This document shows, piece by piece, positions 1 through 64,000 of a DNA stretch of 64,000 nt. The notes below the pieces were generated by a model, which was given only the letters and a program-made list of their open reading frames with translations, searched no databases and was not told the DNA's origin. Origin of the DNA: Mycoplasmoidaceae bacterium (GTDB taxonomy: Bacteria; Bacillota_I; Bacilli_A; Mycoplasmatales; Mycoplasmoidaceae); NCBI GenBank assembly GCA_024407855.1, contig JAKSVQ010000001.1, forward strand, positions 62,001 to 126,000, written 5' to 3'. Both the position numbers and the translations under genes were made by a program. Numbering within the stretch: position 1 is the stretch's first letter; each line of letters opens with the position of its first letter.

Positions 1-43
1 TAGAGCTAAAAAAGAAAAAGATGATCTAGACGATCAACAATAA
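1..43 (+). CDS. 3' end of an unidentified gene, cut by the window edge
   Basis: The last 13 sense codons and a TAA stop are visible; the tail is strongly charged (…KKEKDDLDDQQ). It lies 21 bases before arcB on the same strand, so it is probably part of the arginine deiminase operon, where arcA or the arginine/ornithine antiporter gene arcD would be expected. The charged tail fits a cytoplasmic end of a transporter better than arginine deiminase, but too little is present to decide. Confidence 0.5.
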   Translation, partial: RAKKEKDDLDDQQ

Positions 44-64
44 AACACACAAAGGAAAATATAT

Positions 65-1093
65 ATGGCATTTAACTTAAGATCACGTGATCTATTAAAA
101 GTTAGTGATTTTACTAAAGAAGAACTAACACACTTAATAGATTTAAGTATTGAATTAAAAAAACAAAAACAAACAGGTGTATTACCTCAACAACTAAAAG
201 GTAAATCAATCTGTATTATGTTCCAAAAAACATCTACGCGAACTAGATGTTCATTTGAAACAGCAGCATTTGAATTAGGAATGGGATGCACATACCTAGA
301 TTCATCATCAAGCCAATTTGGTAAAAAAGAATCTATTGCTGATACTGCAAGAGTATTATCAAGATTCTATGATGGTATTGAATTCCGTGGATTTGCTCAA
401 TCTGATGTGGAAGAATTAGCAAAATATGCAACAGTTCCTGTATGAAACGGTCTAACTGATGAATTCCACCCAACACAAATGATTGCTGATATGATGACAG
501 TCAAAGAATACTTTGGATTCTTAAAAGGAATTAAATTAGTATTCCTTGGTGATGGTCGTTTCAACATGGGTAACTCATTAATGGCTGTTTGTGCAAAACT
601 AGGATTACACTATGTGTTATGTGGTCCAAAGAAATTCTGACCAAAACCAGAACTTGTTAAAAAATGTAGACAATTCTGCAAGGACTCTGGTGGAACAATC
701 ACTTTCACAGAAGACAAAATGAAAGCTGTTGAAGGTGCCAATGTTATCTATACAGATATTTGAGTATCAATGGGTGAAGATTTCAAAGTTTGAGATGAAC
801 GTATTAAACTAATGAGACCATTCCAAGTTGATATGCAAACAATGTTACACGCTGAAAAAACAGCAACACTTGGTCCTATCTTCATGCACTGTTTACCATC
901 ATACCACGGTTTAGATACTGATGTTGGTAGATTGGTTGCTCAAGAATTTGGAAAGAAATATCCAGAAGTTAAGAGCGGAGAACTAGAAGTTACTGATGAA
1001 GTATTTAATTCTCGTTTCTCATTTGTTTTTGAAGAAGCTGAAAACAGAATGCACTCAATTAAAGCTATCATACTTGCAACAATAGGACAATAG
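65..1093 (+). CDS. arcB: Ornithine carbamoyltransferase (catabolic, ADI pathway)
   Basis: This enzyme interconverts citrulline plus phosphate and ornithine plus carbamoyl phosphate; in the arginine deiminase pathway it runs towards carbamoyl phosphate. The 342-aa protein has the carbamoyl-phosphate motif STRTRC at residues 57-62, HPTQ in the middle, HCLP near residue 275 and the family C-terminus (LEVTDEVF…[11 protein letters not shown]). It is complete only if in-frame TGA codons (the first at 443-445) are read as Trp. The start is the ATG after AAAGGA. The stop is followed after 2 bases by arcC, so the two are cotranscribed. The 'CSFETAA' context after the STRTR loop is typical of OTC rather than of aspartate carbamoyltransferase. 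Confidence 0.96.
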
Positions 1094-1095
1094 TA

Positions 1096-2031
1096 ATGTC
1101 AACAATCGTTATAGCATTAGGTGGTAACGCTTTAGGCGATACCCCTGCTGAACAAATTATTAAGATTCAAGAACCCGCAAAGATCATTACCAAATTAATT
1201 AAAGAAGGTCATGATGTAATTGTAGGTCATGGAAACGGACCACAAGTTGGTGCCATTTTCAATGCATTTAATATTGCTCACAATATTGATGAAAAGATTC
1301 CTGCTATGCCGTTTGCTGAAGCAGGAGCAATGAGTCAAGGTTATATTGGATTACATATCAACAATGCATTATGTAATGAATTAATTCGTTCCGGTATTAC
1401 CAAGAAAGAAGTAATTTATTTTTTAACACAAACAATAGTTGATAAGAATGATCCTGCATTTAAAAAACCAACTAAACCAGTTGGAGCATTCTATAAAACC
1501 CAAGAAGAGGCTATCCAACACAACCCACTAGGATCAACAATTATTCATGTTCCTAATAAAGGATATCGAAGAGTAGTTCCTAGTCCAAAACCAATTTCCC
1601 TATTAAATTTGGAAGGTGTTCAAGCCGCAGTTAAACAACATAAAGTAGTTATTTGCGGCGGTGGCGGTGGCATTCCAACTATCGTTGAAGATAACCGATA
1701 CAAATTTGTTGATGGTGTTATTGACAAAGATTATGTTGCTGCAATGATTGCAGATCATATCGATGCAGATTATCTAGTAATCTTAACCAATGTTCCTAAT
1801 GCTTTCATTAATTATGGTACTGATAAAGAACAATCTATTAAAGATGTAACTGTAAAGCAAATGCAAAAGTATATTGATACTAAAGAATTTGCTGCAGGAA
1901 GTATGTTACCTAAAGTACAAGCTGCAATGGAATTTGTTGAAAAGGGTAAAAACAGAAAAGCAATTATTGCTTGCTTGTCAGATTTACCAGATGCTATAAA
2001 AGGTAAGTGTGGAACAATAATTACAAAATAA
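1096..2031 (+). CDS. arcC: Carbamate kinase
   Basis: It transfers phosphate from carbamoyl phosphate to ADP, giving ATP, CO2 and ammonia: the energy-yielding step of arginine fermentation. The 311-aa protein begins with the amino-acid-kinase nucleotide loop (IALGGNALG), has GHGNGPQVG near residue 45, the CGGGGGIP loop near residue 190, and ends GTIITK, all family hallmarks at the usual length. It starts 2 bases after the arcB stop. It is the last gene of the unit; a hairpin with T-run follows directly. Its substrate is also the one needed by PyrB, encoded about 5 kb away. Confidence 0.97.
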   Translation: MSTIVIALGGNALGDTPAEQIIKIQEPAKIITKLIKEGHDVIVGHGNGPQVGAIFNAFNIAHNIDEKIPAMPFAEAGAMSQGYIGLHINNALCNELIRSGITKKEVIYFLTQTIVDKNDPAFKKPTKPVGAFYKTQEEAIQHNPLGSTIIHVPNKGYRRVVPSPKPISLLNLEGVQAAVKQHKVVICGGGGGIPTIVEDNRYKFVDGVIDKDYVAAMIADHIDADYLVILTNVPNAFINYGTDKEQSIKDVTVKQMQKYIDTKEFAAGSMLPKVQAAMEFVEKGKNRKAIIACLSDLPDAIKGKCGTIITK

Positions 2032-2056
2032 AAAGAGGTTATACCTCTTTTTTATT
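2029..2056. terminator. Bidirectional intrinsic terminator between arcC and the convergent gene
   Basis: The stem AAAAGAGGT/ACCTCTTTT (2031-2039 with 2043-2051) has a 3-base loop, with A-run on the left and T-run on the right. It can end transcription from both directions and overlaps both stop codons. Confidence 0.85.
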
Positions 2057-3233
2057 TATCTGTATAGTTCTTGAAATAGTTTTGAATTAATACTACTGGA
2101 GTTCCTTTATCACCAGAGCCACTTGTTAGATCTGACAAACTACCTAATAAGTCAGTTAATTGTCTTGGTGTAGTTCCTAATGCTGTCTTAGTACCAACTA
2201 AGTTCTTGGCTTTGTTTTTGATATTACCACTAACTTCAGCTAATAACTTAGCTTTATCTTTTTGGTTCTTAGCATTGTCAATATACATTTTTAGTTTTAA
2301 TTCATTTGGTGTTCCAATTAAACCATCAGTATATCCGGGAGAAACAACTGGGTCAGCTAATTCTCAAATTTTACCAACTGGATCTTTAAATGCACCATCA
2401 CCATAAACCATTACTTCAATCTTTACTTTAGTACCTTTATATATAAGGGATTGAACCTTCTTTACAAATTCAAAGCAGTTTCTTGGGAATAGCTTAATTT
2501 TATTATCAGTTGAAAAGTTTGAACCTAAGATTCCATAATCTTTGTTAAAACCAGAACCTTTATTAGGTGATGTTAGAATATCACTTAATAGCATTACTTT
2601 AGCTGATGAATCTTTTTTAAGAATCATAGCTTTAGTAATAAAACGATCATGAATGTTTGCACAAATAATATTTTTTGTGTATTTTAATAATTCACAAGGA
2701 TTGTTGCTTAAAATGATTTCACACTTAGAACCAACCGCTTCCTTATATAGGTCAATATAATCAATACCTGTAAACTTATGTTTAATGTTAGGAAATAATT
2801 TTCTAAATTCTTTTTCTTTGAACGAAGCATCTTGTCCAATTCTTTTATCAAATAATTGTTCTTCAGTAACAAAGTGGTTTCCTACTTCATCGGCAGGGAA
2901 AGATAATTGTAAATAAACTTTCTTTGCGTGTTTAGTTAAACCTTTTAACAAGTTAACAAATCTATTTCTAGATAAGATTGGAAAACAAATACCAATTGTT
3001 TCATTTTTATACTTCTTATAAATGCAATCACTAATATCAGATAGTTTTGCATAGTTTCCTTGTGTACGAGCGACAACTGATTCAGTAATAGCTAATACAT
3101 CTTTTGTTTGCAATGTTATAGCGTGTCTATTATGTAAATCAATAACACGATTAGCAACAATCTTAGCAAGATCATCACCATCTTGTACTAGTGGCATAAT
3201 TAGCCCTCTAGAGATAACTCCAAAATCTTTCAT
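2052..3233 (-). CDS. CofE-like (coenzyme F420-0:L-glutamate ligase family) protein
   Basis: The 393-aa protein matches the F420_ligase family at its N-terminus (GVISRGLIMPLVQDGDDL, then DVLAITESVVARTQGNY around residues 45-60). Near residue 285 it has the block VMVYGDGAFKDPVGKIWELA. True CofE adds glutamates to coenzyme F420; no F420 pathway is known in mollicutes, so the substrate here is probably another acid and remains unknown. One TGA is read as Trp (in KIWELA). The ATG at 3233 is chosen because AAGGAG sits 6 bases upstream; a TTG at 3248 would bury that site. A minus-strand TATAAT (3264-3259) lies upstream. It converges on arcC. Confidence 0.7.
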
Positions 3234-3276
3234 TTTGAACTCCTTCAAATACTCAATAATTATAATTCTTTTTTAC

Positions 3277-3305
3277 TTGGTTAATTAATGACATTAATGT
3301 ATAAT
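3277..3305 (+). promoter_or_regulatory. Promoter of the GMP reductase/IMPDH-family gene
   Basis: TTGGTT (3277-3282), a 17-base spacer and a perfect TATAAT (3300-3305). Transcription should start near 3312, which is almost on top of an in-frame GTG at 3313. The annotated ATG with a good ribosome site is 33 bases further on. Confidence 0.6.
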
Positions 3306-3345
3306 TAATGAGGTGTTGAAAAAACAACAACTCAAAGGAGACAAA

Positions 3346-4461
3346 ATGAGCTATAAAGACACAAAATTATTTGGGATAAGAGAAGTAGCTATTTATCCTA
3401 AAGCATTTACTACAATTAACTCACGTTCTGAATGTAATCCATATGTTGATAAGATGCTTCCTTTATTTACCGCACCAATGAGTTCAGTTATTGATGAAGA
3501 ATCTGCTGAAATATATGCAAAGAATAAAATCAACCCCATTATTCCTCGTAATATTTCATTCGAAACAAGAATTAAATTAATGAGTAAATACATGGTTGCT
3601 ATTAGTTTATCTGAAGCAAACAACTATTTTATTAAGAATGCTGCTAAATTAAAAAAGCTAAAACACTTTGCTGTTTTAATTGACATTGCTAATGGTCACA
3701 TGAAATCAATGCAAGACACTATTAGAAAATTAAGACAACTATATAAAGACAAAATTGAAATTATGTGTGGTAACATTGCCAACCCAGTAACATTCAGATA
3801 TTTATCTGAAGCCGGTGCTGACTACATTAGAGTTGGTATTGGTGGTGGTTCTGGATGTTTAACTGCTAGTAACACAGGAATTTTCTATCCAATGGGAAGT
3901 TTAATTCTTGGATGTAAGAAAATTCAAAAGCAAATGATGCGTTCTTACAAATTAAACAAATCTCCTAAGCCAGCAAAGATTGTTGCTGATGGTGGAATGA
4001 AGAATTATGATTACATCATTAAAGCTTTATTCTTAGGTGCAGATTATGTAATGTGTGGAAGAATCTTTAGTCAAGCATGGGAAGCTCCTGGTGAAAAATG
4101 ATCTAAACTTAAAACAGATGAAGATCGTAAAAAGAATTGACATAACATTGATAAGCATGACAATTTCTTATTTAGACCAGACCTATTTGATTACAAAAAG
4201 ATCTTCTATGGAATGAGCACAAAGAAAGCTCAAAAAGAAATTGCTAATGCTAACTGTATTGAAAACTGTTTGTTTAAAACATCTGAAGGTGTAGTAAAAG
4301 AAATTCCTATTTCATATACTATAGAAGGTTGAACAGAAAACTTTGTAGCTTACTTTACATCTGCAATGAGTTATACAGAATGTCGTACATTAAAAGACGT
4401 TAAAGAATTTGATGAATATCGTTTAATGACAACTGAAGCACAAAATTCTTATAATAGATAA
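3346..4461 (+). CDS. guaC: GMP reductase / IMP dehydrogenase family oxidoreductase
   Basis: The 371-aa TIM-barrel protein belongs to the IMPDH/GMPR family. It has the early substrate block (FTAPMSSV), the catalytic-loop region VGIGGGSGCLT with the reactive Cys, VADGGM and LGADYVMCG. It has no CBS domains, as expected for GMP reductase, which turns GMP into IMP with NADPH. A CBS-less IMPDH working in the opposite direction cannot be excluded. The ATG is chosen for the AAAGGAG upstream. TGA occurs as Trp several times (for example 4099-4101). It is monocistronic, between its own promoter and a strong terminator. Confidence 0.75.
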
Positions 4462-4470
4462 TAAAAAAAG

Positions 4471-4496
4471 AAAAGGATGCTTTGCATCCTTTTTTA
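4471..4496. terminator. Intrinsic terminator between convergent genes
   Basis: Stem AAAAGGATGC/GCATCCTTTT with a TTT loop, then a T-run; it also covers the stop of the minus-strand peptidase gene. Confidence 0.85.
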
Positions 4497-6164
4497 AATG
4501 TTTTCCATAGCTTGAATTGTATCTAATATAACTGAAATAATTTTCTTTCATGAATTTAGATAAAGCGTTTCCTGGGGTTTATGCACATTTGGTGTAGTAG
4601 GTCCAATACTACATTGATTAATTTCTGGGTTGTATTTATATCATCATGCACATTCTATACCACCGTGGATTTTAGTTAATACGGGTTGTATACCTAAATT
4701 AGTGTAACTTTCTATTACTTGATTTCTGATTTTGTCATCTTCCTTATAGACATAAGGCTCATAGTCACAAACAGGTACATCTTCTATTAAATCACCAGCC
4801 ATAGCATTGTTAAGATTTGTATAGTTCTCTAAAGCAAGGTCTTTGAAATATTGTAAATGATCCATATTCTCAGATCTTGAATAGAATTGTGAATAAAATT
4901 GCGGGTCGTTTTTAGTACCTGGTTTTCCTAAATTAAGTCATACTGGACAAACATTAGAACTGGAAATTGGTCTGTCATCAACATCTTTGGCATATAAACC
5001 ATAATATGTTTTATCTATTCAATTTAAAATTCCATTAGAAACATTACCTGTTAGTGCTGGAGCTGATGTTTCTAAACTTATAGTTCGCAAACTGATATTT
5101 AGTTTTGATTCATTTGGGTGGTCGGTATGAATTTTTTCTTCTAATTGATTAATATATTCAAAAGATAGTTCCGAAATTTCAGTACTTTTACTTGCAAAAT
5201 TGATTTCAAGTGATTTTGGAACGACATTGTTTGCTGTTTCTCAACAATTAATTGAAACTAAATTTAAAGGTGGATCAGACGACAAAATTTCATTGTTTAT
5301 GTGTAATAATACTTCTGCACCTATTTTTATGGTGTTGCATAAGTTATCTTTAATAGCAATGCCGGAATGTCCACCTTGTCCGCCACTAACAAGTAATTTA
5401 TAGCCAGTGTAGCTATTATCAATATTGATAATAGATTGATTACTAAAATTTTCTTTGACATATTTTCTACTATATCCGCCTGAACAGGAAACAGAAATTT
5501 CTTCTTCTTGTTCTCCATCAATGTTAATTAGATAATCTCAGCCATCGTCATGACTAACAGGATTAATTCTTTCCTCATCATTTATTCATCCGATGTTGGC
5601 TGCACCTACTAACCCAGGTTCTTCATCAGCTGTAAAAATGCATCTAATATCACCGTGCTGAAATGCATTTTGTAAAGCAGTAATAGCTAATATTGTTGAA
5701 ATACCTGTGCCATCATCAGCACCAAGTGAAGATTTATAACCTGCAGTATGGATAATTGGTTCCCCATTTTCATCTTCATCTAATACAGGAATAGGATTTT
5801 TGATTCTCTCTTCACCTAGTACGCGCGTTCAAACCATATCCATATGTCCTTGGAGAACTAACTTCTTTCAATTCTTACACCCATATGAAGCAGGTATGTC
5901 ATATCATAGATTACCATATTTGTCTTGCATAGGAGTAACACCAAATTTGGCAAGTACACCTTTTAAATAATTTCTAATTTCATCTAGTTGACCAGATGGG
6001 TGAGGAATGGAACATATTCCTCCCTTTCAGTTTTTACCAACAAATTGATTAAGTGCTTCATTATAAACTCTATCAATAATTGGCCCCTGATTGCAACTTG
6101 TCAGTGTCATAACAGGATTAAAAGCTAATCCAGTTACTATTAAAGGTCATATTATTTTTCTCAT
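4494..6164 (-). CDS. PepD-like M20 family dipeptidase, predicted lipoprotein
   Basis: The 556-aa protein matches cytosol non-specific (Xaa-His) dipeptidases of the M20 zinc family: GHMDMVW, GADDGTGIS, FTADEEPGLVGA (the glutamate pair that activates water), INIDGEQEEE, and GGHSGIAI in the dimerisation region. Unusually it begins with a lipoprotein signal (hydrophobic stretch then LTSC, Cys about residue 24), so it probably sits on the outer face of the membrane and cuts dipeptides before uptake. It is about 70 residues longer than typical PepD. A TATAAT lies at 6204-6199. TGA as Trp occurs many times, the first at codon 6. It is a single gene, not in an operon. Confidence 0.83.
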
Positions 6165-6241
6165 ATTTAATTCCTTAAACAAACAATAGAATTCTATAAT
6201 TATATGTGGATTGACTAATAAAAGTTAGAAAATGAATGTAT

Positions 6242-6268
6242 AAAAAAAAGAGCTTATGCTCTTTTTTT
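6242..6268. terminator. Terminator of the pyr operon
   Basis: Stem AAAAGAGC/GCTCTTTT with loop TTAT, flanked by A- and T-runs. It overlaps the stop codon of pyrB (6254-6256). Confidence 0.8.
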
Positions 6269-7372
6269 GTTCTTAGGATTCTTTCTTAAATCTACTTCCA
6301 TTTCACAGTAAACACATTTTCATATACCTTTTTTACTTGTTGGCACAAAAATATGTTTATGACCTTGTTCTATACTAGAGATACATCTAGGGTTTTTACA
6401 AACTAAATCATATCTAGCTTTAGTACCATCATAGTAGTAATCACGTTTAGCTTTTTGTTTAGCTCATTCTAGTAATTGTAGGATAAGAGCCATTCTGATG
6501 TATTTACCATTAAGTGTTTGTCTAAAGTATGCAGCTCTTGGATCTTTATCAACCGCCACTTCGATTTCATTCACTCTTGGTAGTGGGTGAAGAATAGCCA
6601 TGTCTTTCTTTGCTTCTTTTAATTTGTCGACAGTTAAAACATAGCAATCTTTTAATCTTTCATATTCTTTAGGGTCAAAGAATCGTTCTCTTTGAATTCT
6701 TGTCATATAAAGGATATCTAGATCTTTCAAGTTACCTTCTAGCGTTCTAACTTCTTTGTATGGCATTTTGTTTTTCTTAATAATGTCATGGATAACGTGA
6801 GATGGCATTTTTAGTTCATCTGGAGAAATTAAAACAAGTTTAATTCCTTTGTATCTTGACATAGCCATTGTTAGTGAGTGAACAGTTCTTCCATATTTAA
6901 GGTCACCACACATACCAATAGTTAAATTGTTTAATCTTCCTTTTTCACGATAGATGGTTAAAAGGTCGGTTAGTGTTTGAGTTGGGTGACAGTGAACACC
7001 ATCACCAGCATTAATTAATGGAATGTCTGTTGCAAATGAACCAGATAGTGCTGAACCATCCTTTGGATGACGCATTGCAATAATGTCAGCAAAGTTGCTT
7101 ACTGTTTTGCAAGTATCAGCAACACTTTCACCTTTAGCAACACTTGATGAAGATGCATCACTAAAACCAATTACTGTTCCACCAAGTTCTAGCATAGCTG
7201 ATGTGAAACTTAATCTAGTTCTTGTTGAAGGTTCATAGAATAATGTTGCAATTTTCTTTCCTTCACAAACATGCGCATATTGTTCTTTGTGATTAATAAT
7301 GTGGATAGCACTTTTTATTAAGTCATCAATTTCTTTTACCGTTAAATCTTTAATATCAATTAAACTTCTCAT
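6254..7372 (-). CDS. pyrB: Aspartate carbamoyltransferase with a C-terminal PyrI-like zinc motif
   Basis: It condenses carbamoyl phosphate and aspartate, the first committed step of UMP synthesis. Residues 1-302 are a full catalytic chain: STRTR at 49-53, [23 protein letters not shown] (Trp 303) leads into a 70-residue extension with Cys at 325, 330, 353 and 356 in the pattern CKNPRC…CVYC, like the zinc domain of the regulatory subunit PyrI. The nucleotide-binding half of PyrI is absent. The zinc module may help trimer packing without allosteric control. Last gene of the pyr operon, 2 bases after pyrE; its ribosome site lies inside the end of pyrE. Confidence 0.95.
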
Positions 7373-7374
7373 AA

Positions 7375-8022
7375 TTACTCCTTAATTCAACTTTCATCAC
7401 TTGGATTATTTCTGAAAGCGATAAGTTTTTTCTTATCTGCTTCCTTTATATATCCTTCTTTTGCTGCAATATCAACAATTACATCAAAGTTAGTTAATGA
7501 AACATTTTTTAAATTTGCTTGAGCTAATGCATCAACACTCTTTTTCATTCCATATGTAAAGATTGATGCAATACCTAGAACATTAATTCCAACAGATCTT
7601 AAATGTTGTGCAACATCAATACATGATCCACCAGTTGAAACCAAATCTTCAATTACAACAACTTTTGAACCTGGTGGTACCTTACCCTCAATTCTATTTT
7701 TTCTTCCATGGTCTTTTGAACTTGAACGACAATATCCCATAGGGATCTGCATTAAGTGTCCAACAATTGCTGCATGAGGAATACCAGCTGTTGATGTTCC
7801 AACAACAATTTCAACATCTGGATATTCAGCTTTTATCATTTCTGCTAATGAATTTTCAATATCAGCTCTTACTTTCATATCTGATAGTGTTAATCTGTTA
7901 TCGCAATAAATTGGGCTTTTAATCCCACTAGCTCATGTAAATGGTTTGTCCGGACTTAAAAAGACAGCTTTGATACTTAATAAGTCTTTAGCAACTAATT
8001 CTTGTATTTGTTTTTTATCCAT
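7375..8022 (-). CDS. pyrE: Orotate phosphoribosyltransferase
   Basis: It joins orotate to PRPP, giving OMP. The 215-aa protein has the N-terminal [18 protein letters not shown] block (Trp from TGA), the lysine-rich loop [11 protein letters not shown], and the PRPP-binding motif [13 protein letters not shown] near residues 120-132. The start is preceded by AGGAGAATA. It lies 9 bases after pyrF and 2 bases before pyrB in the same transcript. Confidence 0.95.
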
Positions 8023-8031
8023 ATTATTCTC

Positions 8032-8729
8032 CTATCCTACAAATGCTTTTACACATTTCTTATACATTGCTACAGGATCTTTAGCTTGTGTAATAGGTCT
8101 ACCTACTACAATGTAGTCAGATCCAGCTTTTTTAGCTTGTGCTGGTGTCATAACACGCTTTTGGTCACCTTTGTTTTTCATATCGAAACGAATACCGGGT
8201 GTTACAGTTAAAAACTTCTTTCCACAAACTTTATGAACCTTTTGTGCTTCCATAGCAGAACATACAACACCATTTAGTTTGCTTGACTTAGCTAATTTAG
8301 CATAATGCATAACAACTTTATCAATTGGTTCATGGATTAAGATATCGCTTTCCATACTTTGTTGATCAGTTGATGTTAATTGTGTAATGGCAATTACTAA
8401 TGGGTGCTTGCCATCTTCTCTTGTGGCACCTTCCATTGCAGCCTTCATCATTGCTTGAGTTCCACTAGCGTGAATACTAAACATATCAACATATTGATAT
8501 GATAGTACTCTTGAACATCTTCTAATAGTATTAGGAATATCATATAGTTTTAAATCTAAGAAAATCTTGTGTCCTCTTCTTTTTAATTCTTTTAAGAAGC
8601 TTGGACCAGCACTATAGAATAATTCCATTCCAATTTTCACAAATGGTTTTTCTTTAATAAATAAATCTAGAAAGTTTAGTGCTTCAATTTTATTTGGAAA
8701 GTCACAAGCAATTATTACATCTTTTCCCA

Positions 8730-8730
<1 letters not shown>
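8032..8730 (-). CDS. pyrF: Orotidine 5'-phosphate decarboxylase
   Basis: It decarboxylates OMP to UMP. The 232-aa chain has the catalytic Lys-Asp array in LDLKLYDIPNTI (about residues 58-70), the phosphate-binding VTPGIRF, and the late Gly-Arg block YIVVGRPIT. Its length is normal for the type I enzyme. The ATG shares its first base with the last base of the pyrD stop (TAATG), so translation is coupled. Confidence 0.95.
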
Positions 8731-9637
<907 letters not shown>

Positions 9638-9641
<4 letters not shown>

Positions 9642-10360
9642 AATAATTCCTTTCCACAGAACACTGGTCCATGTTTACAAATTTGTTTTGGACCATTTCT
9701 AGTTTCTAGTGTGCAACCCATACATGTTCCGGTTCCACAACCCATTCTTTCTTCTAGAGAATATTCACCCATTCCATTTGTTAGAGCATAGATTGCTTTT
9801 AACATTGGCATTGGTCCACATGTATATAGGTAGCCATATTTAAGGTTTTTCATTGCATCCATTGCATAACCTTTAATACCATAGCTGCCATCTACTGTAG
9901 TAACAATAACTTTTGCACCAAGTTTTTTAAACTCATCAATGTAGAACATGTCTGCTTTAGTGTTGAAAGCCATAATCATTGTCACTTCAATGCCTTTTTT
10001 AATTAATTCTTTAGCACACAAATATAGTGGTGGAATTCCAATTCCTCCACCAATTAGTAGAGTGTGTTTTCTTGCATTGTTTAAATTGTATCCTGTACCT
10101 AAGTTAGTTAAAATGTTTAGTTTGCCTTTTGTTTTAGAAAGGATTTCAGTTCCCTTTCCTAATACTTTGTATAACAAAGTTAATTCATCTTTGTTAATGT
10201 CACAAATAGAAATTGGTCTTCTTAGATAGCAACCATTTATTTGAACATGAACAAATGTTCCAGGACGGTTGCAATCTTTAACATCGCCTTTTAGCACCAA
10301 TTTATAAACACCTGGTGCTATTTTCTTGTTGGTTTTTATTTTAGTAACTACTTCTCTCAT
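9638..10360 (-). CDS. pyrK: Dihydroorotate dehydrogenase electron-transfer subunit
   Basis: This is the FAD and 2Fe-2S subunit that passes electrons from PyrD to NAD. The 240-aa protein has the FAD-binding RRPISI, NAD-binding GGGIGIPPL, TCGPMPML, and four C-terminal cysteines (MGCGTGTCMGCTLE…KHGPVFC) that hold the iron-sulphur cluster. An iron-sulphur flavoprotein is notable because mollicutes have very few Fe-S proteins. It overlaps pyrD by 4 bases and follows pyrC by 2. Confidence 0.95.
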
Positions 10361-10362
10361 AA

Positions 10363-11559
10363 TTATTTCTTATAAACCGCCTTTCTATTGTGAACTGTTA
10401 GATAATTTATTCCATACACTTCACAACCCTTAAATGGAGTGTTCTTTCCTTTTGAAATAAATTTGCTTGGTTCAATTACATCTTTTTCATTTAGATTTCA
10501 AATTGCAAAGTCTTTTGATTTAGGTAATCCAAATCTCTTTCGAGGATTATTTACTAAAAGATCTATTAGTTTATTTAATGTGATAATCTTAGTTTTAACT
10601 AAGTGTGTATATAGTAATGGGAACGCAATTTCAATTCCACTTGCACCAAACGCACTATCTTTTAATCCCTTATTCTTTTCTTCCTTAGCATGTGGAGCAT
10701 GATCTGTAGCAATCATATCGATTGTTCCATCCTTGATTCCTTTGATCAATGCTTTTTTATCTTCTAATGATCTGATTGGTGGATTGATTTTATACATTCC
10801 ATCTTCTTTTAGCATAGAGTCATCAAGGATTAAATAATGAGGAGCTGTTTCACAAGTTATGTTTACACCTTGTTTCTTTGCTTTTCTAATTGCTGCAACA
10901 GATTCTTTTGTAGAAACATGGCAAACATGGTATTTGCATTTTGTTTCTTTTACAAGCTTAATATCTCTTTTAACTTGTTCATATTCACTAGCTGAACAAA
11001 TTCCGTTATGTTTATGTTGTTTTGCATATAGTCCATCATGAATATAACCGCCATGAATTAATGTGTTGTCTTCACAGTGAGCAACAATTACTTTATTTAG
11101 TTTCTTAGCAAGAAGCATAGCTTGCTTCATTAACTTAGCATCTTGTACACCTTTGCCATCATCAGAGAAAGCAATAACATATTTAGCTGTATCTTTTAAT
11201 GGAGAAAGTTGTTTTCCTTCTTCATTAATAGATATTGCACCATAAGGGAGAACTTTGATTACTGCGTCTTTCTTAATAATCTTTATTTGTTCCTTTATAT
11301 GTTGTACAGTATCAGACACTGGTTTTAAGTTTGGCATAGTTGCTACAGTGGTGTAACCACCTTTAGCTGCAGCTTTTGATCCAGTTAAAATTGTTTCTTT
11401 ATAACAAAAACCCGGTTCACGGAAATGCACATGCACATCAATGAAAGCCGGGATAATTGTATATTGACTAGAATTTAATTCTGGGTATTGGTCAAGAAAC
11501 ATTAAAAAATCAGTATTCTTTTTTTCTAGACCAAAAATGTTAATTCTCAATTTACCCAT
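10363..11559 (-). CDS. pyrC: Dihydroorotase
   Basis: It closes carbamoyl-aspartate to dihydroorotate. The 398-aa amidohydrolase has the zinc motif PAFIDVHVHFREPG at residues 36-49, further His ligands in HCEDN and HVST, and the catalytic Asp in MIATDHAPH. The protein continues past a TGA (about 10496) for some 45 residues ending in …AVYKK. It is the first gene of the pyr operon (pyrC-K-D-F-E-B). The order lacks carA and carB, so carbamoyl phosphate must come from elsewhere. Confidence 0.95.
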
Positions 11560-11575
11560 AATTTGTTCTTATGAT

Positions 11576-11581
11576 ATTATA
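11576..11581 (-). promoter_or_regulatory. -10 box of the pyr operon
   Basis: TATAAT on the minus strand 16 bases before the pyrC ATG. No clear -35 box, PyrR site or attenuator hairpin is visible in the short leader. Confidence 0.5.
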
Positions 11582-11612
11582 ATCACTATTTATATTTTTT
11601 ATATAAAAATAT

Positions 11613-11640
11613 AAAAAAGAGAGCTTTTGCCCTCTTTTAT
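11613..11640 (-). terminator. Terminator after the small membrane protein gene
   Basis: Stem AAAGAG.GC/GC.CTCTTT with one mismatch and a TTTT loop; the A-run on its left becomes the U-run of the minus-strand transcript. Confidence 0.65.
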
Positions 11641-12098
11641 TTTGATTTTACATACCCAATTACATTAATTATTGAAATGGGTAATACTAGGAATCCAGTA
11701 GCAAACCAACTAATAAACATTCACAACCTTCTGTCTGTACCTGTCATTGGTTTCTTTCCGATAGATGGTCATATTCCAAATGCCACAACTAATGCAATTA
11801 AGGATCAAAATACAATATTTAATATAAGCATTGTCTTGTTATTCAATGATTTACATGTTGAATTGTAATTTTTGTTTCAAACCATAAATAATATTGCACA
11901 AACTAAAGCAGCAGCAGTTAATATACCAACGCCAATGTGAATTTCACATAATCTACTAGTCTTAATAGGCAGTAAGTCTGTATCAACATATAACATGGTC
12001 ATACAAACGCCTAATGCAATAACAAATGCAAATAATACAAAACCAATAATTGATGTCGCCAACAAAATAGGTTTTACATTTCTTTTTTCTTTTGACAT
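11637..12098 (-). CDS. Hypothetical membrane protein, four predicted helices
   Basis: I do not recognise this 153-aa protein. It has a short basic N-terminus (MSKEKRNVK), then hydrophobic stretches near residues 10-35, 52-73, 88-108 and 125-148, so four helices are likely with both ends inside. Two TGA codons are read as Trp near the middle. The ATG follows an AAGGAGA site. It is divergent from another 153-aa membrane protein of similar topology, which hints at an old duplication, though the sequences are not clearly alike. Confidence 0.75.
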
Positions 12099-12173
12099 AT
12101 TTTTTCTCCTTATTAATATTTTATAGTTAACATTGGTATTAAAGAAAACAAAATATTAATTGTTTTTAATAAA

Positions 12174-12210
12174 TATATATTGCATTTGTATACCAAAAAT
12201 GCAATATATA
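12174..12210. promoter_or_regulatory. Perfect 14-bp inverted repeat in a divergent promoter region
   Basis: TATATATTGCATTT (12174-12187) and its exact complement AAATGCAATATATA (12197-12210) are separated by 9 bases. It lies between two divergent membrane-protein genes and runs into the (TA)n TATAAT-like -10 of the plus-strand gene, so it is more likely an operator than a terminator (no T-run). Confidence 0.55.
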
Positions 12211-12238
12211 TATATATAATTTTTTTGGAAGGAAGAAT

Positions 12239-12700
12239 ATGAAAAATAAAAAAACATTAAATTTAGTATTAAGTTTATGCATTATTTTATGTACACTAGT
12301 TTGTGTATGTATGGCTTTATCTGATAGTTTGCAAACACTTATGTTTCAAGGTGAAGGATCAATTGAATCAGTTAACAAACTTAACTGACGTGTTGCGGGA
12401 CCACTAATTGGTTTTGCTTCAGTGGCTGCATTATTATCATTAATCAAACTAATAATGTGTTCACTACCAGCGCAAAAAGACAACAAAGCATTAGGTGCTA
12501 TTGCTATCGTGTTTGATATTCTTGGAATATTATCACTAGGTATGATAGCTTCTAGTATTGGTATATGAAATGGAGATATTGGTATATCAAAATTTGAAAA
12601 AGCATTAACATCATGTATATTGCTGCTTGAAATAGGCTCTCCAGTTATGCTAGTTTGTGGATTAGGAAGTTGAATTTCTAATAGTCAAGCTGCAAAATAG
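12239..12700 (+). CDS. Hypothetical membrane protein, four predicted helices
   Basis: The function of this 153-aa protein is not recognised. It starts MKNKKTLNLVLSL after a GGAAGGAAG ribosome site. Hydrophobic segments lie near residues 8-28, 55-72, 86-106 and 125-147. Four TGA codons serve as Trp, so it appears only as short fragments under the standard code. It is flanked by the inverted repeat upstream and a terminator downstream, so it is a single-gene unit. Its length and helix count equal those of the divergent neighbour. Confidence 0.75.
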
Positions 12701-12704
12701 AAAT

Positions 12705-12732
12705 AAAAAAAAGAGGTCAACCTCTTTTTTTA
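12705..12732. terminator. Bidirectional terminator between a membrane protein gene and gyrA
   Basis: Stem AAAAAGAGG/CCTCTTTTT with loop TCAA (12708-12729), with A- and T-runs on either side. Confidence 0.85.
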
Positions 12733-15255
12733 TTATTGATTTTCTGGAGAAACTTCAACCGTTGCTTGACCTTCAGGTGTTGATGAAGTTGGTTCTGCAC
12801 CTTCGGCTTCATCGTTCTTGAAGATGGCAATAGATGCAATTCTATCTTCATCGTCAAGTCTAATTAACTTAACACCTTGAGTAGCACGACCAATGTCTCT
12901 TACTTCTGATAATGACATACGAATAATCATGTTTTTCTTTGTCATAATCAAAGCATCTTCATTACCACTAACCGCAGCAGCAAAGACAAGTTTTCCAGTC
13001 TTTGGTGTTACCTTCAATGTAGTTACACCCTTAGCACCACGTTTTGTTTCACGATATTCTTCAACATCAGTGATCTTACCAACACCACGTGTACCAATAG
13101 ATAAGATTTTGTTACCAGCCAAGCTAGTACTAAATCCTACAACTGTACCACCATCAATATTAATACCCTTAACACCAGCAGCTGTACGACCCATGTTTCT
13201 TACATCAGAAACTTTGAATCTTACTAGTTTACCAGTAGAGTTACCAATGAAGACATTGTTATCTTCACCAACAATCTTAACATCAAATAGTTTGTCGCCT
13301 TCTTTTAATCCTAAAGCAATCTTACCATTTCTATTAATATGTTCGTATTCAATTAGTGAAGTACGTTTTACAATACCATTTGCTGAACAGAAGATCAAAG
13401 ATTTTTGTTCTTCGTAATCATCAATTGGTAACATTGTAATAATCTTTTCATCTTTTTCAATTTGGATAAAGTTAATTGCAGGGATACCCTTAGATTGTTT
13501 AGATCCAACAGGAATTTCGTGTCCTCTTAAACGATAAACTTTACCATAATCTGTAAAGATTAAGATATCAGTGTGAGTATTAGCAACAACAATCTTAGCA
13601 ACATTATCATCATTGTGAGTTGCTGTACCAGTTACACCGACACCACCACGGTGTTGTGAACGGTATTCATCAATTGGAAGACGTTTTAGATATCCTCTTG
13701 TAGACATTGTAATAACGATGTCTTCAATAGGAATTAAGTCTTCGTCATCGATTGAAGAAGATAAGTTGTATGCAATTTCAGTTCTTCTTTCATCACCGAA
13801 TTTGTCAACAATCTTCTTTAATGCAGCAAGAATTAAATCAATTTGTTTGTTCTTGTCTTTTAGAATTGATTCATATTCTTTGCAAGCAGCTTCAAGTTCT
13901 TTAATTTCATTAGTAATCTTAGCTTGTTCCATTCCAGATAATGAACGAAGTTTCATTTCAAGAATAGCTTTAGCTTGGATTTCACTAAGTTTGAACTTAC
14001 GCATTAAGTCTTCTAATAACTTCTTGTCGTCATTAGCTTTCTTAATCATATTAATGATTTCATCAATATGTTGACTAGCAATGTGTAAACCTTCAAGAAT
14101 ATGTAATCTTGCTCTTGCTTTATCTAAGTCAAATTTAGTTTTTCTAATTAAAACATTAACTTGGTGATCAATATAGATTTGCAAAGCATCCTTCATGTTA
14201 AGAATTCTTGGTTCATTATTAACAAGAGCCAACATGTTAACAGAGAAGTTTGTTTGCAACTGAGTCATCTTATATAGTTGGTTTAAGATAACTTCAGGAA
14301 CCACATCACGTCTTAATTCAATAACGATTCTAATACCTAAACGGTTAGATTCATCACGTAGGTCTGTAATTCCTTCAATCTTTCCATCTTTAACTAATTG
14401 AGTTATCTTTTCAATTAATTGAGACTTGTTTACAACATATGGAATTTCATGGACAATAATTCTTGGTTTACCATTGTCCATGTATTCAATATCAGTTTTA
14501 GATCTAACTGTAACTGAACCATGTCCAGTTTCAAAATATTCTCTAATACCACTTGCACCAACAATTGTTGCACCAGTTGGGAAATCGGGGCCTTTTAACA
14601 CTTCCATGATTTGGTCAATTGTGCAATCAGGATGTTTTGCAACTAGTTCAACACCAGCAGCAATTTCATTTAAGTTGTGTGGTGGCATGTTAGTTGCCAT
14701 ACCAACAGCAATACCGCTTGATCCATTAGCTAACATGTTAGGGAATGTTGATGGTAGAACTAGCGGCTCTTTCTCTGAACCATCATAGTTATCAACTAAA
14801 TCAACGGTATTCTTTTCAATATCAGCTAGCATTGTATCAGCAAGCTTAGACATTTTAGCTTCTGTATAACGCATAGCAGCAGCGCCATCACCGTCGATAG
14901 AACCGAAGTTACCATGTCCATCGATTAATGGATATCTCATAGAGAAATCTTGTGCCATACGAACCATTGTTTCGTAAACAGCAGTATCACCATGTGGGTG
15001 GAACTTACCGATTACTTCACCGACTAGTCTGGCTGATTTCTTATATTGAGATCCAGAAGTCATTCCTAAGTTTCAAGCAGCATATAGAACACGTCGATGT
15101 ACTGGTTTAAAACCATCACGAGCATCTGGTAATGCACGAGCAACGATAACACTCATTGCATATTCAAGGAAAGAGTTTTGTAATTCCTTGGCTATTTCTT
15201 TTTCTTCAACTTTAGATTTATCTAGTTGTTCACGAATATTATTTTCATTTGCCAT
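12733..15255 (-). CDS. gyrA: DNA gyrase subunit A
   Basis: It is the cutting and rejoining subunit of gyrase. The 840-aa chain has the active-site Tyr at about residue 130 (AAAMRYTEA), the quinolone region GDTAVYE (Thr 91 and Glu 95 at the positions usually called 83 and 87), a coiled-coil region in the middle, and a C-terminal beta-pinwheel beginning with the GyrA box SQHRGGVGV, which argues for GyrA over ParC. It ends with an acidic 30-residue tail. One TGA (Trp 61) splits it. It follows gyrB by 17 bases in the yaaA-gyrB-gyrA unit. Confidence 0.96.
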
Positions 15256-15272
15256 AATCTAAACTCCTTTCC

Positions 15273-17225
15273 TTATGCATCAATGTTCTTAACGAACTTC
15301 GCATTGTTTTTGATGAAGTCTTTTCTAGGAGCAACATCATCACCCATTAAGAAACTGAATTGTTTATCAGCTTCAATTGCGTCAGCAATTGTAACTTTAA
15401 CAATTGTACGGTTAGTTGGATCCATTGTTGTTTCTCATAGTTGTTCTGGATTCATTTCACCAAGACCTTTATATCGTTGAATAGTATATCTTTGGTTTTC
15501 CCCTTGTTTCTTAAAGTCTTCTAACTCTTGGTCAGAGTAAGCATATTTAACCGTCTTACCAGCTTGATATTTGAATAAAGGTGGTCTTGCAAAGAAGACA
15601 TGGCCTTGTTCAATAAGCGGTTTCATGTATCTAAAGAAGAATGTTAACATCAAGATACGAATGTGAGCACCATCGACATCGGCATCAGTCATGATGATGA
15701 TCTTGTTGTAACGAATCTTTGTCATATCTATTTCAGGTAAAACGCCGATACCGATGGCAGTAATTAAAGCTTGAATTTCTTGGTTATCGAAAATTTTATC
15801 TGTCTTAGCTTTTTCTACGTTAATAATCTTACCACGTAGTGGTAGGATTGCTTGGAATTCACGGTTACGTCCCAACTTAGCTGAACCACCGGCAGAGTCA
15901 CCTTCGACGATATATAATTCGCAGATTGATGAATCTCTTGATGAACAGTCAGCAAGTTTACCAGGTAAGCCACCAGTTTCAAATGGAGATTTGCGACGAG
16001 TAATTTCTCTTGCTTCTTGTGATTTCTTTCTCGCTTCAGCAGCAAGCATAATCTTTTTGATGATCATGATTGCTTCATTAGGGTTTTCTTGTAAGTACTT
16101 TTCAAAGATTTGACTAGTTACGCTGTTAACTAGTTGTCTTACTTCAGTGTTACCTAATTTACGTTTTGTTTGACCTTCATATTGAGGGTTAGGGTGTTTA
16201 ATCGATAAGATTGCAACTAAACCTTCAGTTACATCGTCTTTAGTTAACTTGTCATCAGTATCTTTCATTAACTTCTTTTCAATTGCAGCGTGGTTAATGA
16301 CTCTTGTTAATGCAAGTCTAAATCCTTCTTCATGTGTACCGCCTTCAGTAGTATTAATGTTGTTACAGAAGGAATATAGTGAGTTAGCATATCCTTTGTT
16401 GTATTGGAATGCAACTTCAACGTTAATATCGTAGTAAGTTTCTTCCAAAACGTTAGGAACTTTTGTTTTTTGTCTAATTTCACCATAAATAATATCTGGA
16501 ACTAATGGTTCTTTATCACGGTTTAATTCCGCAACATATTCATTTAAACCACCTTCATAGTATCATGTGTATGATTGTCCAGTTATTTCATTCTTATAAA
16601 TAAGTTTGATTCCCTTATTTAAGAATGCTAATTGTTTCATTCTTCCAATAATACGTTCATCTTCATATGGAAGTTTTTCCATAATTGTGAAGTCTGGAAC
16701 AAATTCAATGGTTGTACCATGAGCTTTGTCTTTAGACTTACCAATTTTCTTTAATGGTTCTTGTGCATGACCGCCTTCTCTAAATTCTACGAAGTATGTT
16801 TCATAATTACGGTTTACTCATACTTTCATGTATTTTGATAAACCGTTAACACATGATGCACCTACACCGTGTAGACCACCAGAGATCTTATAAGATGTAT
16901 TATCGAATTTACCACCAGCGTGTAAAACAGTTAATACAGTTTCAACTGTTGATTTTCCTGTTTTAGGGTGGATATCTACTGGTATACCACGACCATCATC
17001 GTCGACGATAATGGCACCATCTTTAGTTTGAGTAACGATAACTCGAGTAGCATAGCCACCCATACATTCGTCGATTGAGTTATCCACAATTTCCCAAATA
17101 AGTTGGTGAAGACCATCTATACCGGTTGAACCGATATACATACCAGGTCTTTTTCTAACTGCTTCCAATCCTTCTAGGATCTTAATATTGGAGGCATCAT
17201 ATTCTTGTTTTTTATTTTCTGCCAT
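15273..17225 (-). CDS. gyrB: DNA gyrase subunit B
   Basis: It is the ATPase subunit of gyrase. The 650-aa protein has the GHKL ATP site ([27 protein letters not shown]), the TOPRIM acidic motif [21 protein letters not shown] and the C-terminal [14 protein letters not shown]. The phrase [16 protein letters not shown] is characteristic of GyrB rather than ParE. Several TGA codons are read as Trp. It lies 10 bases after yaaA. Confidence 0.96.
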
Positions 17226-17235
17226 ATTTCACCTG

Positions 17236-17457
17236 TTATTTTTTGGTTAATGTTAAGCAAAGGTCATTGTTAATGATAACTTTATCACCAACAAATAGTT
17301 TTCTGCCTCTACGATTGTCAGCAACACCATTAATTACAACGGTATTGTTGGCTAGAAATTCCTTAGCTTCTCCACCTGAAGAAATAACATCGCCAAACTT
17401 CAAAAGTTGGGCTAAAGTTATAAACTCAGTACGAAGAAAAATCGTCTTGTTTAACAT
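17236..17457 (-). CDS. yaaA: YaaA-type S4 domain RNA-binding protein
   Basis: The 73-aa protein is a lone S4 domain (ITLAQLLKFGDVISSGGEAKEFL, then VVINGVADNRRGRKLFVGDKV). In Bacillus the homologue sits with dnaN-recF-gyrB, and here it again leads the gyrase genes. Binding to ribosomal RNA is inferred from the domain, not shown. The TATAAT at 17469-17464 ends 6 bases before the ATG, so the mRNA should have no leader. Confidence 0.85.
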   Translation of the reverse strand: MLNKTIFLRTEFITLAQLLKFGDVISSGGEAKEFLANNTVVINGVADNRRGRKLFVGDKVIINNDLCLTLTKK

Positions 17458-17463
17458 AAAGAA

Positions 17464-17511
17464 ATTATAACTTAATAAACTTTTTTATACCAATAATTTA
17501 TTATTGGTATA
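17464..17511 (-). promoter_or_regulatory. yaaA-gyrB-gyrA promoter with overlapping palindrome
   Basis: Minus-strand -35 TTGGTA (17493-17488), 18-base spacer, -10 TATAAT (17469-17464). An 11-bp inverted repeat, TATACCAATAA/TTATTGGTATA (17486-17496 and 17501-17511), contains the -35 box. This is the arrangement of a repressor operator, here controlling gyrase synthesis. Confidence 0.6.
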
Positions 17512-17577
17512 AGATTAGAGATTACTTTTGCATTTGCGCGCGAAAAAGAGCAAAAAATGAGATTTGCATCAAAGATT

Positions 17578-17602
17578 GAAAAAAGAGGCGAAATTTAGCC
17601 TC
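17578..17602 (-). terminator. Terminator-like hairpin upstream of ssrA
   Basis: GAGGC/GCCTC with a 7-base loop and an A-run on the left, giving U-run termination for minus-strand transcripts. No minus-strand gene ends here; it may stop antisense transcription from the tmRNA region. Confidence 0.35.
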
Positions 17603-17637
17603 AAAATCACTATTTTTTAATAATTTTTATTTTATTG

Positions 17638-17643
17638 TATAAT
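17638..17643 (+). promoter_or_regulatory. -10 box of ssrA
   Basis: TATAAT 16 bases before the mature 5' end, preceded by TG. The short 5' leader would be removed by RNase P. Confidence 0.6.
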
Positions 17644-17659
17644 ACACCTACCACTAAAT

Positions 17660-18055
17660 GGGGATGCACAGGTTTCGACATCTAGCATATCTGATTTAAG
17701 TGGCAGTGGGGTTAGCCCCTTATAGCTCAAGGCTGTCAACGTGCAGACTCTGAAAATGTTAACCTTGAAGAAGCTTTCATGGCTAACAAACTTCAACAAG
17801 CTAACTACAACTACGCTTTAGCCTAGTTTAACCTAGCTAACAACTAATACTTCTTAATCTTTGTATTTGTTGCTACTGTTTAAAGATTAATATCTCTATT
17901 GATGCTAATAAAATAGACGAAAACTATTAGCTATGTCTATACCGTGTTAGTTTGATTACACAAGAGTATAGATGAAGCTAGAAATTCAAACTAAACTGTA
18001 GAAGCTTATTTTGGGTGTTAGATGGAAGTGGGTTCGATTCCCACCATCTCCACCA
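17660..18055 (+). ncRNA. ssrA: tmRNA (ribosome rescue)
   Basis: The 5' end GGGGATG pairs with 3' CATCTCC to form a tRNA-like acceptor stem, and ACCA is encoded. The T-arm GTGGGTTCGATTCCCAC is clear. The tag reading frame runs 17743-17826: it resumes at GCA, has 27 residues (ADSENV … NYNYALA) and stops at TAG. Such long tags ending in NYA(L/F)A are typical of mycoplasmas, where Lon rather than ClpXP removes tagged proteins. Length 396 nt. Confidence 0.95.
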
Positions 18056-18060
18056 TAATG

Positions 18061-18092
18061 AAAAAAACCGAGGTAAAATCCTTGGTTTTTTT
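18061..18092 (+). terminator. Terminator of ssrA
   Basis: The stem is AAACCGAGG/CCTTGGTTT, with one G-T pair, followed by a run of seven T. Confidence 0.8.
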
Positions 18093-18117
18093 GTTTTCAT
18101 CTTATAATAATAAAACT

Positions 18118-18612
18118 ATGTCAAAACAAATTTCAACACAATCAAAACCAAAGAAAAGTGGTTTATTAAAAGCAGGAACACTTACATTTGCATTAGCCAT
18201 TATTGGATTAATCATCGCTGCAGGAATGGCAATTATGCGAGTAGCACCAGCAATAGTTGGCTTAATAATGCTTATAATATTAGTCTTCATAATACTGTTA
18301 TGTAGTGCCTTTACCGCATTTATTATTTGAGCTTCTGATGGATTTAGAAGTTTTATCACAAACTTCTGATCCATTATTGAAAAGTGTTTTAATGAAGCGC
18401 AAGGGATATGAGTTACGATAAAAGAGTTCTTTCCATATTTAGCTATTGCTTCGGGTGTATTAGTAGTTGCAGGATTTGTTGTTAACTTAATAGGCTATTT
18501 AAAGAATAAGAATAATAGTAAGCAAAAAGGTCGATTTATCGCCACAGCAGTTATGCTAGGTGTAAGCGCAATATTGATTCTTGTATCTGGCTTGGTATTA
18601 TTCCTAATATAG
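18118..18612 (+). CDS. Hypothetical membrane protein
   Basis: The family of this 164-aa protein is not recognised. After a basic, Ser/Lys-rich N-terminus come two adjacent hydrophobic segments (about 18-38 and 43-67), an amphipathic Trp-containing stretch (IIWASDGFRSFITNFWSIIEKC), then two more helices (about 108-127 and 140-163). Five TGA codons encode Trp. TATAAT at 18103-18108 ends 9 bases before the ATG and there is no clear ribosome site, so the leader is minimal. It stands alone between the tmRNA terminator and another hairpin. Confidence 0.75.
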
Positions 18613-18613
18613 T

Positions 18614-18650
18614 AAAAAAAAAAAAAAAGAGGATATCCTCTTATTTTTTT
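18614..18650. terminator. Bidirectional terminator with a 15-A run
   Basis: Perfect stem AAGAGGAT/ATCCTCTT centred at 18634, with 15 A (18614-18628) to its left and a T-run on its right. It serves the genes on both sides. The homopolymer is a likely slippage hotspot but is not within a promoter or coding region. Confidence 0.8.
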
Positions 18651-19138
18651 GGCTTTTTGCTAATCTTACTTGTTCTTTCCTTCATGATATGAGTAGAAAT
18701 ATCTTTTGAAGTAAGTTTCTTACCACTAAGTGCAGCAGATTCAAGAGTTTTAACTTCTTTTCTAACAGCCTTAGGTGATTTCATTGTGAATGTAAGAATA
18801 ACTGAGAAGACACTACCTAATAAGATAATAGCTGCTCAAACAACCATTCCTCATCCTAATGGTGATAGTGTAAATGTTAATTCTTCTTCTGTTCAACTTT
18901 CACCAACAAGTTGGAATCATGATCATCCTTGATTTATTTGTGCTTCTAGTACATCTCTAGGAGTACCTGTTGTTACGCTAGCACCAGCTTCAAGTCATTT
19001 TCAGAAACTAACAACAGTTATAGCTATAAATCCTAATGTAAGGATAACTGTTATTAGAATCAATATTTTTCTAAACGTATAGCTACCGTTAATACTTTTA
19101 ACTAAACTATTACGTTTTTTATTTGTAATATATGCCAT
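18641..19138 (-). CDS. Hypothetical two-helix membrane protein
   Basis: The 165-aa protein is unrecognised. It has a basic N-terminus (about residues 1-24), a helix at about 25-47, a Trp-rich loop (GWSWFQLVGESW) predicted outside, a second helix near 97-117, and a long basic Lys/Ser-rich cytoplasmic tail. TGA occurs as Trp many times, all in the loop and helices. A GGAGA site precedes the ATG. The -10 region CTCAATAATTATAA (19152-19165) is the same as that in front of the CofE-like gene at 3252-3265. Confidence 0.7.
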
Positions 19139-19255
19139 ATATTCTCCTTTACTCAATAATTATAAAATATAAAAATAAAATAAAAATGTAATTTTTAAAC
19201 AACTCTTTATATTTTTATATATAATGAGTAAGAAAAGTAAGAAAGATAAGAAATA

Positions 19256-19471
19256 ATGAAACAGCAAAATTTTATTTGAAGTGTAACTGTTACTTCTAAA
19301 GGACAAATCAGTTTACCCAAACAAGCAAGAGAAATTTTCAATATTAAAGATGGAGACACTCTTTTGCTTTTAGGTGATATAGATAGAGGATTAGCAATAG
19401 TTAATCAAGAACAATCATTAGCTTTTGCTAATGCAGTATTAAAAGCTACAAAGAAAGGGGGTGCAAAGTAA
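19256..19471 (+). CDS. AbrB/SpoVT-type DNA-binding protein
   Basis: The 71-aa protein is a single swapped-hairpin domain: VTVTSKGQISLPKQAREIFNIKDGDTLLLL, then a short tail. This domain occurs in AbrB-like regulators and MazE-type antitoxins. It is probably a local transcription regulator. The next gene begins 1 base after its stop, so the two form a pair, but the partner is DUF4177-like and not a known toxin. A TATAAT is at 19220-19225. Confidence 0.85.
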
Positions 19472-19472
19472 T

Positions 19473-19616
19473 ATGTATAAAGTAGTTAAGTGCAAACCTT
19501 GGATAAAGGATATGCAAGAACTATTAGATAAGTATGAAAAAGCAGGATGAGAATTAATTAGTCATGCAAGTAACACCGGTACTGCTGGTGCAACATTCAT
19601 ATTTAAGAAAAAATAG
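19473..19616 (+). CDS. DUF4177-like small protein
   Basis: The 47-aa protein has the pattern YKVV…LLDKYEKAGWELISHAS (Trp from TGA), which is the core of the DUF4177 family, whose function is unknown. It is cotranscribed with the AbrB-like gene, 1 base after its stop. If the pair is a regulatory or toxin-antitoxin-like module it would be a new combination; this is speculation. Confidence 0.7.
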
Positions 19617-19636
19617 TTACATTTTCTATTTTTGTA

Positions 19637-19689
19637 TATAATACATATACCACTCAAGACAGAACGGCTGCCTTGAGTGCTTTTATTTA
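19637..19689 (+). promoter_or_regulatory. nusA promoter followed at once by a terminator-like hairpin
   Basis: TATAAT (19637-19642) would start RNA near 19650. Exactly there an 8-bp stem begins, CACTCAAG (19651-19658) with CTTGAGTG (19672-19679), with a 13-base loop (ACAGAACGGCTGC) and a following CTTTTATTT. It can end the preceding AbrB operon, but if RNA starts at this promoter the hairpin is also the 5' leader of nusA and could act as an attenuator or a 5' protective stem. Confidence 0.5.
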
Positions 19690-19703
19690 ATAAAGGATAA
19701 AAT

Positions 19704-21179
19704 ATGGAAAAGAATAATCAATTACTTGAAATAATCAAGGAAATAGCTGATGCAAGAGAAGTAACAGAAGATGTTGTTATCGCCTCTTTAGAAACAGCTA
19801 TGAAAAAAGCATATGAAAAGGAAACTGCATCCATTGATGAAGAACACGAAGCATATGCTGGAGATAAATGTGAAGTAAAGATTGATAAAGAAACAGGAAA
19901 GATTTCTTTATATCGTTTATTCACAGTTATTGACGACGCAACTACACCAGACTGAACAGATCCAGATACTGGTAAAGTAGAAAAAGATTACAATGACTAC
20001 AACCAAAAATTATTATCTGAAGCAATTAAAATGGATAAGAATGCTAAGGTTGGAGATGTTGTAAGAGAATATGTTGATATCAACACATTACCGAAACGTG
20101 TTGTTACTCACATGTTACTTGTTTTCAAACAAGGTGTATCAATTGAATCTAACAAAAACATCTATAAAGAATGAGCACCAAAGATTGGTACTATTGTTTA
20201 TGCTGAAGTAGAAAAGGTTGACTCTAAGAGTAAACTAATTCTTGTTAACTTAGGTAAAACATATGGTGTTGTTAGAAGATTAGATGCAAACCCAGATGAA
20301 AGATTAATTCCTGGTGCAAAATATAAATTTGCTATTAAGGATGTAAAAGAACAAACAAGAGGATGACCAGTTGAATTATCAAGAGCTAGCAGTCTAATTG
20401 TTGCAGACTTATTACATACTAACATTCCAGAAATTCAAACTGGAGTAGTAGAAATTAAAAAAGTTGGTAGAGTTGCTGGATACAAAACTAAAGTAGCAGT
20501 TAAATCTAACCAACCAGGAATCGATGCTATTGGAGCTTGTATTGGTGCAAGGGCTGATAGAATTAGACCAATTCTACAAGAAATGGGATCTGAAAAGATT
20601 GAATTTGCTAACTATGATGAAGAAATTGGTAAATTCATTGTTAACATCTGTAATCCAGTTCCAGTATATGGATATCAAATTACTGAACCAGTATTTGAAG
20701 AAGATCCAGAAACTGGTAAGAAGAAAGAAGTATCAGGAAGAAAAATTATTCTTGTAACTTCTGATGATTATAGAGTAGCTCTATTGATTGGATTAAAAGG
20801 TAAGAACGTTAAGATCTTATCTCAATTATTAGAAGCAGACATTGATGTAATCTCTGTTGAAACAGCTAAGGAAGAAAATGTTGACTATGTTAAGGTTGAT
20901 CGTGTTGTTACACCAACTGCAGTTGATGCAACTAAGAAAGAAAAACCAGTTAACAAATTTAGTTCAACACTTGACAAATATAAATCATCAAATGCTGATA
21001 TTCTAGAATCAATCAACAAATCAAATGAAGTTGTTGAAGATGCAACTAAAGCAACTCCAGTTGAAGAAATTGTTGAAGAAGATGAACAACCAATTGAAAT
21101 TAGCAATGAAGAACTAAGTTCTTATGCTGATGACTTGGCTGCTTTAGATGAATTAACAAAAGATGTCAAGAAAAAATAA
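19704..21179 (+). CDS. nusA: Transcription termination/antitermination factor NusA
   Basis: It binds RNA polymerase and nascent RNA. The 491-aa protein has the N-terminal polymerase-binding domain (about 1-150), an S1 domain (IGTIVYAEVEKVDSKSKLILVNLG), then two KH domains, the first with PGIDAIGACIGARADRIRPI. The tail (about 400-491) is acidic and Ser-rich, a feature of some mycoplasma NusA. The start has AAAGGA upstream. Its end overlaps rnpM by 17 bases. First gene of nusA-rnpM-small ORF-infB-rbfA. Confidence 0.95.
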
Positions 21180-21426
21180 AGGATTAAGGACTTGTCTATA
21201 TTCAAACAAACATTTTGATAGACAAGAATTAATCCGCTTAGTAAAAGTTAATAACAAATTAGTTATTGACAAAAAACAAAACATGCCAGGTCGTGGGTAT
21301 TGAATTAAACCCACAACTAAAGCACTAGAAGATCCAAAACTAACACTAATTCTTTCCAAACGAACAAAATGTTCTGTTAGTGAAGATCTTATAAAGGAAT
21401 TGAAAAATGAAACAAACAAAAGATAA
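21163..21426 (+). CDS. rnpM: YlxR family RNA-binding protein RnpM
   Basis: The 87-aa YlxR-fold protein has LRTCLYSNKHFDRQELIRLVK and the family signature GRGYWI (Trp from TGA) near residue 46. In Bacillus YlxR binds RNase P RNA and lowers its activity. It overlaps the nusA end in another frame, as is usual for this operon. Confidence 0.85.
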
Positions 21427-21547
21427 AGCAAAGAAGAAAAATGATTATAAGTTCAATCTAAAAGCTTGATTAATTGCTTCAACTTTTAGTATTATTTCAG
21501 CAGCATTAGGAGTTGCTAACTTAGTTATTCACTTTGTTGATAAATAA
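21407..21547 (+). CDS. Small single-helix membrane protein in the nusA-infB operon
   Basis: The 46-aa protein begins with ten mostly basic residues (MKQTKDKAKKKND) and has one hydrophobic helix (about 20-42). It overlaps rnpM by 20 bases and precedes infB by 19. In Bacillus this slot holds ylxQ, an L7Ae-like protein; nothing here resembles that. The function is unknown. It is supported as a gene by its good ribosome site (AAAGGAATTGAAAA) and its tight packing. Confidence 0.6.
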
Positions 21548-21566
21548 AATTTAGGAGGTTTATAAC

Positions 21567-23408
21567 ATGGCTAAACCAAATAAGAAAAAACAACAAGATA
21601 CAAGACAATCAGTTGATATACGAAAACAGATGAAGACCATTAAAACTGGTGTTCAAAATGGTGTTTTCGTATTTACTGGTCCATTGACTATTGCAGAATT
21701 TGCTGCTAAATTAAATAAACCAGCAACTGAAATTATTAAGTATTTCTTTATGAAAGGTAAAGCATACCCATTAAACAAATTACTTACAGAAGAAGAAATG
21801 GGAGAAATTTGTTTAGAGTTTGACTTAGACTTTGAAAAGAAATTACAACTTGATGAAACCAACGTAATTGAAAACCTTATTGTTGAAGATAAGGAAGAAG
21901 ATAAAACTAAAAGAGCACCAGTTGTTACAATCATGGGACATGTTGACCATGGTAAGACAACATTATTAGACAATATTAGAAAAAGCCATGTAACCGCTTC
22001 TGAATTTGGTGGTATTACACAACATATTGGTGCTTACCAAATTATTAGAAACGGTAATCCTATTACCTTTATTGATACACCAGGCCACGAAGCATTTACC
22101 GAAATGCGTGCTCGGGGAGCAAGTGTTACTGATGTAGTTATTTTAGTTGTAGCCGCAGATGATGGTATTAAACCACAAACTGAAGAAGCTATTGACCACG
22201 CTAAAGCTGCTAAAGTTCCAATTATTGTGTTTGTTAATAAAATGGATAAACCAGGAGCTAAAGCAGACAAAGCACTATCAGATTTATCTGAAAGAGGATT
22301 AACTTGTGAAGAATGAGGTGGAGATACTTTAGTAGTCAAAGGATCTGCTTTAAAAGGTGAAGGTATACCTGAATTACTTGATGCCGTTATTACTTTAACT
22401 GATATGCTTGAATTAAAAGCTAACCCTAACCGTGATGGTATGGGAACATGTATTGAAGCTAATATGGATAAAGGTTTAGGACCTGTAACAACATTATTAG
22501 TTCAAAATGGAACAATCAGAAAAGGTGACTTTATTGTCTTAGGCGAAGTATTTGGAAGAGTAAGAGCAATCTTTAATGACTTAGGAAAAGAAATACCACA
22601 TGCTATTCCTGGACAACCAGTAAAAATAACTGGTTTATCAGAAGTTCCAGTACCAGGAAGTAAATGATTAGTTATTAAGGATGAAAACCTAGCTAAAGAA
22701 TTAGCAAGAAAAGTAAAAGAGAAAAATGTTAATATCTTTAGAAGCCAAATAAAGCAAGTTGATCCTAATGATACAAGCAAGAGACTTAACCTTGTAATTA
22801 AATGTGATGTTCAAGGATCGCTTGAAGCAATCAAAGGAATGCTAGAAAAAGTAAAAATTGAAGGTGCAACAATTGATATTGTTCGTGCTGCAATTGGTGC
22901 AATTTCCGAATCTGATATTCAATTAGCAAAGGCATCCAAAGCCAACATTATTGGTTTTAATGTTCGACCAAATAAAGATATTAAAGATTTGGCACACGAA
23001 CAAATGGTTAAGTTCTACTTCTACAATGTTATTTATAAACTAAAGGAAGATGTTATAAACATGCTATATGGATCTTTAGATCCAGTATCAGTGGATGAAG
23101 ACTTAGGTGAATGTACAGTTAAACAAACTTGGAAACATTCAGCTGTTGGTACAATTGCTGGTGTAGCAGTAACATCTGGTAAAGTTCTAAGAAATGCAAT
23201 GGCTCGTGTCATTCGTGATGGAAAAGAAATTTACCATAATGAAATTGCTTCATTACACCGTGGTAAGGAAGTAGTTAATGAAGTAACATCAGGACATGAA
23301 TGTGGTCTTGTTATTAAAAACTTCAATGATGTAAAAGTCGGAGATATCATTCAAATCTACAAAACTGTTGATAAATCAGCTAAAGATATGGCTGAAGCCA
23401 AAAAATAA
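21567..23408 (+). CDS. infB: Translation initiation factor IF-2
   Basis: This GTPase delivers fMet-tRNA to the 30S subunit. The 613-aa protein has a short N-terminal part, the IF2_N module (about 35-90), G1 GHVDHGKTT at about 124-132, G3 DTPGHEAF, G4 NKMD, and the C-terminal domains. The long N-terminal extension of other bacteria is nearly absent, as usual in mycoplasmas. TAGGAGG lies upstream of the ATG. Confidence 0.97.
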
Positions 23409-23439
23409 TTTTCTATAATAAAAATGAAAGGTGGTTATT

Positions 23440-23802
23440 ATGCAAAACCATCGTAAAAACTATAATCATGATCGAATTCAGCAAACAATGCTAATTGTCA
23501 TGTGCAATACATTAAGAGATGAAATATATGATCCAGTAGTTAAATTAGCTACATTTACGGATCTCAAACTAACTAGTGATTATTCTGAAGCAAGAGTTTT
23601 AGTTGATACATATGATCGTAAGAATATCGATCAAGTGGTTGAAGCATTAACAAAGGCAAAGGGTGTATTTAAAACATCTTTGGCTAATCAACTTGAGATT
23701 AGAAAAATTCCTGAACTCATCTTTGAAAAAGATGTTTCAATTGATCAATCATTAGAAATTGAAAAGCTAATTAATGCTATTCATAAAAAAGATAAGAAAT
23801 AA
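23440..23802 (+). CDS. rbfA: Ribosome-binding factor A
   Basis: The 120-aa KH-like protein of 30S maturation has the usual segments RIQQTMLIVMCNTLRDEIYDP, FTDLKLTSDYSEARVLV and the C-terminal IRKIPELIFEKDVSIDQSLEIEKLI. The ATG at 23440 is chosen over a GTG at 23431 because AAAGGTGG ends 5 bases before it. Last gene of the nusA operon. Confidence 0.92.
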   Translation: MQNHRKNYNHDRIQQTMLIVMCNTLRDEIYDPVVKLATFTDLKLTSDYSEARVLVDTYDRKNIDQVVEALTKAKGVFKTSLANQLEIRKIPELIFEKDVSIDQSLEIEKLINAIHKKDKK

Positions 23803-23830
23803 TATAAATAATAAATATAATTAAAAGACA

Positions 23831-24580
23831 ATGGAAGACAACAAACAAAACAATACGAATGGTTCTAATCAACCAGAACCAACTAATATGTCTAAACCGA
23901 TTGAGCAACCAAAACCTGCTCAATCTGAGCCTTCTATCGACTTGTTAACAAAAAAAGCTAAAGAAGAAAAACAAGAATTTGGTTCTGCTGGTCATGATGA
24001 TATTAACAAGAACCTTGGTTCTTTTGGTAATACCGTAGTTCAAGCTGAACCAGCACAAGCACCAGAAGTTAAACTGGATGTTGACGCTAAGGTTGTTGAA
24101 AAAGCATCACAAGAAAAGATTAACTTTGAACGTTTCACTAAGACAAAAAGAGCAGAACGTGCTGCTAAAACTAAGTTTGGTGAAAAAGTATCAATGATGC
24201 TAAGAACTAAACAAGGTCTTAGAAGGACATGATTACTTGAAATGATTGGAATGGTTATTATTATGGCCGTATCCATCACATTAATAGCTTGTCTAACTAA
24301 ATATAAAGATTGTGGTGGTGATGGACCAATGCATTTAGCAGAAGTTCAAAACCCACTTAAAGTTGGATTGGTGTTTGCTTGGATTAGTATCTTCCCATGT
24401 GTTATTCCATTAGTTTACTTAGTAACTACTTGGTTCATTGGAATTAACGAAGTGGCCAAATCAAGAATCTATCATTACATGTTCTGGATTTGTTTGGGAG
24501 TATCATTAATATGCTTCATCATTGGATTTAGTTGTTTAATGATTCCTGCTCACTGATCACTAATCTATCCACCATTCTAA
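23831..24580 (+). CDS. Hypothetical membrane protein with Pro/Gln-rich N-terminus
   Basis: The 249-aa protein has a low-complexity hydrophilic first half (residues 1-130, rich in Asn, Gln, Pro, Glu and Lys) and then three or four helices (about 137-157, 180-205, 218-240). A conserved-looking loop carries KYKDCGGDGPMHL. It has no signal peptide, so the polar half should be cytoplasmic. The family is not recognised. It ends at a strong terminator and is probably transcribed separately from rbfA. Confidence 0.75.
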
Positions 24581-24585
24581 AAAAT

Positions 24586-24614
24586 AAAAACTAGGCAACA
24601 AACCTAGTTTTTTT
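24586..24614 (+). terminator. Terminator
   Basis: Stem AAAAACTAGG/CCTAGTTTTT with a 7-base loop and T-run. Confidence 0.8.
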
Positions 24615-24616
24615 AA

Positions 24617-24706
24617 TGGCGGAAACGATGGGAGTCGAACCCATGCACCGGAAACCCGATCTAACACCTTAGCAGGGTGTCCTCTTAACCACTTGAGTAC
24701 GTTTCC
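24617..24706 (-). tRNA. tRNA-Ser (GCU anticodon)
   Basis: The 90-nt minus-strand sequence has acceptor stem GGAAACG/CGTTTCC, an encoded CCA, a long variable arm (class II, as for Ser), T-loop GGTTCGACTCC, and an anticodon loop CTGCTAA with anticodon GCU. It reads AGC/AGU codons. Confidence 0.95.
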
Positions 24707-24850
24707 AATAGTAGTTATATTTTAACTTATTTGTTTGTTTTTCCTATAAAAAATCAAAAGGTACAATAAATCGGGCTACGAATGTAGTTAAAGCATTTGC
24801 AATATATATATATATATAATGAAGGCGAATAAATAACCAAGGAGGATAAT

Positions 24851-25147
24851 ATGGGATTATTTAATTCAGCTGCTGCAATGGCAATAACAAAGGAACTTGA
24901 AATTGAAACTAAGGCAACATTGGAAGAAATTAAAGCTGCTTTAGAAAGTGCTAGAATCAAAGCAAAAGTAAAAAATAGTGTTCTAAATGGTAAAAGCAAA
25001 GGTCTATTTAGTAAAACACAAGTAACTGCAACTGTTCATGATGATGGTGATACAAGAATGGGATCTGTAATCATTGTTGGACCAGCAAAACATGTTTCTA
25101 GCCAAATGGCAGAGCTTAAATTACATCTTAAAAAATACATTAAGTAA
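24851..25147 (+). CDS. Hypothetical small soluble protein
   Basis: The 98-aa protein is not recognised. The first half is helical and charged (ITKELEIETKATLEEIKAALESARIKAKVKN); the second half looks like beta strands (QVTATVHDDGDTRMGSVIIVGP) and ends with a helix. It contains no TGA codon. It has a strong ribosome site (AAGGAGG) and a TATAAT embedded in a (TA)n run at 24803-24820. Single-gene unit. Confidence 0.7.
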   Translation: MGLFNSAAAMAITKELEIETKATLEEIKAALESARIKAKVKNSVLNGKSKGLFSKTQVTATVHDDGDTRMGSVIIVGPAKHVSSQMAELKLHLKKYIK

Positions 25148-25166
25148 TTAATTGCATTTGTTAATT

Positions 25167-25195
25167 AAAAAAATAGAAGCAGTTCTATTTTTTTT
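25167..25195. terminator. Bidirectional terminator
   Basis: TAGAA/TTCTA with loop GCAG, between runs of seven A and eight T. Confidence 0.75.
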
Positions 25196-25901
25196 AATTC
25201 AATCTTTCTTTAATCTTTTCTACTACCATTGGTGTTCGAGCACTAGATAATAGGTGGTAGTTATCAAATAAGATATCTGTGATTTGATTAGCTAGTGTTA
25301 CACTATCGCTTGATAATGTAGTGTGTTCAGGTCCATGCATGAAGCTGATAGTTCCAGTTGTGTTAGAAACAACAAAAGCTAATGCATCAGACCTTTCAGC
25401 AATACCAAAAGCAGCACGGTGTCTTGCACCATATTTAACCGGCAACAATCTCTTACTTACGGGTAAATAACTTGATAGTGATGCAATTCTTAAGTTACGA
25501 ATAATCATTGCACCATCATGTAATGCTGATTCATGGTTATAGAAGATTGAATAAACAAACTCCGCAAAGAATGGACTATCAACTTTGTTACCTAATTGAA
25601 CATATTTTTCAAGGTTATCTTTGTTCTCAAATACGAATAAAGCACCAACTTTATTACTACTTAATCTAGCTAAAGACGTAGCAAAAGCAGTAATGAACGT
25701 TGCAACCTCATCAACATTAATAACCCTTCTTTTTTTATCTTTGAAGACGCCTGATTTACTATTTTGACGACGTTTAATACTAAAGTGAGCAACTCTCACT
25801 AGATAAAAGACGATTGCCAATATAACAATTATTAAAAGCACACCTAGGAAAACTAGACATGTTCATAATAATTCATTTGTATATTCTTCAGAACGTAGCA
25901 T
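25194..25901 (-). CDS. cdaA: Diadenylate cyclase (c-di-AMP synthase)
   Basis: It makes cyclic di-AMP from two ATP, a signal for potassium and osmotic control. The 235-aa protein has one N-terminal helix (about 13-35, containing a TGA-encoded Trp) and a DisA_N domain with the metal-binding DGA at residues 129-131 and RHRAA at 160-164. A single helix instead of three is typical of the mycoplasma CdaM type. No CdaR or GlmM gene is adjacent. Its start codon lies 6 bases from the -10 box, so translation is leaderless. Confidence 0.93.
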
Positions 25902-25907
25902 AAATTA

Positions 25908-25942
25908 ATTATATTTATTAACATTTTAAAATGTTAATAAAT
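25908..25942 (-). promoter_or_regulatory. cdaA promoter covered by a 30-bp perfect palindrome
   Basis: Minus-strand -35 TTAACA (25937-25932), 18-base spacer, -10 TATAAT (25913-25908), start near the ATG at 25901. Bases 25913-25942 form a perfect palindrome (half-site ATTTATTAACATTTT) spanning from the -35 box to the edge of the -10. With no T-run it is best read as a repressor operator. Confidence 0.6.
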
Positions 25943-25947
25943 TAGTT

Positions 25948-27681
25948 TTACAAAATCATAATGTGTTGCTTAGCAATAGCATTAATTAGATTAGTTCGAT
26001 TAGGTACTTTATTAGCTAATATAACACCTTGAGGAGTTAAACTTGATAATGTTCTAGAATAAGAGATATCTACTAGGAAATAGTTGACATTGTGTAGTTC
26101 TAAGTCAAGTAAGTTTTCCTTTATTTGGTTTGGTAAAGTATGATACTTTTTAACACTAAATGATAAGATAACATTGTTAGGGTTAACATCGAACATTTTA
26201 ATTTTCTTTACAAGATTTGCTCCAGATCATATATTCTTATTTAATTCATCTAGAGGGTAGTAAAGTAATAATTTATATTTATGCAGTTGTTTGTTATTAG
26301 CATAAGCTTCTAATGATCTAATAGCTAAATGTCGTAACAAAGTATTAGCTATAGATGATTCAAACTTATTCATAATGTCATCAATATTGCATGTTAGCAT
26401 TTTTGCCCAATAATATCTTGGACAAACATAGATAACTTTATTTTTGTGCATCTTAATAAGTTCAAGTTCAACATTAATATCATTTAAATTTAATCGTTGA
26501 CTCAAAGTTGCAAAAGATATTTCATCAGAAAAATCTTGGGTTGTCATATCAGTATTAAATAATTGAATTATGTTTTGTCTTGGTTCATGGTTATCATGCT
26601 TAATTACATATTGATTTCTCTTTAAAAGAGATTCAATGTTGCAACTATGGATACCATAGACACTTACATATGCTAATACTTGCGAATCAGCAAATTGAAT
26701 TTTTTTTAATTTATTTTCTAAAGCTTTTAAATTATCAGAATCGTTTCTAGTAACTTGTTTATTTCCGATAAAAGATTTCTGTAGATTATTGATGTAATAT
26801 TGGTTACCAATTAATACCAACCCATATGTATCATATGTTGATTTAAAAAATAATGCTTTATCTTTATCAAACAACGCATGTATTCTATCAAGAATCAAAC
26901 TCCTTTTTGTTTCTGTAGCTTCAATTGTAAAGCTAACAATTAATGCTTGACTAACATTGTTTGTTTTAATAAAATCATTGAAGTATTGATCAAAAACAGT
27001 TGGAATTAAATAGTATTTGTCAATGTAAGCTCCTTGTTTAGCCATAGTCGACATATGTGATAATCATTTATTTATTCCACGAATGACTGCGTAATAAAAG
27101 ATAGTTACAACGATAGCTATGATGCAAACAACAGAATAATACAAACTGTATTCATTAATATTTGCAACAATTGAAATAATCATCAATATCAATGTTGTTA
27201 AACAACTTAATAAGAATGTAGGTCAAGGCCTTCATTTTATAAAAGTTGTACCAATAGCAATAGCAGCCATAAGTAAGACAAAGATTAATCTCATTAATCA
27301 ATCAACATTAAATTCAACAAAACCGTTGTATTGATAAAGGATTCAAACTATAGTTGGAATAATTGCACCAACTTGAACAGAACGGTTATAAAAAATCGTC
27401 ATGGCATAAATTAAACCAAGAATAGTCAATGGCATACCAATTGCACCAAATGCTAATGACGAAACTTGACTAAAAATAAATGTTAGTAACGATAAAATAA
27501 AACCAAACAAAAAGAAATATCAAAAGTTTAAAACTTTAGATTTTTCTAGTTTAGGGCCTAATCTTGTTGCTTTAATCAAACCATAGTGAATTGAAGCAAA
27601 CACTAATAAAAATAATAGACTAAAACCAAATTCTATTAAGAAGATATAGAAATTTGTTCAAGAAAACATTTCTTGGCTCAT
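25948..27681 (-). CDS. Membrane protein with degenerate GGDEF- and EAL-like domains
   Basis: The 577-aa protein has six or seven helices in residues 1-200. Then comes a region whose pattern (SQALIVSFTI…DRIHALF…YGLVLIG) resembles a GGDEF fold without its catalytic motif. The last 170 residues follow the EAL order: a helix (RHLAIRSLEAYA), a strand (KLLLYYPLDEL), NPNNVILSFSV where EAL proteins have ExxE, NVNYFLVDIS where they have DDFG, and a final strand. The metal ligands are lost, so it may bind a nucleotide rather than make or cut one. TATAAT (27693-27688) ends 6 bases before the ATG. The same-strand neighbour is cdaA. Confidence 0.6.
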
Positions 27682-27692
27682 ATTTATATTAT

Positions 27693-27719
27693 AAAAAAAA
27701 GAGCATAAGCTCTTTTTTT
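27693..27719. terminator. Terminator of the nitroreductase gene
   Basis: GAGC/GCTC with loop ATAA and A/T extensions. It touches the -10 box of the GGDEF/EAL-like gene on the same strand. Confidence 0.75.
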
Positions 27720-28389
27720 ATTTACATAATCAAGTGAATTTTGTATCACCTGCACCAATTTCAAAATGGTATTTTATGATACCCAAATCAACATGTTTAC
27801 AAAGTGATCTATTTTTGATTTTTACAACATTGCCATCGAGCAATTCAAACATAAATCCTTGTTTGTTTACTCCAGTTGGAGCTAATAGAGCCATTTTTAC
27901 ACCACGGATAAATCATTGTGGAAATTTTCCTCTATTTTTCACAACTTGAGCAAAAGTTTTAGATTGATGTTGTTTACCTTGAGTGGTGCCATAACCTAAA
28001 GCCACAACCAAAGCTAATTTTTCGCCTTTTTTAACACTATATGTTCCATCAATTTTATTGAATGTTAATGCTACTCAACAACTATTGATTCCCATTTGTT
28101 GTGCTTTTAGTACAACTTGTTCACCATAATATCCTGCATCAACACCCAAGTGTTTAGATTTTTTACCAACAATTGCTAAATAATTAACACATCCTGTGAA
28201 ATTTGAAAGTTTAGCTTTTCCACCATCAAAAGCACGTGGTTCATTAGTAATTAATTGCATGTTTAAGCCAGATTCTTTATTAACTTTTTTAATAAAAGAA
28301 ACAAGTTCTTTTCTATCTTTTCCAGTAAGAGGTTTTCCATCATAATGTCTAACTGTATGTCGTGCATAAACTGCTTGTACTATATTCAT
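27718..28389 (-). CDS. Nitroreductase family FMN protein
   Basis: The 223-aa protein has the N-terminal FMN motif ARHTVRHYDGKPL (residues 8-20), the NYLAIVGKK strand, the helix EQVVLKAQQMGINSCWVA (Trp from TGA) and ALGYG, as in two-domain nitroreductases of Firmicutes. Its substrate is unknown; such enzymes reduce quinones, flavins or nitro compounds with NAD(P)H. The ATG at 28389 follows GAGGGGAG. It is divergent from the SGNH lipoprotein. Confidence 0.82.
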
Positions 28390-28427
28390 AAATCTCCCCT
28401 CAACTTCATTATAGATATAATAAAAAT

Positions 28428-29090
28428 ATGAAAACAAAGAATATTTCATTGCTTTTAATTCCATCCGCATTAATTATTTTTCCAATAACTAATATTTGTG
28501 TTTCATGTAATGATAAATATGTTGTTGATATGTCGGCATTTGGCGATAGCCTCACAATGCTTTCAAATTACAATCAATATGTTGGTGAAATTTTGCATTT
28601 TCGACATACAAAAAATTATGGCATTTGTGGCAGTACCATAGCTGAAGTACCAACACAATCACCATTTGTAGATCGATACAAAGAAATACATAATACATCA
28701 AAAATAATTGCAATTGATGGTGGATACAATGACTGTTCATTTAAGGTACCAATTGGAACAATTGATGACACAAATAGTGACACTTTTTATGGTGCTTTAA
28801 ACATATTGTTAGATGGTGTTCAAAATGAATATAAATCATCTTACATATTTTTTATAACTCCGTTTTATTATGATGATTATCGAGCTGCTGAATTGCAACC
28901 ATACATTGAAGCAATTAGGCTTGAATGTATAAAATTCAAAATTGATTGTATGGATATATTTAGTCCTGATTTTGACTTCGATTTTAGAAGAGATACAGAA
29001 GATGGAATTCACCCAACATTGGAATACTCTAAAAATACTTGATCCCCTGCGATAGTTAATTTTTTACAAGAACACTACTTTGACAAATAA
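28428..29090 (+). CDS. SGNH/GDSL hydrolase, predicted lipoprotein
   Basis: The 220-aa protein has a signal ending in the lipobox CVSC (Cys 27), then the block I motif AFGDSLT (Ser 41), block II GICGST, block III GGYNDC and block V DGIHPT with the Asp-His pair. It is thus a complete SGNH esterase, expected on the outer face of the membrane, perhaps acting on host lipids or acylated sugars. TATAAT (28416-28421) ends 6 bases before the ATG, giving a leaderless mRNA. Confidence 0.82.
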
Positions 29091-29100
29091 AATTATCAAA

Positions 29101-29115
29101 ATAGAATTCTATTGT
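29101..29115. repeat. 15-nt motif shared with the PepD-like promoter
   Basis: ATAGAATTCTATTGT here is identical to the reverse complement of 6183-6197. It contains the palindrome ATAGAATTCTAT. Here it lies 9 bases upstream of the fhs -10 box (29125-29130); at the other site it lies just downstream of the -10. Confidence 0.35.
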
Positions 29116-29138
29116 CTATATTTGTATAATTTTTATAT

Positions 29139-30665
29139 ATGAAACCGATTATTGAAATTGTTAAAAAATACGGCCTAAAGGCCAAAGACATTTTTCCGTT
29201 TGGAAATTATGTTGCAAAACTAAATGTGGATAATTTACCTGAAAAAGGAAAAGGCAAATTAATTTTAGTTACAGCAACAAGTCCAACTAGTAGTGGAGAA
29301 GGAAAAACAACTATTAGTATTAACTTAACTGACGCATTAAACAAGATTGGCAAAAATGCAATTGTTGCACTTCGTGAACCATCTGTTGGACCAGTATTTG
29401 GAGTTAAAGGTGGAGCAACTGGTGCAGGGAAAGCAAGTATTGTTCCAGAAGATAAAATTAACTTGCATTTTACTGGAGATATTCATGCAATCTCTTGTGC
29501 AAACAACTTAATTGCAGCTGTTATTGATAATGAAATCTATCAAAAGAGCGAATTAAGAATTGACCCAAATAAAATTGTTCATACAAGAGTTATGGACATG
29601 AATGATCGATCTTTACGATCAATTAAAGTTGATATTGATTCACAAACATCATACCATACAAGATTTGATATTACATCTGCTTGTGAATTAATGACAATTT
29701 TCTGTTTAGCTAAGGATAAAGATGACTTTAGAAAACGTTTAGATAACATTTTGGTTGCTTACTCATTAGAAGGCAAACCAGTATATGTAAAAGATTTAAA
29801 AATTTCTAAAGCAATCATGAGCATCATGGAAGATTGCTTTAAACCAAATATTGTTCAAACATTAGAAGGAAATATGGCATTTGTTTCAGGTGGACCATTT
29901 GCTAATATTTCTATTGGTGTTTCAACAAATATTGCTACGCAAGCTGGATTAAAATTAGCTGATTATTTAATTACTGAAGCTGGATTTGGCTCTGATTTAG
30001 GTGCAGAAAAATTTATGAATGTTTTATGTCATGAAAACGGTTTAAAACCATCATGTATTGTGTTGGTGTCAACAATCAAATCTGTTATCGAACAAGGACA
30101 AGGCAATTTTGAAAAGGGATTAAAGAATCTAGAAATTCATATTAATCACTTAAAACAATACAAAATACCTTTAGTGGTAGCAATTAATCAATTTGCTAAT
30201 GATACACAACGTGACATGGCCAAATTAACTAAGTTCTTAATTAGTAAAGAAGTTAACTATTGCTTTGACACAGGGTTTGTTGATGGCGGCAAAGGTGGAG
30301 TTAACTTAGCTAAGAAAGTTGTTGAGTTAGCTAAAAGTCCAAAAGAACCAAACTTCTTATATGATCCTAAACAAGATCTTCAAACAAAGATTGAATCTAT
30401 TGTTACTAAGTGCTACAATATCAGAATAATAAATTATTCTGATAAGGCAAAGGAATTACTTGCTAAATATAAAGATAACGGTTTCTATGTTTGTATTAGT
30501 AAAAAACCAGGAAGCATTGCAACAAACTATATTGATGGTAAACCAGCGGTTGTTGTTAATGATATCTTATTAAATACTGGAAGCAAATTAGCTGTTGTTC
30601 TATGCGATAAAGTATTTAGAATGCCAGGATTACCTAAAGTTCCAAGGGCAAAAACCTGAAAATAA
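29139..30665 (+). CDS. fhs: Formate-tetrahydrofolate ligase
   Basis: It makes 10-formyl-THF from formate, THF and ATP, which mycoplasmas need for fMet-tRNA. The 508-aa protein has the P-loop PTSSGEGKTT (49-58), REPSVGPVFGVKGGATG, the segment NLHFTGDIHAI and EAGFGSDLGAEKF. It is about 50 residues shorter than most homologues (around 555). The protein runs through a TGA to end …AKTWK. TATAAT ends 8 bases before the ATG and no ribosome site is visible. An ECF S component (50958-51875) and a DHFR-like protein (58053-58553) in this window may supply the folate. Confidence 0.95.
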
Positions 30666-30694
30666 ATAAAAGAGACCATATGGTCTCTTTTATT
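30665..30694. terminator. Terminator after fhs
   Basis: A 30-bp perfect palindrome centred on ATAT: stem AAAAGAGACC/GGTCTCTTTT, followed by T-rich sequence. Confidence 0.8.
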
Positions 30695-30763
30695 TAATTC
30701 CAATAATAATTATTCATTTTTTAAATTAAGTAATATAAAATATTTATATTACTCATATTAACT

Positions 30764-32704
30764 ATGGAGATAGTTTTTAAGTACGCGAGACTAAAAAATA
30801 AAGAATTACAAAGAGCTGAACCAACGTTTCAAGCTATTTTTAATGTTATCCATAGTCAAGGTGATAGAATTTTTGCCGAATACATAGACATGTTTGAAGT
30901 AAAAACTGTTTCTTATAAACAGATGAAAGAATATGTTTATAGGATGGCAACATATTTGGCAAGTCAAATCAAACTGCCAAAAGAATCTTTTGTTGGTATG
31001 TATATGGAAAACTCAGTAGACTGAGTTGCAGTATTCTGAGCACTGCTAATAATTGGTTATAAACCACTATTGTTAAATTGTAAATTACCAGATGATATAA
31101 ACAATCAAATTTTAAAAACAATGCAAACTAACATTGTGATAACTAACAAAAGTCATTCAAACATTGAAACACAATGATTAGATTTACCAAATAGTGAAGA
31201 AATTAATAAACTAGAAATATTTAAAAATGAATCGTGAGCAAATCAAATAGCTATTTGTACAACAGCTAGTACATTAAACTATAAGATCTGTGTTTACAAT
31301 GGCGCCAACATGCAACAGCAACTAATTAATGCCGAAGATATTATTGGTTCTTGTCCACGAATTAAAAAACACTACAAACATCGTTTAAAACTATTAGCAT
31401 TTTTGCCATTCTATCATATCTTTGGTTTTGTTGCCACATACATGTGGTTTTGTGTATTTGGAAGAACTATTGTCTTTTTGAATAACTATAGTGCTGACAC
31501 AATCTTATACACAATTAGAAGATGTGAAGTTACACACATTTTCTCTGTGCCATTATTTTGAAACACTATAGCTCAAGGAATAAATAAACAAATTCAAAGA
31601 CAACCAGCTAAGAGACAAAGAAAATTTGTTAAAGCGCAAAAATTTGGATTAGCCATTCAAAACATTTTCCCTAATTTAGGTACCAAGATAGCCCGTAAAA
31701 TGTTTAAAGAAATTGTAATTAACACTTTAGGCGAAACAATTCAATGTTTAATATCTGGTGGTGGATACATACCAGATTCGACACTATATCTATTCAATTC
31801 AATTGGTTATCCATTATTTAATGGTTATGGAACAACAGAAGTAGGAATTATTTGTCTTGAAACAAGAAGTAGACCAAAATATCGTATTCAAGGATTTGTT
31901 GGTAAACCACTTAAATCAGTTCAAGTTAAAATTGAAAATAATCAATTACATGTATCTGGTAAATCAACATGTGAATATTTGATTAACAAAGATGGAACAA
32001 AACAAATATTGAATGGAAATGTTTTTAATACAAATGACATTGCTACACTTGATCAAGATAACAATTTATTTATTCAAGGACGTAATGATGATGTGATCAT
32101 TGGAGCAAATGGTGAAAAGATTAATCCTGATTTAATTGAAAAAGAATTGTCGTTTAATTACATTAACAGATATGTTGTTACTGAGATTGAACATAAAGTA
32201 TCGCTTGTTATTCAAATACCAATCAGAACTAATGTTTTGGTGTTGAAGCAAATATGTGATGAATTAAAAACAAACATTGATTCATTGAAAGCAAAAGGAT
32301 TTAATTTAGAAACAATATATTTTACATATGAATCAATTGCACCAGATAATGCAATTAAAGTTAGTCGAAAGATATTCCACAAATTGCTTGCTGACAAACA
32401 AGTTGTATTACACAACTATAACGAATTATCTAACTTATTAGCTAAACCAGAAAATGAAACATTGGATAATATTACTAAAGTTATCAGAAATATTTTTGCT
32501 CAATCATTAAACAGAAATGAAAATGAAATAGGAATTAATCAACACTTCTTTTTAGAATTGGGCGGAACAAGTTTAGATTATTGTACTTGTTACACAAGAA
32601 TTCAAGATGAATTTAATATTTCATTAGAATTAAATAATAAAAAATGCGTAACGGTGACTGATTTTGTCGCACTTATTAGCAAATGGAGGAGGGAACATGA
32701 ATAA
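30764..32704 (+). CDS. AMP-dependent ligase fused to a carrier protein domain
   Basis: The 646-aa protein has an acyl-activating (ANL) ligase domain at about 20-530 with FNGYGTTEVG, a TND in place of TGD, and GRNDDVIIGANGEKINP. A C-terminal carrier domain follows, with LGGTSLDYC in which Ser 603 should carry phosphopantetheine. The nucleotide loop, normally TSGTTGxPKG, reads CTTASTLNYKI here, so ATP use may be impaired. It probably loads an acid onto its own carrier, or has become a scaffold. Eight or more TGA codons encode Trp. It is the first gene of a six-gene cluster and overlaps the transporter gene by 8 bases. Confidence 0.8.
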
Positions 32705-34646
32705 AGGTAAATTTAAAACTTTAAATAAACCTTGAAAAGAAATTCTATTCTCTGCTTCAGGTTTTGGTCCTAACTTATTAATGGTATTGTTAGGAGCATA
32801 TTTATCTAATGCTGTTAACCCAGCTGCATTAGAGTCAAGCGGATCGCCAGGATGACAATATCAAACAATTAGTGGTATTTGTCTAATATTGCCACTACTA
32901 TTCTCAATCTTATGAACAGTAGCAAAATGTTTTGATGGATTAATTGATGTTCCATTTGCGGCATTGACTGATGGTTTAAGAACTAAATATGGTAACCGTA
33001 GAATACCAATTATTATTTGTTTCATACCTATGGTTGTAGCATTTGCTATGTGTTGATATCCATTATTCAATCATGCCGATTTGAATATTGGTGAACAAGT
33101 GGGTAATACAATTTGATTATTTGCTTGAGCACTTATTTTCTTTGCAACCTACACATTAAGCTTGATTGCTTTCTATGGAAGTCTTTCGACAGTTTGTTAT
33201 GATGAAAAGCAAAGAACAAGAGTATCAAGTTATAAATCGTTCTTTGATACTATTTCATATGCTTTAGTTTATGCATTAGTGCCTGTCATACTATCTAATG
33301 CTCAACTTCATATTGATAAGTTAGCATTCTTTGCATTGCCACTAATGTTGACAATGATTATTCCTCTATTCATTATTAAAGAAGGAGAAAGATGAGAAGC
33401 TAAAGCCATTGCTCAAGGTTATGATATTAAACCATTAGCTACACAAAAGCCTGTTAAATTTGGTGAAAGTATTAAATTAACATTTAAAAACAAGGCATTC
33501 TTAAAATGATTGTTGGTAAATGGATTTGCATTCTTTGGTCTGCAACTATTCTTAGTATCGATGAATGCATTGATTATTGGTGGAATGGGATTAAATGGAA
33601 CCAATATGACCATTTTAAATACATTTGCATTTGGCCCAGTGCCAATCATGTTGTATTTATTTAACCGAATAAAAGAGAGAAAAGGTATTAGATTTGCTTT
33701 CCAAGCTAGCTTGTTATCATTTTCTATTGCCATTTTAGCATTCTTCTTTGGTAGTAGATTTGTTTGAGGTGAAGAGGCAATAATGCAAAAAATGATTATT
33801 GGTGTTTTCGGTAGTATTCTAGGATCATATGGTATTGGTTCGTTCTTTATGATGTCATATTTAGTGCCATCACAAATTGCTTCAGTTGAGGAAAAACTAA
33901 TAAAGAAGAACCATGCATCAATGTATTTTGCTAGTCAAGCTGTCACAACATCAGTAATTGGTGCCGTATCAAGTGGGTTGTTCTGAGAAAATATTAAAAA
34001 CCTTTGATTTTCTAAAGCTGTTATGGGTGTTGTTAATGCAGAAACAATTCAAGCAGCAGCGCAAAGCCTTGGTGTGGCAGAAGCATCAGTATTTAATTTA
34101 GGTGTGTTCTTAGTACCAATTATTACCAGTGCATTCTGTATGGGCGGTTTCTGTTTTGCATTCTTGATGCCAAAACAATATACTGCAGAACTTGTTTACA
34201 AGCAATTTAATCTTAACAAGAGATATGAGGTTGTAAAACCTAGTAAGATTAAACAAAGAATTCAATACCCATTTGATGCAGCATCAATAGCTGTTTACAA
34301 TGCTCTTTGAGTTCTATCTGCAACTATCTTTGGCTTTGCATGATTTATAAGTATTATGAATGATATCAACACTTTTGTAACTAAGAAGCATAACAAATGG
34401 TGAATATTGCTAGTATTGTTTGTATTCCCATTTGGTGCATGTTTAGCATATCGATTAAATAAAGATATAGACACCGAATGTAAGAAATTAAAGATTAAGA
34501 CTAAGTCTTATGCACCACTAATCATAATCTTTAGTTGTCTATATTTAAATTGTGTAAGTTTATCAATCATGCAATATAAGTTAAATAGAATTGCTAGAGT
34601 ACAACACGCAATGATTCGTAAGACTAAAGGAGCTAAATATGAATAA
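32697..34646 (+). CDS. GPH/MFS_2 family transporter (MelB/MFSD2-like)
   Basis: The 649-aa protein has about 12 helices. The cytoplasmic loop signature KCFDGLIDVPFAALTDGLRTKYGNRR (about 79-104) marks the GPH (melibiose carrier-like) family, the same family as the vertebrate lysophosphatidylcholine carrier MFSD2A. The last 110 residues add two extra helices (ALWVLSATIFGFAWFISIM…). Between two lipid-type ligase genes and two acyltransferase genes, a lysolipid or fatty-acid substrate is more likely than a sugar. It overlaps its upstream neighbour by 8 bases and its downstream one by 8. Confidence 0.78.
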
Positions 34647-35292
34647 ATTGTTCCTTGGTTTTGTAAAAATTACTGGTCTTCCAATTCAATATGCTAATTT
34701 CCGTAAAAAAGTATATTACGAAGGTGGAGATAAATCATTAAGAAAAATTAAAGGACCAGCTTTAATTATTTCTAATCACACATCAGTTTATGATTGTGCA
34801 TTGTTAATTTATACATTCTTTAATCGCACAATTAGAACATTAGCAGGTGAACAATTATATAAATATAAAATGCTTGCTAGATTGCTAGATAAAACTGGTG
34901 GAATAAAAGTAGATCGAAATAACTTTGATTTTAGTTTCTTAAATACTATGTCTTATTGTTTAAGAAAAGGACAAGTATGTTTAATTTTCCCAGAATCGAG
35001 ATTGCATACTGATAAAGATCCACAAGGATTACTTGAGTTTAAACCAAGCTATGTTTATTTGGCCTTACAAAATAATGTACCAATTATCCCGGTTTATACC
35101 AATGGAATGTATGGTAAAAAACGCCGTCAAAATAAAGAAAGAGCAAGAATCATCATTGGCAAGCCAATTATCCCTACTTTATTGCTAAATAAAGAATTTA
35201 GTGAAAAACAAAATATTCTTTATATTAATAACTATGTAAGAGATAAGATCGAAGCCTTACATAAGGAACTTGATGATCAAACAAAGAAATAA
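34639..35292 (+). CDS. PlsC-type glycerophospholipid acyltransferase (first)
   Basis: The 217-aa protein has the acyltransferase HX4D motif as NHTSVYD (His 47, Asp 52), GGIKVDRNN, and the phosphate-binding motif FPESRL. It is normal in length for PlsC but has no clear membrane helix, and no TGA codon. It should acylate lysophosphatidate or another lysolipid using acyl-ACP. It overlaps the transporter gene by 8 bases and lies 2 bases before a second acyltransferase gene. Confidence 0.85.
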   Translation: MNKLFLGFVKITGLPIQYANFRKKVYYEGGDKSLRKIKGPALIISNHTSVYDCALLIYTFFNRTIRTLAGEQLYKYKMLARLLDKTGGIKVDRNNFDFSFLNTMSYCLRKGQVCLIFPESRLHTDKDPQGLLEFKPSYVYLALQNNVPIIPVYTNGMYGKKRRQNKERARIIIGKPIIPTLLLNKEFSEKQNILYINNYVRDKIEALHKELDDQTKK

Positions 35293-35294
35293 TT

Positions 35295-35966
35295 ATGAAG
35301 AAGCGATCTAAATTTACTCAAATATTTGATCCAAAGATGTGACTATATGACTTTGTGAAAATAACTGGTGGTTGACCAGCAGTCTTAGATCAAAGAGTCA
35401 AAAAAATATTTTTAGATGATAAGAATCACAAAGGTTGATACCGTGGAAGATTTATAGTAGTTGCAAATCATCGATCTTACATGGACCCACTTATATTAAC
35501 AAACTTATTTTGAAAAAGAAGAATATTGTTTATTGCAACAAAGGAAATCTTTAAGAAGAAGTTTGCAAATAGATTCTTTAATCGTGTTGGATTAATTAAA
35601 ATTGATCGAGATAATGTTGCTGTTGAAACATTTAAGAAAGCGAAAGAAGTATTAGATCGCGGACATATTGTTGGAATCTTTCCTGAATCTCATGTTCAAA
35701 ATCAAGATGAGATAAGAAAATTTGCTCCAGGAACGGTAATGATGTCAGTTATTTGCGATGCACCAATCCTTCCTATATATATAGCAGGACGGAAAAAACG
35801 GAAGAACCGGCAAGTAATTATTATTGGAAATAGAATTGATTATAAACAATATACTGATGGCAAATTTCCAACAATGCAACAAATAAATCAAATAACGGAA
35901 ATTATTCAGCAGGAAGAAATAAAATTGAAAGAAAAATATGATTTATGAATAAAGGATAAAAAATAG
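35295..35966 (+). CDS. PlsC-type glycerophospholipid acyltransferase (second)
   Basis: The 223-aa protein has NHRSYMDP (HX4D, about residues 59-66), VGLIKIDRDN, and FPESHVQN where most enzymes have FPEGTR. It shares only the motif skeleton with the preceding acyltransferase, so they are diverged paralogues, possibly specific for different glycerol positions. Eight TGA-encoded Trp make it fragmentary in the standard code; the start is the ATG 2 bases after the previous stop. It ends 1 base before the next gene. Confidence 0.83.
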
Positions 35967-35967
35967 T

Positions 35968-37464
35968 ATGACAAATACATCATTAAAAGAAAAAATGTTA
36001 AACCACCCAATAGTTAAAGGTTTGGTTAACATTACTAATGTAACACAATTATTACATCACATTAAAAAACAATATGGTAAAGATGAAGCAGTAATCAAAA
36101 CTGATGGAACAAAGAAAACGTTCAATGATTTATACAATGATGTTTTGATTGTTGCCAACAATTTAAAAAAATATCAAGGCAACATTGGTTTATTTGCTCC
36201 AAATGGTTATGAATTTGAAGTTATTGCTTTAGCAACTATGGCAACTGGAAAGATGGTTGTGTGTTTACCAGCACAATTAAATAAGGATCAATTATTTGGT
36301 TGTTGCCATAAATTTGATATCACAGTGTTGTGCTATGACACAAAATTAATGGCTGCATCAACTGTAAATGTTAATAAAGTTGACATCGCCTCATTATTTG
36401 AAGATCATGGCCACGATGATATTCTTGTTAAAGATATTAATGATAAAGCACCTGCATGTTTATTATTAACTGGTGGAACAACTGGTGCACCTAAAGGTGT
36501 GGTATTAAGCCATACAGCCATTATGCGAGGCATGATGAATGGATGTTATGGATTAGACATAGTATACAAACAAAGATATTACTGCATGATACCATTAACA
36601 CACTCATTTGGTTTCATTCGTAACATGTTAACGGCTTTATATACAGGTAGTGTTATCTATTACAACCAAGATAAGATGGCAATGTTTAAAGAACTTGCAA
36701 CATTTAAACCAACTGTTTTAATCATTGTTCCAGCTATTGCTGAACTATTCCTAAGTTTAGTTCAATCAAGAGGCCATGGGGTTCTTGGTGGACAAGTTCA
36801 TACTATTATTTGTGGATCAGCTAATGTTCCACAACACTTATCATTAGAATTTTGAAAACAAAAAATTGGTTTCCACCCAGGCTATGGATTAACTGAATTA
36901 GCTAATATGGTTACAGGAAATGTAGAACCAACTAAGTTTCCACAATCAGTTGGACAATTATTCCCAGAACAAGAAACTAAGATTGTTGAAGGCGAACTTT
37001 GAATTAAAGGTCGTAACCTTATGAATGGATACTATAAAGATCCAATTGCTAATCAAGAAGCATTTAGAGATGGATGATTTAAAACTGGTGATTTAGTTAA
37101 ATTTGATGAATATGGTAACCTATATATAGTAGGAAGAATTAAAGACCTTATTATCTTAGATAATGGTGAAAAGGTTTCACCGGCATACCTAGAAGCTAAA
37201 GTATTGAAGATTGATTTAGTTAAAGATGCTTTAGTTTATGGTGAAAAAAACAAGAATGGTGTTATCAACTTAATTCTTGAAGTGACTATAAGAGATGGGT
37301 TTGCACAAAAACTAAATATTAAAGATGTACAAGCATATATGGAAAAAGAAGTTGATAAGATCAATGATGAAGTCTTGGTTTATGAAAGAATTAGTAAAGT
37401 TATAATCCGAAAAGAAGACTTTGCAAGATCTCCAGCAATGAAAATCTTGAGAAAGAAACAATAA
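35968..37464 (+). CDS. Acyl-ACP/acyl-CoA synthetase-like AMP-dependent ligase
   Basis: The 498-aa ANL enzyme has an intact nucleotide loop LTGGTTGAPKG, GYGLTELANM, WFKTGDL and GRIKDLIILDNGEKVSP, so unlike the fused ligase upstream it looks fully active. It probably activates fatty acids and loads them on the ACP encoded 1 base downstream. Mycoplasmas cannot make fatty acids and must activate imported ones, usually through FakAB; this would be an extra route. The two PlsC-type enzymes just upstream would use the product. Confidence 0.85.
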
Positions 37465-37465
37465 T

Positions 37466-37717
37466 ATGATCGATAAAAATAATATTTTGCAAAGATTAAA
37501 AAAGATCCTAAAGGATGCATTACCAAAACAAGTAAATTTGTCTAAAGTAGAACTAACCGATCGACTTGTTGAGGACCTAGGATTTAATTCCGTGGCAATG
37601 GTTTATATGGCTTTTGCCATTGAAAAAGAGTTTAGTGTCGACATTTCAGATTTATCGTTTGCATCATTTAAAACAATAAATGATGTAATAAATTACATTG
37701 TAAAACACACTAAATAA
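37466..37717 (+). CDS. acpP: Acyl carrier protein
   Basis: The 83-aa four-helix carrier has the attachment site LGFNSVAM with Ser 42, where the usual DSL is NSV. It follows the acyl-ACP synthetase-like gene by 1 base and closes the cluster. It needs phosphopantetheine from a holo-ACP synthase; an Sfp-type enzyme is encoded at 38961-39500. Confidence 0.88.
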   Translation: MIDKNNILQRLKKILKDALPKQVNLSKVELTDRLVEDLGFNSVAMVYMAFAIEKEFSVDISDLSFASFKTINDVINYIVKHTK

Positions 37718-37746
37718 GGTATAAATAATATATATAAGGAGATAAT

Positions 37747-38046
37747 ATGAAAAATCAAGTTACAAAAACTAAAGATAGAAAAGCTAAACTTTCTACAGTT
37801 GGCTATATCTTAGGAATTGTTGCAATTGCTACCTCATTAATCCTTGCAGGTGGTGTTGTTGGAATTCCTGGCATTGTTTTCAGTGCCATTGGTATGAAAT
37901 CATCTAATCAAGAAGCTGCTAGCAAAGCAAAGATTGGTTTAATCTTATCAATCATTGGTGTTGCTATCGCTATGATTCTAGGATTTGTTGGAGGATACTT
38001 CTTATTGAAGTTTATCTTTGAAAACGGAGGACATCCAATTGGATAG
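37747..38046 (+). CDS. DUF4190-like small membrane protein
   Basis: The 99-aa protein has two helices (about 15-46 and 65-92) around a short loop IGMKSSNQEAASKAKIGLILSIIG, the layout of DUF4190-like proteins. The function is unknown. A TATAAGGAGATA ribosome site precedes the ATG, and a lipoprotein gene starts 9 bases after its stop, so the two are one unit. Confidence 0.7.
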   Translation: MKNQVTKTKDRKAKLSTVGYILGIVAIATSLILAGGVVGIPGIVFSAIGMKSSNQEAASKAKIGLILSIIGVAIAMILGFVGGYFLLKFIFENGGHPIG

Positions 38047-38055
38047 GAGACAATT

Positions 38056-38952
38056 ATGAAATTAAGAACAAAATTAATACCATTATTTACTGCAGCTAGT
38101 GCTGCTGCTGTAATTGCACCACTAACTTTAACAAGCTGTGGTGATTGAATAAGATATACAGATTTATTACATAAAAGATATGATTCATGAGTAAGACCTC
38201 ATGATGAAGTAACTGTTTTGGGCGGACAAGCTATAACACGATTGTATACAAATGACACAATGCAAAATACAAATATATTAAGAGATGATATTCTTTGATC
38301 TAACTCAACATTGCTTAATATAGAAGAACCACACAGTGCTATTAATGAAATAATTAAATATAAAGAATTTAATTTAGATGTATTCTTTTCAAAGAAGAAA
38401 GTATTTGATGCATATGAATCATACGATGCTTATTGTGCTGAATTTGAATCACATGTTGTTGGACAAGTTATAAATGAATCACAAGTTGATCCAGCCAATG
38501 AGTATTTAGTTGATGATGGAAAAGCAATTGATGAATTTGATTTTTATTTTGATGTAACAATCTATGGTTTAACTAACATATCTGTCGAAGCAATTTCTCC
38601 ATCTCTTCTTTCTGATTTACCAAATATGAACATAATTACTGTAAAATTTAATGATTCTTCAACAATTGTTGACACCACAGTAAGCGGTAGATATACTCTT
38701 AAGGGTACAAATGAAGAAAAGACAATTGAAAATAAGAGAGAGATTCTTAACGACGCTAGCAAAGATAAAATTAAAAATACATTATATTCATGATTTGGAG
38801 CAACAACATTAGCTCTTCTTACATTTGCCACAAATGGTGGCGAGTATTCTAAACAACAAAATGCTAGTGATTCATATGGTGCACCTGAATTTTCTTTCAT
38901 TAGTCATTATTTAAAAAATGTTAAGTATACACAAAATACAAATCAAAAATAG
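38056..38952 (+). CDS. Hypothetical lipoprotein
   Basis: The 298-aa protein has a signal peptide MKLRTKLIPLFTAASAAAV… ending in LTSC (Cys 28). The signal is nearly the same as that of the lipoprotein at 62335-63297 (MKLKTKLIPLASLAV…), so they belong to one secretory or gene family. The mature part is hydrophilic, rich in Asp, Glu, Asn and Tyr, with no recognised domain. Four TGA codons encode Trp. It ends at a shared terminator. Confidence 0.82.
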
Positions 38953-38970
38953 GCATTAGCCTATTTTTTT
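38947..38970. terminator. Bidirectional terminator
   Basis: AAATAGGC/GCCTATTT with loop ATTA, then a T-run; covers the stop codons of both convergent genes. Confidence 0.8.
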
Positions 38971-39500
38971 TGTACTGTAGAAACAAAATATATATTGTGA
39001 TTATCTTTAATTTGTTTTGTTTCAACTGAGCCTTCGACATCTTGTTGAAGGTTTTTTAAATTAATTGCATCACCATTTAATTTAATATAAGCTTCATGTT
39101 GAGTTCAATATTTAGTAAACCATATTTCTCGATCTTTAGCTTTAAAGTAATTATTTAATTGTTTTTCATTTAATAAACGTTGAGCTAAAGAACGACAAAT
39201 AGTTAATGGTAATAATGTTTCAATATCAATACCAATAGGTTTATTACTAACAGCAATTGCTATTTTATTTAAACTATGAGATAAACTGAAATATACATTT
39301 TTGTCTAATGAATATGGTTTACCATTTTCATTAAACTTAACTTTAGTTAAATCAATATATTTACCTAAAGTATCTCAAGCAAAAATGCTTGAGTTTTTTG
39401 CTTTTTCATCCTTATATAAATTACAATGCTTTAAAATACTGCTTGGTAAGTTATATGGACTAAGCTTTTTAGGAATGTCTAATACTTTAACAATTTTCAT
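38961..39500 (-). CDS. Sfp-type 4'-phosphopantetheinyl transferase
   Basis: The 179-aa protein has the three Sfp motifs: NGKPY with FSLSHS (about 59-76), PIGIDIET (88-95, the metal-binding Asp-x-Glu) and FTKYWTQHEAYIKLNG (128-143). The usual WxxKE reads WTQHE, so the Lys is replaced by His while the Glu stays. It should transfer phosphopantetheine from CoA to carrier proteins, such as the ACP and the fused carrier domain encoded 1-8 kb upstream. Its ATG overlaps the previous stop by 1 base (TAATG). Last gene of the tilS operon. Confidence 0.82.
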
Positions 39501-39745
39501 TATTTCTTAATAGACATTAGAAAGTGAGCAATCTGGTCTGGACAACTAGTTCCACGTCCACGACAATCAATACCTTTTAATCTTTCAATAGCTCAATCAA
39601 TAGTTTGACCTTGAACTAATTTGCAAACTGCTTGCGTGTTGCCAGGGCAACCACCAAATATTTGCATATTTTTAATAATGTTGTCTTCTATTTCAATAAT
39701 ATATTCTTGTGAGCAAACGCCTTGTGGTTTAAATGTGTATTTCAT
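39500..39745 (-). CDS. TSCPD domain protein
   Basis: The 81-aa protein ends with the block GIDCRGRGTSCPDQIAHFL and contains FGGCPGNTQAVCKLV, which define the small TSCPD family related to the tail of class II ribonucleotide reductases. Four conserved Cys suggest metal binding. The biochemical role is unknown. It lies 2 bases after whiA and shares a base with the phosphopantetheinyl transferase start. Confidence 0.8.
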
Positions 39746-39747
39746 AA

Positions 39748-40668
39748 TTACTCCTTATATTGTTTATATAACCTATCTAATTTTCTTACTAAATGGTTAA
39801 GACCAGGTTTAGTTGTCTTAAATTTATGTGTTTCCATTAAATCAACTAATTCTTTTAATGAACTGGATGGATTAGCTAAACGTAAATCACAGAATGTTTT
39901 AAATTTAGCTGATTGTTTCTTATATATAGTTAATGTCTTTAAGAATTGAATTTGCTTAACTTGCTTAACACCAGTTACTGTTATTTTATTGATATTACTA
40001 ATATCAAGGTTGTTTCAACGAGTAACTGACATGTTAGCATCTTTGGCAATTTTATGATCTTCAAATTCTAACATGCAATTACCTGCGCTGATTAGTTTAA
40101 GAAAGTCAGATATTTGATTTACTTTCTTCAAATATAAGATAAATTGCTTTTTAGAGTGCTTAGTTAAAACTGGGTAAATACCAAAACTAATAAGCATCTT
40201 TTGCATAAAAAATAAATATTCTCAGTCAGAACTTCTAATTTCTAAATGATAGTATTTAGCATCTAATGAGTTAATTGACCCACCAGCCAAGAATGCTCCA
40301 GCAATATAAGCTCTCTTACAACAATCTAATTTACATAATTCAGATTTATCAGAAGAGTTTCAACATAAGTCAGTTGATATCTGATCAAAGTTACCAGATA
40401 TTTCAATGGAGTTAGTTTGTCCATTGATATTTGAAGCATTTTGTGCAATCCTTGTTGTAATTTGAACATTGTATAAATTTTTAAATGATGTAGCAAGGAA
40501 CTCAATAATAAAAGGAAACTGACTTGTCAATATTCATTTATTTGAACGAAGGTCAATTGTTAAACGATTAGTGATAAAAGAAGAAAGCAAAGCTTTCAAA
40601 CAGTGATCTTCAAACATTAGACCACAAACTTCTCTTTTTACTTTTTCACTAAAAGTTTCCTTTTTCAT
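39748..40668 (-). CDS. whiA: DNA-binding protein WhiA
   Basis: The 306-aa protein has the divergent LAGLIDADG-like N-terminal part ([25 protein letters not shown]) and a C-terminal helix-turn-helix ([36 protein letters not shown]). In mycoplasmas WhiA has been linked to ribosomal protein gene control and in Bacillus to cell division. RapZ and YvcK, usual neighbours, are missing here. It begins within the stop of trxB (TAATG). Confidence 0.9.
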
Positions 40669-41528
40669 TATCAAGATCTAGATTTAATATATTTAACTGC
40701 AGAATCAGCAGCTACAGCAGCTTGTTGCATTGCTGGTTGAATCATTTTAGGTTGATTGTTTGTACAATCTCCGCAAGCAAAGAAGCCTTCCATATATGGA
40801 CTAGACATAGAACTATCAACAATAATTTGTTTTTGTTCATCCAGTTCAACATCAGATGGTAAAAAATCAGCATTTGATATAAAACCATTAGATACAAAGA
40901 TAAAATCATACGAAACTTTAGAACCATCTGATTTTGTTAATCCAGTTACTTTATTGCCATCCCCATCAATTGACTTAACGTCTTGTGGTTGATATACATC
41001 AACTTTAGAAGCAACTTTAGATAATTCATCATAATATTGTCTAGAACCAATTAAAGCAACAGTCTTGCCTTGAGTTAAACTTTTATCACATTCAACACAA
41101 TATGATAAACCATGGTTAAAGTATTTATCTTCACCATCAACACCTAACTTCTTAATTCCAGTTCCAACTGCAACGATAATAGCTTTAGCTTCTCATGTTT
41201 GTCCATCTTCAGTAAATAAATAAAACAAACCATTTTTAGGTTTAATAGTTTGAACATTACCATATACGTAGTGTGTTTTAACTTCTTCAGTTGCTTGTCT
41301 AAACACAGATAAACCCAAATCTCTTCCAGCAACATTTGGTTGTGGAGCAAAATCATGGATATGATCAATGTGCATTAGTTTGCCACCAGGCACATCTCTT
41401 TCTAGAAAACAAGATTTTAATCCTGCTTGTGTAACAAGAGAGCTGGCTGTCATACCAGCTATTCCTCCACCAATTACGATGACATCAAATTTATTTGTTT
41501 CACCAACAACTTCTACTTCTAATCCCAT
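40668..41528 (-). CDS. trxB: Thioredoxin reductase
   Basis: The 286-aa flavoprotein has GGGIAGMTASS (FAD), the redox motif CVEC (Cys 144 and 147; most bacteria have CATC), a second nucleotide loop (ALIGSRQYYDELS) in which the Gly-rich pattern is weak, and the terminal FACGDCTNN…QQAAVAA. It reduces thioredoxin with NADPH; the weak second loop raises the possibility of a different donor. It starts 3 bases before the lgt end region in an operon with hprK and lgt. Confidence 0.85.
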
Positions 41529-41531
41529 AAT

Positions 41532-42542
41532 CTACCAAGCTCCAAAATAAATCATTTCTTGTGGTTTTCTCACATAGTCACTAAATTTGTTATCTTGATA
41601 TCTAGCAACTAATGATTGTTTATTTCATCCAGCACCAATCATTCTAAAGACTTCTCCGGGCCCAAATGAGAACAATGTGTGTCAGATTTTGTATTTTCTA
41701 ACTTTATCAATAAGTAAATGGTTAATTAATATGAATAAAATTCCAATGCTTCCCCAAATTAATGAAGTAATAAATGACACTTGATACCCAAATTGTGAAT
41801 CTCTTAAAGGTTCAAGAGAGGCTCTAAAGAAACCATATCAAATGAAATATGCACCGGCTAGGTCTCCAGCCTTTCTTTGTCGTATAAATTCAATTCCAAA
41901 GTAAAGAATAAAGAACATAGAAAGGTTACCAATGCCTTCTCAAAAGAATAATGGTTGTCTTCATTCTCCATTAATAAACATACCAGGTAAAACCTTATAC
42001 AGGAATCAAGCAAGGTTTTCATTTGTTACAATGTTTCCATATACTTCTTGGTTGCAATAATTACCTCAACGACCAATAAATTGACCTATTAGTATAGCAG
42101 GAACAATTGCATCAAAGTACATTCACATACTAACACGCTTAACTTGTTTGTCACCAAACACATCTTTAACTCGATATTGGGAAATTCGTAAGATAAGTGG
42201 AAAATAAATAAAAGCCGCAAGGACAGTTAACATAACACCTCACTCAATAGCGAGTCCTTGACCAAAATTATGGAAGAAATCTCCTCATGGGGTTTGTCCA
42301 ATAGCACAAGATCCAAATCTCGCACCAAAAATAGCTGTTGGGACACCCATTAAAATAAATCAATAAAATGGTTCAGTAGACACTTTATATCTTTTTCATA
42401 ATTTTAAACAACCTAAAACAATAGCAACAGCGAATCCAATGATGATGCAAACAGGATATCATCATGAAGATTGAGTATCGGGATTTAATCAAGGTTTTTG
42501 TCAACCTGGATCTGGTGGCATATCGCCAAATAATGTAAACAT
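41532..42542 (-). CDS. lgt: Prolipoprotein diacylglyceryl transferase
   Basis: It attaches diacylglycerol to lipobox cysteines, so it acts on the many lipoproteins of this window. The 336-aa protein has about seven helices, the segment GQGLAIEWGVML, and the signature QFIGRWGNYCNQEVYG. Twenty or so TGA codons encode Trp, so the gene is nearly invisible in the standard code. Its ATG overlaps the hprK stop (TAATG). Confidence 0.93.
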
Positions 42543-43492
42543 TATTTTCCTCCTTTTGTTAGAATCTTGTCATAGTTGTCAAGATAATTTTCAGCTGAAT
42601 TATAACCAGCACGTTTTAATTTGTAATCAACAACTGCTGATTCAATTAAACTAGATGTTGGACGACCAGCAGTAACTGGAATAAAGTATTTAGTTAGGTG
42701 AACACCACGAACTTTTTCAGTGTGTTGTTCTGCACCTAATCTTTCAAAGTCGTTTAATTTCTTTTGACTTTGCTCTGGGTTAACTAAGTGAACAATAATA
42801 TCAATTTGAGCTTCTTGTAATGTTTTTTGTCAACCAAACATACGGCTAACATCTAATATTCCTAAACCACGAACTTCCATGAATTGCTTAGCAATATCAG
42901 ATGGACGGCCATAGATAGATTGTCCATAATTATAAACTTCAATTGCATCATCACCAATGAACATATGTCCTTGTTTTAATAATTCCATTGCCGCTTCAGA
43001 TTTTCCCGTACCTGAATCTCCAGTAATTAATACGCCAACACCATAAATAGACATTAATGTACCATGAACAATGCTTGTTGGAGCAATCTTCTTAGCAATT
43101 CATGGAGATAGTTCAAAGTAAATATCTGATGAAGACATATTTAAGCTACCAATTGTAATATCTGTCTTACCAAATGCTTTTAAAAGATTCTTAATATCTT
43201 CTGCTTTAAATGCAGAGTTAAGAATAATTACAGGAGGGTTTAATTTTTTAACACGTCCAAAAATTCTTTTTAATGTTTGATGATTAGATTGTTTGAAGTA
43301 GTTTAATTCAGACGTACCAAAAACAACAGGGTTAGTTTGTTTTTTGTAAGCTGGTTTAATGTTTGTGGACAATTCAATACCAATTCTGGCAACACCAGAT
43401 GATGTTATAAATCTTGTACTAGGACGGCCTTTATTAATTACATGAAAATCAAATTTATCAAGTAATTCTTTTACACTTATTTTTTTCGACAT
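42542..43492 (-). CDS. hprK: HPr kinase/phosphorylase
   Basis: It phosphorylates Ser-46 of HPr and so links sugar transport to metabolism. The 316-aa protein has the P-loop GDSGTGKS (158-165), HG at about 143-144, GDDAIEVY and the C-terminal signature MEVRGLGILDVSRMFG. It overlaps the end of tilS by 16 bases. Its presence implies a PTS. Confidence 0.95.
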
Positions 43493-44370
43493 ATTGATAT
43501 CCTTCCATTCTTCTTACACAAACTAACATCTGTTTCTAATCTTAGACTGTTATTTGACTTTTTAGAGACTATATAGTCTCTAACTAATTTAATTTTATTA
43601 TAGTTAATGTTAATAATCTTATTATTTTTTAGATAAACATAGATTACAGAATTGATTAAATTAGGTTCTAGTTTTCTGACATATTCAACACTATATTTCT
43701 TTTCTTTTCAAACTTGTAAGTGTTTATTAATAATTTTTTCAATTTTTTCGTGGCGTTTATTTCGTTTTTGATATTTACGATATAGCTCCATCAATTCTTT
43801 CTTTGAAAGTTTGCTTAATTGCTTACGAATTCGATTTCGTTCATAAATATCTAATGAATTAGATGAATCAATCGCATAAGCAATCTTTTTGCTAGTACAG
43901 TATTTTTCCAGATCAGATTTGAATTCTCTTAATAGAGGACGATCAATCTTCAATGTCTTATATGTACTTTGTTTCTTAATACCATAGAAGAAATTAAGAC
44001 TATGACGGTTTTCTTGCATAATGGCAGTTTCAATAAAATCATTTAAGTTATGAGCAATTAAAAGATTATTACAATGAACTTTTTGTGCACACTTAACAAA
44101 GAATTCATAGCGGATTTGTCTAGCTAATGTTTGAAAATTATGTTCTGGTGATGAAGCATAAACACTAGGATTAACATTATGAACAAACAAACGGATATTG
44201 TGCTTTGCACAATATTCTTTGACAATTTTTGTGTCATAATCACTATCAACACGTTTGTGATAGTTAACATGACAAACTGCAATAATATTTCTTCTAAATT
44301 TATGTAACAAAGCCATTGAATCTGGGCCACCAGATACAGCGGCAATGCATTTGTTTTTGTTCATAAGCAT
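43477..44370 (-). CDS. tilS: tRNA(Ile)-lysidine synthase
   Basis: It changes C34 to lysidine in tRNA-Ile(CAU). The 297-aa protein has the PP-loop AVSGGPDSMALL near the N-terminus, HVNYHKR, ARQIRYEFF and AHNLNDFIETAIMQ, then an N-terminal-domain end RNRIRKQLSKL. The C-terminal domains of larger TilS are mostly absent, as in other mycoplasmas. The ATG at 44370 is chosen because TATAAT (44382-44377) ends 6 bases upstream (leaderless mRNA); the nearby ATG at 44364 is also in frame. First gene of the seven-gene operon. Confidence 0.9.
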
Positions 44371-44376
44371 AAAAAT

Positions 44377-44414
44377 ATTATAGTGATTAAATAAATATGT
44401 AAACATATTTATTT
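44377..44414 (-). promoter_or_regulatory. tilS operon promoter with overlapping palindrome
   Basis: Minus-strand TATAAT at 44382-44377. A 12-bp inverted repeat AAATAAATATGT/ACATATTTATTT with 2-base loop (44389-44414) covers the -35 zone, where TTTACA (44403-44398) is the best -35 match at a short 15-base spacing. Probable operator. Confidence 0.5.
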
Positions 44415-44430
44415 ATTTTTATGATTTTGC

Positions 44431-44469
44431 CAAAATCCTAAATTTTTAAAATTTTGGGTAAATATACAC
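44431..44469 (+). promoter_or_regulatory. Promoter block, copy 1 of a duplicated element
   Basis: CCTAAATTTTTA…TTTTGGGTAAATATACA is nearly the same as 44970-45010. TAAATA (44459-44464) is the likely -10. It drives the repeat protein gene, whose ATG follows TGGAGGATTAATT. Confidence 0.5.
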
Positions 44470-44483
44470 ATGGAGGATTAATT

Positions 44484-44918
44484 ATGGCAAAGCCATATGG
44501 TGAAATTAGTAAAACTGAATTTGACAAAACATATAATGTAGTTGAAGTTTATACAGATATAAATTCAATTATTGCTATGCTAAAAACTTTCAATCCAAAA
44601 ACTCAAGCTATTGCTCTCGGTCAAAAGAAGAAACCAAGAGATACAATGCCACAATGGTTTAAGCAATGGAATGATGAAGTTTATGAAAAGAAACAACCTC
44701 AATGGTTTAAGACGTGAACTGAAGAAGTATATGAAAAACGTCAACCTCAATGGTTTAAGACATGAGAGAAAGATTTTAGAAAAGAATTGAGGGAATTTGC
44801 TAAGATAAATGACTTAAAACTTGATCAAAGGTTTAAAGAATTTGCTAAGTTAAATGACTTAAAACTTGATCAAAGGTTTAAAGAATTTGCTAAGTTAAAT
44901 GACTTAAAATACAAATAA
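44484..44918 (+). CDS. Repeat-containing protein next to a C39-type exporter
   Basis: The 144-aa protein is not recognised. Residues about 60-100 have three Trp-rich repeats (QWFKxW…EVYEKxQP, 17 residues each). Residues about 103-144 have three repeats of a 15-residue helix unit (FAKLNDLKLDQRFKE), near-identical in DNA. The second set should form a coiled coil or extended helix. It has no signal peptide, lipobox or double-glycine leader. A promoter block shared with the adjacent exporter gene suggests joint control. It might be the cargo, an immunity-like partner or unrelated. Confidence 0.7.
44796..44911 (+). repeat. 45-bp in-frame tandem repeat, about 2.5 copies
   Basis: The unit AAAGAATTTGCTAAGTTAAA… (15 codons) recurs almost unchanged, within the repeat protein gene. 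Copy number could change by slippage, keeping frame. Confidence 0.75.
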
Positions 44919-44969
44919 TTTATTTGTCTAAAAAGTCAGTTTTTATCAATACTTACGACGCAAGACTCA

Positions 44970-45010
44970 CAATTTTCCTAAATTTTTAGATTTTTAGGTA
45001 AATATACATA
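44970..45010 (+). promoter_or_regulatory. Promoter block, copy 2 of a duplicated element
   Basis: CCTAAATTTTTAGATTTTTA followed by GGTAAATATACA; CCTAAA/TTTAGG form an inverted repeat (44977-44998). TAAATA (44999-45004) would start RNA at about 45012, right at the GTG of the exporter gene. Confidence 0.5.
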
Positions 45011-45011
45011 T

Positions 45012-46895
45012 GTGAGAATCAATATTGTCAACCAAACCAACGAACAAGAGTGTGGTGTATGTGTTTTAACAGCACTACACAATTATTTTTATAAAGAATC
45101 GATTGACAAAGAAATAGTATTAGATAAAAGCAATATAAGTGATGGCGGAATGACTATTTTTGATTTTGAGTCTATTGGATCACAATTAGGCATAGAGTGT
45201 GAAAGCTATGAGTTAAAGTTTGTTGAATTTCAAAACCTTAAAATAAATGGTTATTTTGTTTTGCTTTTAGCAACACATGGAAGTAACAATCACTATGTGA
45301 TTGCTAAGAAAAAGAAAAAGTATATAGAAATATATGATTCTTGTTCATTAGATGTAACTAGATTATCTTATGCTGAATTAAAGAAAGTATTCTTAAATGT
45401 CTTGATTTTGGTTAAAAGAAAACCAAACAAAGCATTTAGTAAAGTTTTTGGTAATGCAAAAACATTATTAATGCTAGATTTAAAATTTGTTTTGTTGAAC
45501 CTGGGATTATCAGTAATAATTATTGCGACTTCGATTATTACAGCTAGTTTTTTAAACTATGTAATTGATCTAGCAATTAATAATAGTTCAATTACTAATT
45601 TAATTACCATATGCTTTATCTTTGTCTTATTTTATTTTGTAAATGACATATTAACATATGTATCCAATTTATACATGTCACATCATGTTAAAAGTTATTT
45701 TATCTTGTTTACAAGCAAAATATTATCAAGTTTACAATGCAAAAAGGCTGATTTTTTGAATAAAGTAGATAAGAACTGAATATTTAAAGTTGATGAATGT
45801 GTTTACAATATTTCAAACTTTTGCATTGTTGAAGTTAATAAATTAATTACAAATATCATTTTAACTTTTGCTTGCATATGTATTATTGGCTCATTGCAAT
45901 ACTATTTATTGATATTTGTAATTATTTATGTGACTATAGAAGCAATATTCTTCTTATTTTCATATCGGAAGAAGAAGGAAGTGTTTTTAAATATTGTTCG
46001 CTCTGAGAACAATAATGCTAATTACTATAAGAACTTGATTGTTTCATTAACTAAAGAGGTATGAAATAATAAAAGAAAAAGTCTAATTGAAAGAATTAAA
46101 CAAAACTACAGCAGTATTTATAAAAATTATGGAGATGTAGTTTTGTTTAAAAACAATGCTAACTTAATAAAGTCTTTATTAAAGAGTATTGCCGAGATCG
46201 GTTTGATTGCTTTAATGTCAATACTAATTATTAAAGAAAACAAATTGAGTATTGGTAAATTAACATTTTTAATTTCTGCTTTTGGCTTATTAAGAAATTC
46301 AACAGCAGATTTATTTGGTTATTTTCTTTCCAAACTAGAGTTTGATGTTTATTGACAAGTATACAAAGATATCACTACAGTTGGGAACATTCAAACCATA
46401 AAAAAATTTGAACTAAAAGAAGAAATTAAAAATATTACTTTTAAGAGTGAAAACGAATCAATGACTTTGGATATTCATAAAAAATTAAATTGAATTAAGC
46501 AACCAATGCTTGAATTACTGCATAAATCTAACCAAATTTTGATTAACAATCACAAAACAATTATTAACAAGGAATTAATGGAGTCATTTATCGTTGTTGA
46601 TTTAAATAGTTCGTGCAAAAATGATATGTTGATGAAGGTGGTAGAAAATGATATAGATACCTATGCTAAATATTTGCGTTATTTTAATTTAGATTTAAAT
46701 AAAAATGATCCATCATTCTATGATGGTATCATTTCCAATCTACTTTTACTTTTATCAGAAAACAACAAAATCATTTTTATTGATGATGTGATGAAGTTCA
46801 TAAAACACAAAGATTTGCTTGTTGTTAATCAGATATTACATAAGGTAAAAAAGAATAATACAGTTTTTGTTGTTGGAAAGGAGGAAAATGATTAA
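45012..46895 (+). CDS. C39 peptidase/ABC-exporter-like membrane protein with degenerate ATPase domain
   Basis: The 627-aa protein begins with a C39 cysteine-protease domain (residues 1-130): Cys 14 in EQECGVCVL, His 94 in NHYVIA and Asp 109 complete the triad. Five or six helices follow (about 155-430). The last 180 residues sit where the ABC ATPase should be but have no Walker A, no Q-loop and no LSGGQ signature; only KIIFIDDVMKFI resembles Walker B. So it can probably cut a leader peptide but may not power export alone. The start is GTG 45012; the ATG at 45010 is out of frame. It overlaps the next gene by 8 bases. Confidence 0.72.
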
Positions 46896-47256
46896 ACAAA
46901 ATATTAAAGTTGCACTTTTTGTAGTTTTAGGTATTTTTACTTTATGAATTATCCTATTTAGCTTTATTAAATTGGATGTAACTACAACAATTGCAGTAAA
47001 TTTTGAAACTCGAGAATTTATTGTTGATAAGAAAAGTGCGGCTTACATTGATAGCCACAATCGCAGAGATTATTTGCGATTGGAATTTGAGAATCAATAT
47101 TTTCCATGCAAAGTGTTTGAGGCATATTTAGAAGATAATTGGATGCACTATCCAATTAAATCCATTGATCCCGGTGTAACACAAGTAACAGGATTATTGC
47201 AAACTCATTTAATTATGGATAGTCTTAATGTATATCAATATCTAATAAAAAAATAA
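46888..47256 (+). CDS. Membrane-anchored accessory protein of the C39 exporter
   Basis: The 122-aa protein has one N-terminal helix (about 7-27) and an extracellular beta-rich domain of about 90 residues (VTTTIAVNFETREFIVDKK…). Its place after a C39/ABC-like gene and its anchor-plus-beta layout suggest a much reduced HlyD-type membrane fusion protein; no sequence motif proves it. It overlaps the exporter gene by 8 bases (translation coupling) and ends at a terminator. Confidence 0.65.
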
Positions 47257-47272
47257 GGCATTGCCTTATTTT
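47251..47272 (+). terminator. Terminator of the C39 unit
   Basis: AAATAAGGC/GCCTTATTT with an ATT loop. Confidence 0.7.
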
Positions 47273-47276
47273 AATA

Positions 47277-47354
47277 TGGCGCACCATACAGGAGTCGAAC
47301 CTACAACCTTTAGATCCGAAGTCTAACGCTCTAATCCAATTGAGCTAATGGTGC
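47277..47354 (-). tRNA. tRNA-Arg (UCG anticodon)
   Basis: The 78-nt minus-strand cloverleaf has acceptor GCACCAT/ATGGTGC, encoded CCA, D-arm TAGCTCAATTGGATTAGAGC, T-arm GTAGGTTCGACTCCTGT and an anticodon loop CTTCGGA giving UCG. It reads CGA and probably other CGN codons. Confidence 0.93.
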
Positions 47355-47365
47355 ATCTTATAGAA

Positions 47366-47698
47366 TTATAGTTTTTTTAGTCGACGTTCTAAATCTTCTT
47401 TTAAAGTTTTAAAACCACTAGGTGTTGGAATAACATCCTTATGTCGTTTTAAAAATTTAGGATGGATTGCTTTAAAAGACAAATTTATTTGTCCAAAGCC
47501 ATCATCACCAATAACTAGGAAGTTATAGGATTGGCCTAAACTAAAGAAGTTATTTAGATCACGAACTAGATAATCAGATACATTGGAAATGTGACAAATA
47601 CCAACATTTCCATCAAAGGAAGCTAGGATATATGTTTTAGCTATCGAAATGATAGTTCCTTTGACAATAGACTTATTTATTTCATATTGTGATTGCAT
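47366..47698 (-). CDS. S1 domain RNA-binding protein
   Basis: The 110-aa protein is one S1 domain (VKGTIISIAKTYILASFDGNVGICHISNVSDYLVRDL) plus a basic tail. It resembles the small Firmicutes S1 proteins of the YugI/CvfD type, which act on translation or mRNA. TATAAT (47712-47707) ends 8 bases before the ATG and there is no ribosome site. Its promoter overlaps that of the divergent comEC gene. Confidence 0.8.
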   Translation of the reverse strand: MQSQYEINKSIVKGTIISIAKTYILASFDGNVGICHISNVSDYLVRDLNNFFSLGQSYNFLVIGDDGFGQINLSFKAIHPKFLKRHKDVIPTPSGFKTLKEDLERRLKKL

Positions 47699-47706
47699 CT
47701 ACTTTC

Positions 47707-47714
47707 ATTATAGA
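47707..47714. promoter_or_regulatory. Overlapping divergent -10 boxes
   Basis: ATTATAGA read minus gives TATAAT (47712-47707) for the S1 gene; read plus gives TATAGA (47709-47714) for comEC. Both genes start 8 bases beyond their box, so only one polymerase can bind at a time. Confidence 0.5.
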
Positions 47715-47722
47715 TTTTTAAA

Positions 47723-48838
47723 ATGCAGAAAAGACAACAGAAAATTAATCCCATCTTAAATAGTAAGATGCCACTATTTAGCATCTTATGCTTTTTTTGC
47801 ATTATTTATCTTGGGTTTATTGTTGACTATTGGTATTTAATGTTTTTATTGATTTGACCACTATCAATTAAGTGAGTAAACCCCAATTGGAAGCAATGAA
47901 TAGTTATTGGTACTATCTTATTACTTTTTATCTTATTAATGATTTTTGCTAGACAATTTAGTCTATTTTATTGAATTAGTTATGGTCTCAAACTAGCAGG
48001 ATCTGACATAGTCAGAAACAATATTTTTAATTTCTTAGATAGTCATTATTCATCTGAAGTTAGTAGCTTTATCAAATTAATCATCTTTAATGTTAAATCA
48101 GAAGAGACAATCATTTTCTATAAACAAACTGTTGATTTAGGTGTGGTTTGATTAATATGTGTGAGTGGTTTTCACATATCATTGATTAGTCGTTTAATCA
48201 AACTAATTTTTAAAAAGGCACCAACCGCTGGTAAATATGTTAGCATAGCTATCGTTTCGTTTTATTCATTCTTATTAAACTTTTCTTATGCAAGTATTAG
48301 AGTTTTATTAAAGATAAGTTTAGATTGAGTTTATAAAAGGTGTGAAATTAATAGTTACAACAAATTAGGATTAATTGGTTTGATTATTTGTTTATTAAAT
48401 CCATCTTGCTTTATGGAATATGGATTCTTATTATCATTTTTAGTTTGCTCTATTTCATATTTTGTTAGTAGTTTAGAATTAAATAATAAAATTTTATCTT
48501 CTGTATTAATTAATCTTTTTGCATTTTTAATTACAATTCCATTTGTTATTGAGATGAACCACAAGATCTCAATTTTAACATTTGTTAATGCTTTTGTTTT
48601 TAGTTATTTGTCCGGGATAGTTTTTATCTATTTTCTTTTGTTTGCATGAATGCCGTTTATGGCAGTGGTTCATCATGGAATAATAGTTGCCAATTATGTT
48701 GTTATTGGTAATATAAGTTTTAGCAATGTTTTTATTTATTCTCAAGCATGACAAGCATGAGGAAAATGTCTTTATTATTTATGTTTTATTCCGGCTTTTA
48801 AAGGCGTTTATCTTATTGTTTATAACAATAAGATATAA
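47723..48838 (+). CDS. comEC: ComEC/Rec2-like membrane protein
   Basis: The 371-aa protein keeps the Competence domain signs VSGFHISLISRLI, SYASIRVLLKI and NPSCFMEYGFLLSFLVCSISY, with about ten helices. The metallo-beta-lactamase domain of full ComEC is absent, as in other mollicutes. It may still pass single-stranded DNA, but no comEA or comF lies nearby. Adjacency to holA supports the call: comEC-holA is a conserved pair. The stop lies within the -10 box of holA. Confidence 0.85.
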
Positions 48839-48846
48839 TTATAAAA

Positions 48847-49749
48847 ATGATTAAGCTATACCATAGTGCAAATATTGATTCAGTTAACTGAAGAATATAT
48901 GTTGACAACATCGATAAAGTTGTCTCATATTTTCCTACTAAAACAAATGCTGTGGATGTAGCAAATAAACTATGTCAAGTAAGTTTATTTGATGATGGTG
49001 ACGAAAATAAAACCTATGTAGTTTATATCGATGATTGGAAACTCACAGATAGTACTGTTAAAAAGTGCATTAAGGATTTACATGCTTTATCAACAGTTAT
49101 AAATTTAGCTATTGAATCTGCCACAGTTAAAAATAAAATATTTTCTGAACTAGACGTTGATGTCATTAAAGCAACAGCTGTAACACGAAAAGCAAAAGCA
49201 TTGATTGTTCATAAATTGTTAAGCAATGCCAAGATAAAATTAGATGCAAATGCAGAAGATAAACTATTAAGTTTATTACCAGACAAAATTGATTTTATTA
49301 AAAATGAATTAACAAAACTTCAATTAATGGGACAATCAACATTCACTCAAGAAGAAATAGAAACAATCATTTTTGATTTAGGTGACGCAACAGTATTTAA
49401 CATTGTTGATTCATGACTTCGTGGAGATGAAGTTGAAACAATTTCAAGGTTAAATGATTTGATTTCAAAAAATATAACAATTCAAGCATTCATTCCTATC
49501 TTTGCTTTAAAACTAGTACAAATTAAATTCTTTTTGATGGCAAAGTTAGCAAAGTGATCAAGTGAAGTTATTACCGCTAAACAACAAATTCCATTCTGGC
49601 AACAAAGAATTTATAGCGATTTGAGACCCTACGATAAGAAGCTAGAAATTATTAATTCAATGCTTGACAAACTATATGATTTTGACATAAATGTCAAAAA
49701 ACAAAAAAATATACCATATACTCAATTAATAAAAATACTATTTAAATAA
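48847..49749 (+). CDS. holA: DNA polymerase III subunit delta
   Basis: This clamp-loader subunit opens the beta clamp. The 300-aa protein is weakly conserved but matches HolA in length and order: a residual AAA domain, VIKATAVTRKAKALIVHKLLSNAKIKLD, FIKNELTKLQLM (the family NELEKL motif), VFNIVDSWLRGD, and the C-terminal helical collar. TATAAT (48834-48839) ends 7 bases before its ATG. Only 8 bases separate it from comEC. Confidence 0.85.
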
Positions 49750-49750
49750 T

Positions 49751-50953
49751 ATGAAAAAACTAGAAAAAGACTTATATGTAAAGCATGCTAAAAGGTTACA
49801 AGCTATTCTTGATAGCTCGTCTTCTTTTGCACCGTTCTTAACACGTCCTGATTTTAATGCAACAATCAGAACGGAATTAAATGTTTTGGCTGCTTGTGAA
49901 AAATTATTTCCTAAAGCAAGAATTGGTAGTCAATACTCTTCTAAGACTTTAGTTAAGGAATTTAATAAATTAACTAAAGCTTCTTTTGAACTAGATAGTA
50001 AATACAAATATGAAGATGAAACAGATTTAATTGACTCTATCAATTATCTATTTACATTCTGTAACAATATGTTTAAAGTAAATCTAGATGATATTGTTGC
50101 GGGCAAAAAAGTAACTGCAACTGATCCTCATATTGATTTAAAAGCCAAACCTCAATTTGATGATGAACCACCAAGACCAAATTCTAATTTTGCTTTTGCT
50201 GGTGGAGGAATTCCATTAGCTGCAACACCATATGAAAACCCATATTTACTAGGTAAAGCATATGCAAAATTAAATGATGATATTAAACAAGGCAAGTTCT
50301 ATCGTTATAAATCTAAACCTAGAATTGTACCAGTGATGAAAATCATTTCAGTTGTTTTAATGATTTTGTTATCACTAACATTTATTGCAACCTCTGTATT
50401 TGCATTTATGGCAAACAATTTGCAAGTCAATGTAGAAGGTGAGGTATTAGGACTAAGAACTATTGATAGCGGTATTATTTACATAATCTTATCTGGTTTT
50501 TGCGTTTATCCGGTTGTGATGACACTAATATCACTAGTAAATGGTAAGAAAAAGAATAATCCTAATTTATGATTCTATTTTAATTGAGGATTCATTCTAA
50601 TGGCAATTGGTTTAGCTTTCTTAATGATAATGCTTGATATAAACAAAACATGATTATTAGGTTATTCCTTAGCTGAAGGTGAAACGCAGACATTAAGATA
50701 TCTTGGCTTCCAAGTCTGAAAATGAATGTTTATTGCTCTATGTTCAGTTATTGGTGCAAATATTATTCCAGTCGTTGTTGGATCAATTTGTAACCCTAAA
50801 GCTGATCCTGCTGCTATTGAGAAGAAGATTAAAGAATATGTTGATTTATTTTCAGCAGAATCGGGACAAAACCCTGTTCCACCAAAAGCTGATGTACAAA
50901 AACCAACAGAAGTAAAAGATCCTAAGGATAAAAAGGATAGTAAGAAGAAGTAA
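49751..50953 (+). CDS. Hypothetical four-helix membrane protein
   Basis: The 400-aa protein is not recognised. It has a soluble N-terminal half of about 190 residues with a Gly/Pro-rich linker (GGGIPLAATPYENPYLLGKAYAKL), four helices (about 198-222, 238-258, 275-295, 320-345), and a Lys/Asp/Pro-rich tail. It starts 1 base after holA and ends 4 bases before the ECF S component gene, so it is cotranscribed with both. Cytosolic ends are likely on both sides. Confidence 0.72.
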
Positions 50954-50957
50954 GTAG

Positions 50958-51875
50958 ATGATTGATCAAAAGGAAATGAAAAACTCTAAATTACAAGTAA
51001 AGAAGTTTTTCTTTCCTTTTTCACCAATTAAATCTTTTCGTTCAGTTCGCTTATTATTTTTAATGGCAATACTAATAGCTCTAAGACTGGTTTTAGGTCT
51101 TATAACTATTAGAATTGCGCCATTTGCTTTATCTATATCTCTAGCATGAATACCAGTAATGGTTATTGGTTGATACTTTGGCCCAGTAGTTGGACTAGTA
51201 ATGGGATTTATTACAGATACAATTAGTTTCTTAATGGCTGGTGGAGGTATATGATTCTGAATGTATGCCTTGCAAGAACCAGCTGTTGGATTATTATCTG
51301 GATTGGTTGCGGGGTTATGTCGTTTCCGAAAGCAAAAGAATGGTGAACATATTACTTTTGATATCATTGTTAATCAAGTTTTAGTAATAGGTTTTGCTGT
51401 AATTAGTTATGTTGCATTGCTTGTTTGATTAGATCCATCTATTCACTTTCAAGGCCATGAAGAAGAATATGAACAGTTTTATCAAATTTATAAATGAACT
51501 GTAGTTGCTGGCATCTCATTATTAATTGTTGTCTTTGAAGTATTAACAATTTTGACACTTACCAAAAGGATAGGTAATGAAGAACATCAGGTAATGATTA
51601 ATTTTGTCTATGCTAGTTCTTTGGTGGTAATTACAATGTTAATCTTTTCAATTGCTCTTGGTCCAATTACAGCGGTAGAGTATATGAAATTTATTAATGG
51701 TGGAATAACACCCGAACCATTTTTGAAGTATGGATCACTATTCTATTTAGTACCAAGAATAGCAATTGAGGCTATAAAAGTTCCAATTGAAGCATCAGTT
51801 TTATTTGGTATTGTTTGTTTGTTTGATGTAAAAGTCATTAATATTGTTAATAAGATAAATGCCTCATGATATTAA
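50958..51875 (+). CDS. ECF transporter substrate-binding (S) component
   Basis: The 305-aa protein has about six helices and the S-component pattern: IALRLVLGLITIRIAPFALSISLAWIPVMVIGWYFGPVVGLVMGFITDTISF, close to folate (FolT) types. A folate substrate would fit fhs and the DHFR-like enzyme, but specificity cannot be fixed from sequence. The ATPase and EcfT genes are not in the window. An unusually long loop (about 150-175, acidic) is present. Confidence 0.8.
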
Positions 51876-51903
51876 AAAAAATAAGCATTAATGCTTATTT
51901 TTT
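51875..51903 (+). terminator. Terminator
   Basis: Perfect hairpin AAATAAGCATT/AATGCTTATTT and T-run. Confidence 0.8.
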
Positions 51904-51942
51904 CTATATATAAATATATAATTTTTGTGATAAGAGGTTTGT

Positions 51943-54900
51943 ATGAAGGCAAAATCTAAATTATTTTTATTACCTATAGGTGCCACAGTCATAGCTGGTG
52001 GTGCGGCGTGCACTGCTATATCTTGTGCACCAAAAGAAGAAACTAAATTTGAAGTTAAATGACTTGCGACAGATGCAAAGCAAACAACAGTATCGAATGT
52101 TAACGCAATCTTAGGAAAAGAATTTAAGACTCAAATTAGTATTAAAGATACATCCGAACTTAAGATTGACATAATTTTAAATTACAATACACCTGAAAAA
52201 CAAGAATGACTTAGTGAGGGTGTTGACTTTGCCTGAGAACCAACACCAGATGTTTCAGGATCGTATGATTTAACAATTTGGGCTCATGCTGTTAAAACAA
52301 CAGATATAACTTTGCTATTAACTATTGATACAGAACTTGTAGTCGACACAGAATGTCAAGAATCTGATTTTGATGACGAAATAATGCTTACTAATCCATT
52401 GGCTCGTCAAGAGAGTGATTTTGAAACTGATATTGTTGTCACAACGCCATGACGAATATTAAACTTAACACCAGCATTATATGTTAATGGTAGAAAAATT
52501 GATCCAGTGACAGATGGCACAACTAATTGGGAATGAACTAAGGATACTGAAACAAAATCGCATTTAAAAGTGTATAGTCATGTCATAACAACCGCCACTA
52601 AAAGTATGAAGGTTGGAGCAATATTAGAAGATAAAGCTAACCAATTAACAATCTCTGGTGGTTCTCCTTCATTGAGCGGATATACTGATTTTAAGGGCTC
52701 AGACAACAAAAACTGAATACCAACTTTTAGAGAAAAACAAATTAAATCAACAGATGTTGAATGATCAATAAAAAAGAAAACAAATGATGGAGATATTGAA
52801 ATTTCTATTGATAAAAATGGTTTAGTTTCATGAGATGCAACACAAGTTCATGGTCAACTTAGTGTTCAATTTGATGTTGAAGCTAAATATACATTACCAG
52901 GGACAACACATATCTTCACTGCTGCACCCCAAACAGTTGAATTAAATTTGAATACAACGTCATTTGAATTTACAACTAAAGATAAGACCGAGCTTGAAGG
53001 AACAGAAGGTATAAATAAATCTGACGTTCTTACAACGACAACAAAAATAAATGAAAGTGATCCATCTACATGAGGTTTAAATGTAGAATATTCACTTAAA
53101 GAAACGGGTAGTACAACTGCTGATGATTTAAAGCATTTTGAATTTAACAACCAAAAATTAAGCTGAAAGAGTTCAATTGTTGAAAAAACTTACACTTTTA
53201 AAATTGTTGCAAAATGTGAAAACAAACCTGCTTCTCAAACATATAAAGCAGAAATATCAGTCACTGTAGCAATTAAACCAGCAAAAATAACTATTTCAGG
53301 CGGTACTACAAAACTTGACGGTGGCAAAGAAGGTAGCAGTGGAAAAGATAATAATCCTTGACAAATTAAATTTAATGATAAAAGTGTAGACGATACTATC
53401 GGTTGATCTATAACTTCATGTACTCCGTTACCAAAACCTGATGGTTTGGATATTGATGATGATGATGGTTGTGTTTATTGAGACGAAACAATACCAAATA
53501 CTACTACGAAATTTAAAGTTAAAGGAGCATGATATTCTAGTATTACTGGTAAAGATTATTCTATCGAATCAGATGAGATAACTTTAACATTCACCGCAAG
53601 AGAATTTACTGTTTCTGGTAATCAATATCTTACAGGAATTGAAGGGCAAGACGGAACAGGTGGAAACTTTACTGCAAGACTTGATGGTGAGGATGTTACT
53701 AGTGAAGCAACATGATCAATAGCTTGATTTGGCCATGAAGAAGAAACACCTTCATGGATTTCGATTGATAAAGGTGTTATTTCTTGAGATGGTTGTGTAA
53801 CTTTTGAAGACCAGTCTAAGTACATATTTGTTGTTAAAGCAACATTAGAAAAACCATGAAAAACATATGTTTGAGATTCTTCATCAGCCGAAGGATGCGG
53901 CCCAATTACTTTTAATTTAACAAAGGCAACTCTAACATGTGAGGGTGGATCAACTGAAATAGTCGACACATATGAAGGTCAAGAATATAGAGATAATAAA
54001 CAATGAATTTGTAAATTGAATGGGGAAGATCAAGTTCAACCAAGTGAATACATAATTGAAAGTGAATATCCACTTTATACATCATTTGTAAGAATATCTG
54101 AAGATGGACATCTTTACTGAGATGTAAATACATCTTTTGGAACTGGATCATCGCAAGACATAACAATTAAAGCAAAATACCATGATGATAGATTACAAAA
54201 GGATATTGTTAGTGACTCAACTAATATTCATATCGATATTCAATATTATGAAAAATTAATTAAGCTTAACGACAAAGTTGAAGACATTATCTTCAACACA
54301 ATTGAAGGTGATGGTGGAGAGTCAGACGGATGCTTTAAGCTATTTGTTGGCGGTCAGGAAACAACAGTAAATTCATGAGAAGTTAAAGAAGTTGAACCTA
54401 AAAGCATGGAAGGCAAAATAACAATAGAAAACCAAAAAGGTGAAAATTTTGGTAAATTATCTTGAAGCAATAACATTCCAGTATTGCAACAACATGACCA
54501 ACATATTGCATTTAGAATTTATGCCTACTATAACTTACCATGAATGGAAGGCGAACAAAATGTTCAATCAAAAATTGTTCAACTTTATATCAATCCCCTA
54601 ATATTTAACTTAGAAGCTTCATCAGAACAATATACCTTTAATGCAAATGAAGGCTTTGCTGGAAATACAAAGGATAAGTTGATCTTTAATACTACATTTG
54701 GAGTTGAAGGCCAACAAGTTGATGTTACTGATAAAACAACATTTACTATTGTAGATGGTGGTGATACTCCTGCTGAAGTTTTAAGCAAAATACATTTCAA
54801 TAAAGAAACTGGTGCAATCGAATGAGACGATAGTATTAAACATGGAACATACAAAATTAAATTACAAGCAGAAATTGAAAAAGAAGGTTTAGAACATGAA

Positions 54901-57012
54901 TTTAAGAAAACCTCAGAAACCATTACTTTAAACCTAAGAGAAAATCACATAGGTTTTAAATATGCTGAAGGCGGAAATAAAGATTCATGTAATGAATTTA
55001 CAGCCCATGACTGAAAAAACAATTTCCAAATATGTTGAACTGGAGAAGACGCTCCAACAACAACCTTTGAAAGTAATATCACATTTAGTGGCACTACCCC
55101 TGCAGGTATCCAATTTAAGCGTGAAGGTGATGACACAGTTCGTCCATATATTGGAACAAACGTTCATTCTGATAAGTACGAATTTACAATGAAGGCATCA
55201 TATACATTGCCATCAATAGGTACAACATATGAGGCTGAAATTGATATGGAATTGGAAGTTTTTAAAAAGAACATTACAATTAGTGGTGGAAGTGAAGCAT
55301 TAACCGGTAATGAATGAGACGGTGGTGAGGATGACACACCATGAGTTGTTAAATTCAAAAAAGTTGGTGATGAAGATGTTGTCGTTACTGATGACTGTAC
55401 ATTTGAATTGGTTAAAAAGTCAGATAACATCCCGAATGGCGCTATATATTATGACAATGGCGACCATAAGACAAAGTGAAAAAACACAATGCAAGCAGGA
55501 GAATATAAGTTTGCATTCAAGGTTAAATATACATATAGCGGTCAAGATTATGAACTTGAAACTCATGTTGTTACATTAACACTTAATAAAATTGACTTCA
55601 CTATGAGTGAAGGTGTTAACAAAATTGAAACAACAGAATGAACTGAAGGCTCTGCTAGTAAGGCGTTCAAGGTTGTTTTGGGTGGAGCAGTACAACAAGA
55701 CGTAACAGATAACGCAACATGATCAATTGTTGCTGATGAAAGTATTAAAAACAAATTATCAGTTAATAAGGGACTTGTATCGTGAAATGGTGAAGTGTCT
55801 AGCGACTTAAATAATAAACAATTCCAAGTTAAGGCAGAATATGAAAAGACAAGCACAAACACTAAATATAGTGCAACTTCCCCTATGATTACAATTAGTG
55901 TAAATAATGCCACATTTAGTATTACTGGTGGACAAGTTGACATGATTGGTAAGGAAGAGGAGCCTGGACAAGCAAGTAGTGCTTGAACTGGCAAATTAAA
56001 TCCTGGTGCAATTGTTGAAGGTGATGAGTTATCTTATGAAATTGTTGACTGCACTCCACTACCTGAAGGCGCAGAAATTACTGTTTCTGAAGATGGTCTA
56101 GTTAAATGAAATGAAAAAATGAAATTAACTCAACAAGGACACCCAATTACATTCAAAGTTAAAGCTACTTTGAAAAAACAAGGTAGAACGAACCCATATA
56201 CATATACAACTGACACTCTTTCATTAACAATTAATAAATCATCTCGTCAATTATTTGACGAAATGGAGTGATCAGAATTGATTTCTACTCTTCATGGTGG
56301 TGGCGGTCTTGCTACATTAAAACAAAAATTAACAATGACTGAAGACCAATCAACAGTCGGATTTACTAAGAAGGTAACACTAACTATGGGTGCAGACGAT
56401 GTAGTTGAACACACAGTTAGGGTTGTTGCTGAAAACCACGATGAAAAGTCAGATGAAACCGGAGCAGCCGCACTAACATTTGAATTTGTTAATGTTATTA
56501 CACACGCTGACGGAAGCGCAGAAACATATTGAATGTTCCCACAACCAGTCTCAGAAGAAAATGGTTTCATGGACACATGAGCTACATCAAGTTTAAGAAG
56601 TTATTTGAAAAACGTTTTCATGACATATTTGCCTGAGACAATTTCTAATGGTATTGTATCAGTTAAAAAAGAATATGCTGAATATGAAGGTGGAGAATAC
56701 GCAGGTAATGTTGATGATAAAATATGGATTATGTCAGCTACAGAAGCGGGAGTTGCAGGCTCTTCTGAAGGTGCATTCATGAAAGAAGGAACTGTATATG
56801 ATTACTATAGCAGCGGCGATGCAGGGCTTCGTATTAAGTCAACAATTGATGGCAATCCAATTAATATATGAACAAGATCAGCAGAGTTAGGAGAATGAAG
56901 AACTAAGAGAAATTGATTTGGTATTGGAACGAGCGGTGATATATTTGATCTATACGCAATAAGCGAGGAAAAATTAATTGTATTGGCATTTGCTCCTTGC
57001 TTCTGTATCTAA
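51943..57012 (+). CDS. Large surface lipoprotein with Ig-like modules and DUF6273-like C-terminus
   Basis: The 1689-aa protein has a signal ending in AISC (Cys 28). Residues about 220-1430 form about 11 modules of roughly 105 residues, each built like FxISGG…G…W…V…ATWSI…I…G.VSWD…FKVKA.Y…ITLTI, an Ig-like/BIG pattern with Trp at fixed places. The end (about 1520-1689) matches DUF6273: WATSSLRSYLKNVF, a DKIWIMSATEAG block, WTRSAELGE, and terminal FAPCFCI. It should reach far from the cell and bind a host or matrix target. More than 40 TGA codons encode Trp. Transcribed alone, with AAGAGG before the ATG. Confidence 0.87.
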
Positions 57013-57017
57013 TAAGA

Positions 57018-57046
57018 TAAAGACTACATAGTAGTCTTTATTTTTT
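57018..57046 (+). terminator. Terminator of the large lipoprotein gene
   Basis: TAAAGACTAC/GTAGTCTTTA with ATA loop and T-run. Confidence 0.8.
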
Positions 57047-57103
57047 ATTAATCTATAATAATCTATATAATTAATATATTAATCAACGAAAGGTGGTGAA
57101 TTT

Positions 57104-57271
57104 ATGCAAAAAGTAATCGTAAAAGATGGCGATTTAAATGACGCTATGAAGAAATTCAGCAGAATTTCTGCTGAAACTCGTAGAGCTGCACAAGCTCACA
57201 CCTACTACTTAAGACCAGGTCTTAAGAAAGCTGAAAAATCTAAACAAGCACAAAGAAGAAAATTTAAATAA
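57104..57271 (+). CDS. rpsU: Ribosomal protein bS21
   Basis: The 55-aa basic protein matches S21: VIVKDGDLNDAMKKFSRI, then AHTYYLRPGLKKAEKSKQAQRRKFK. It has a strong ribosome site (AAAGGTGGTG), consistent with high expression. First gene of rpsU-plsC-folA-scpA-scpB. Confidence 0.92.
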   Translation: MQKVIVKDGDLNDAMKKFSRISAETRRAAQAHTYYLRPGLKKAEKSKQAQRRKFK

Positions 57272-57282
57272 TTAGGAGAAAC

Positions 57283-58053
57283 ATGATTAAGAAAATATTC
57301 AAATCAATTGGATATGGATTGTCAGTGCCATTTGTTGGCTTAGCCCTAATATTTAGTGCCTTATTAGCAAAAAGAAAAGCGAGAAAGTATAAAAAAGATC
57401 CTAATAGTGTTTTTCTTGCTGATCGATTAAAACACGTTTACAAAATATTCAACAAGTTCTTATATATCAAACGAGTTGAGGTAGTGGCAGAAGGATTTGA
57501 TTCCTTGCCAACAAAGCAAATGCTATTCATTGCTAACCATAAGAGTATTCTAGACCCAATGGTTGTTTTTAAGGTTTTATATGAAAGTGGCAAGATGGGA
57601 CAAATCTCATTTATATCTAAATGAGAACTAGGACAAAAATGACACACACGATGCGTTATTGAATTAATGGATGGTATTTTCATTAAACGTGATGATGGAA
57701 GAAGTATTCTTAATTGTTATTTAAAGCAAATGGAAAATGTTAAGAAAGGTTTTTCAATCTTAGTTTTCCCTGAAGGAACTAGAGTTTATGGTGATGAATT
57801 TAAAGAATTCCAACCAACAACACTAAAAGTTGCTTTTGAAAACTATATAGCAATTGCACCAATGTCAATATATGGCGCTGATAAGAAAAGAAAAGCTGGT
57901 AACACAAAGAAAGTTTATATAACAGCATTAAAACCTGTTCAACCAAACAACTTCATTACAACTAGACCAGAACCATTAATGGGCTCTTTACAAGCAAACA
58001 TTGTTGAAAAATATAATGAGCTTAAAGTAAAAGCACAAGAAAAGAGTAAATAA
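57283..58053 (+). CDS. plsC: 1-acyl-sn-glycerol-3-phosphate acyltransferase
   Basis: The 256-aa protein has one N-terminal helix (about 9-30), NHKSILDP (HX4D), and the canonical FPEGTR, so it is the housekeeping PlsC that makes phosphatidate. It differs from the two acyltransferases at 34639-35966 in having both the membrane anchor and the standard motif. Two TGA codons encode Trp. The stop overlaps the start of folA by 1 base. Confidence 0.92.
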
Positions 58054-58553
58054 TGATTTATCTAATAACAATGCATGATTCTAAAAAGCGTTTAGCTAAT
58101 TTGGATCACCCAGGACAATTAAAAGCAAAAGCTTGAAAAGCTATTGCCAAATTAACAAATCATAAAACTACTCTTTACCCATTAGAAACTTTTACCGCTT
58201 TTAATGATCGTCCATTACCTAATAGAGTAAATATTGTCTTTACGAGAAATATTCGTAAAGCTAAGAAGATGCCTAATGCATTAATAACTCATGATAAGAA
58301 AGATTTAGTTTCAACATTTGGCGGTAAAAATGAAGACTTATACATTATTGGCTCAACAAGATATATTATTGAACTATTTGCCAAAGATGTAGATTACATT
58401 ATTGACTTTACAACAGAAGAAATGGGATTTACTGTTCAAAGTATCTTTGATTCTATTAACTTTGCTGACTATGATTTATTAAAGAAACAAGATTGTGATG
58501 GATATGTTACAAGATACTTTGTTCGAGCTAAACAAAACTTTATAGGATACTAG
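58053..58553 (+). CDS. folA: Dihydrofolate reductase-like protein
   Basis: The 166-aa protein has the DHFR middle RPLPNRVNIVFTRN and DLYIIGSTRYIIELF, and the right length. The N-terminal third is aberrant: the usual LPW and the catalytic acid in the first helix are not recognisable (QLKAKAWKAIAKLTNHKTTLY). It is either a diverged active enzyme or one with a changed role. Its ATG uses the last base of plsC, and scpA starts 1 base after its stop. Confidence 0.75.
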
Positions 58554-58554
58554 A

Positions 58555-59325
58555 ATGCAAGAATTGAATTTAAAATTGTCAGATTTTGATGGCCCGCTTG
58601 ATTTGCTTCTAACTTTAGTTAGAGAAAACAAGATGGATATTGAAAACATCAATATTTTGACTATTGCTGATCAATACTTAAAGTTTGTTTATGGGCAAAA
58701 GAATCTAGAAATAAATGAAGCTAGTGAATATTTATTAATTGCTAGCACACTCGTTTGAATTAAATCTAAGACAATCTTAAGTCAAACTGTTAAGTTATCA
58801 GAAGAAGAACAAAGTCAAATTGATGCTGAAAGACAAAAACTAATTAATCAAATTGTTTTGTACAAAAAGTATCGTGATTTAGTCCCTAAACTAAATAATT
58901 TCTATGATAAACGAGGAATGATGTTTTCAAAGAAACAAGATGATGTTGAAAAGTTATTAAATAAGAAGATTAATAAAGAAGTCTTTGTTATTCCAAACAA
59001 AATTAACTTTGGTGCTTTGCAAAAAGCAATGCAAGCAGCATATGATAAGTGAAAACTTAACATGTTCAATAATCGAAAGATTATTGTTCAAGAAGTTTCT
59101 GCTGAGCAGGTTGAAAAGGAAATTCAAGAGATATTTGAAAAATACCCAGATGTTACAAAATACTCATTATCTGATTTCTTTCAGTTAATTGATGAAAAGT
59201 ATTTGTCAGACCAATATCTAGTAACATGCTTTGTGTGTTTACTAGACTTGGCAAAGAATGGTCAAATAGTTTTGCATCAAAAGGAATTTGATGACGACAT
59301 ATATTTTGATGTTATAAGGAGATAA
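58555..59325 (+). CDS. scpA: Segregation and condensation protein A
   Basis: The 256-aa kleisin of the SMC complex has the N-terminal motif FDGPLDLLLTLVRENKMDIENI (about 11-32), the SEYLLIASTLVWIKSK helix and the C-terminal winged helix. Two TGA codons encode Trp. It lies 3 bases before scpB, the usual pairing. Confidence 0.94.
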
Positions 59326-59328
59326 GCT

Positions 59329-59886
59329 ATGAATAAAAAATCTGTTATTGAATCAATACTATATACAGTTGGCTCTGAAGGAGTTGAATTATCTGCATTA
59401 AAGAAAGTATTAGATATTCCAACTAATGAAATTAAATCTTTGTTAAAAGAAATGGCAAAGGAATATGCGGATAATGAAAATATTGGTTTATGTATAAAAG
59501 CTTTTGGTGAAAAATACTATTTATTAACAAAAGAAGCTAACCATGAGTTCTTAGCAAAACTAGTTGACATCAAAACTAAAAATCCACTTACTCCTGCATT
59601 ATTAGAAACATTAGCTATTATTGCATATAACCAACCTTGTACTAGACAAAAGATTGAAGAAATAAGAAATATTGATCCAACATTTGCTGTCGATCGTTTG
59701 ATTGAATTAGGTTTAATTGAAAATACTGGTCGAGCAGATACACCAGGGAACCCATTCTTATATGAGGTGACACAAAAGTTCTTTGAACTTTTTGGTATTA
59801 AATCTTTAAAAGAATTGCCACCAATTGAAGAAGTTGACTTTAATGTTAGTGATGATGATCTTAACTTCTTCGATAGTTCAAGATAA
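59329..59886 (+). CDS. scpB: Segregation and condensation protein B
   Basis: The 185-aa protein has two winged-helix domains; the signature LETLAIIAYNQPCTRQKIEEIRN and GLIENTGRADTPGNPFLYEVTQKFFELFGIKSL are clear. It works with ScpA and SMC in chromosome compaction. It closes the rpsU operon at a bidirectional terminator. Confidence 0.95.
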   Translation: MNKKSVIESILYTVGSEGVELSALKKVLDIPTNEIKSLLKEMAKEYADNENIGLCIKAFGEKYYLLTKEANHEFLAKLVDIKTKNPLTPALLETLAIIAYNQPCTRQKIEEIRNIDPTFAVDRLIELGLIENTGRADTPGNPFLYEVTQKFFELFGIKSLKELPPIEEVDFNVSDDDLNFFDSSR

Positions 59887-59909
59887 AAAAGAGGTTACCC
59901 TCTTTTTTT
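59885..59909. terminator. Bidirectional terminator
   Basis: AAAAAGAGG/CCTCTTTTT around TTAC; overlaps both convergent stop codons. Confidence 0.8.
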
Positions 59910-60497
59910 GTTAGCTTTCTTGATCATTTGTTTAGCAACTTTGGTTGCCGCGCGTCTAATTGTTCTTTTTAATTGTTTTGAGACTCGGTGAGTACGAATA
60001 ACACTTATGTATAGTTCAAGACGTTCACGGGTATTTAGATGTCGATAAGCTTTTCTTAAAGCTTTACGCATTGGTCGAGACAATGATTTTTTGACCATAT
60101 AGAAACTATGTTGTAAAGAACATCATTGTCTTTCAGTTAAGTCAATCTTTTTGGCAATAATAATGTTTCTTATCTTAATACCGTAAATAATAAATAGACA
60201 TATTAGGTTCACACCTTCGGATACAACAAGACCCACAGCCTCTTCAATTGGAATGTTTTCCCAAGTTAAGAAGATTGCATAGCAAATCCATCCAGCTGAA
60301 CATAAGAACCAAACAATCCACTTAAATCACTTATTTTCACGTGTATCTTTCGTTCTTATGACAAAGACCATATCGGGCACAAGTAAGAAGATTTGACTGA
60401 CCACAGCAACCCACATTGCTACTTGAATTGCTATATAAGCTCATGTCGGTGCTGAATTATTACTTACTATAGTAAGTAAACTAAAATTTTCACTCAT
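59895..60497 (-). CDS. SemiSWEET/PQ-loop-like membrane protein with basic tail
   Basis: The 200-aa protein has three helices (about 19-42, 58-80, 88-107) separated by IRTKDTRENKWFKW, the order of a SemiSWEET half-transporter, with PD where PQ is usual. The last 85 residues are very basic (Arg/Lys about 40%) and could touch RNA or lipid heads. The tail alone looks like a ribosomal protein, but the reading frame is continuous through a TGA Trp (…LTERQWCSLQHSFYMVKKSLS). The transport substrate is unknown. Confidence 0.6.
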
Positions 60498-60565
60498 ATT
60501 TACCATTCTCCCTATATCTATAATATATAATAATATGTATAAAAAGTAGAAACGGAGCAATAAAA

Positions 60566-60889
60566 ATGAAAAACAATTTAACCTACTCTTTAGACCAAAT
60601 CAAGAAATTCAATGATGCTGAATGACAAGAATTCAGAAAAATGCGTTGAGGTCAAAAACAAGAAACCTACAACGATAAGGAAAACATTCCTGACTGATTC
60701 TGACCAGCTCAAAAAGAAAAAGACAATGAAATCAGAAGAAAAGCTTGAGCTAAGAAATGTAATGCTTATGCACAATCAACAACTCCTGCTGACTGATTTA
60801 TGCCTAGCAAGAAAGAATACGTTGAATTCCTTGAAAAAGTAGAAATTCGTAAAGCTAAGATTCTTGAAAAGAAAGCCGCTAAGAAATAA
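60566..60889 (+). CDS. Small Trp-rich, highly charged protein
   Basis: The 107-aa protein is not recognised. It contains eight Trp, nearly all from TGA, and about 40% charged residues. Two similar segments, IPDWFWPAQKEKDNE and PADWFMPSKKEYVEF, suggest an internal duplication. It has no membrane helix. A TATAAT-rich region and ACGGAG precede the ATG. It has its own terminator and is divergent from the SemiSWEET-like gene. Confidence 0.7.
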
Positions 60890-60909
60890 TACTATTTAAT
60901 TATTTTAAT

Positions 60910-60949
60910 TAAATACATTTTAGATTGCAAAATCTAAGATGTATTTTTA
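60910..60949 (+). terminator. Long terminator hairpin
   Basis: AAATACAT/ATGTATTT and TTAGATT/AATCTAA form one interrupted stem of about 15 pairs followed by TTTTTATTTT. Confidence 0.75.
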
Positions 60950-60960
60950 TTTTAGATATA

Positions 60961-60985
60961 AAAAACTAGGCAAAGCCTAGTTTAT
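60961..60985 (-). terminator. Terminator of the lipoprotein pair
   Basis: AAACTAGGC/GCCTAGTTT with AAA loop; the A-run at left gives the U-run on the minus strand. It overlaps the stop at 60977-60979. Confidence 0.7.
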
Positions 60986-62323
60986 TGAATTGGATGTGTC
61001 ATTTACATGGACAATCATTGTGCTATAATGCAGTCTTACAAATGTTTCTATTGGTGTTTCCACTCCAAATAATTTAATTTCAACTTTAAATTGAGAAACA
61101 GGAACAACAAATGAATGGTTTGTACCACTTTCAGATTCATCATATCCTATCGGTACATTGCCAAGTTTTAAAGTACCTTCTTGTGTTTTTAATGCAAAAC
61201 CTGTACCATCCCGTTTTAATTCTACTGAATATCGGCTCTTAGCGCTATCTCAAGTTCCTAGGTATATTTTATGATCACCATCAATTTCACTAAAAATTAT
61301 TTCACTATCAGAGACAATTTCAAATTTTTCAAAAGATTGTAGAGTGTCTTTAGATTTGATAAGTTTAAATCCAAGAATTTCAACTATAGTTTCGTTTGGA
61401 TCAATAGAACAATGGAGTTGTTCAGATAATCCGATGTCTGGACAACTATCAACATTTGATAAGTAATATGATTTATGACGTAATAACAATCCAACATTAG
61501 AGCCTATATAGTCAATAATAGGTTCATCAGTGGTTGGAATCACAGAAGCTTCATAGAAGACACGTAATTTAGTAGAATTATCAACAATTCCACTGTAGTA
61601 ATGACAGTTGTTAATAATGATTGGTTCAATTGGGTCTTCAAAAGAAATAACTCTTTTTGATAACAATTTACAGTCATAATTTATAGACCATGGATTTTCA
61701 TTTCGTGAATATGGTCAAATAGATTCAGCACCCAACGTTTCATCTAGTAAACCAATGTGTCAACCACCAGCATCATCATTCATGTCTTCATATGCAAAGA
61801 AAATTACATTGTTATATTTAATGTTAAGATCACATGTTTGTGTTTCTTTATCAGATAGATTATCTTGAGTGAATACAACATGCACTTTTTGAGTAAATGA
61901 TATTGTGTTATAAGATATTGGTTCAAAACCTCATTCCCAAACAGTTGTCTTTCCAAAAGTAGGTTTTGAAAAACCAAATGAACATTCTTGCATGTCATAA
62001 ATAGCAGCATCTTTAATAAAAGGGACCACATTTAATCTCGCAGCTGCAAGCATATCATCTTGAAATAATGTTGGATTTTCATTTACAGCAGTAATGTAGT
62101 TTTCAATTGCTTCGGCTTGAGTTCATGTGTGACCTTCTGGATATGGAAGACTAGGATCTGGTTCATATACATAGCCACTTTGACCCTTTTCATCAGTTTT
62201 ATAAATGTCAACCATGTTGATTGGTTCAACTCAATTAGTATCACATGATGCTAGGATAGTTGTTGGAACAACTAGCGTTGCAGGCAACGCGATAGGGAAT
62301 AATACTTTAGTTAATTTTTTCAT
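60977..62323 (-). CDS. Hypothetical lipoprotein
   Basis: The 448-aa protein has a signal MKKLTKVLFPIALPATLVV… ending in LASC (Cys 27). The mature part is acidic, rich in Asp, Glu, Ser and Tyr, and contains no recognised domain; repeated short beta-type stretches suggest a surface beta fold. A strong run of G (GGGGGGTATCAT) serves as ribosome site. It follows another lipoprotein gene by 11 bases and is cotranscribed with it. Confidence 0.82.
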
Positions 62324-62334
62324 ATGATACCCCC

Positions 62335-63297
62335 CTATTTCATCGTTACTTCTTGTAAATAATAAGAAGTTAAGAAAAGTGATGTTAATGTTTTATATAA
62401 ACCTAAGTCACCAATAATTCAATTTTGGTTTCCAGGAGAATTGTCAGCATCTCTATTTAATATTCAATCATCCGCAATTTTTTGAGACACACCAGTTTCG
62501 TAGAAAATCTCACCGCTTAATGTTGAGACAATATTGGTTTTAATTGATCAGTAACCGATATCATCTACTGGTGGTAAAGCGCCATCAAAATATGATGGAC
62601 ACATTCATAATGCAAAAGGTTCAAATGATATAACTTTTACACCAAATCCTAATGGTCTGTTGAATGCAATTTTGTCTGTAATAATAAATGGCACATCATA
62701 AAACACAATGGTTCCATTGCACAAGCCATTAGCATATCCTGTAAGGATGTCGTCTCCAACTAGGAATTGAAAAGTAACATCATTAATTCTTGAATTAAAA
62801 TTTAATGTGAATGAAAGACGAGGGATGTCTCATGTCAATCCACCATCAAGTCAATCAACAGTTTGGATACGCATTTGTAAATCAGAAATAACAAAGTTAT
62901 TGTAATCATAATAATCTGTTGGTATTCCCATAACATCACGCACCTCTATTGGGTTACGAGCATTAGATTCTGCATTTGGTGGATTAATAGGCTCAAGAAG
63001 CTTAACTCAAAATAAATATTGTTCGAAAGCGTCTCCAACTGCTGCTTCACTTCACATAAAATCTTGAACAAATGTTGTTAAATCTTTTTTTAATTGCTTA
63101 ACATAATCGTGGTGAATAGTGTATCTATCAAAACTACCATGAGCATGTTTTTCAATAGTTGGGTAAAAAGGCTTACAAACATTGAATGATCGACCAATGT
63201 AAGGATTTGTGTTACAACTAGTTAAACTTATGGGTGCAACTGATGCACTCATAACTGCTAAACTAGCTAAAGGGATTAATTTAGTTTTTAACTTCAT
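62335..63297 (-). CDS. Hypothetical lipoprotein
   Basis: The 320-aa protein has the signal MKLKTKLIPLASLAVMSAS… with LTSC (Cys 28), close to that of the lipoprotein at 38056-38952. The mature part has aromatic-rich segments (FNSRINDVTFQFLVGDDILTG) and PxxxDIGYWSIK; similar phrases are not obvious in the other lipoproteins. TATAAT (63324-63319) and AAAGAGTGAT give a normal leader. First gene of a two-lipoprotein unit. Confidence 0.82.
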
Positions 63298-63362
63298 AAA
63301 ATCACTCTTTCTATGTCTATTATATAACTAATTCATTTTTTAATATATTAATATATATGAAC

Positions 63363-63388
63363 AAAAAACCAGGTACTACCTGGTTTTA
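63363..63388. terminator. Terminator hairpin
   Basis: AAACCAGGTA/TACCTGGTTT, with A-run left and T-run right. It lies downstream of the partial minus-strand gene. Confidence 0.7.
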
Positions 63389-63418
63389 TTTGTTTTTTAA
63401 ATTACTTATCAGTTATTA

Positions 63419-64000
63419 CTAACGAGGTAATTGCGGTAAAATATTTAGAGTCAAAGAGTTGTAGTTTAGATAGCATATTAAAGTAACTGGATCAAATTCT
63501 TGACCATCAATAGAGTATTGAACTTGGAATCTCAATGCCTTAGCTGAAGTATAGAATGGAACATAATCAACTTGTCTTTTATCAACTACTGGATAATCAG
63601 TGTATGGATCGCCCTCTAAAACAACAGGGATACGAATATGAAGAATGTTGTATGATTCTTCAAATGTTGGATCCTTATAAACAATGATCTCGTCTGCACC
63701 TGTTCCTGTACCAACATTTGTACTAATAGTTCTTAGTGCTGTAGGTTCTTCTTCATCACCTAAGAATTCAGGATCTTGAACAAATGAAATGTTTCCATCT
63801 TCACCTTCTACATCAGAATATAAACCAATTTGTTTGATTTGGAAATTGTTACCAATAGCATTAGCAATAATAATACCATCAATATATTGTTGATCTGGTG
63901 TTCAACCACTTTTGTTCATGTCAACAGTTAATGGTCGTTGTTGACGGATATCAATTGATGGAGTTATTTGTTCCAAATAATATGATTGGAAGTTGAAGAC
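63419..64000 (-). CDS. Partial gene, 3' part of a probable surface protein
   Basis: The 193 C-terminal residues are present; the 5' end lies beyond the window. The sequence is acidic and beta-rich (FQIKQIGLYSDVEGEDGNISF, ILHIRIPVVLEGDPYTDYPVV) with a single TGA Trp, and ends …LNILPQLPR. In style it resembles the adjacent lipoproteins, so it is probably the third member of this cluster, but no signal peptide can be seen here. Confidence 0.7.

Follow-up and report, generated by a model that had tools for sequence, protein, structure and literature searches.

A candidate glycerophospholipid re-acylation operon with a GPH-family transporter in a Mycoplasmoidaceae bacterium and its gut relatives

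A compact lipid gene unit and its flanks

What might a run of six closely packed genes for two adenylating enzymes, a transporter, two acyltransferases and an acyl carrier do for a Mycoplasmoidaceae bacterium? An earlier note on this DNA had read them as a split LplT/Aas-like system for taking up and re-acylating lysolipid. We analyzed the locus within its window, the whole 64-kb stretch to which all positions refer, where the six genes are as follows.

30764-32704, plus strand: LIGCAR, 646-aa fusion of an acyl-type adenylating enzyme with a carrier domain (PF00501 and PF00550)
32697-34646, plus strand: MFS, GPH/MFS_2 transporter (PF13347) with a C-terminal membrane extension of about 150 residues
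34639-35292, plus strand: PLSC1, PlsC-type acyltransferase (PF01553, E = 1.2e-19)
35295-35966, plus strand: PLSC2, PlsC-type acyltransferase and PLSC1 paralogue (PF01553, E = 4e-24)
35968-37464, plus strand: LIG, intact fatty-acyl-type AMP ligase (PF00501, E = 2.9e-47; AMP-binding and AMP-binding_C_3)
37466-37717, plus strand: ACP, stand-alone acyl carrier protein (PP-binding, PF00550, E = 2.5e-9)

All six are open on the plus strand under translation table 4 (TGA = Trp), with 27 tryptophan codons TGA and 3 TGG, and their Pfam domains agree with the gene content first proposed (ligase-carrier fusion, GPH transporter, two PlsC proteins, ligase and ACP). With the transporter start set at 32697 by its ATG, the successive junctions measure -8, -8, +2, +1, and +1 bases; the gaps of 1 to 2 bases described earlier are borne out, but the two overlaps are longer, at 8 bases each. 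The transcription unit may continue past ACP, since a small membrane protein gene begins 29 bases downstream and a lipoprotein gene 9 bases further on.

30663-30696, plus strand: hairpin of 15 pairs upstream of the unit (-18.9 kcal/mol, z = -8.35)
37747-38046, plus strand: small DUF4190-like membrane protein (PF13828, below cut-off)
38056-38952, plus strand: open reading frame for a lipoprotein, predicted by eye, which closes the unit and is specific to the lineage
38945-38968, both strands: bidirectional terminator-like hairpin at the unit end (z = -3.52)
38961-39500, minus strand: Sfp-type 4'-phosphopantetheinyl transferase (PF01648), kin to the enzyme in relatives' operons

The DUF4190-like protein is weakly similar (21 to 31 bits) to proteins beside the cluster in three other loci (L002, L007, and L008), and only two homologues of the predicted lipoprotein were found, one of them on a contig that matches in length (8641) the one carrying a close relative's transporter (P0001). 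The Sfp-type transferase scores 185.7 bits against a profile made from the relatives' enzymes plus the same protein. Elsewhere, the window encodes Lgt (41532-42542) and a further PlsC-like protein (57283-58053), and the PlsC pair of the operon is therefore extra.

Recurrence of the gene set

The earlier note had proposed a search for this neighborhood in other genomes, and the gene set does recur in dozens of them, amid flanks that are diverse and vary between loci; the grouping is therefore more than chance. In the 39 untruncated loci with the long transporter, where partner genes were scored by their nearness to it, PlsC1 was found in 38, PlsC2 in 36, and the ligase-carrier protein in 35; LIG is absent from 16, alpha/beta hydrolases occur in 9, and one locus (L009) has the long transporter without any partner. 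Four fusions, each in a single locus, join members of the set: transporter-PlsC (L003), PlsC-PlsC (L057), ligase-carrier-PlsC-PlsC (L060), and PlsC-ligase, in the domain order of Aas (L021). The Aas domain set (PlsC plus acyl-ACP synthetase) is thus present in the cluster as separate genes and fused in L021.

The records of most loci carry Clostridia or Bacilli in their titles, which rules out a mollicute-specific system, and the cluster occurs mainly in rumen and gut bacteria. Of 395 genomes sampled across the class that includes genome G006, 5 had the long transporter; streptococci may or may not be represented in that sample. Searches of the open-licence PMC literature by theme, rather than by the cluster's gene names, showed no description of such a cluster among the entries and abstract openings listed.

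Transporter

The transporter is a member of the GPH/MFS_2 family, as the earlier note had it: PF13347 matches above its cut-off (E = 2.9e-22), and the top fold matches in the PDB are MelB and MFSD2A, though other MFS proteins score nearly as high. The TIGR00792 (gph) match is weak, far under cut-off, and the C-terminal extension matches no Pfam family. Searching PDB sequences with the profile of the transporter gave no match up to E = 10, and in a seven-protein test set the same profile found MelB (19.3 bits) and, at E < 10, no LplT; LplT is also absent from the transporter's VIA list. A relative's transporter (P0001) is 82% identical. The structure comparison proposed earlier upheld a shared fold but not a special closeness to MFSD2A, the mammalian carrier for lysophosphatidylcholine uptake: the transporter is 12% identical to MFSD2A, its fold is equally close to MelB, and the columns of the MFSD2A lipid-tail pocket are badly aligned.

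Residue conservation bears on an extremely unlikely alternative, that an ordinary sugar symporter happens to lie beside lipid genes. The cation site is kept across 59 transporters (MelB D55 in 59, D59 in 58, and T121 in 58; D80, D84, and T153 in the window). The MelB sugar-site residues, as set out in a passage of PMC8329300, include five galactoside residues that are replaced in 59/59: K18 (Pro in 57, Ala in 2), D19 (Asn in 59), D124 (Leu in 51, Met in 7, Val in 1), W128 (Tyr in 59), and R149 (Ser in 47, Ala in 12), the helix I alignment having a gap just after D19. Sugar-binding residues of MelB in the cavity would have told against the lysolipid reading; these five are gone, although Tyr120 is kept in 59/59. 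We reject the sugar symporter because of these replacements, despite Tyr120, the family membership, the MelB-like fold, and beta-galactosidase-like genes lying two to three genes away in 5 loci; the PlsC1 gene that adjoins the transporter almost throughout and the transporter-PlsC fusion also argue against it.

Ligases, carriers, and acyltransferases

Catalytic residues are conserved across the enzymes of the set. All 34 LIG homologues share the key P-loop residues along with TGD and GR, and 33 of them have the C-terminal Lys; LIG itself scores 127 bits against the synthetase domain of E. coli Aas. The His and Asp of HX4D are kept in all 56 homologues of PLSC1 and all 49 of PLSC2 (the two share 28.6% identity), and the phosphopantetheine Ser of ACP in 38/38. 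LIGCAR has MenE proteins as its nearest solved relatives (AF2 model pLDDT, 86.2). All 51 of its homologues keep the Ser of the carrier domain and the catalytic Lys (Lys532), but the P-loop is altered in the window's lineage, which leaves the enzymatic activity of LIGCAR uncertain.

The ligase-carrier layout and the Sfp-type transferase resemble NRPS-like loading, and one homologue (P0166) is named a non-ribosomal peptide synthetase in a database record. The fusion might then be the loading module, and the transporter the exporter or flippase, for an unusual acylated lipid or lipid-like metabolite, a reading that we consider improbable. A-PCP didomains also match by fold, but both adenylating enzymes match acyl- or aryl-acid ligases best (MenE/FadD/4CL-like), the identified recurrent families showed neither a condensation domain nor a tailoring enzyme, and most GPH members work as symporters and hence as importers.

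A PLAAT-like partner in relatives

An LRAT/PLAAT-like phospholipase/acyltransferase gene is present in 28 of the 39 untruncated loci and missing from 11, and has no match anywhere in the 64-kb window. The protein from one locus (L006) matches PF04970 (E = 1.8e-20), its nearest PDB chains are PLAAT3 and HRASLS2, and it carries the NCEHF motif. The active site has the residues of a permuted NlpC/P60 enzyme (H24 in 17/17, Q36 in 16/17, and C104, the Cys of NCEHF, in 17/17). The relatives' enzyme differs from PLAAT/HRASLS proteins in having Gln where PLAAT3 has its second His; at 30 of 79 loci it is also joined to a phosphopantetheinyl transferase in one protein. The LRAT-like group has well-established phospholipid-remodeling functions in vertebrates, according to PMC7387801, and the cluster puts a PLAAT-like domain into a bacterial lipid operon.

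The same source describes S. aureus LnsA as an NlpC/P60 enzyme with LRAT-like proteins among its best matches, and a predicted lipoprotein closes the unit in a window that also encodes Lgt. The cluster could accordingly recycle the lyso-lipid that remains when lipoproteins are N-acylated from phospholipid, the role of LplT-Aas downstream of Lnt, but we judge this very unlikely: LnsA has a predicted signal peptide (PMC7387801), whereas the LRAT-like domain shows none by eye and is often fused to the phosphopantetheinyl transferase. It would in any case be one use of the re-acylation machinery, not a different machine.

Proposed function

Fatty-acid genes were counted in 36 relatives' genomes with both transporter and PlsC. 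FabF was found in 1 and FabH in 3, while the DegV/FakB family was found in 35, PlsX in 33, and PlsY in 32. These relatives seem unable to make fatty acids and would rely on outside supply; FabF is found in only 53 of 200 genomes of one host order, so that FASII loss is already common there, which lessens the weight of this count. Because most of the 36 retain PlsX and PlsY, we reject, for the relatives, the idea that the cluster takes over from the main phospholipid pathway.

The genes present, their preserved catalytic residues, their repeated linkage and fusions, and the scarcity of FASII genes in relatives' genomes that keep PlsX, PlsY, and DegV-family genes lead us to favor, by a little, an accessory ATP-driven operon for glycerophospholipid re-acylation, LplT-Aas-like but with a non-homologous transporter; the substrate, the direction of transport, and the pairing of ligases with acyltransferases are inferred. 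Weighing against this reading are the loci that lack LIG or the PLAAT-like gene, the partnerless transporter of L009, and the altered P-loop of LIGCAR. LIG, and probably LIGCAR, would use ATP to activate fatty acids and charge dedicated carriers with them (ACP and the LIGCAR carrier domain), carriers that the Sfp-type transferase would prime. The cation-coupled GPH transporter would bring lysophospholipid to the inner leaflet, where the two PlsC paralogues would transfer acyl chains onto it, and in most relatives the PLAAT-like enzyme may make or use lysolipid. The split LplT/Aas-like system of the earlier note is supported in part. LplT-Aas, which a passage of PMC11416262 gives as reported only from Gram-negatives, likewise combines a transporter, a PlsC-type acyltransferase, and an acyl-carrier ligase; the cluster differs in its GPH/MFS_2 transporter, its six or more separate genes with two PlsC proteins, two ligases, and their own carriers, and the PLAAT-like partner of its relatives.

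The closest rival is glycerophosphodiester acylation, in which the transporter would import a water-soluble diester such as glycerophosphocholine (GPC) and the PlsC pair would acylate it twice, to lysolipid and then to diacyl lipid. GPH transporters usually carry water-soluble substrates, and paired acyltransferases, ligases, and carriers would suit two acylations. We nevertheless think it unlikely: an unacylated diester would be an unusual acceptor for a PlsC-type enzyme, no glycerophosphodiester-specific gene was recognized beside the cluster, and the PLAAT-like and alpha/beta hydrolase partners suggest acylated substrates. Mitis streptococci do scavenge GPC and acylate it twice, and scavenge lysoPC, through transporters and acyltransferases described as unidentified in a passage of PMC6805115; scavenging and acylation of host metabolites are what that pathway would have in common with the cluster.

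More tentatively, the re-acylation operon may belong to a bacterial Lands-type cycle, through which gut bacteria that lack fatty-acid synthesis would remodel phospholipids scavenged from host or diet. The PLAAT-like enzyme would remove or move acyl chains, the ATP-driven ligases would recharge the dedicated carriers, the two PlsC paralogues would restore acyl chains at both positions, and the lysolipid would be supplied by an MFS_2 symporter akin to MFSD2A and MelB. A deacylation/reacylation cycle reorganizing phospholipid species is described, in a passage of PMC10404611, as without evidence in bacteria. Streptococci take up and acylate lysolipid with no known transporter, as stated in PMC11416262, and the operon is a short, clonable, and testable candidate for the missing lysolipid uptake and re-acylation genes of Gram-positives.

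The six-gene unit

The reading best supported for this cluster is an accessory re-acylation system. Its six genes lie on the same strand and are all intact under translation table 4; TGA encodes tryptophan in this bacterium and occurs 27 times across them, versus 3 for TGG.

30764-32704 (+): ligase-carrier fusion (LIGCAR)
32697-34646 (+): GPH/MFS_2 transporter
34639-35292 (+): first PlsC-type acyltransferase (PLSC1)
35295-35966 (+): second PlsC-type acyltransferase (PLSC2)
35968-37464 (+): second ligase (LIG)
37466-37717 (+): acyl carrier protein (ACP)

Pfam and NCBIfam identify the products as an AMP-binding/PP-binding fusion, an MFS_2 protein, two PlsC-type acyltransferases, an AMP ligase, and an ACP, in agreement with the earlier note. 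That note also described overlaps or gaps of 1 to 2 bases; the junctions, in order, are -8, -8, +2, +1, and +1 bases, which bears out the gaps, whereas both overlaps are 8 bases. Hairpins occur both 5′ and 3′ of the unit, the genes closely 3′ encode a small membrane protein (DUF4190-like) and then a predicted lipoprotein, and an Sfp-type phosphopantetheinyl transferase lies just past the unit on the opposite strand.

Recurrence in other genomes

The same neighborhood was sought elsewhere by collecting 79 loci from a homologue search and a scan of genome contigs, whose ORFs were then searched with profiles. It was recovered, with ligase-carrier, transporter, PlsC1, PlsC2, ligase, and ACP in identical order in many of the 79 loci. 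Long-type transporters (at least 750 bits) occur in 61 of the 79, and 39 of these 61 loci are untruncated (sequence extends 2.3 kb or more upstream of the transporter start and 6.5 kb or more downstream). When same-strand partners above set scores are counted between -3.5 and +9 kb, these 39 loci contain PLSC1 (38), PLSC2 (36), LIGCAR (35), ACP (29), an LRAT-domain protein (28), phosphopantetheinyl transferase (28), LIG (23), and an alpha/beta hydrolase (9); locus L009 has a long transporter with none of the counted partners nearby. The remaining 18 transporters mostly lack partners, with the exceptions of L037, whose transporter ORF is split in two and which has five to six partners, L073 (two PlsC), L077 and L079, both with a ligase-carrier and PlsC1, and L067 (alpha/beta hydrolase as sole partner).

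The cluster is sporadic: long transporters were found in 3/200 and 5/43 genomes sampled, and a class sample (5/395) returned the identical five as the 43-genome sample. In the transporter tree, the window groups with six relatives (P0001-P0003, P0005-P0007) amid Bacilli and Clostridia loci. In an Acholeplasma sp. locus (L073:10022-13277), two PlsC genes follow a divergent transporter and no ligase was found, possibly a minimal form of the cluster.

Catalytic residues, gene fusions, and a PLAAT-like partner

The HX4D His and Asp are kept in all aligned relatives of PLSC1 (56/56) and PLSC2 (49/49). These two are paralogues (28.6% identity), nearer one another than to the third PlsC-like protein of the window (57283-58053). 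Against E. coli proteins, PLSC1 scores 45 bits with PlsC and 34 with the Aas transferase domain, and PLSC2 scores 48 and 51 bits, respectively. The main rival reading bears on this pair, which would acylate a glycerophosphocholine-type substrate twice.

Both ligases have acyl- or aryl-acid ligases as best matches, and LIG aligns with the E. coli Aas synthetase domain at 127 bits. LIG relatives retain P-loop residues Gly170, Gly173, and Lys176, TGD, and Gly-Arg in 34/34 and the C-terminal lysine in 33/34. The carrier serine is present in all aligned relatives of ACP (38/38) and LIGCAR (51/51), as are Glu359, Asp425, Gly-Arg, and Lys532 in LIGCAR (51/51). The LIGCAR P-loop is changed in the window's lineage, with Gly168 replaced by Ala in 11/51 and by Asn in 4 others, and the following glycine is retained in only 13/51; LIGCAR may be active despite this change.

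In most relatives, an LRAT-domain protein (PF04970) is encoded 3′ of ACP; a profile search of the 64-kb window gave no match to this gene. For the single protein searched, from L006, the nearest solved relatives are the phospholipase A/acyltransferases PLAAT3 and HRASLS2 (E about 6e-6 to 9e-6). His24 (17/17), Gln36 (16/17), and Cys104 (17/17) are conserved among aligned sequences, and the domain is fused to phosphopantetheinyl transferase in 30/79 loci. The parts of the cluster are tied together by relatives' fusions, each from a single metagenome-assembled locus: ligase-carrier-PlsC-PlsC (L060), PlsC-ligase in the domain order of E. coli Aas (L021), transporter-PlsC (L003), and PlsC-PlsC (L057).

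Lipid physiology and proposed function

Among 36 carrier genomes, hand-picked from the 79 loci, all have the transporter and a PlsC gene; in four (L011, L013, L017, and L071), LIGCAR is either missing or cut off. DegV/FakB family proteins occur in 35, PlsX in 33, PlsY in 32, FabH in 3 (one a weak match), and FabF (Ketoacyl-synt_C) in 1, within a 769-residue frame. Because FabF and FabH are rare and PlsX, PlsY, and DegV/FakB are retained, the carriers appear to be auxotrophic for fatty acids and to preserve the standard route of incorporation, with the operon as an additional acyl route. In 200 sampled genomes of one host order, FabF occurs in 53, and FabH in 58/200, apparently of the same order. 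Fisher's test of carriers versus host order gives p = 9e-4 (FabF) and 7e-3 (FabH) in a cross-order comparison that ignores kinship; FabF is missing from three quarters of the sampled order regardless of the cluster.

In the proposed re-acylation system, the ligases would charge dedicated carriers with fatty acids, and the two PlsC paralogues would transfer acyl chains to a lyso- or deacylated glycerophospholipid imported by the transporter; both this substrate and the inward direction are ones that we infer. The PLAAT-like enzymes of relatives are consistent with deacylation or transacylation. LplT-Aas has been described from Gram-negatives only, and no transporter is known for streptococcal lysolipid uptake (PMC11416262, PMC6805115); PMC10404611 states that evidence for a remodeling cycle of deacylation and reacylation is lacking in bacteria. 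Our searches of open-licence PMC text on this theme turned up no description of such a cluster.

Transporter relatives and flanking genes

The transporter keeps Tyr120 of the sugar symporter MelB, and unrelated MFS folds also score high against it; neither these points nor the beta-galactosidase-like neighbors alter the likelihoods assigned to the readings. Its C-terminal extension (34200-34646) has no Pfam family and matches short separate ORFs in four genomes (G173, G259, G227, G270). A clade of shorter GPH transporters from Oscillospiraceae/Clostridia (L059, L062, L063, L064, L066, L067, L068, L069) lacks PlsC/ligase partners and has one protein family directly 3′, a TetR-type regulator in L066, the one tested. 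Divergent relatives from Lokiarchaeota/Promethearchaeum, Izemoplasmatales, and a Firmicutes bin (L072, L074, L076, L078) likewise adjoin one protein family, an amidohydrolase in L074, the one tested.

Non-cluster gene families each recur in few loci at varying distances. About two dozen others occur in 3 or 4 loci each. The ten flanking families identified are an ABC ATPase, a leucine-rich repeat protein, a beta-galactosidase-like enzyme, a purine-type permease, a familyless protein, TatD, a short-chain dehydrogenase, an HTH protein, HSP90, and a vitamin-uptake transporter. The beta-galactosidase-like family (5 loci, 2 to 3 genes from the cluster) is the sole sugar hint among these ten. Arrays of 3 to 6 small one-family proteins lie 3′ of the cluster in L046, L051, L025, L031, L040, and L071; those printed for L046 have a zinc-ribbon-like Cys pattern at the start and hydrophobic stretches.

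Other genes in the window

A pyrimidine gene cluster extending to 11559 includes an aspartate carbamoyltransferase (6254-7372, -) that carries a fused PyrI-type metal-binding domain. An F420 gamma-glutamyl ligase-like protein (PF01996) is encoded at 2052-3248 (-) in this TGA=Trp bacterium. A 1689-residue protein with a DUF6273 domain (51943-57012), 41 codons of which are decoded differently from table 11, is perhaps a surface protein.
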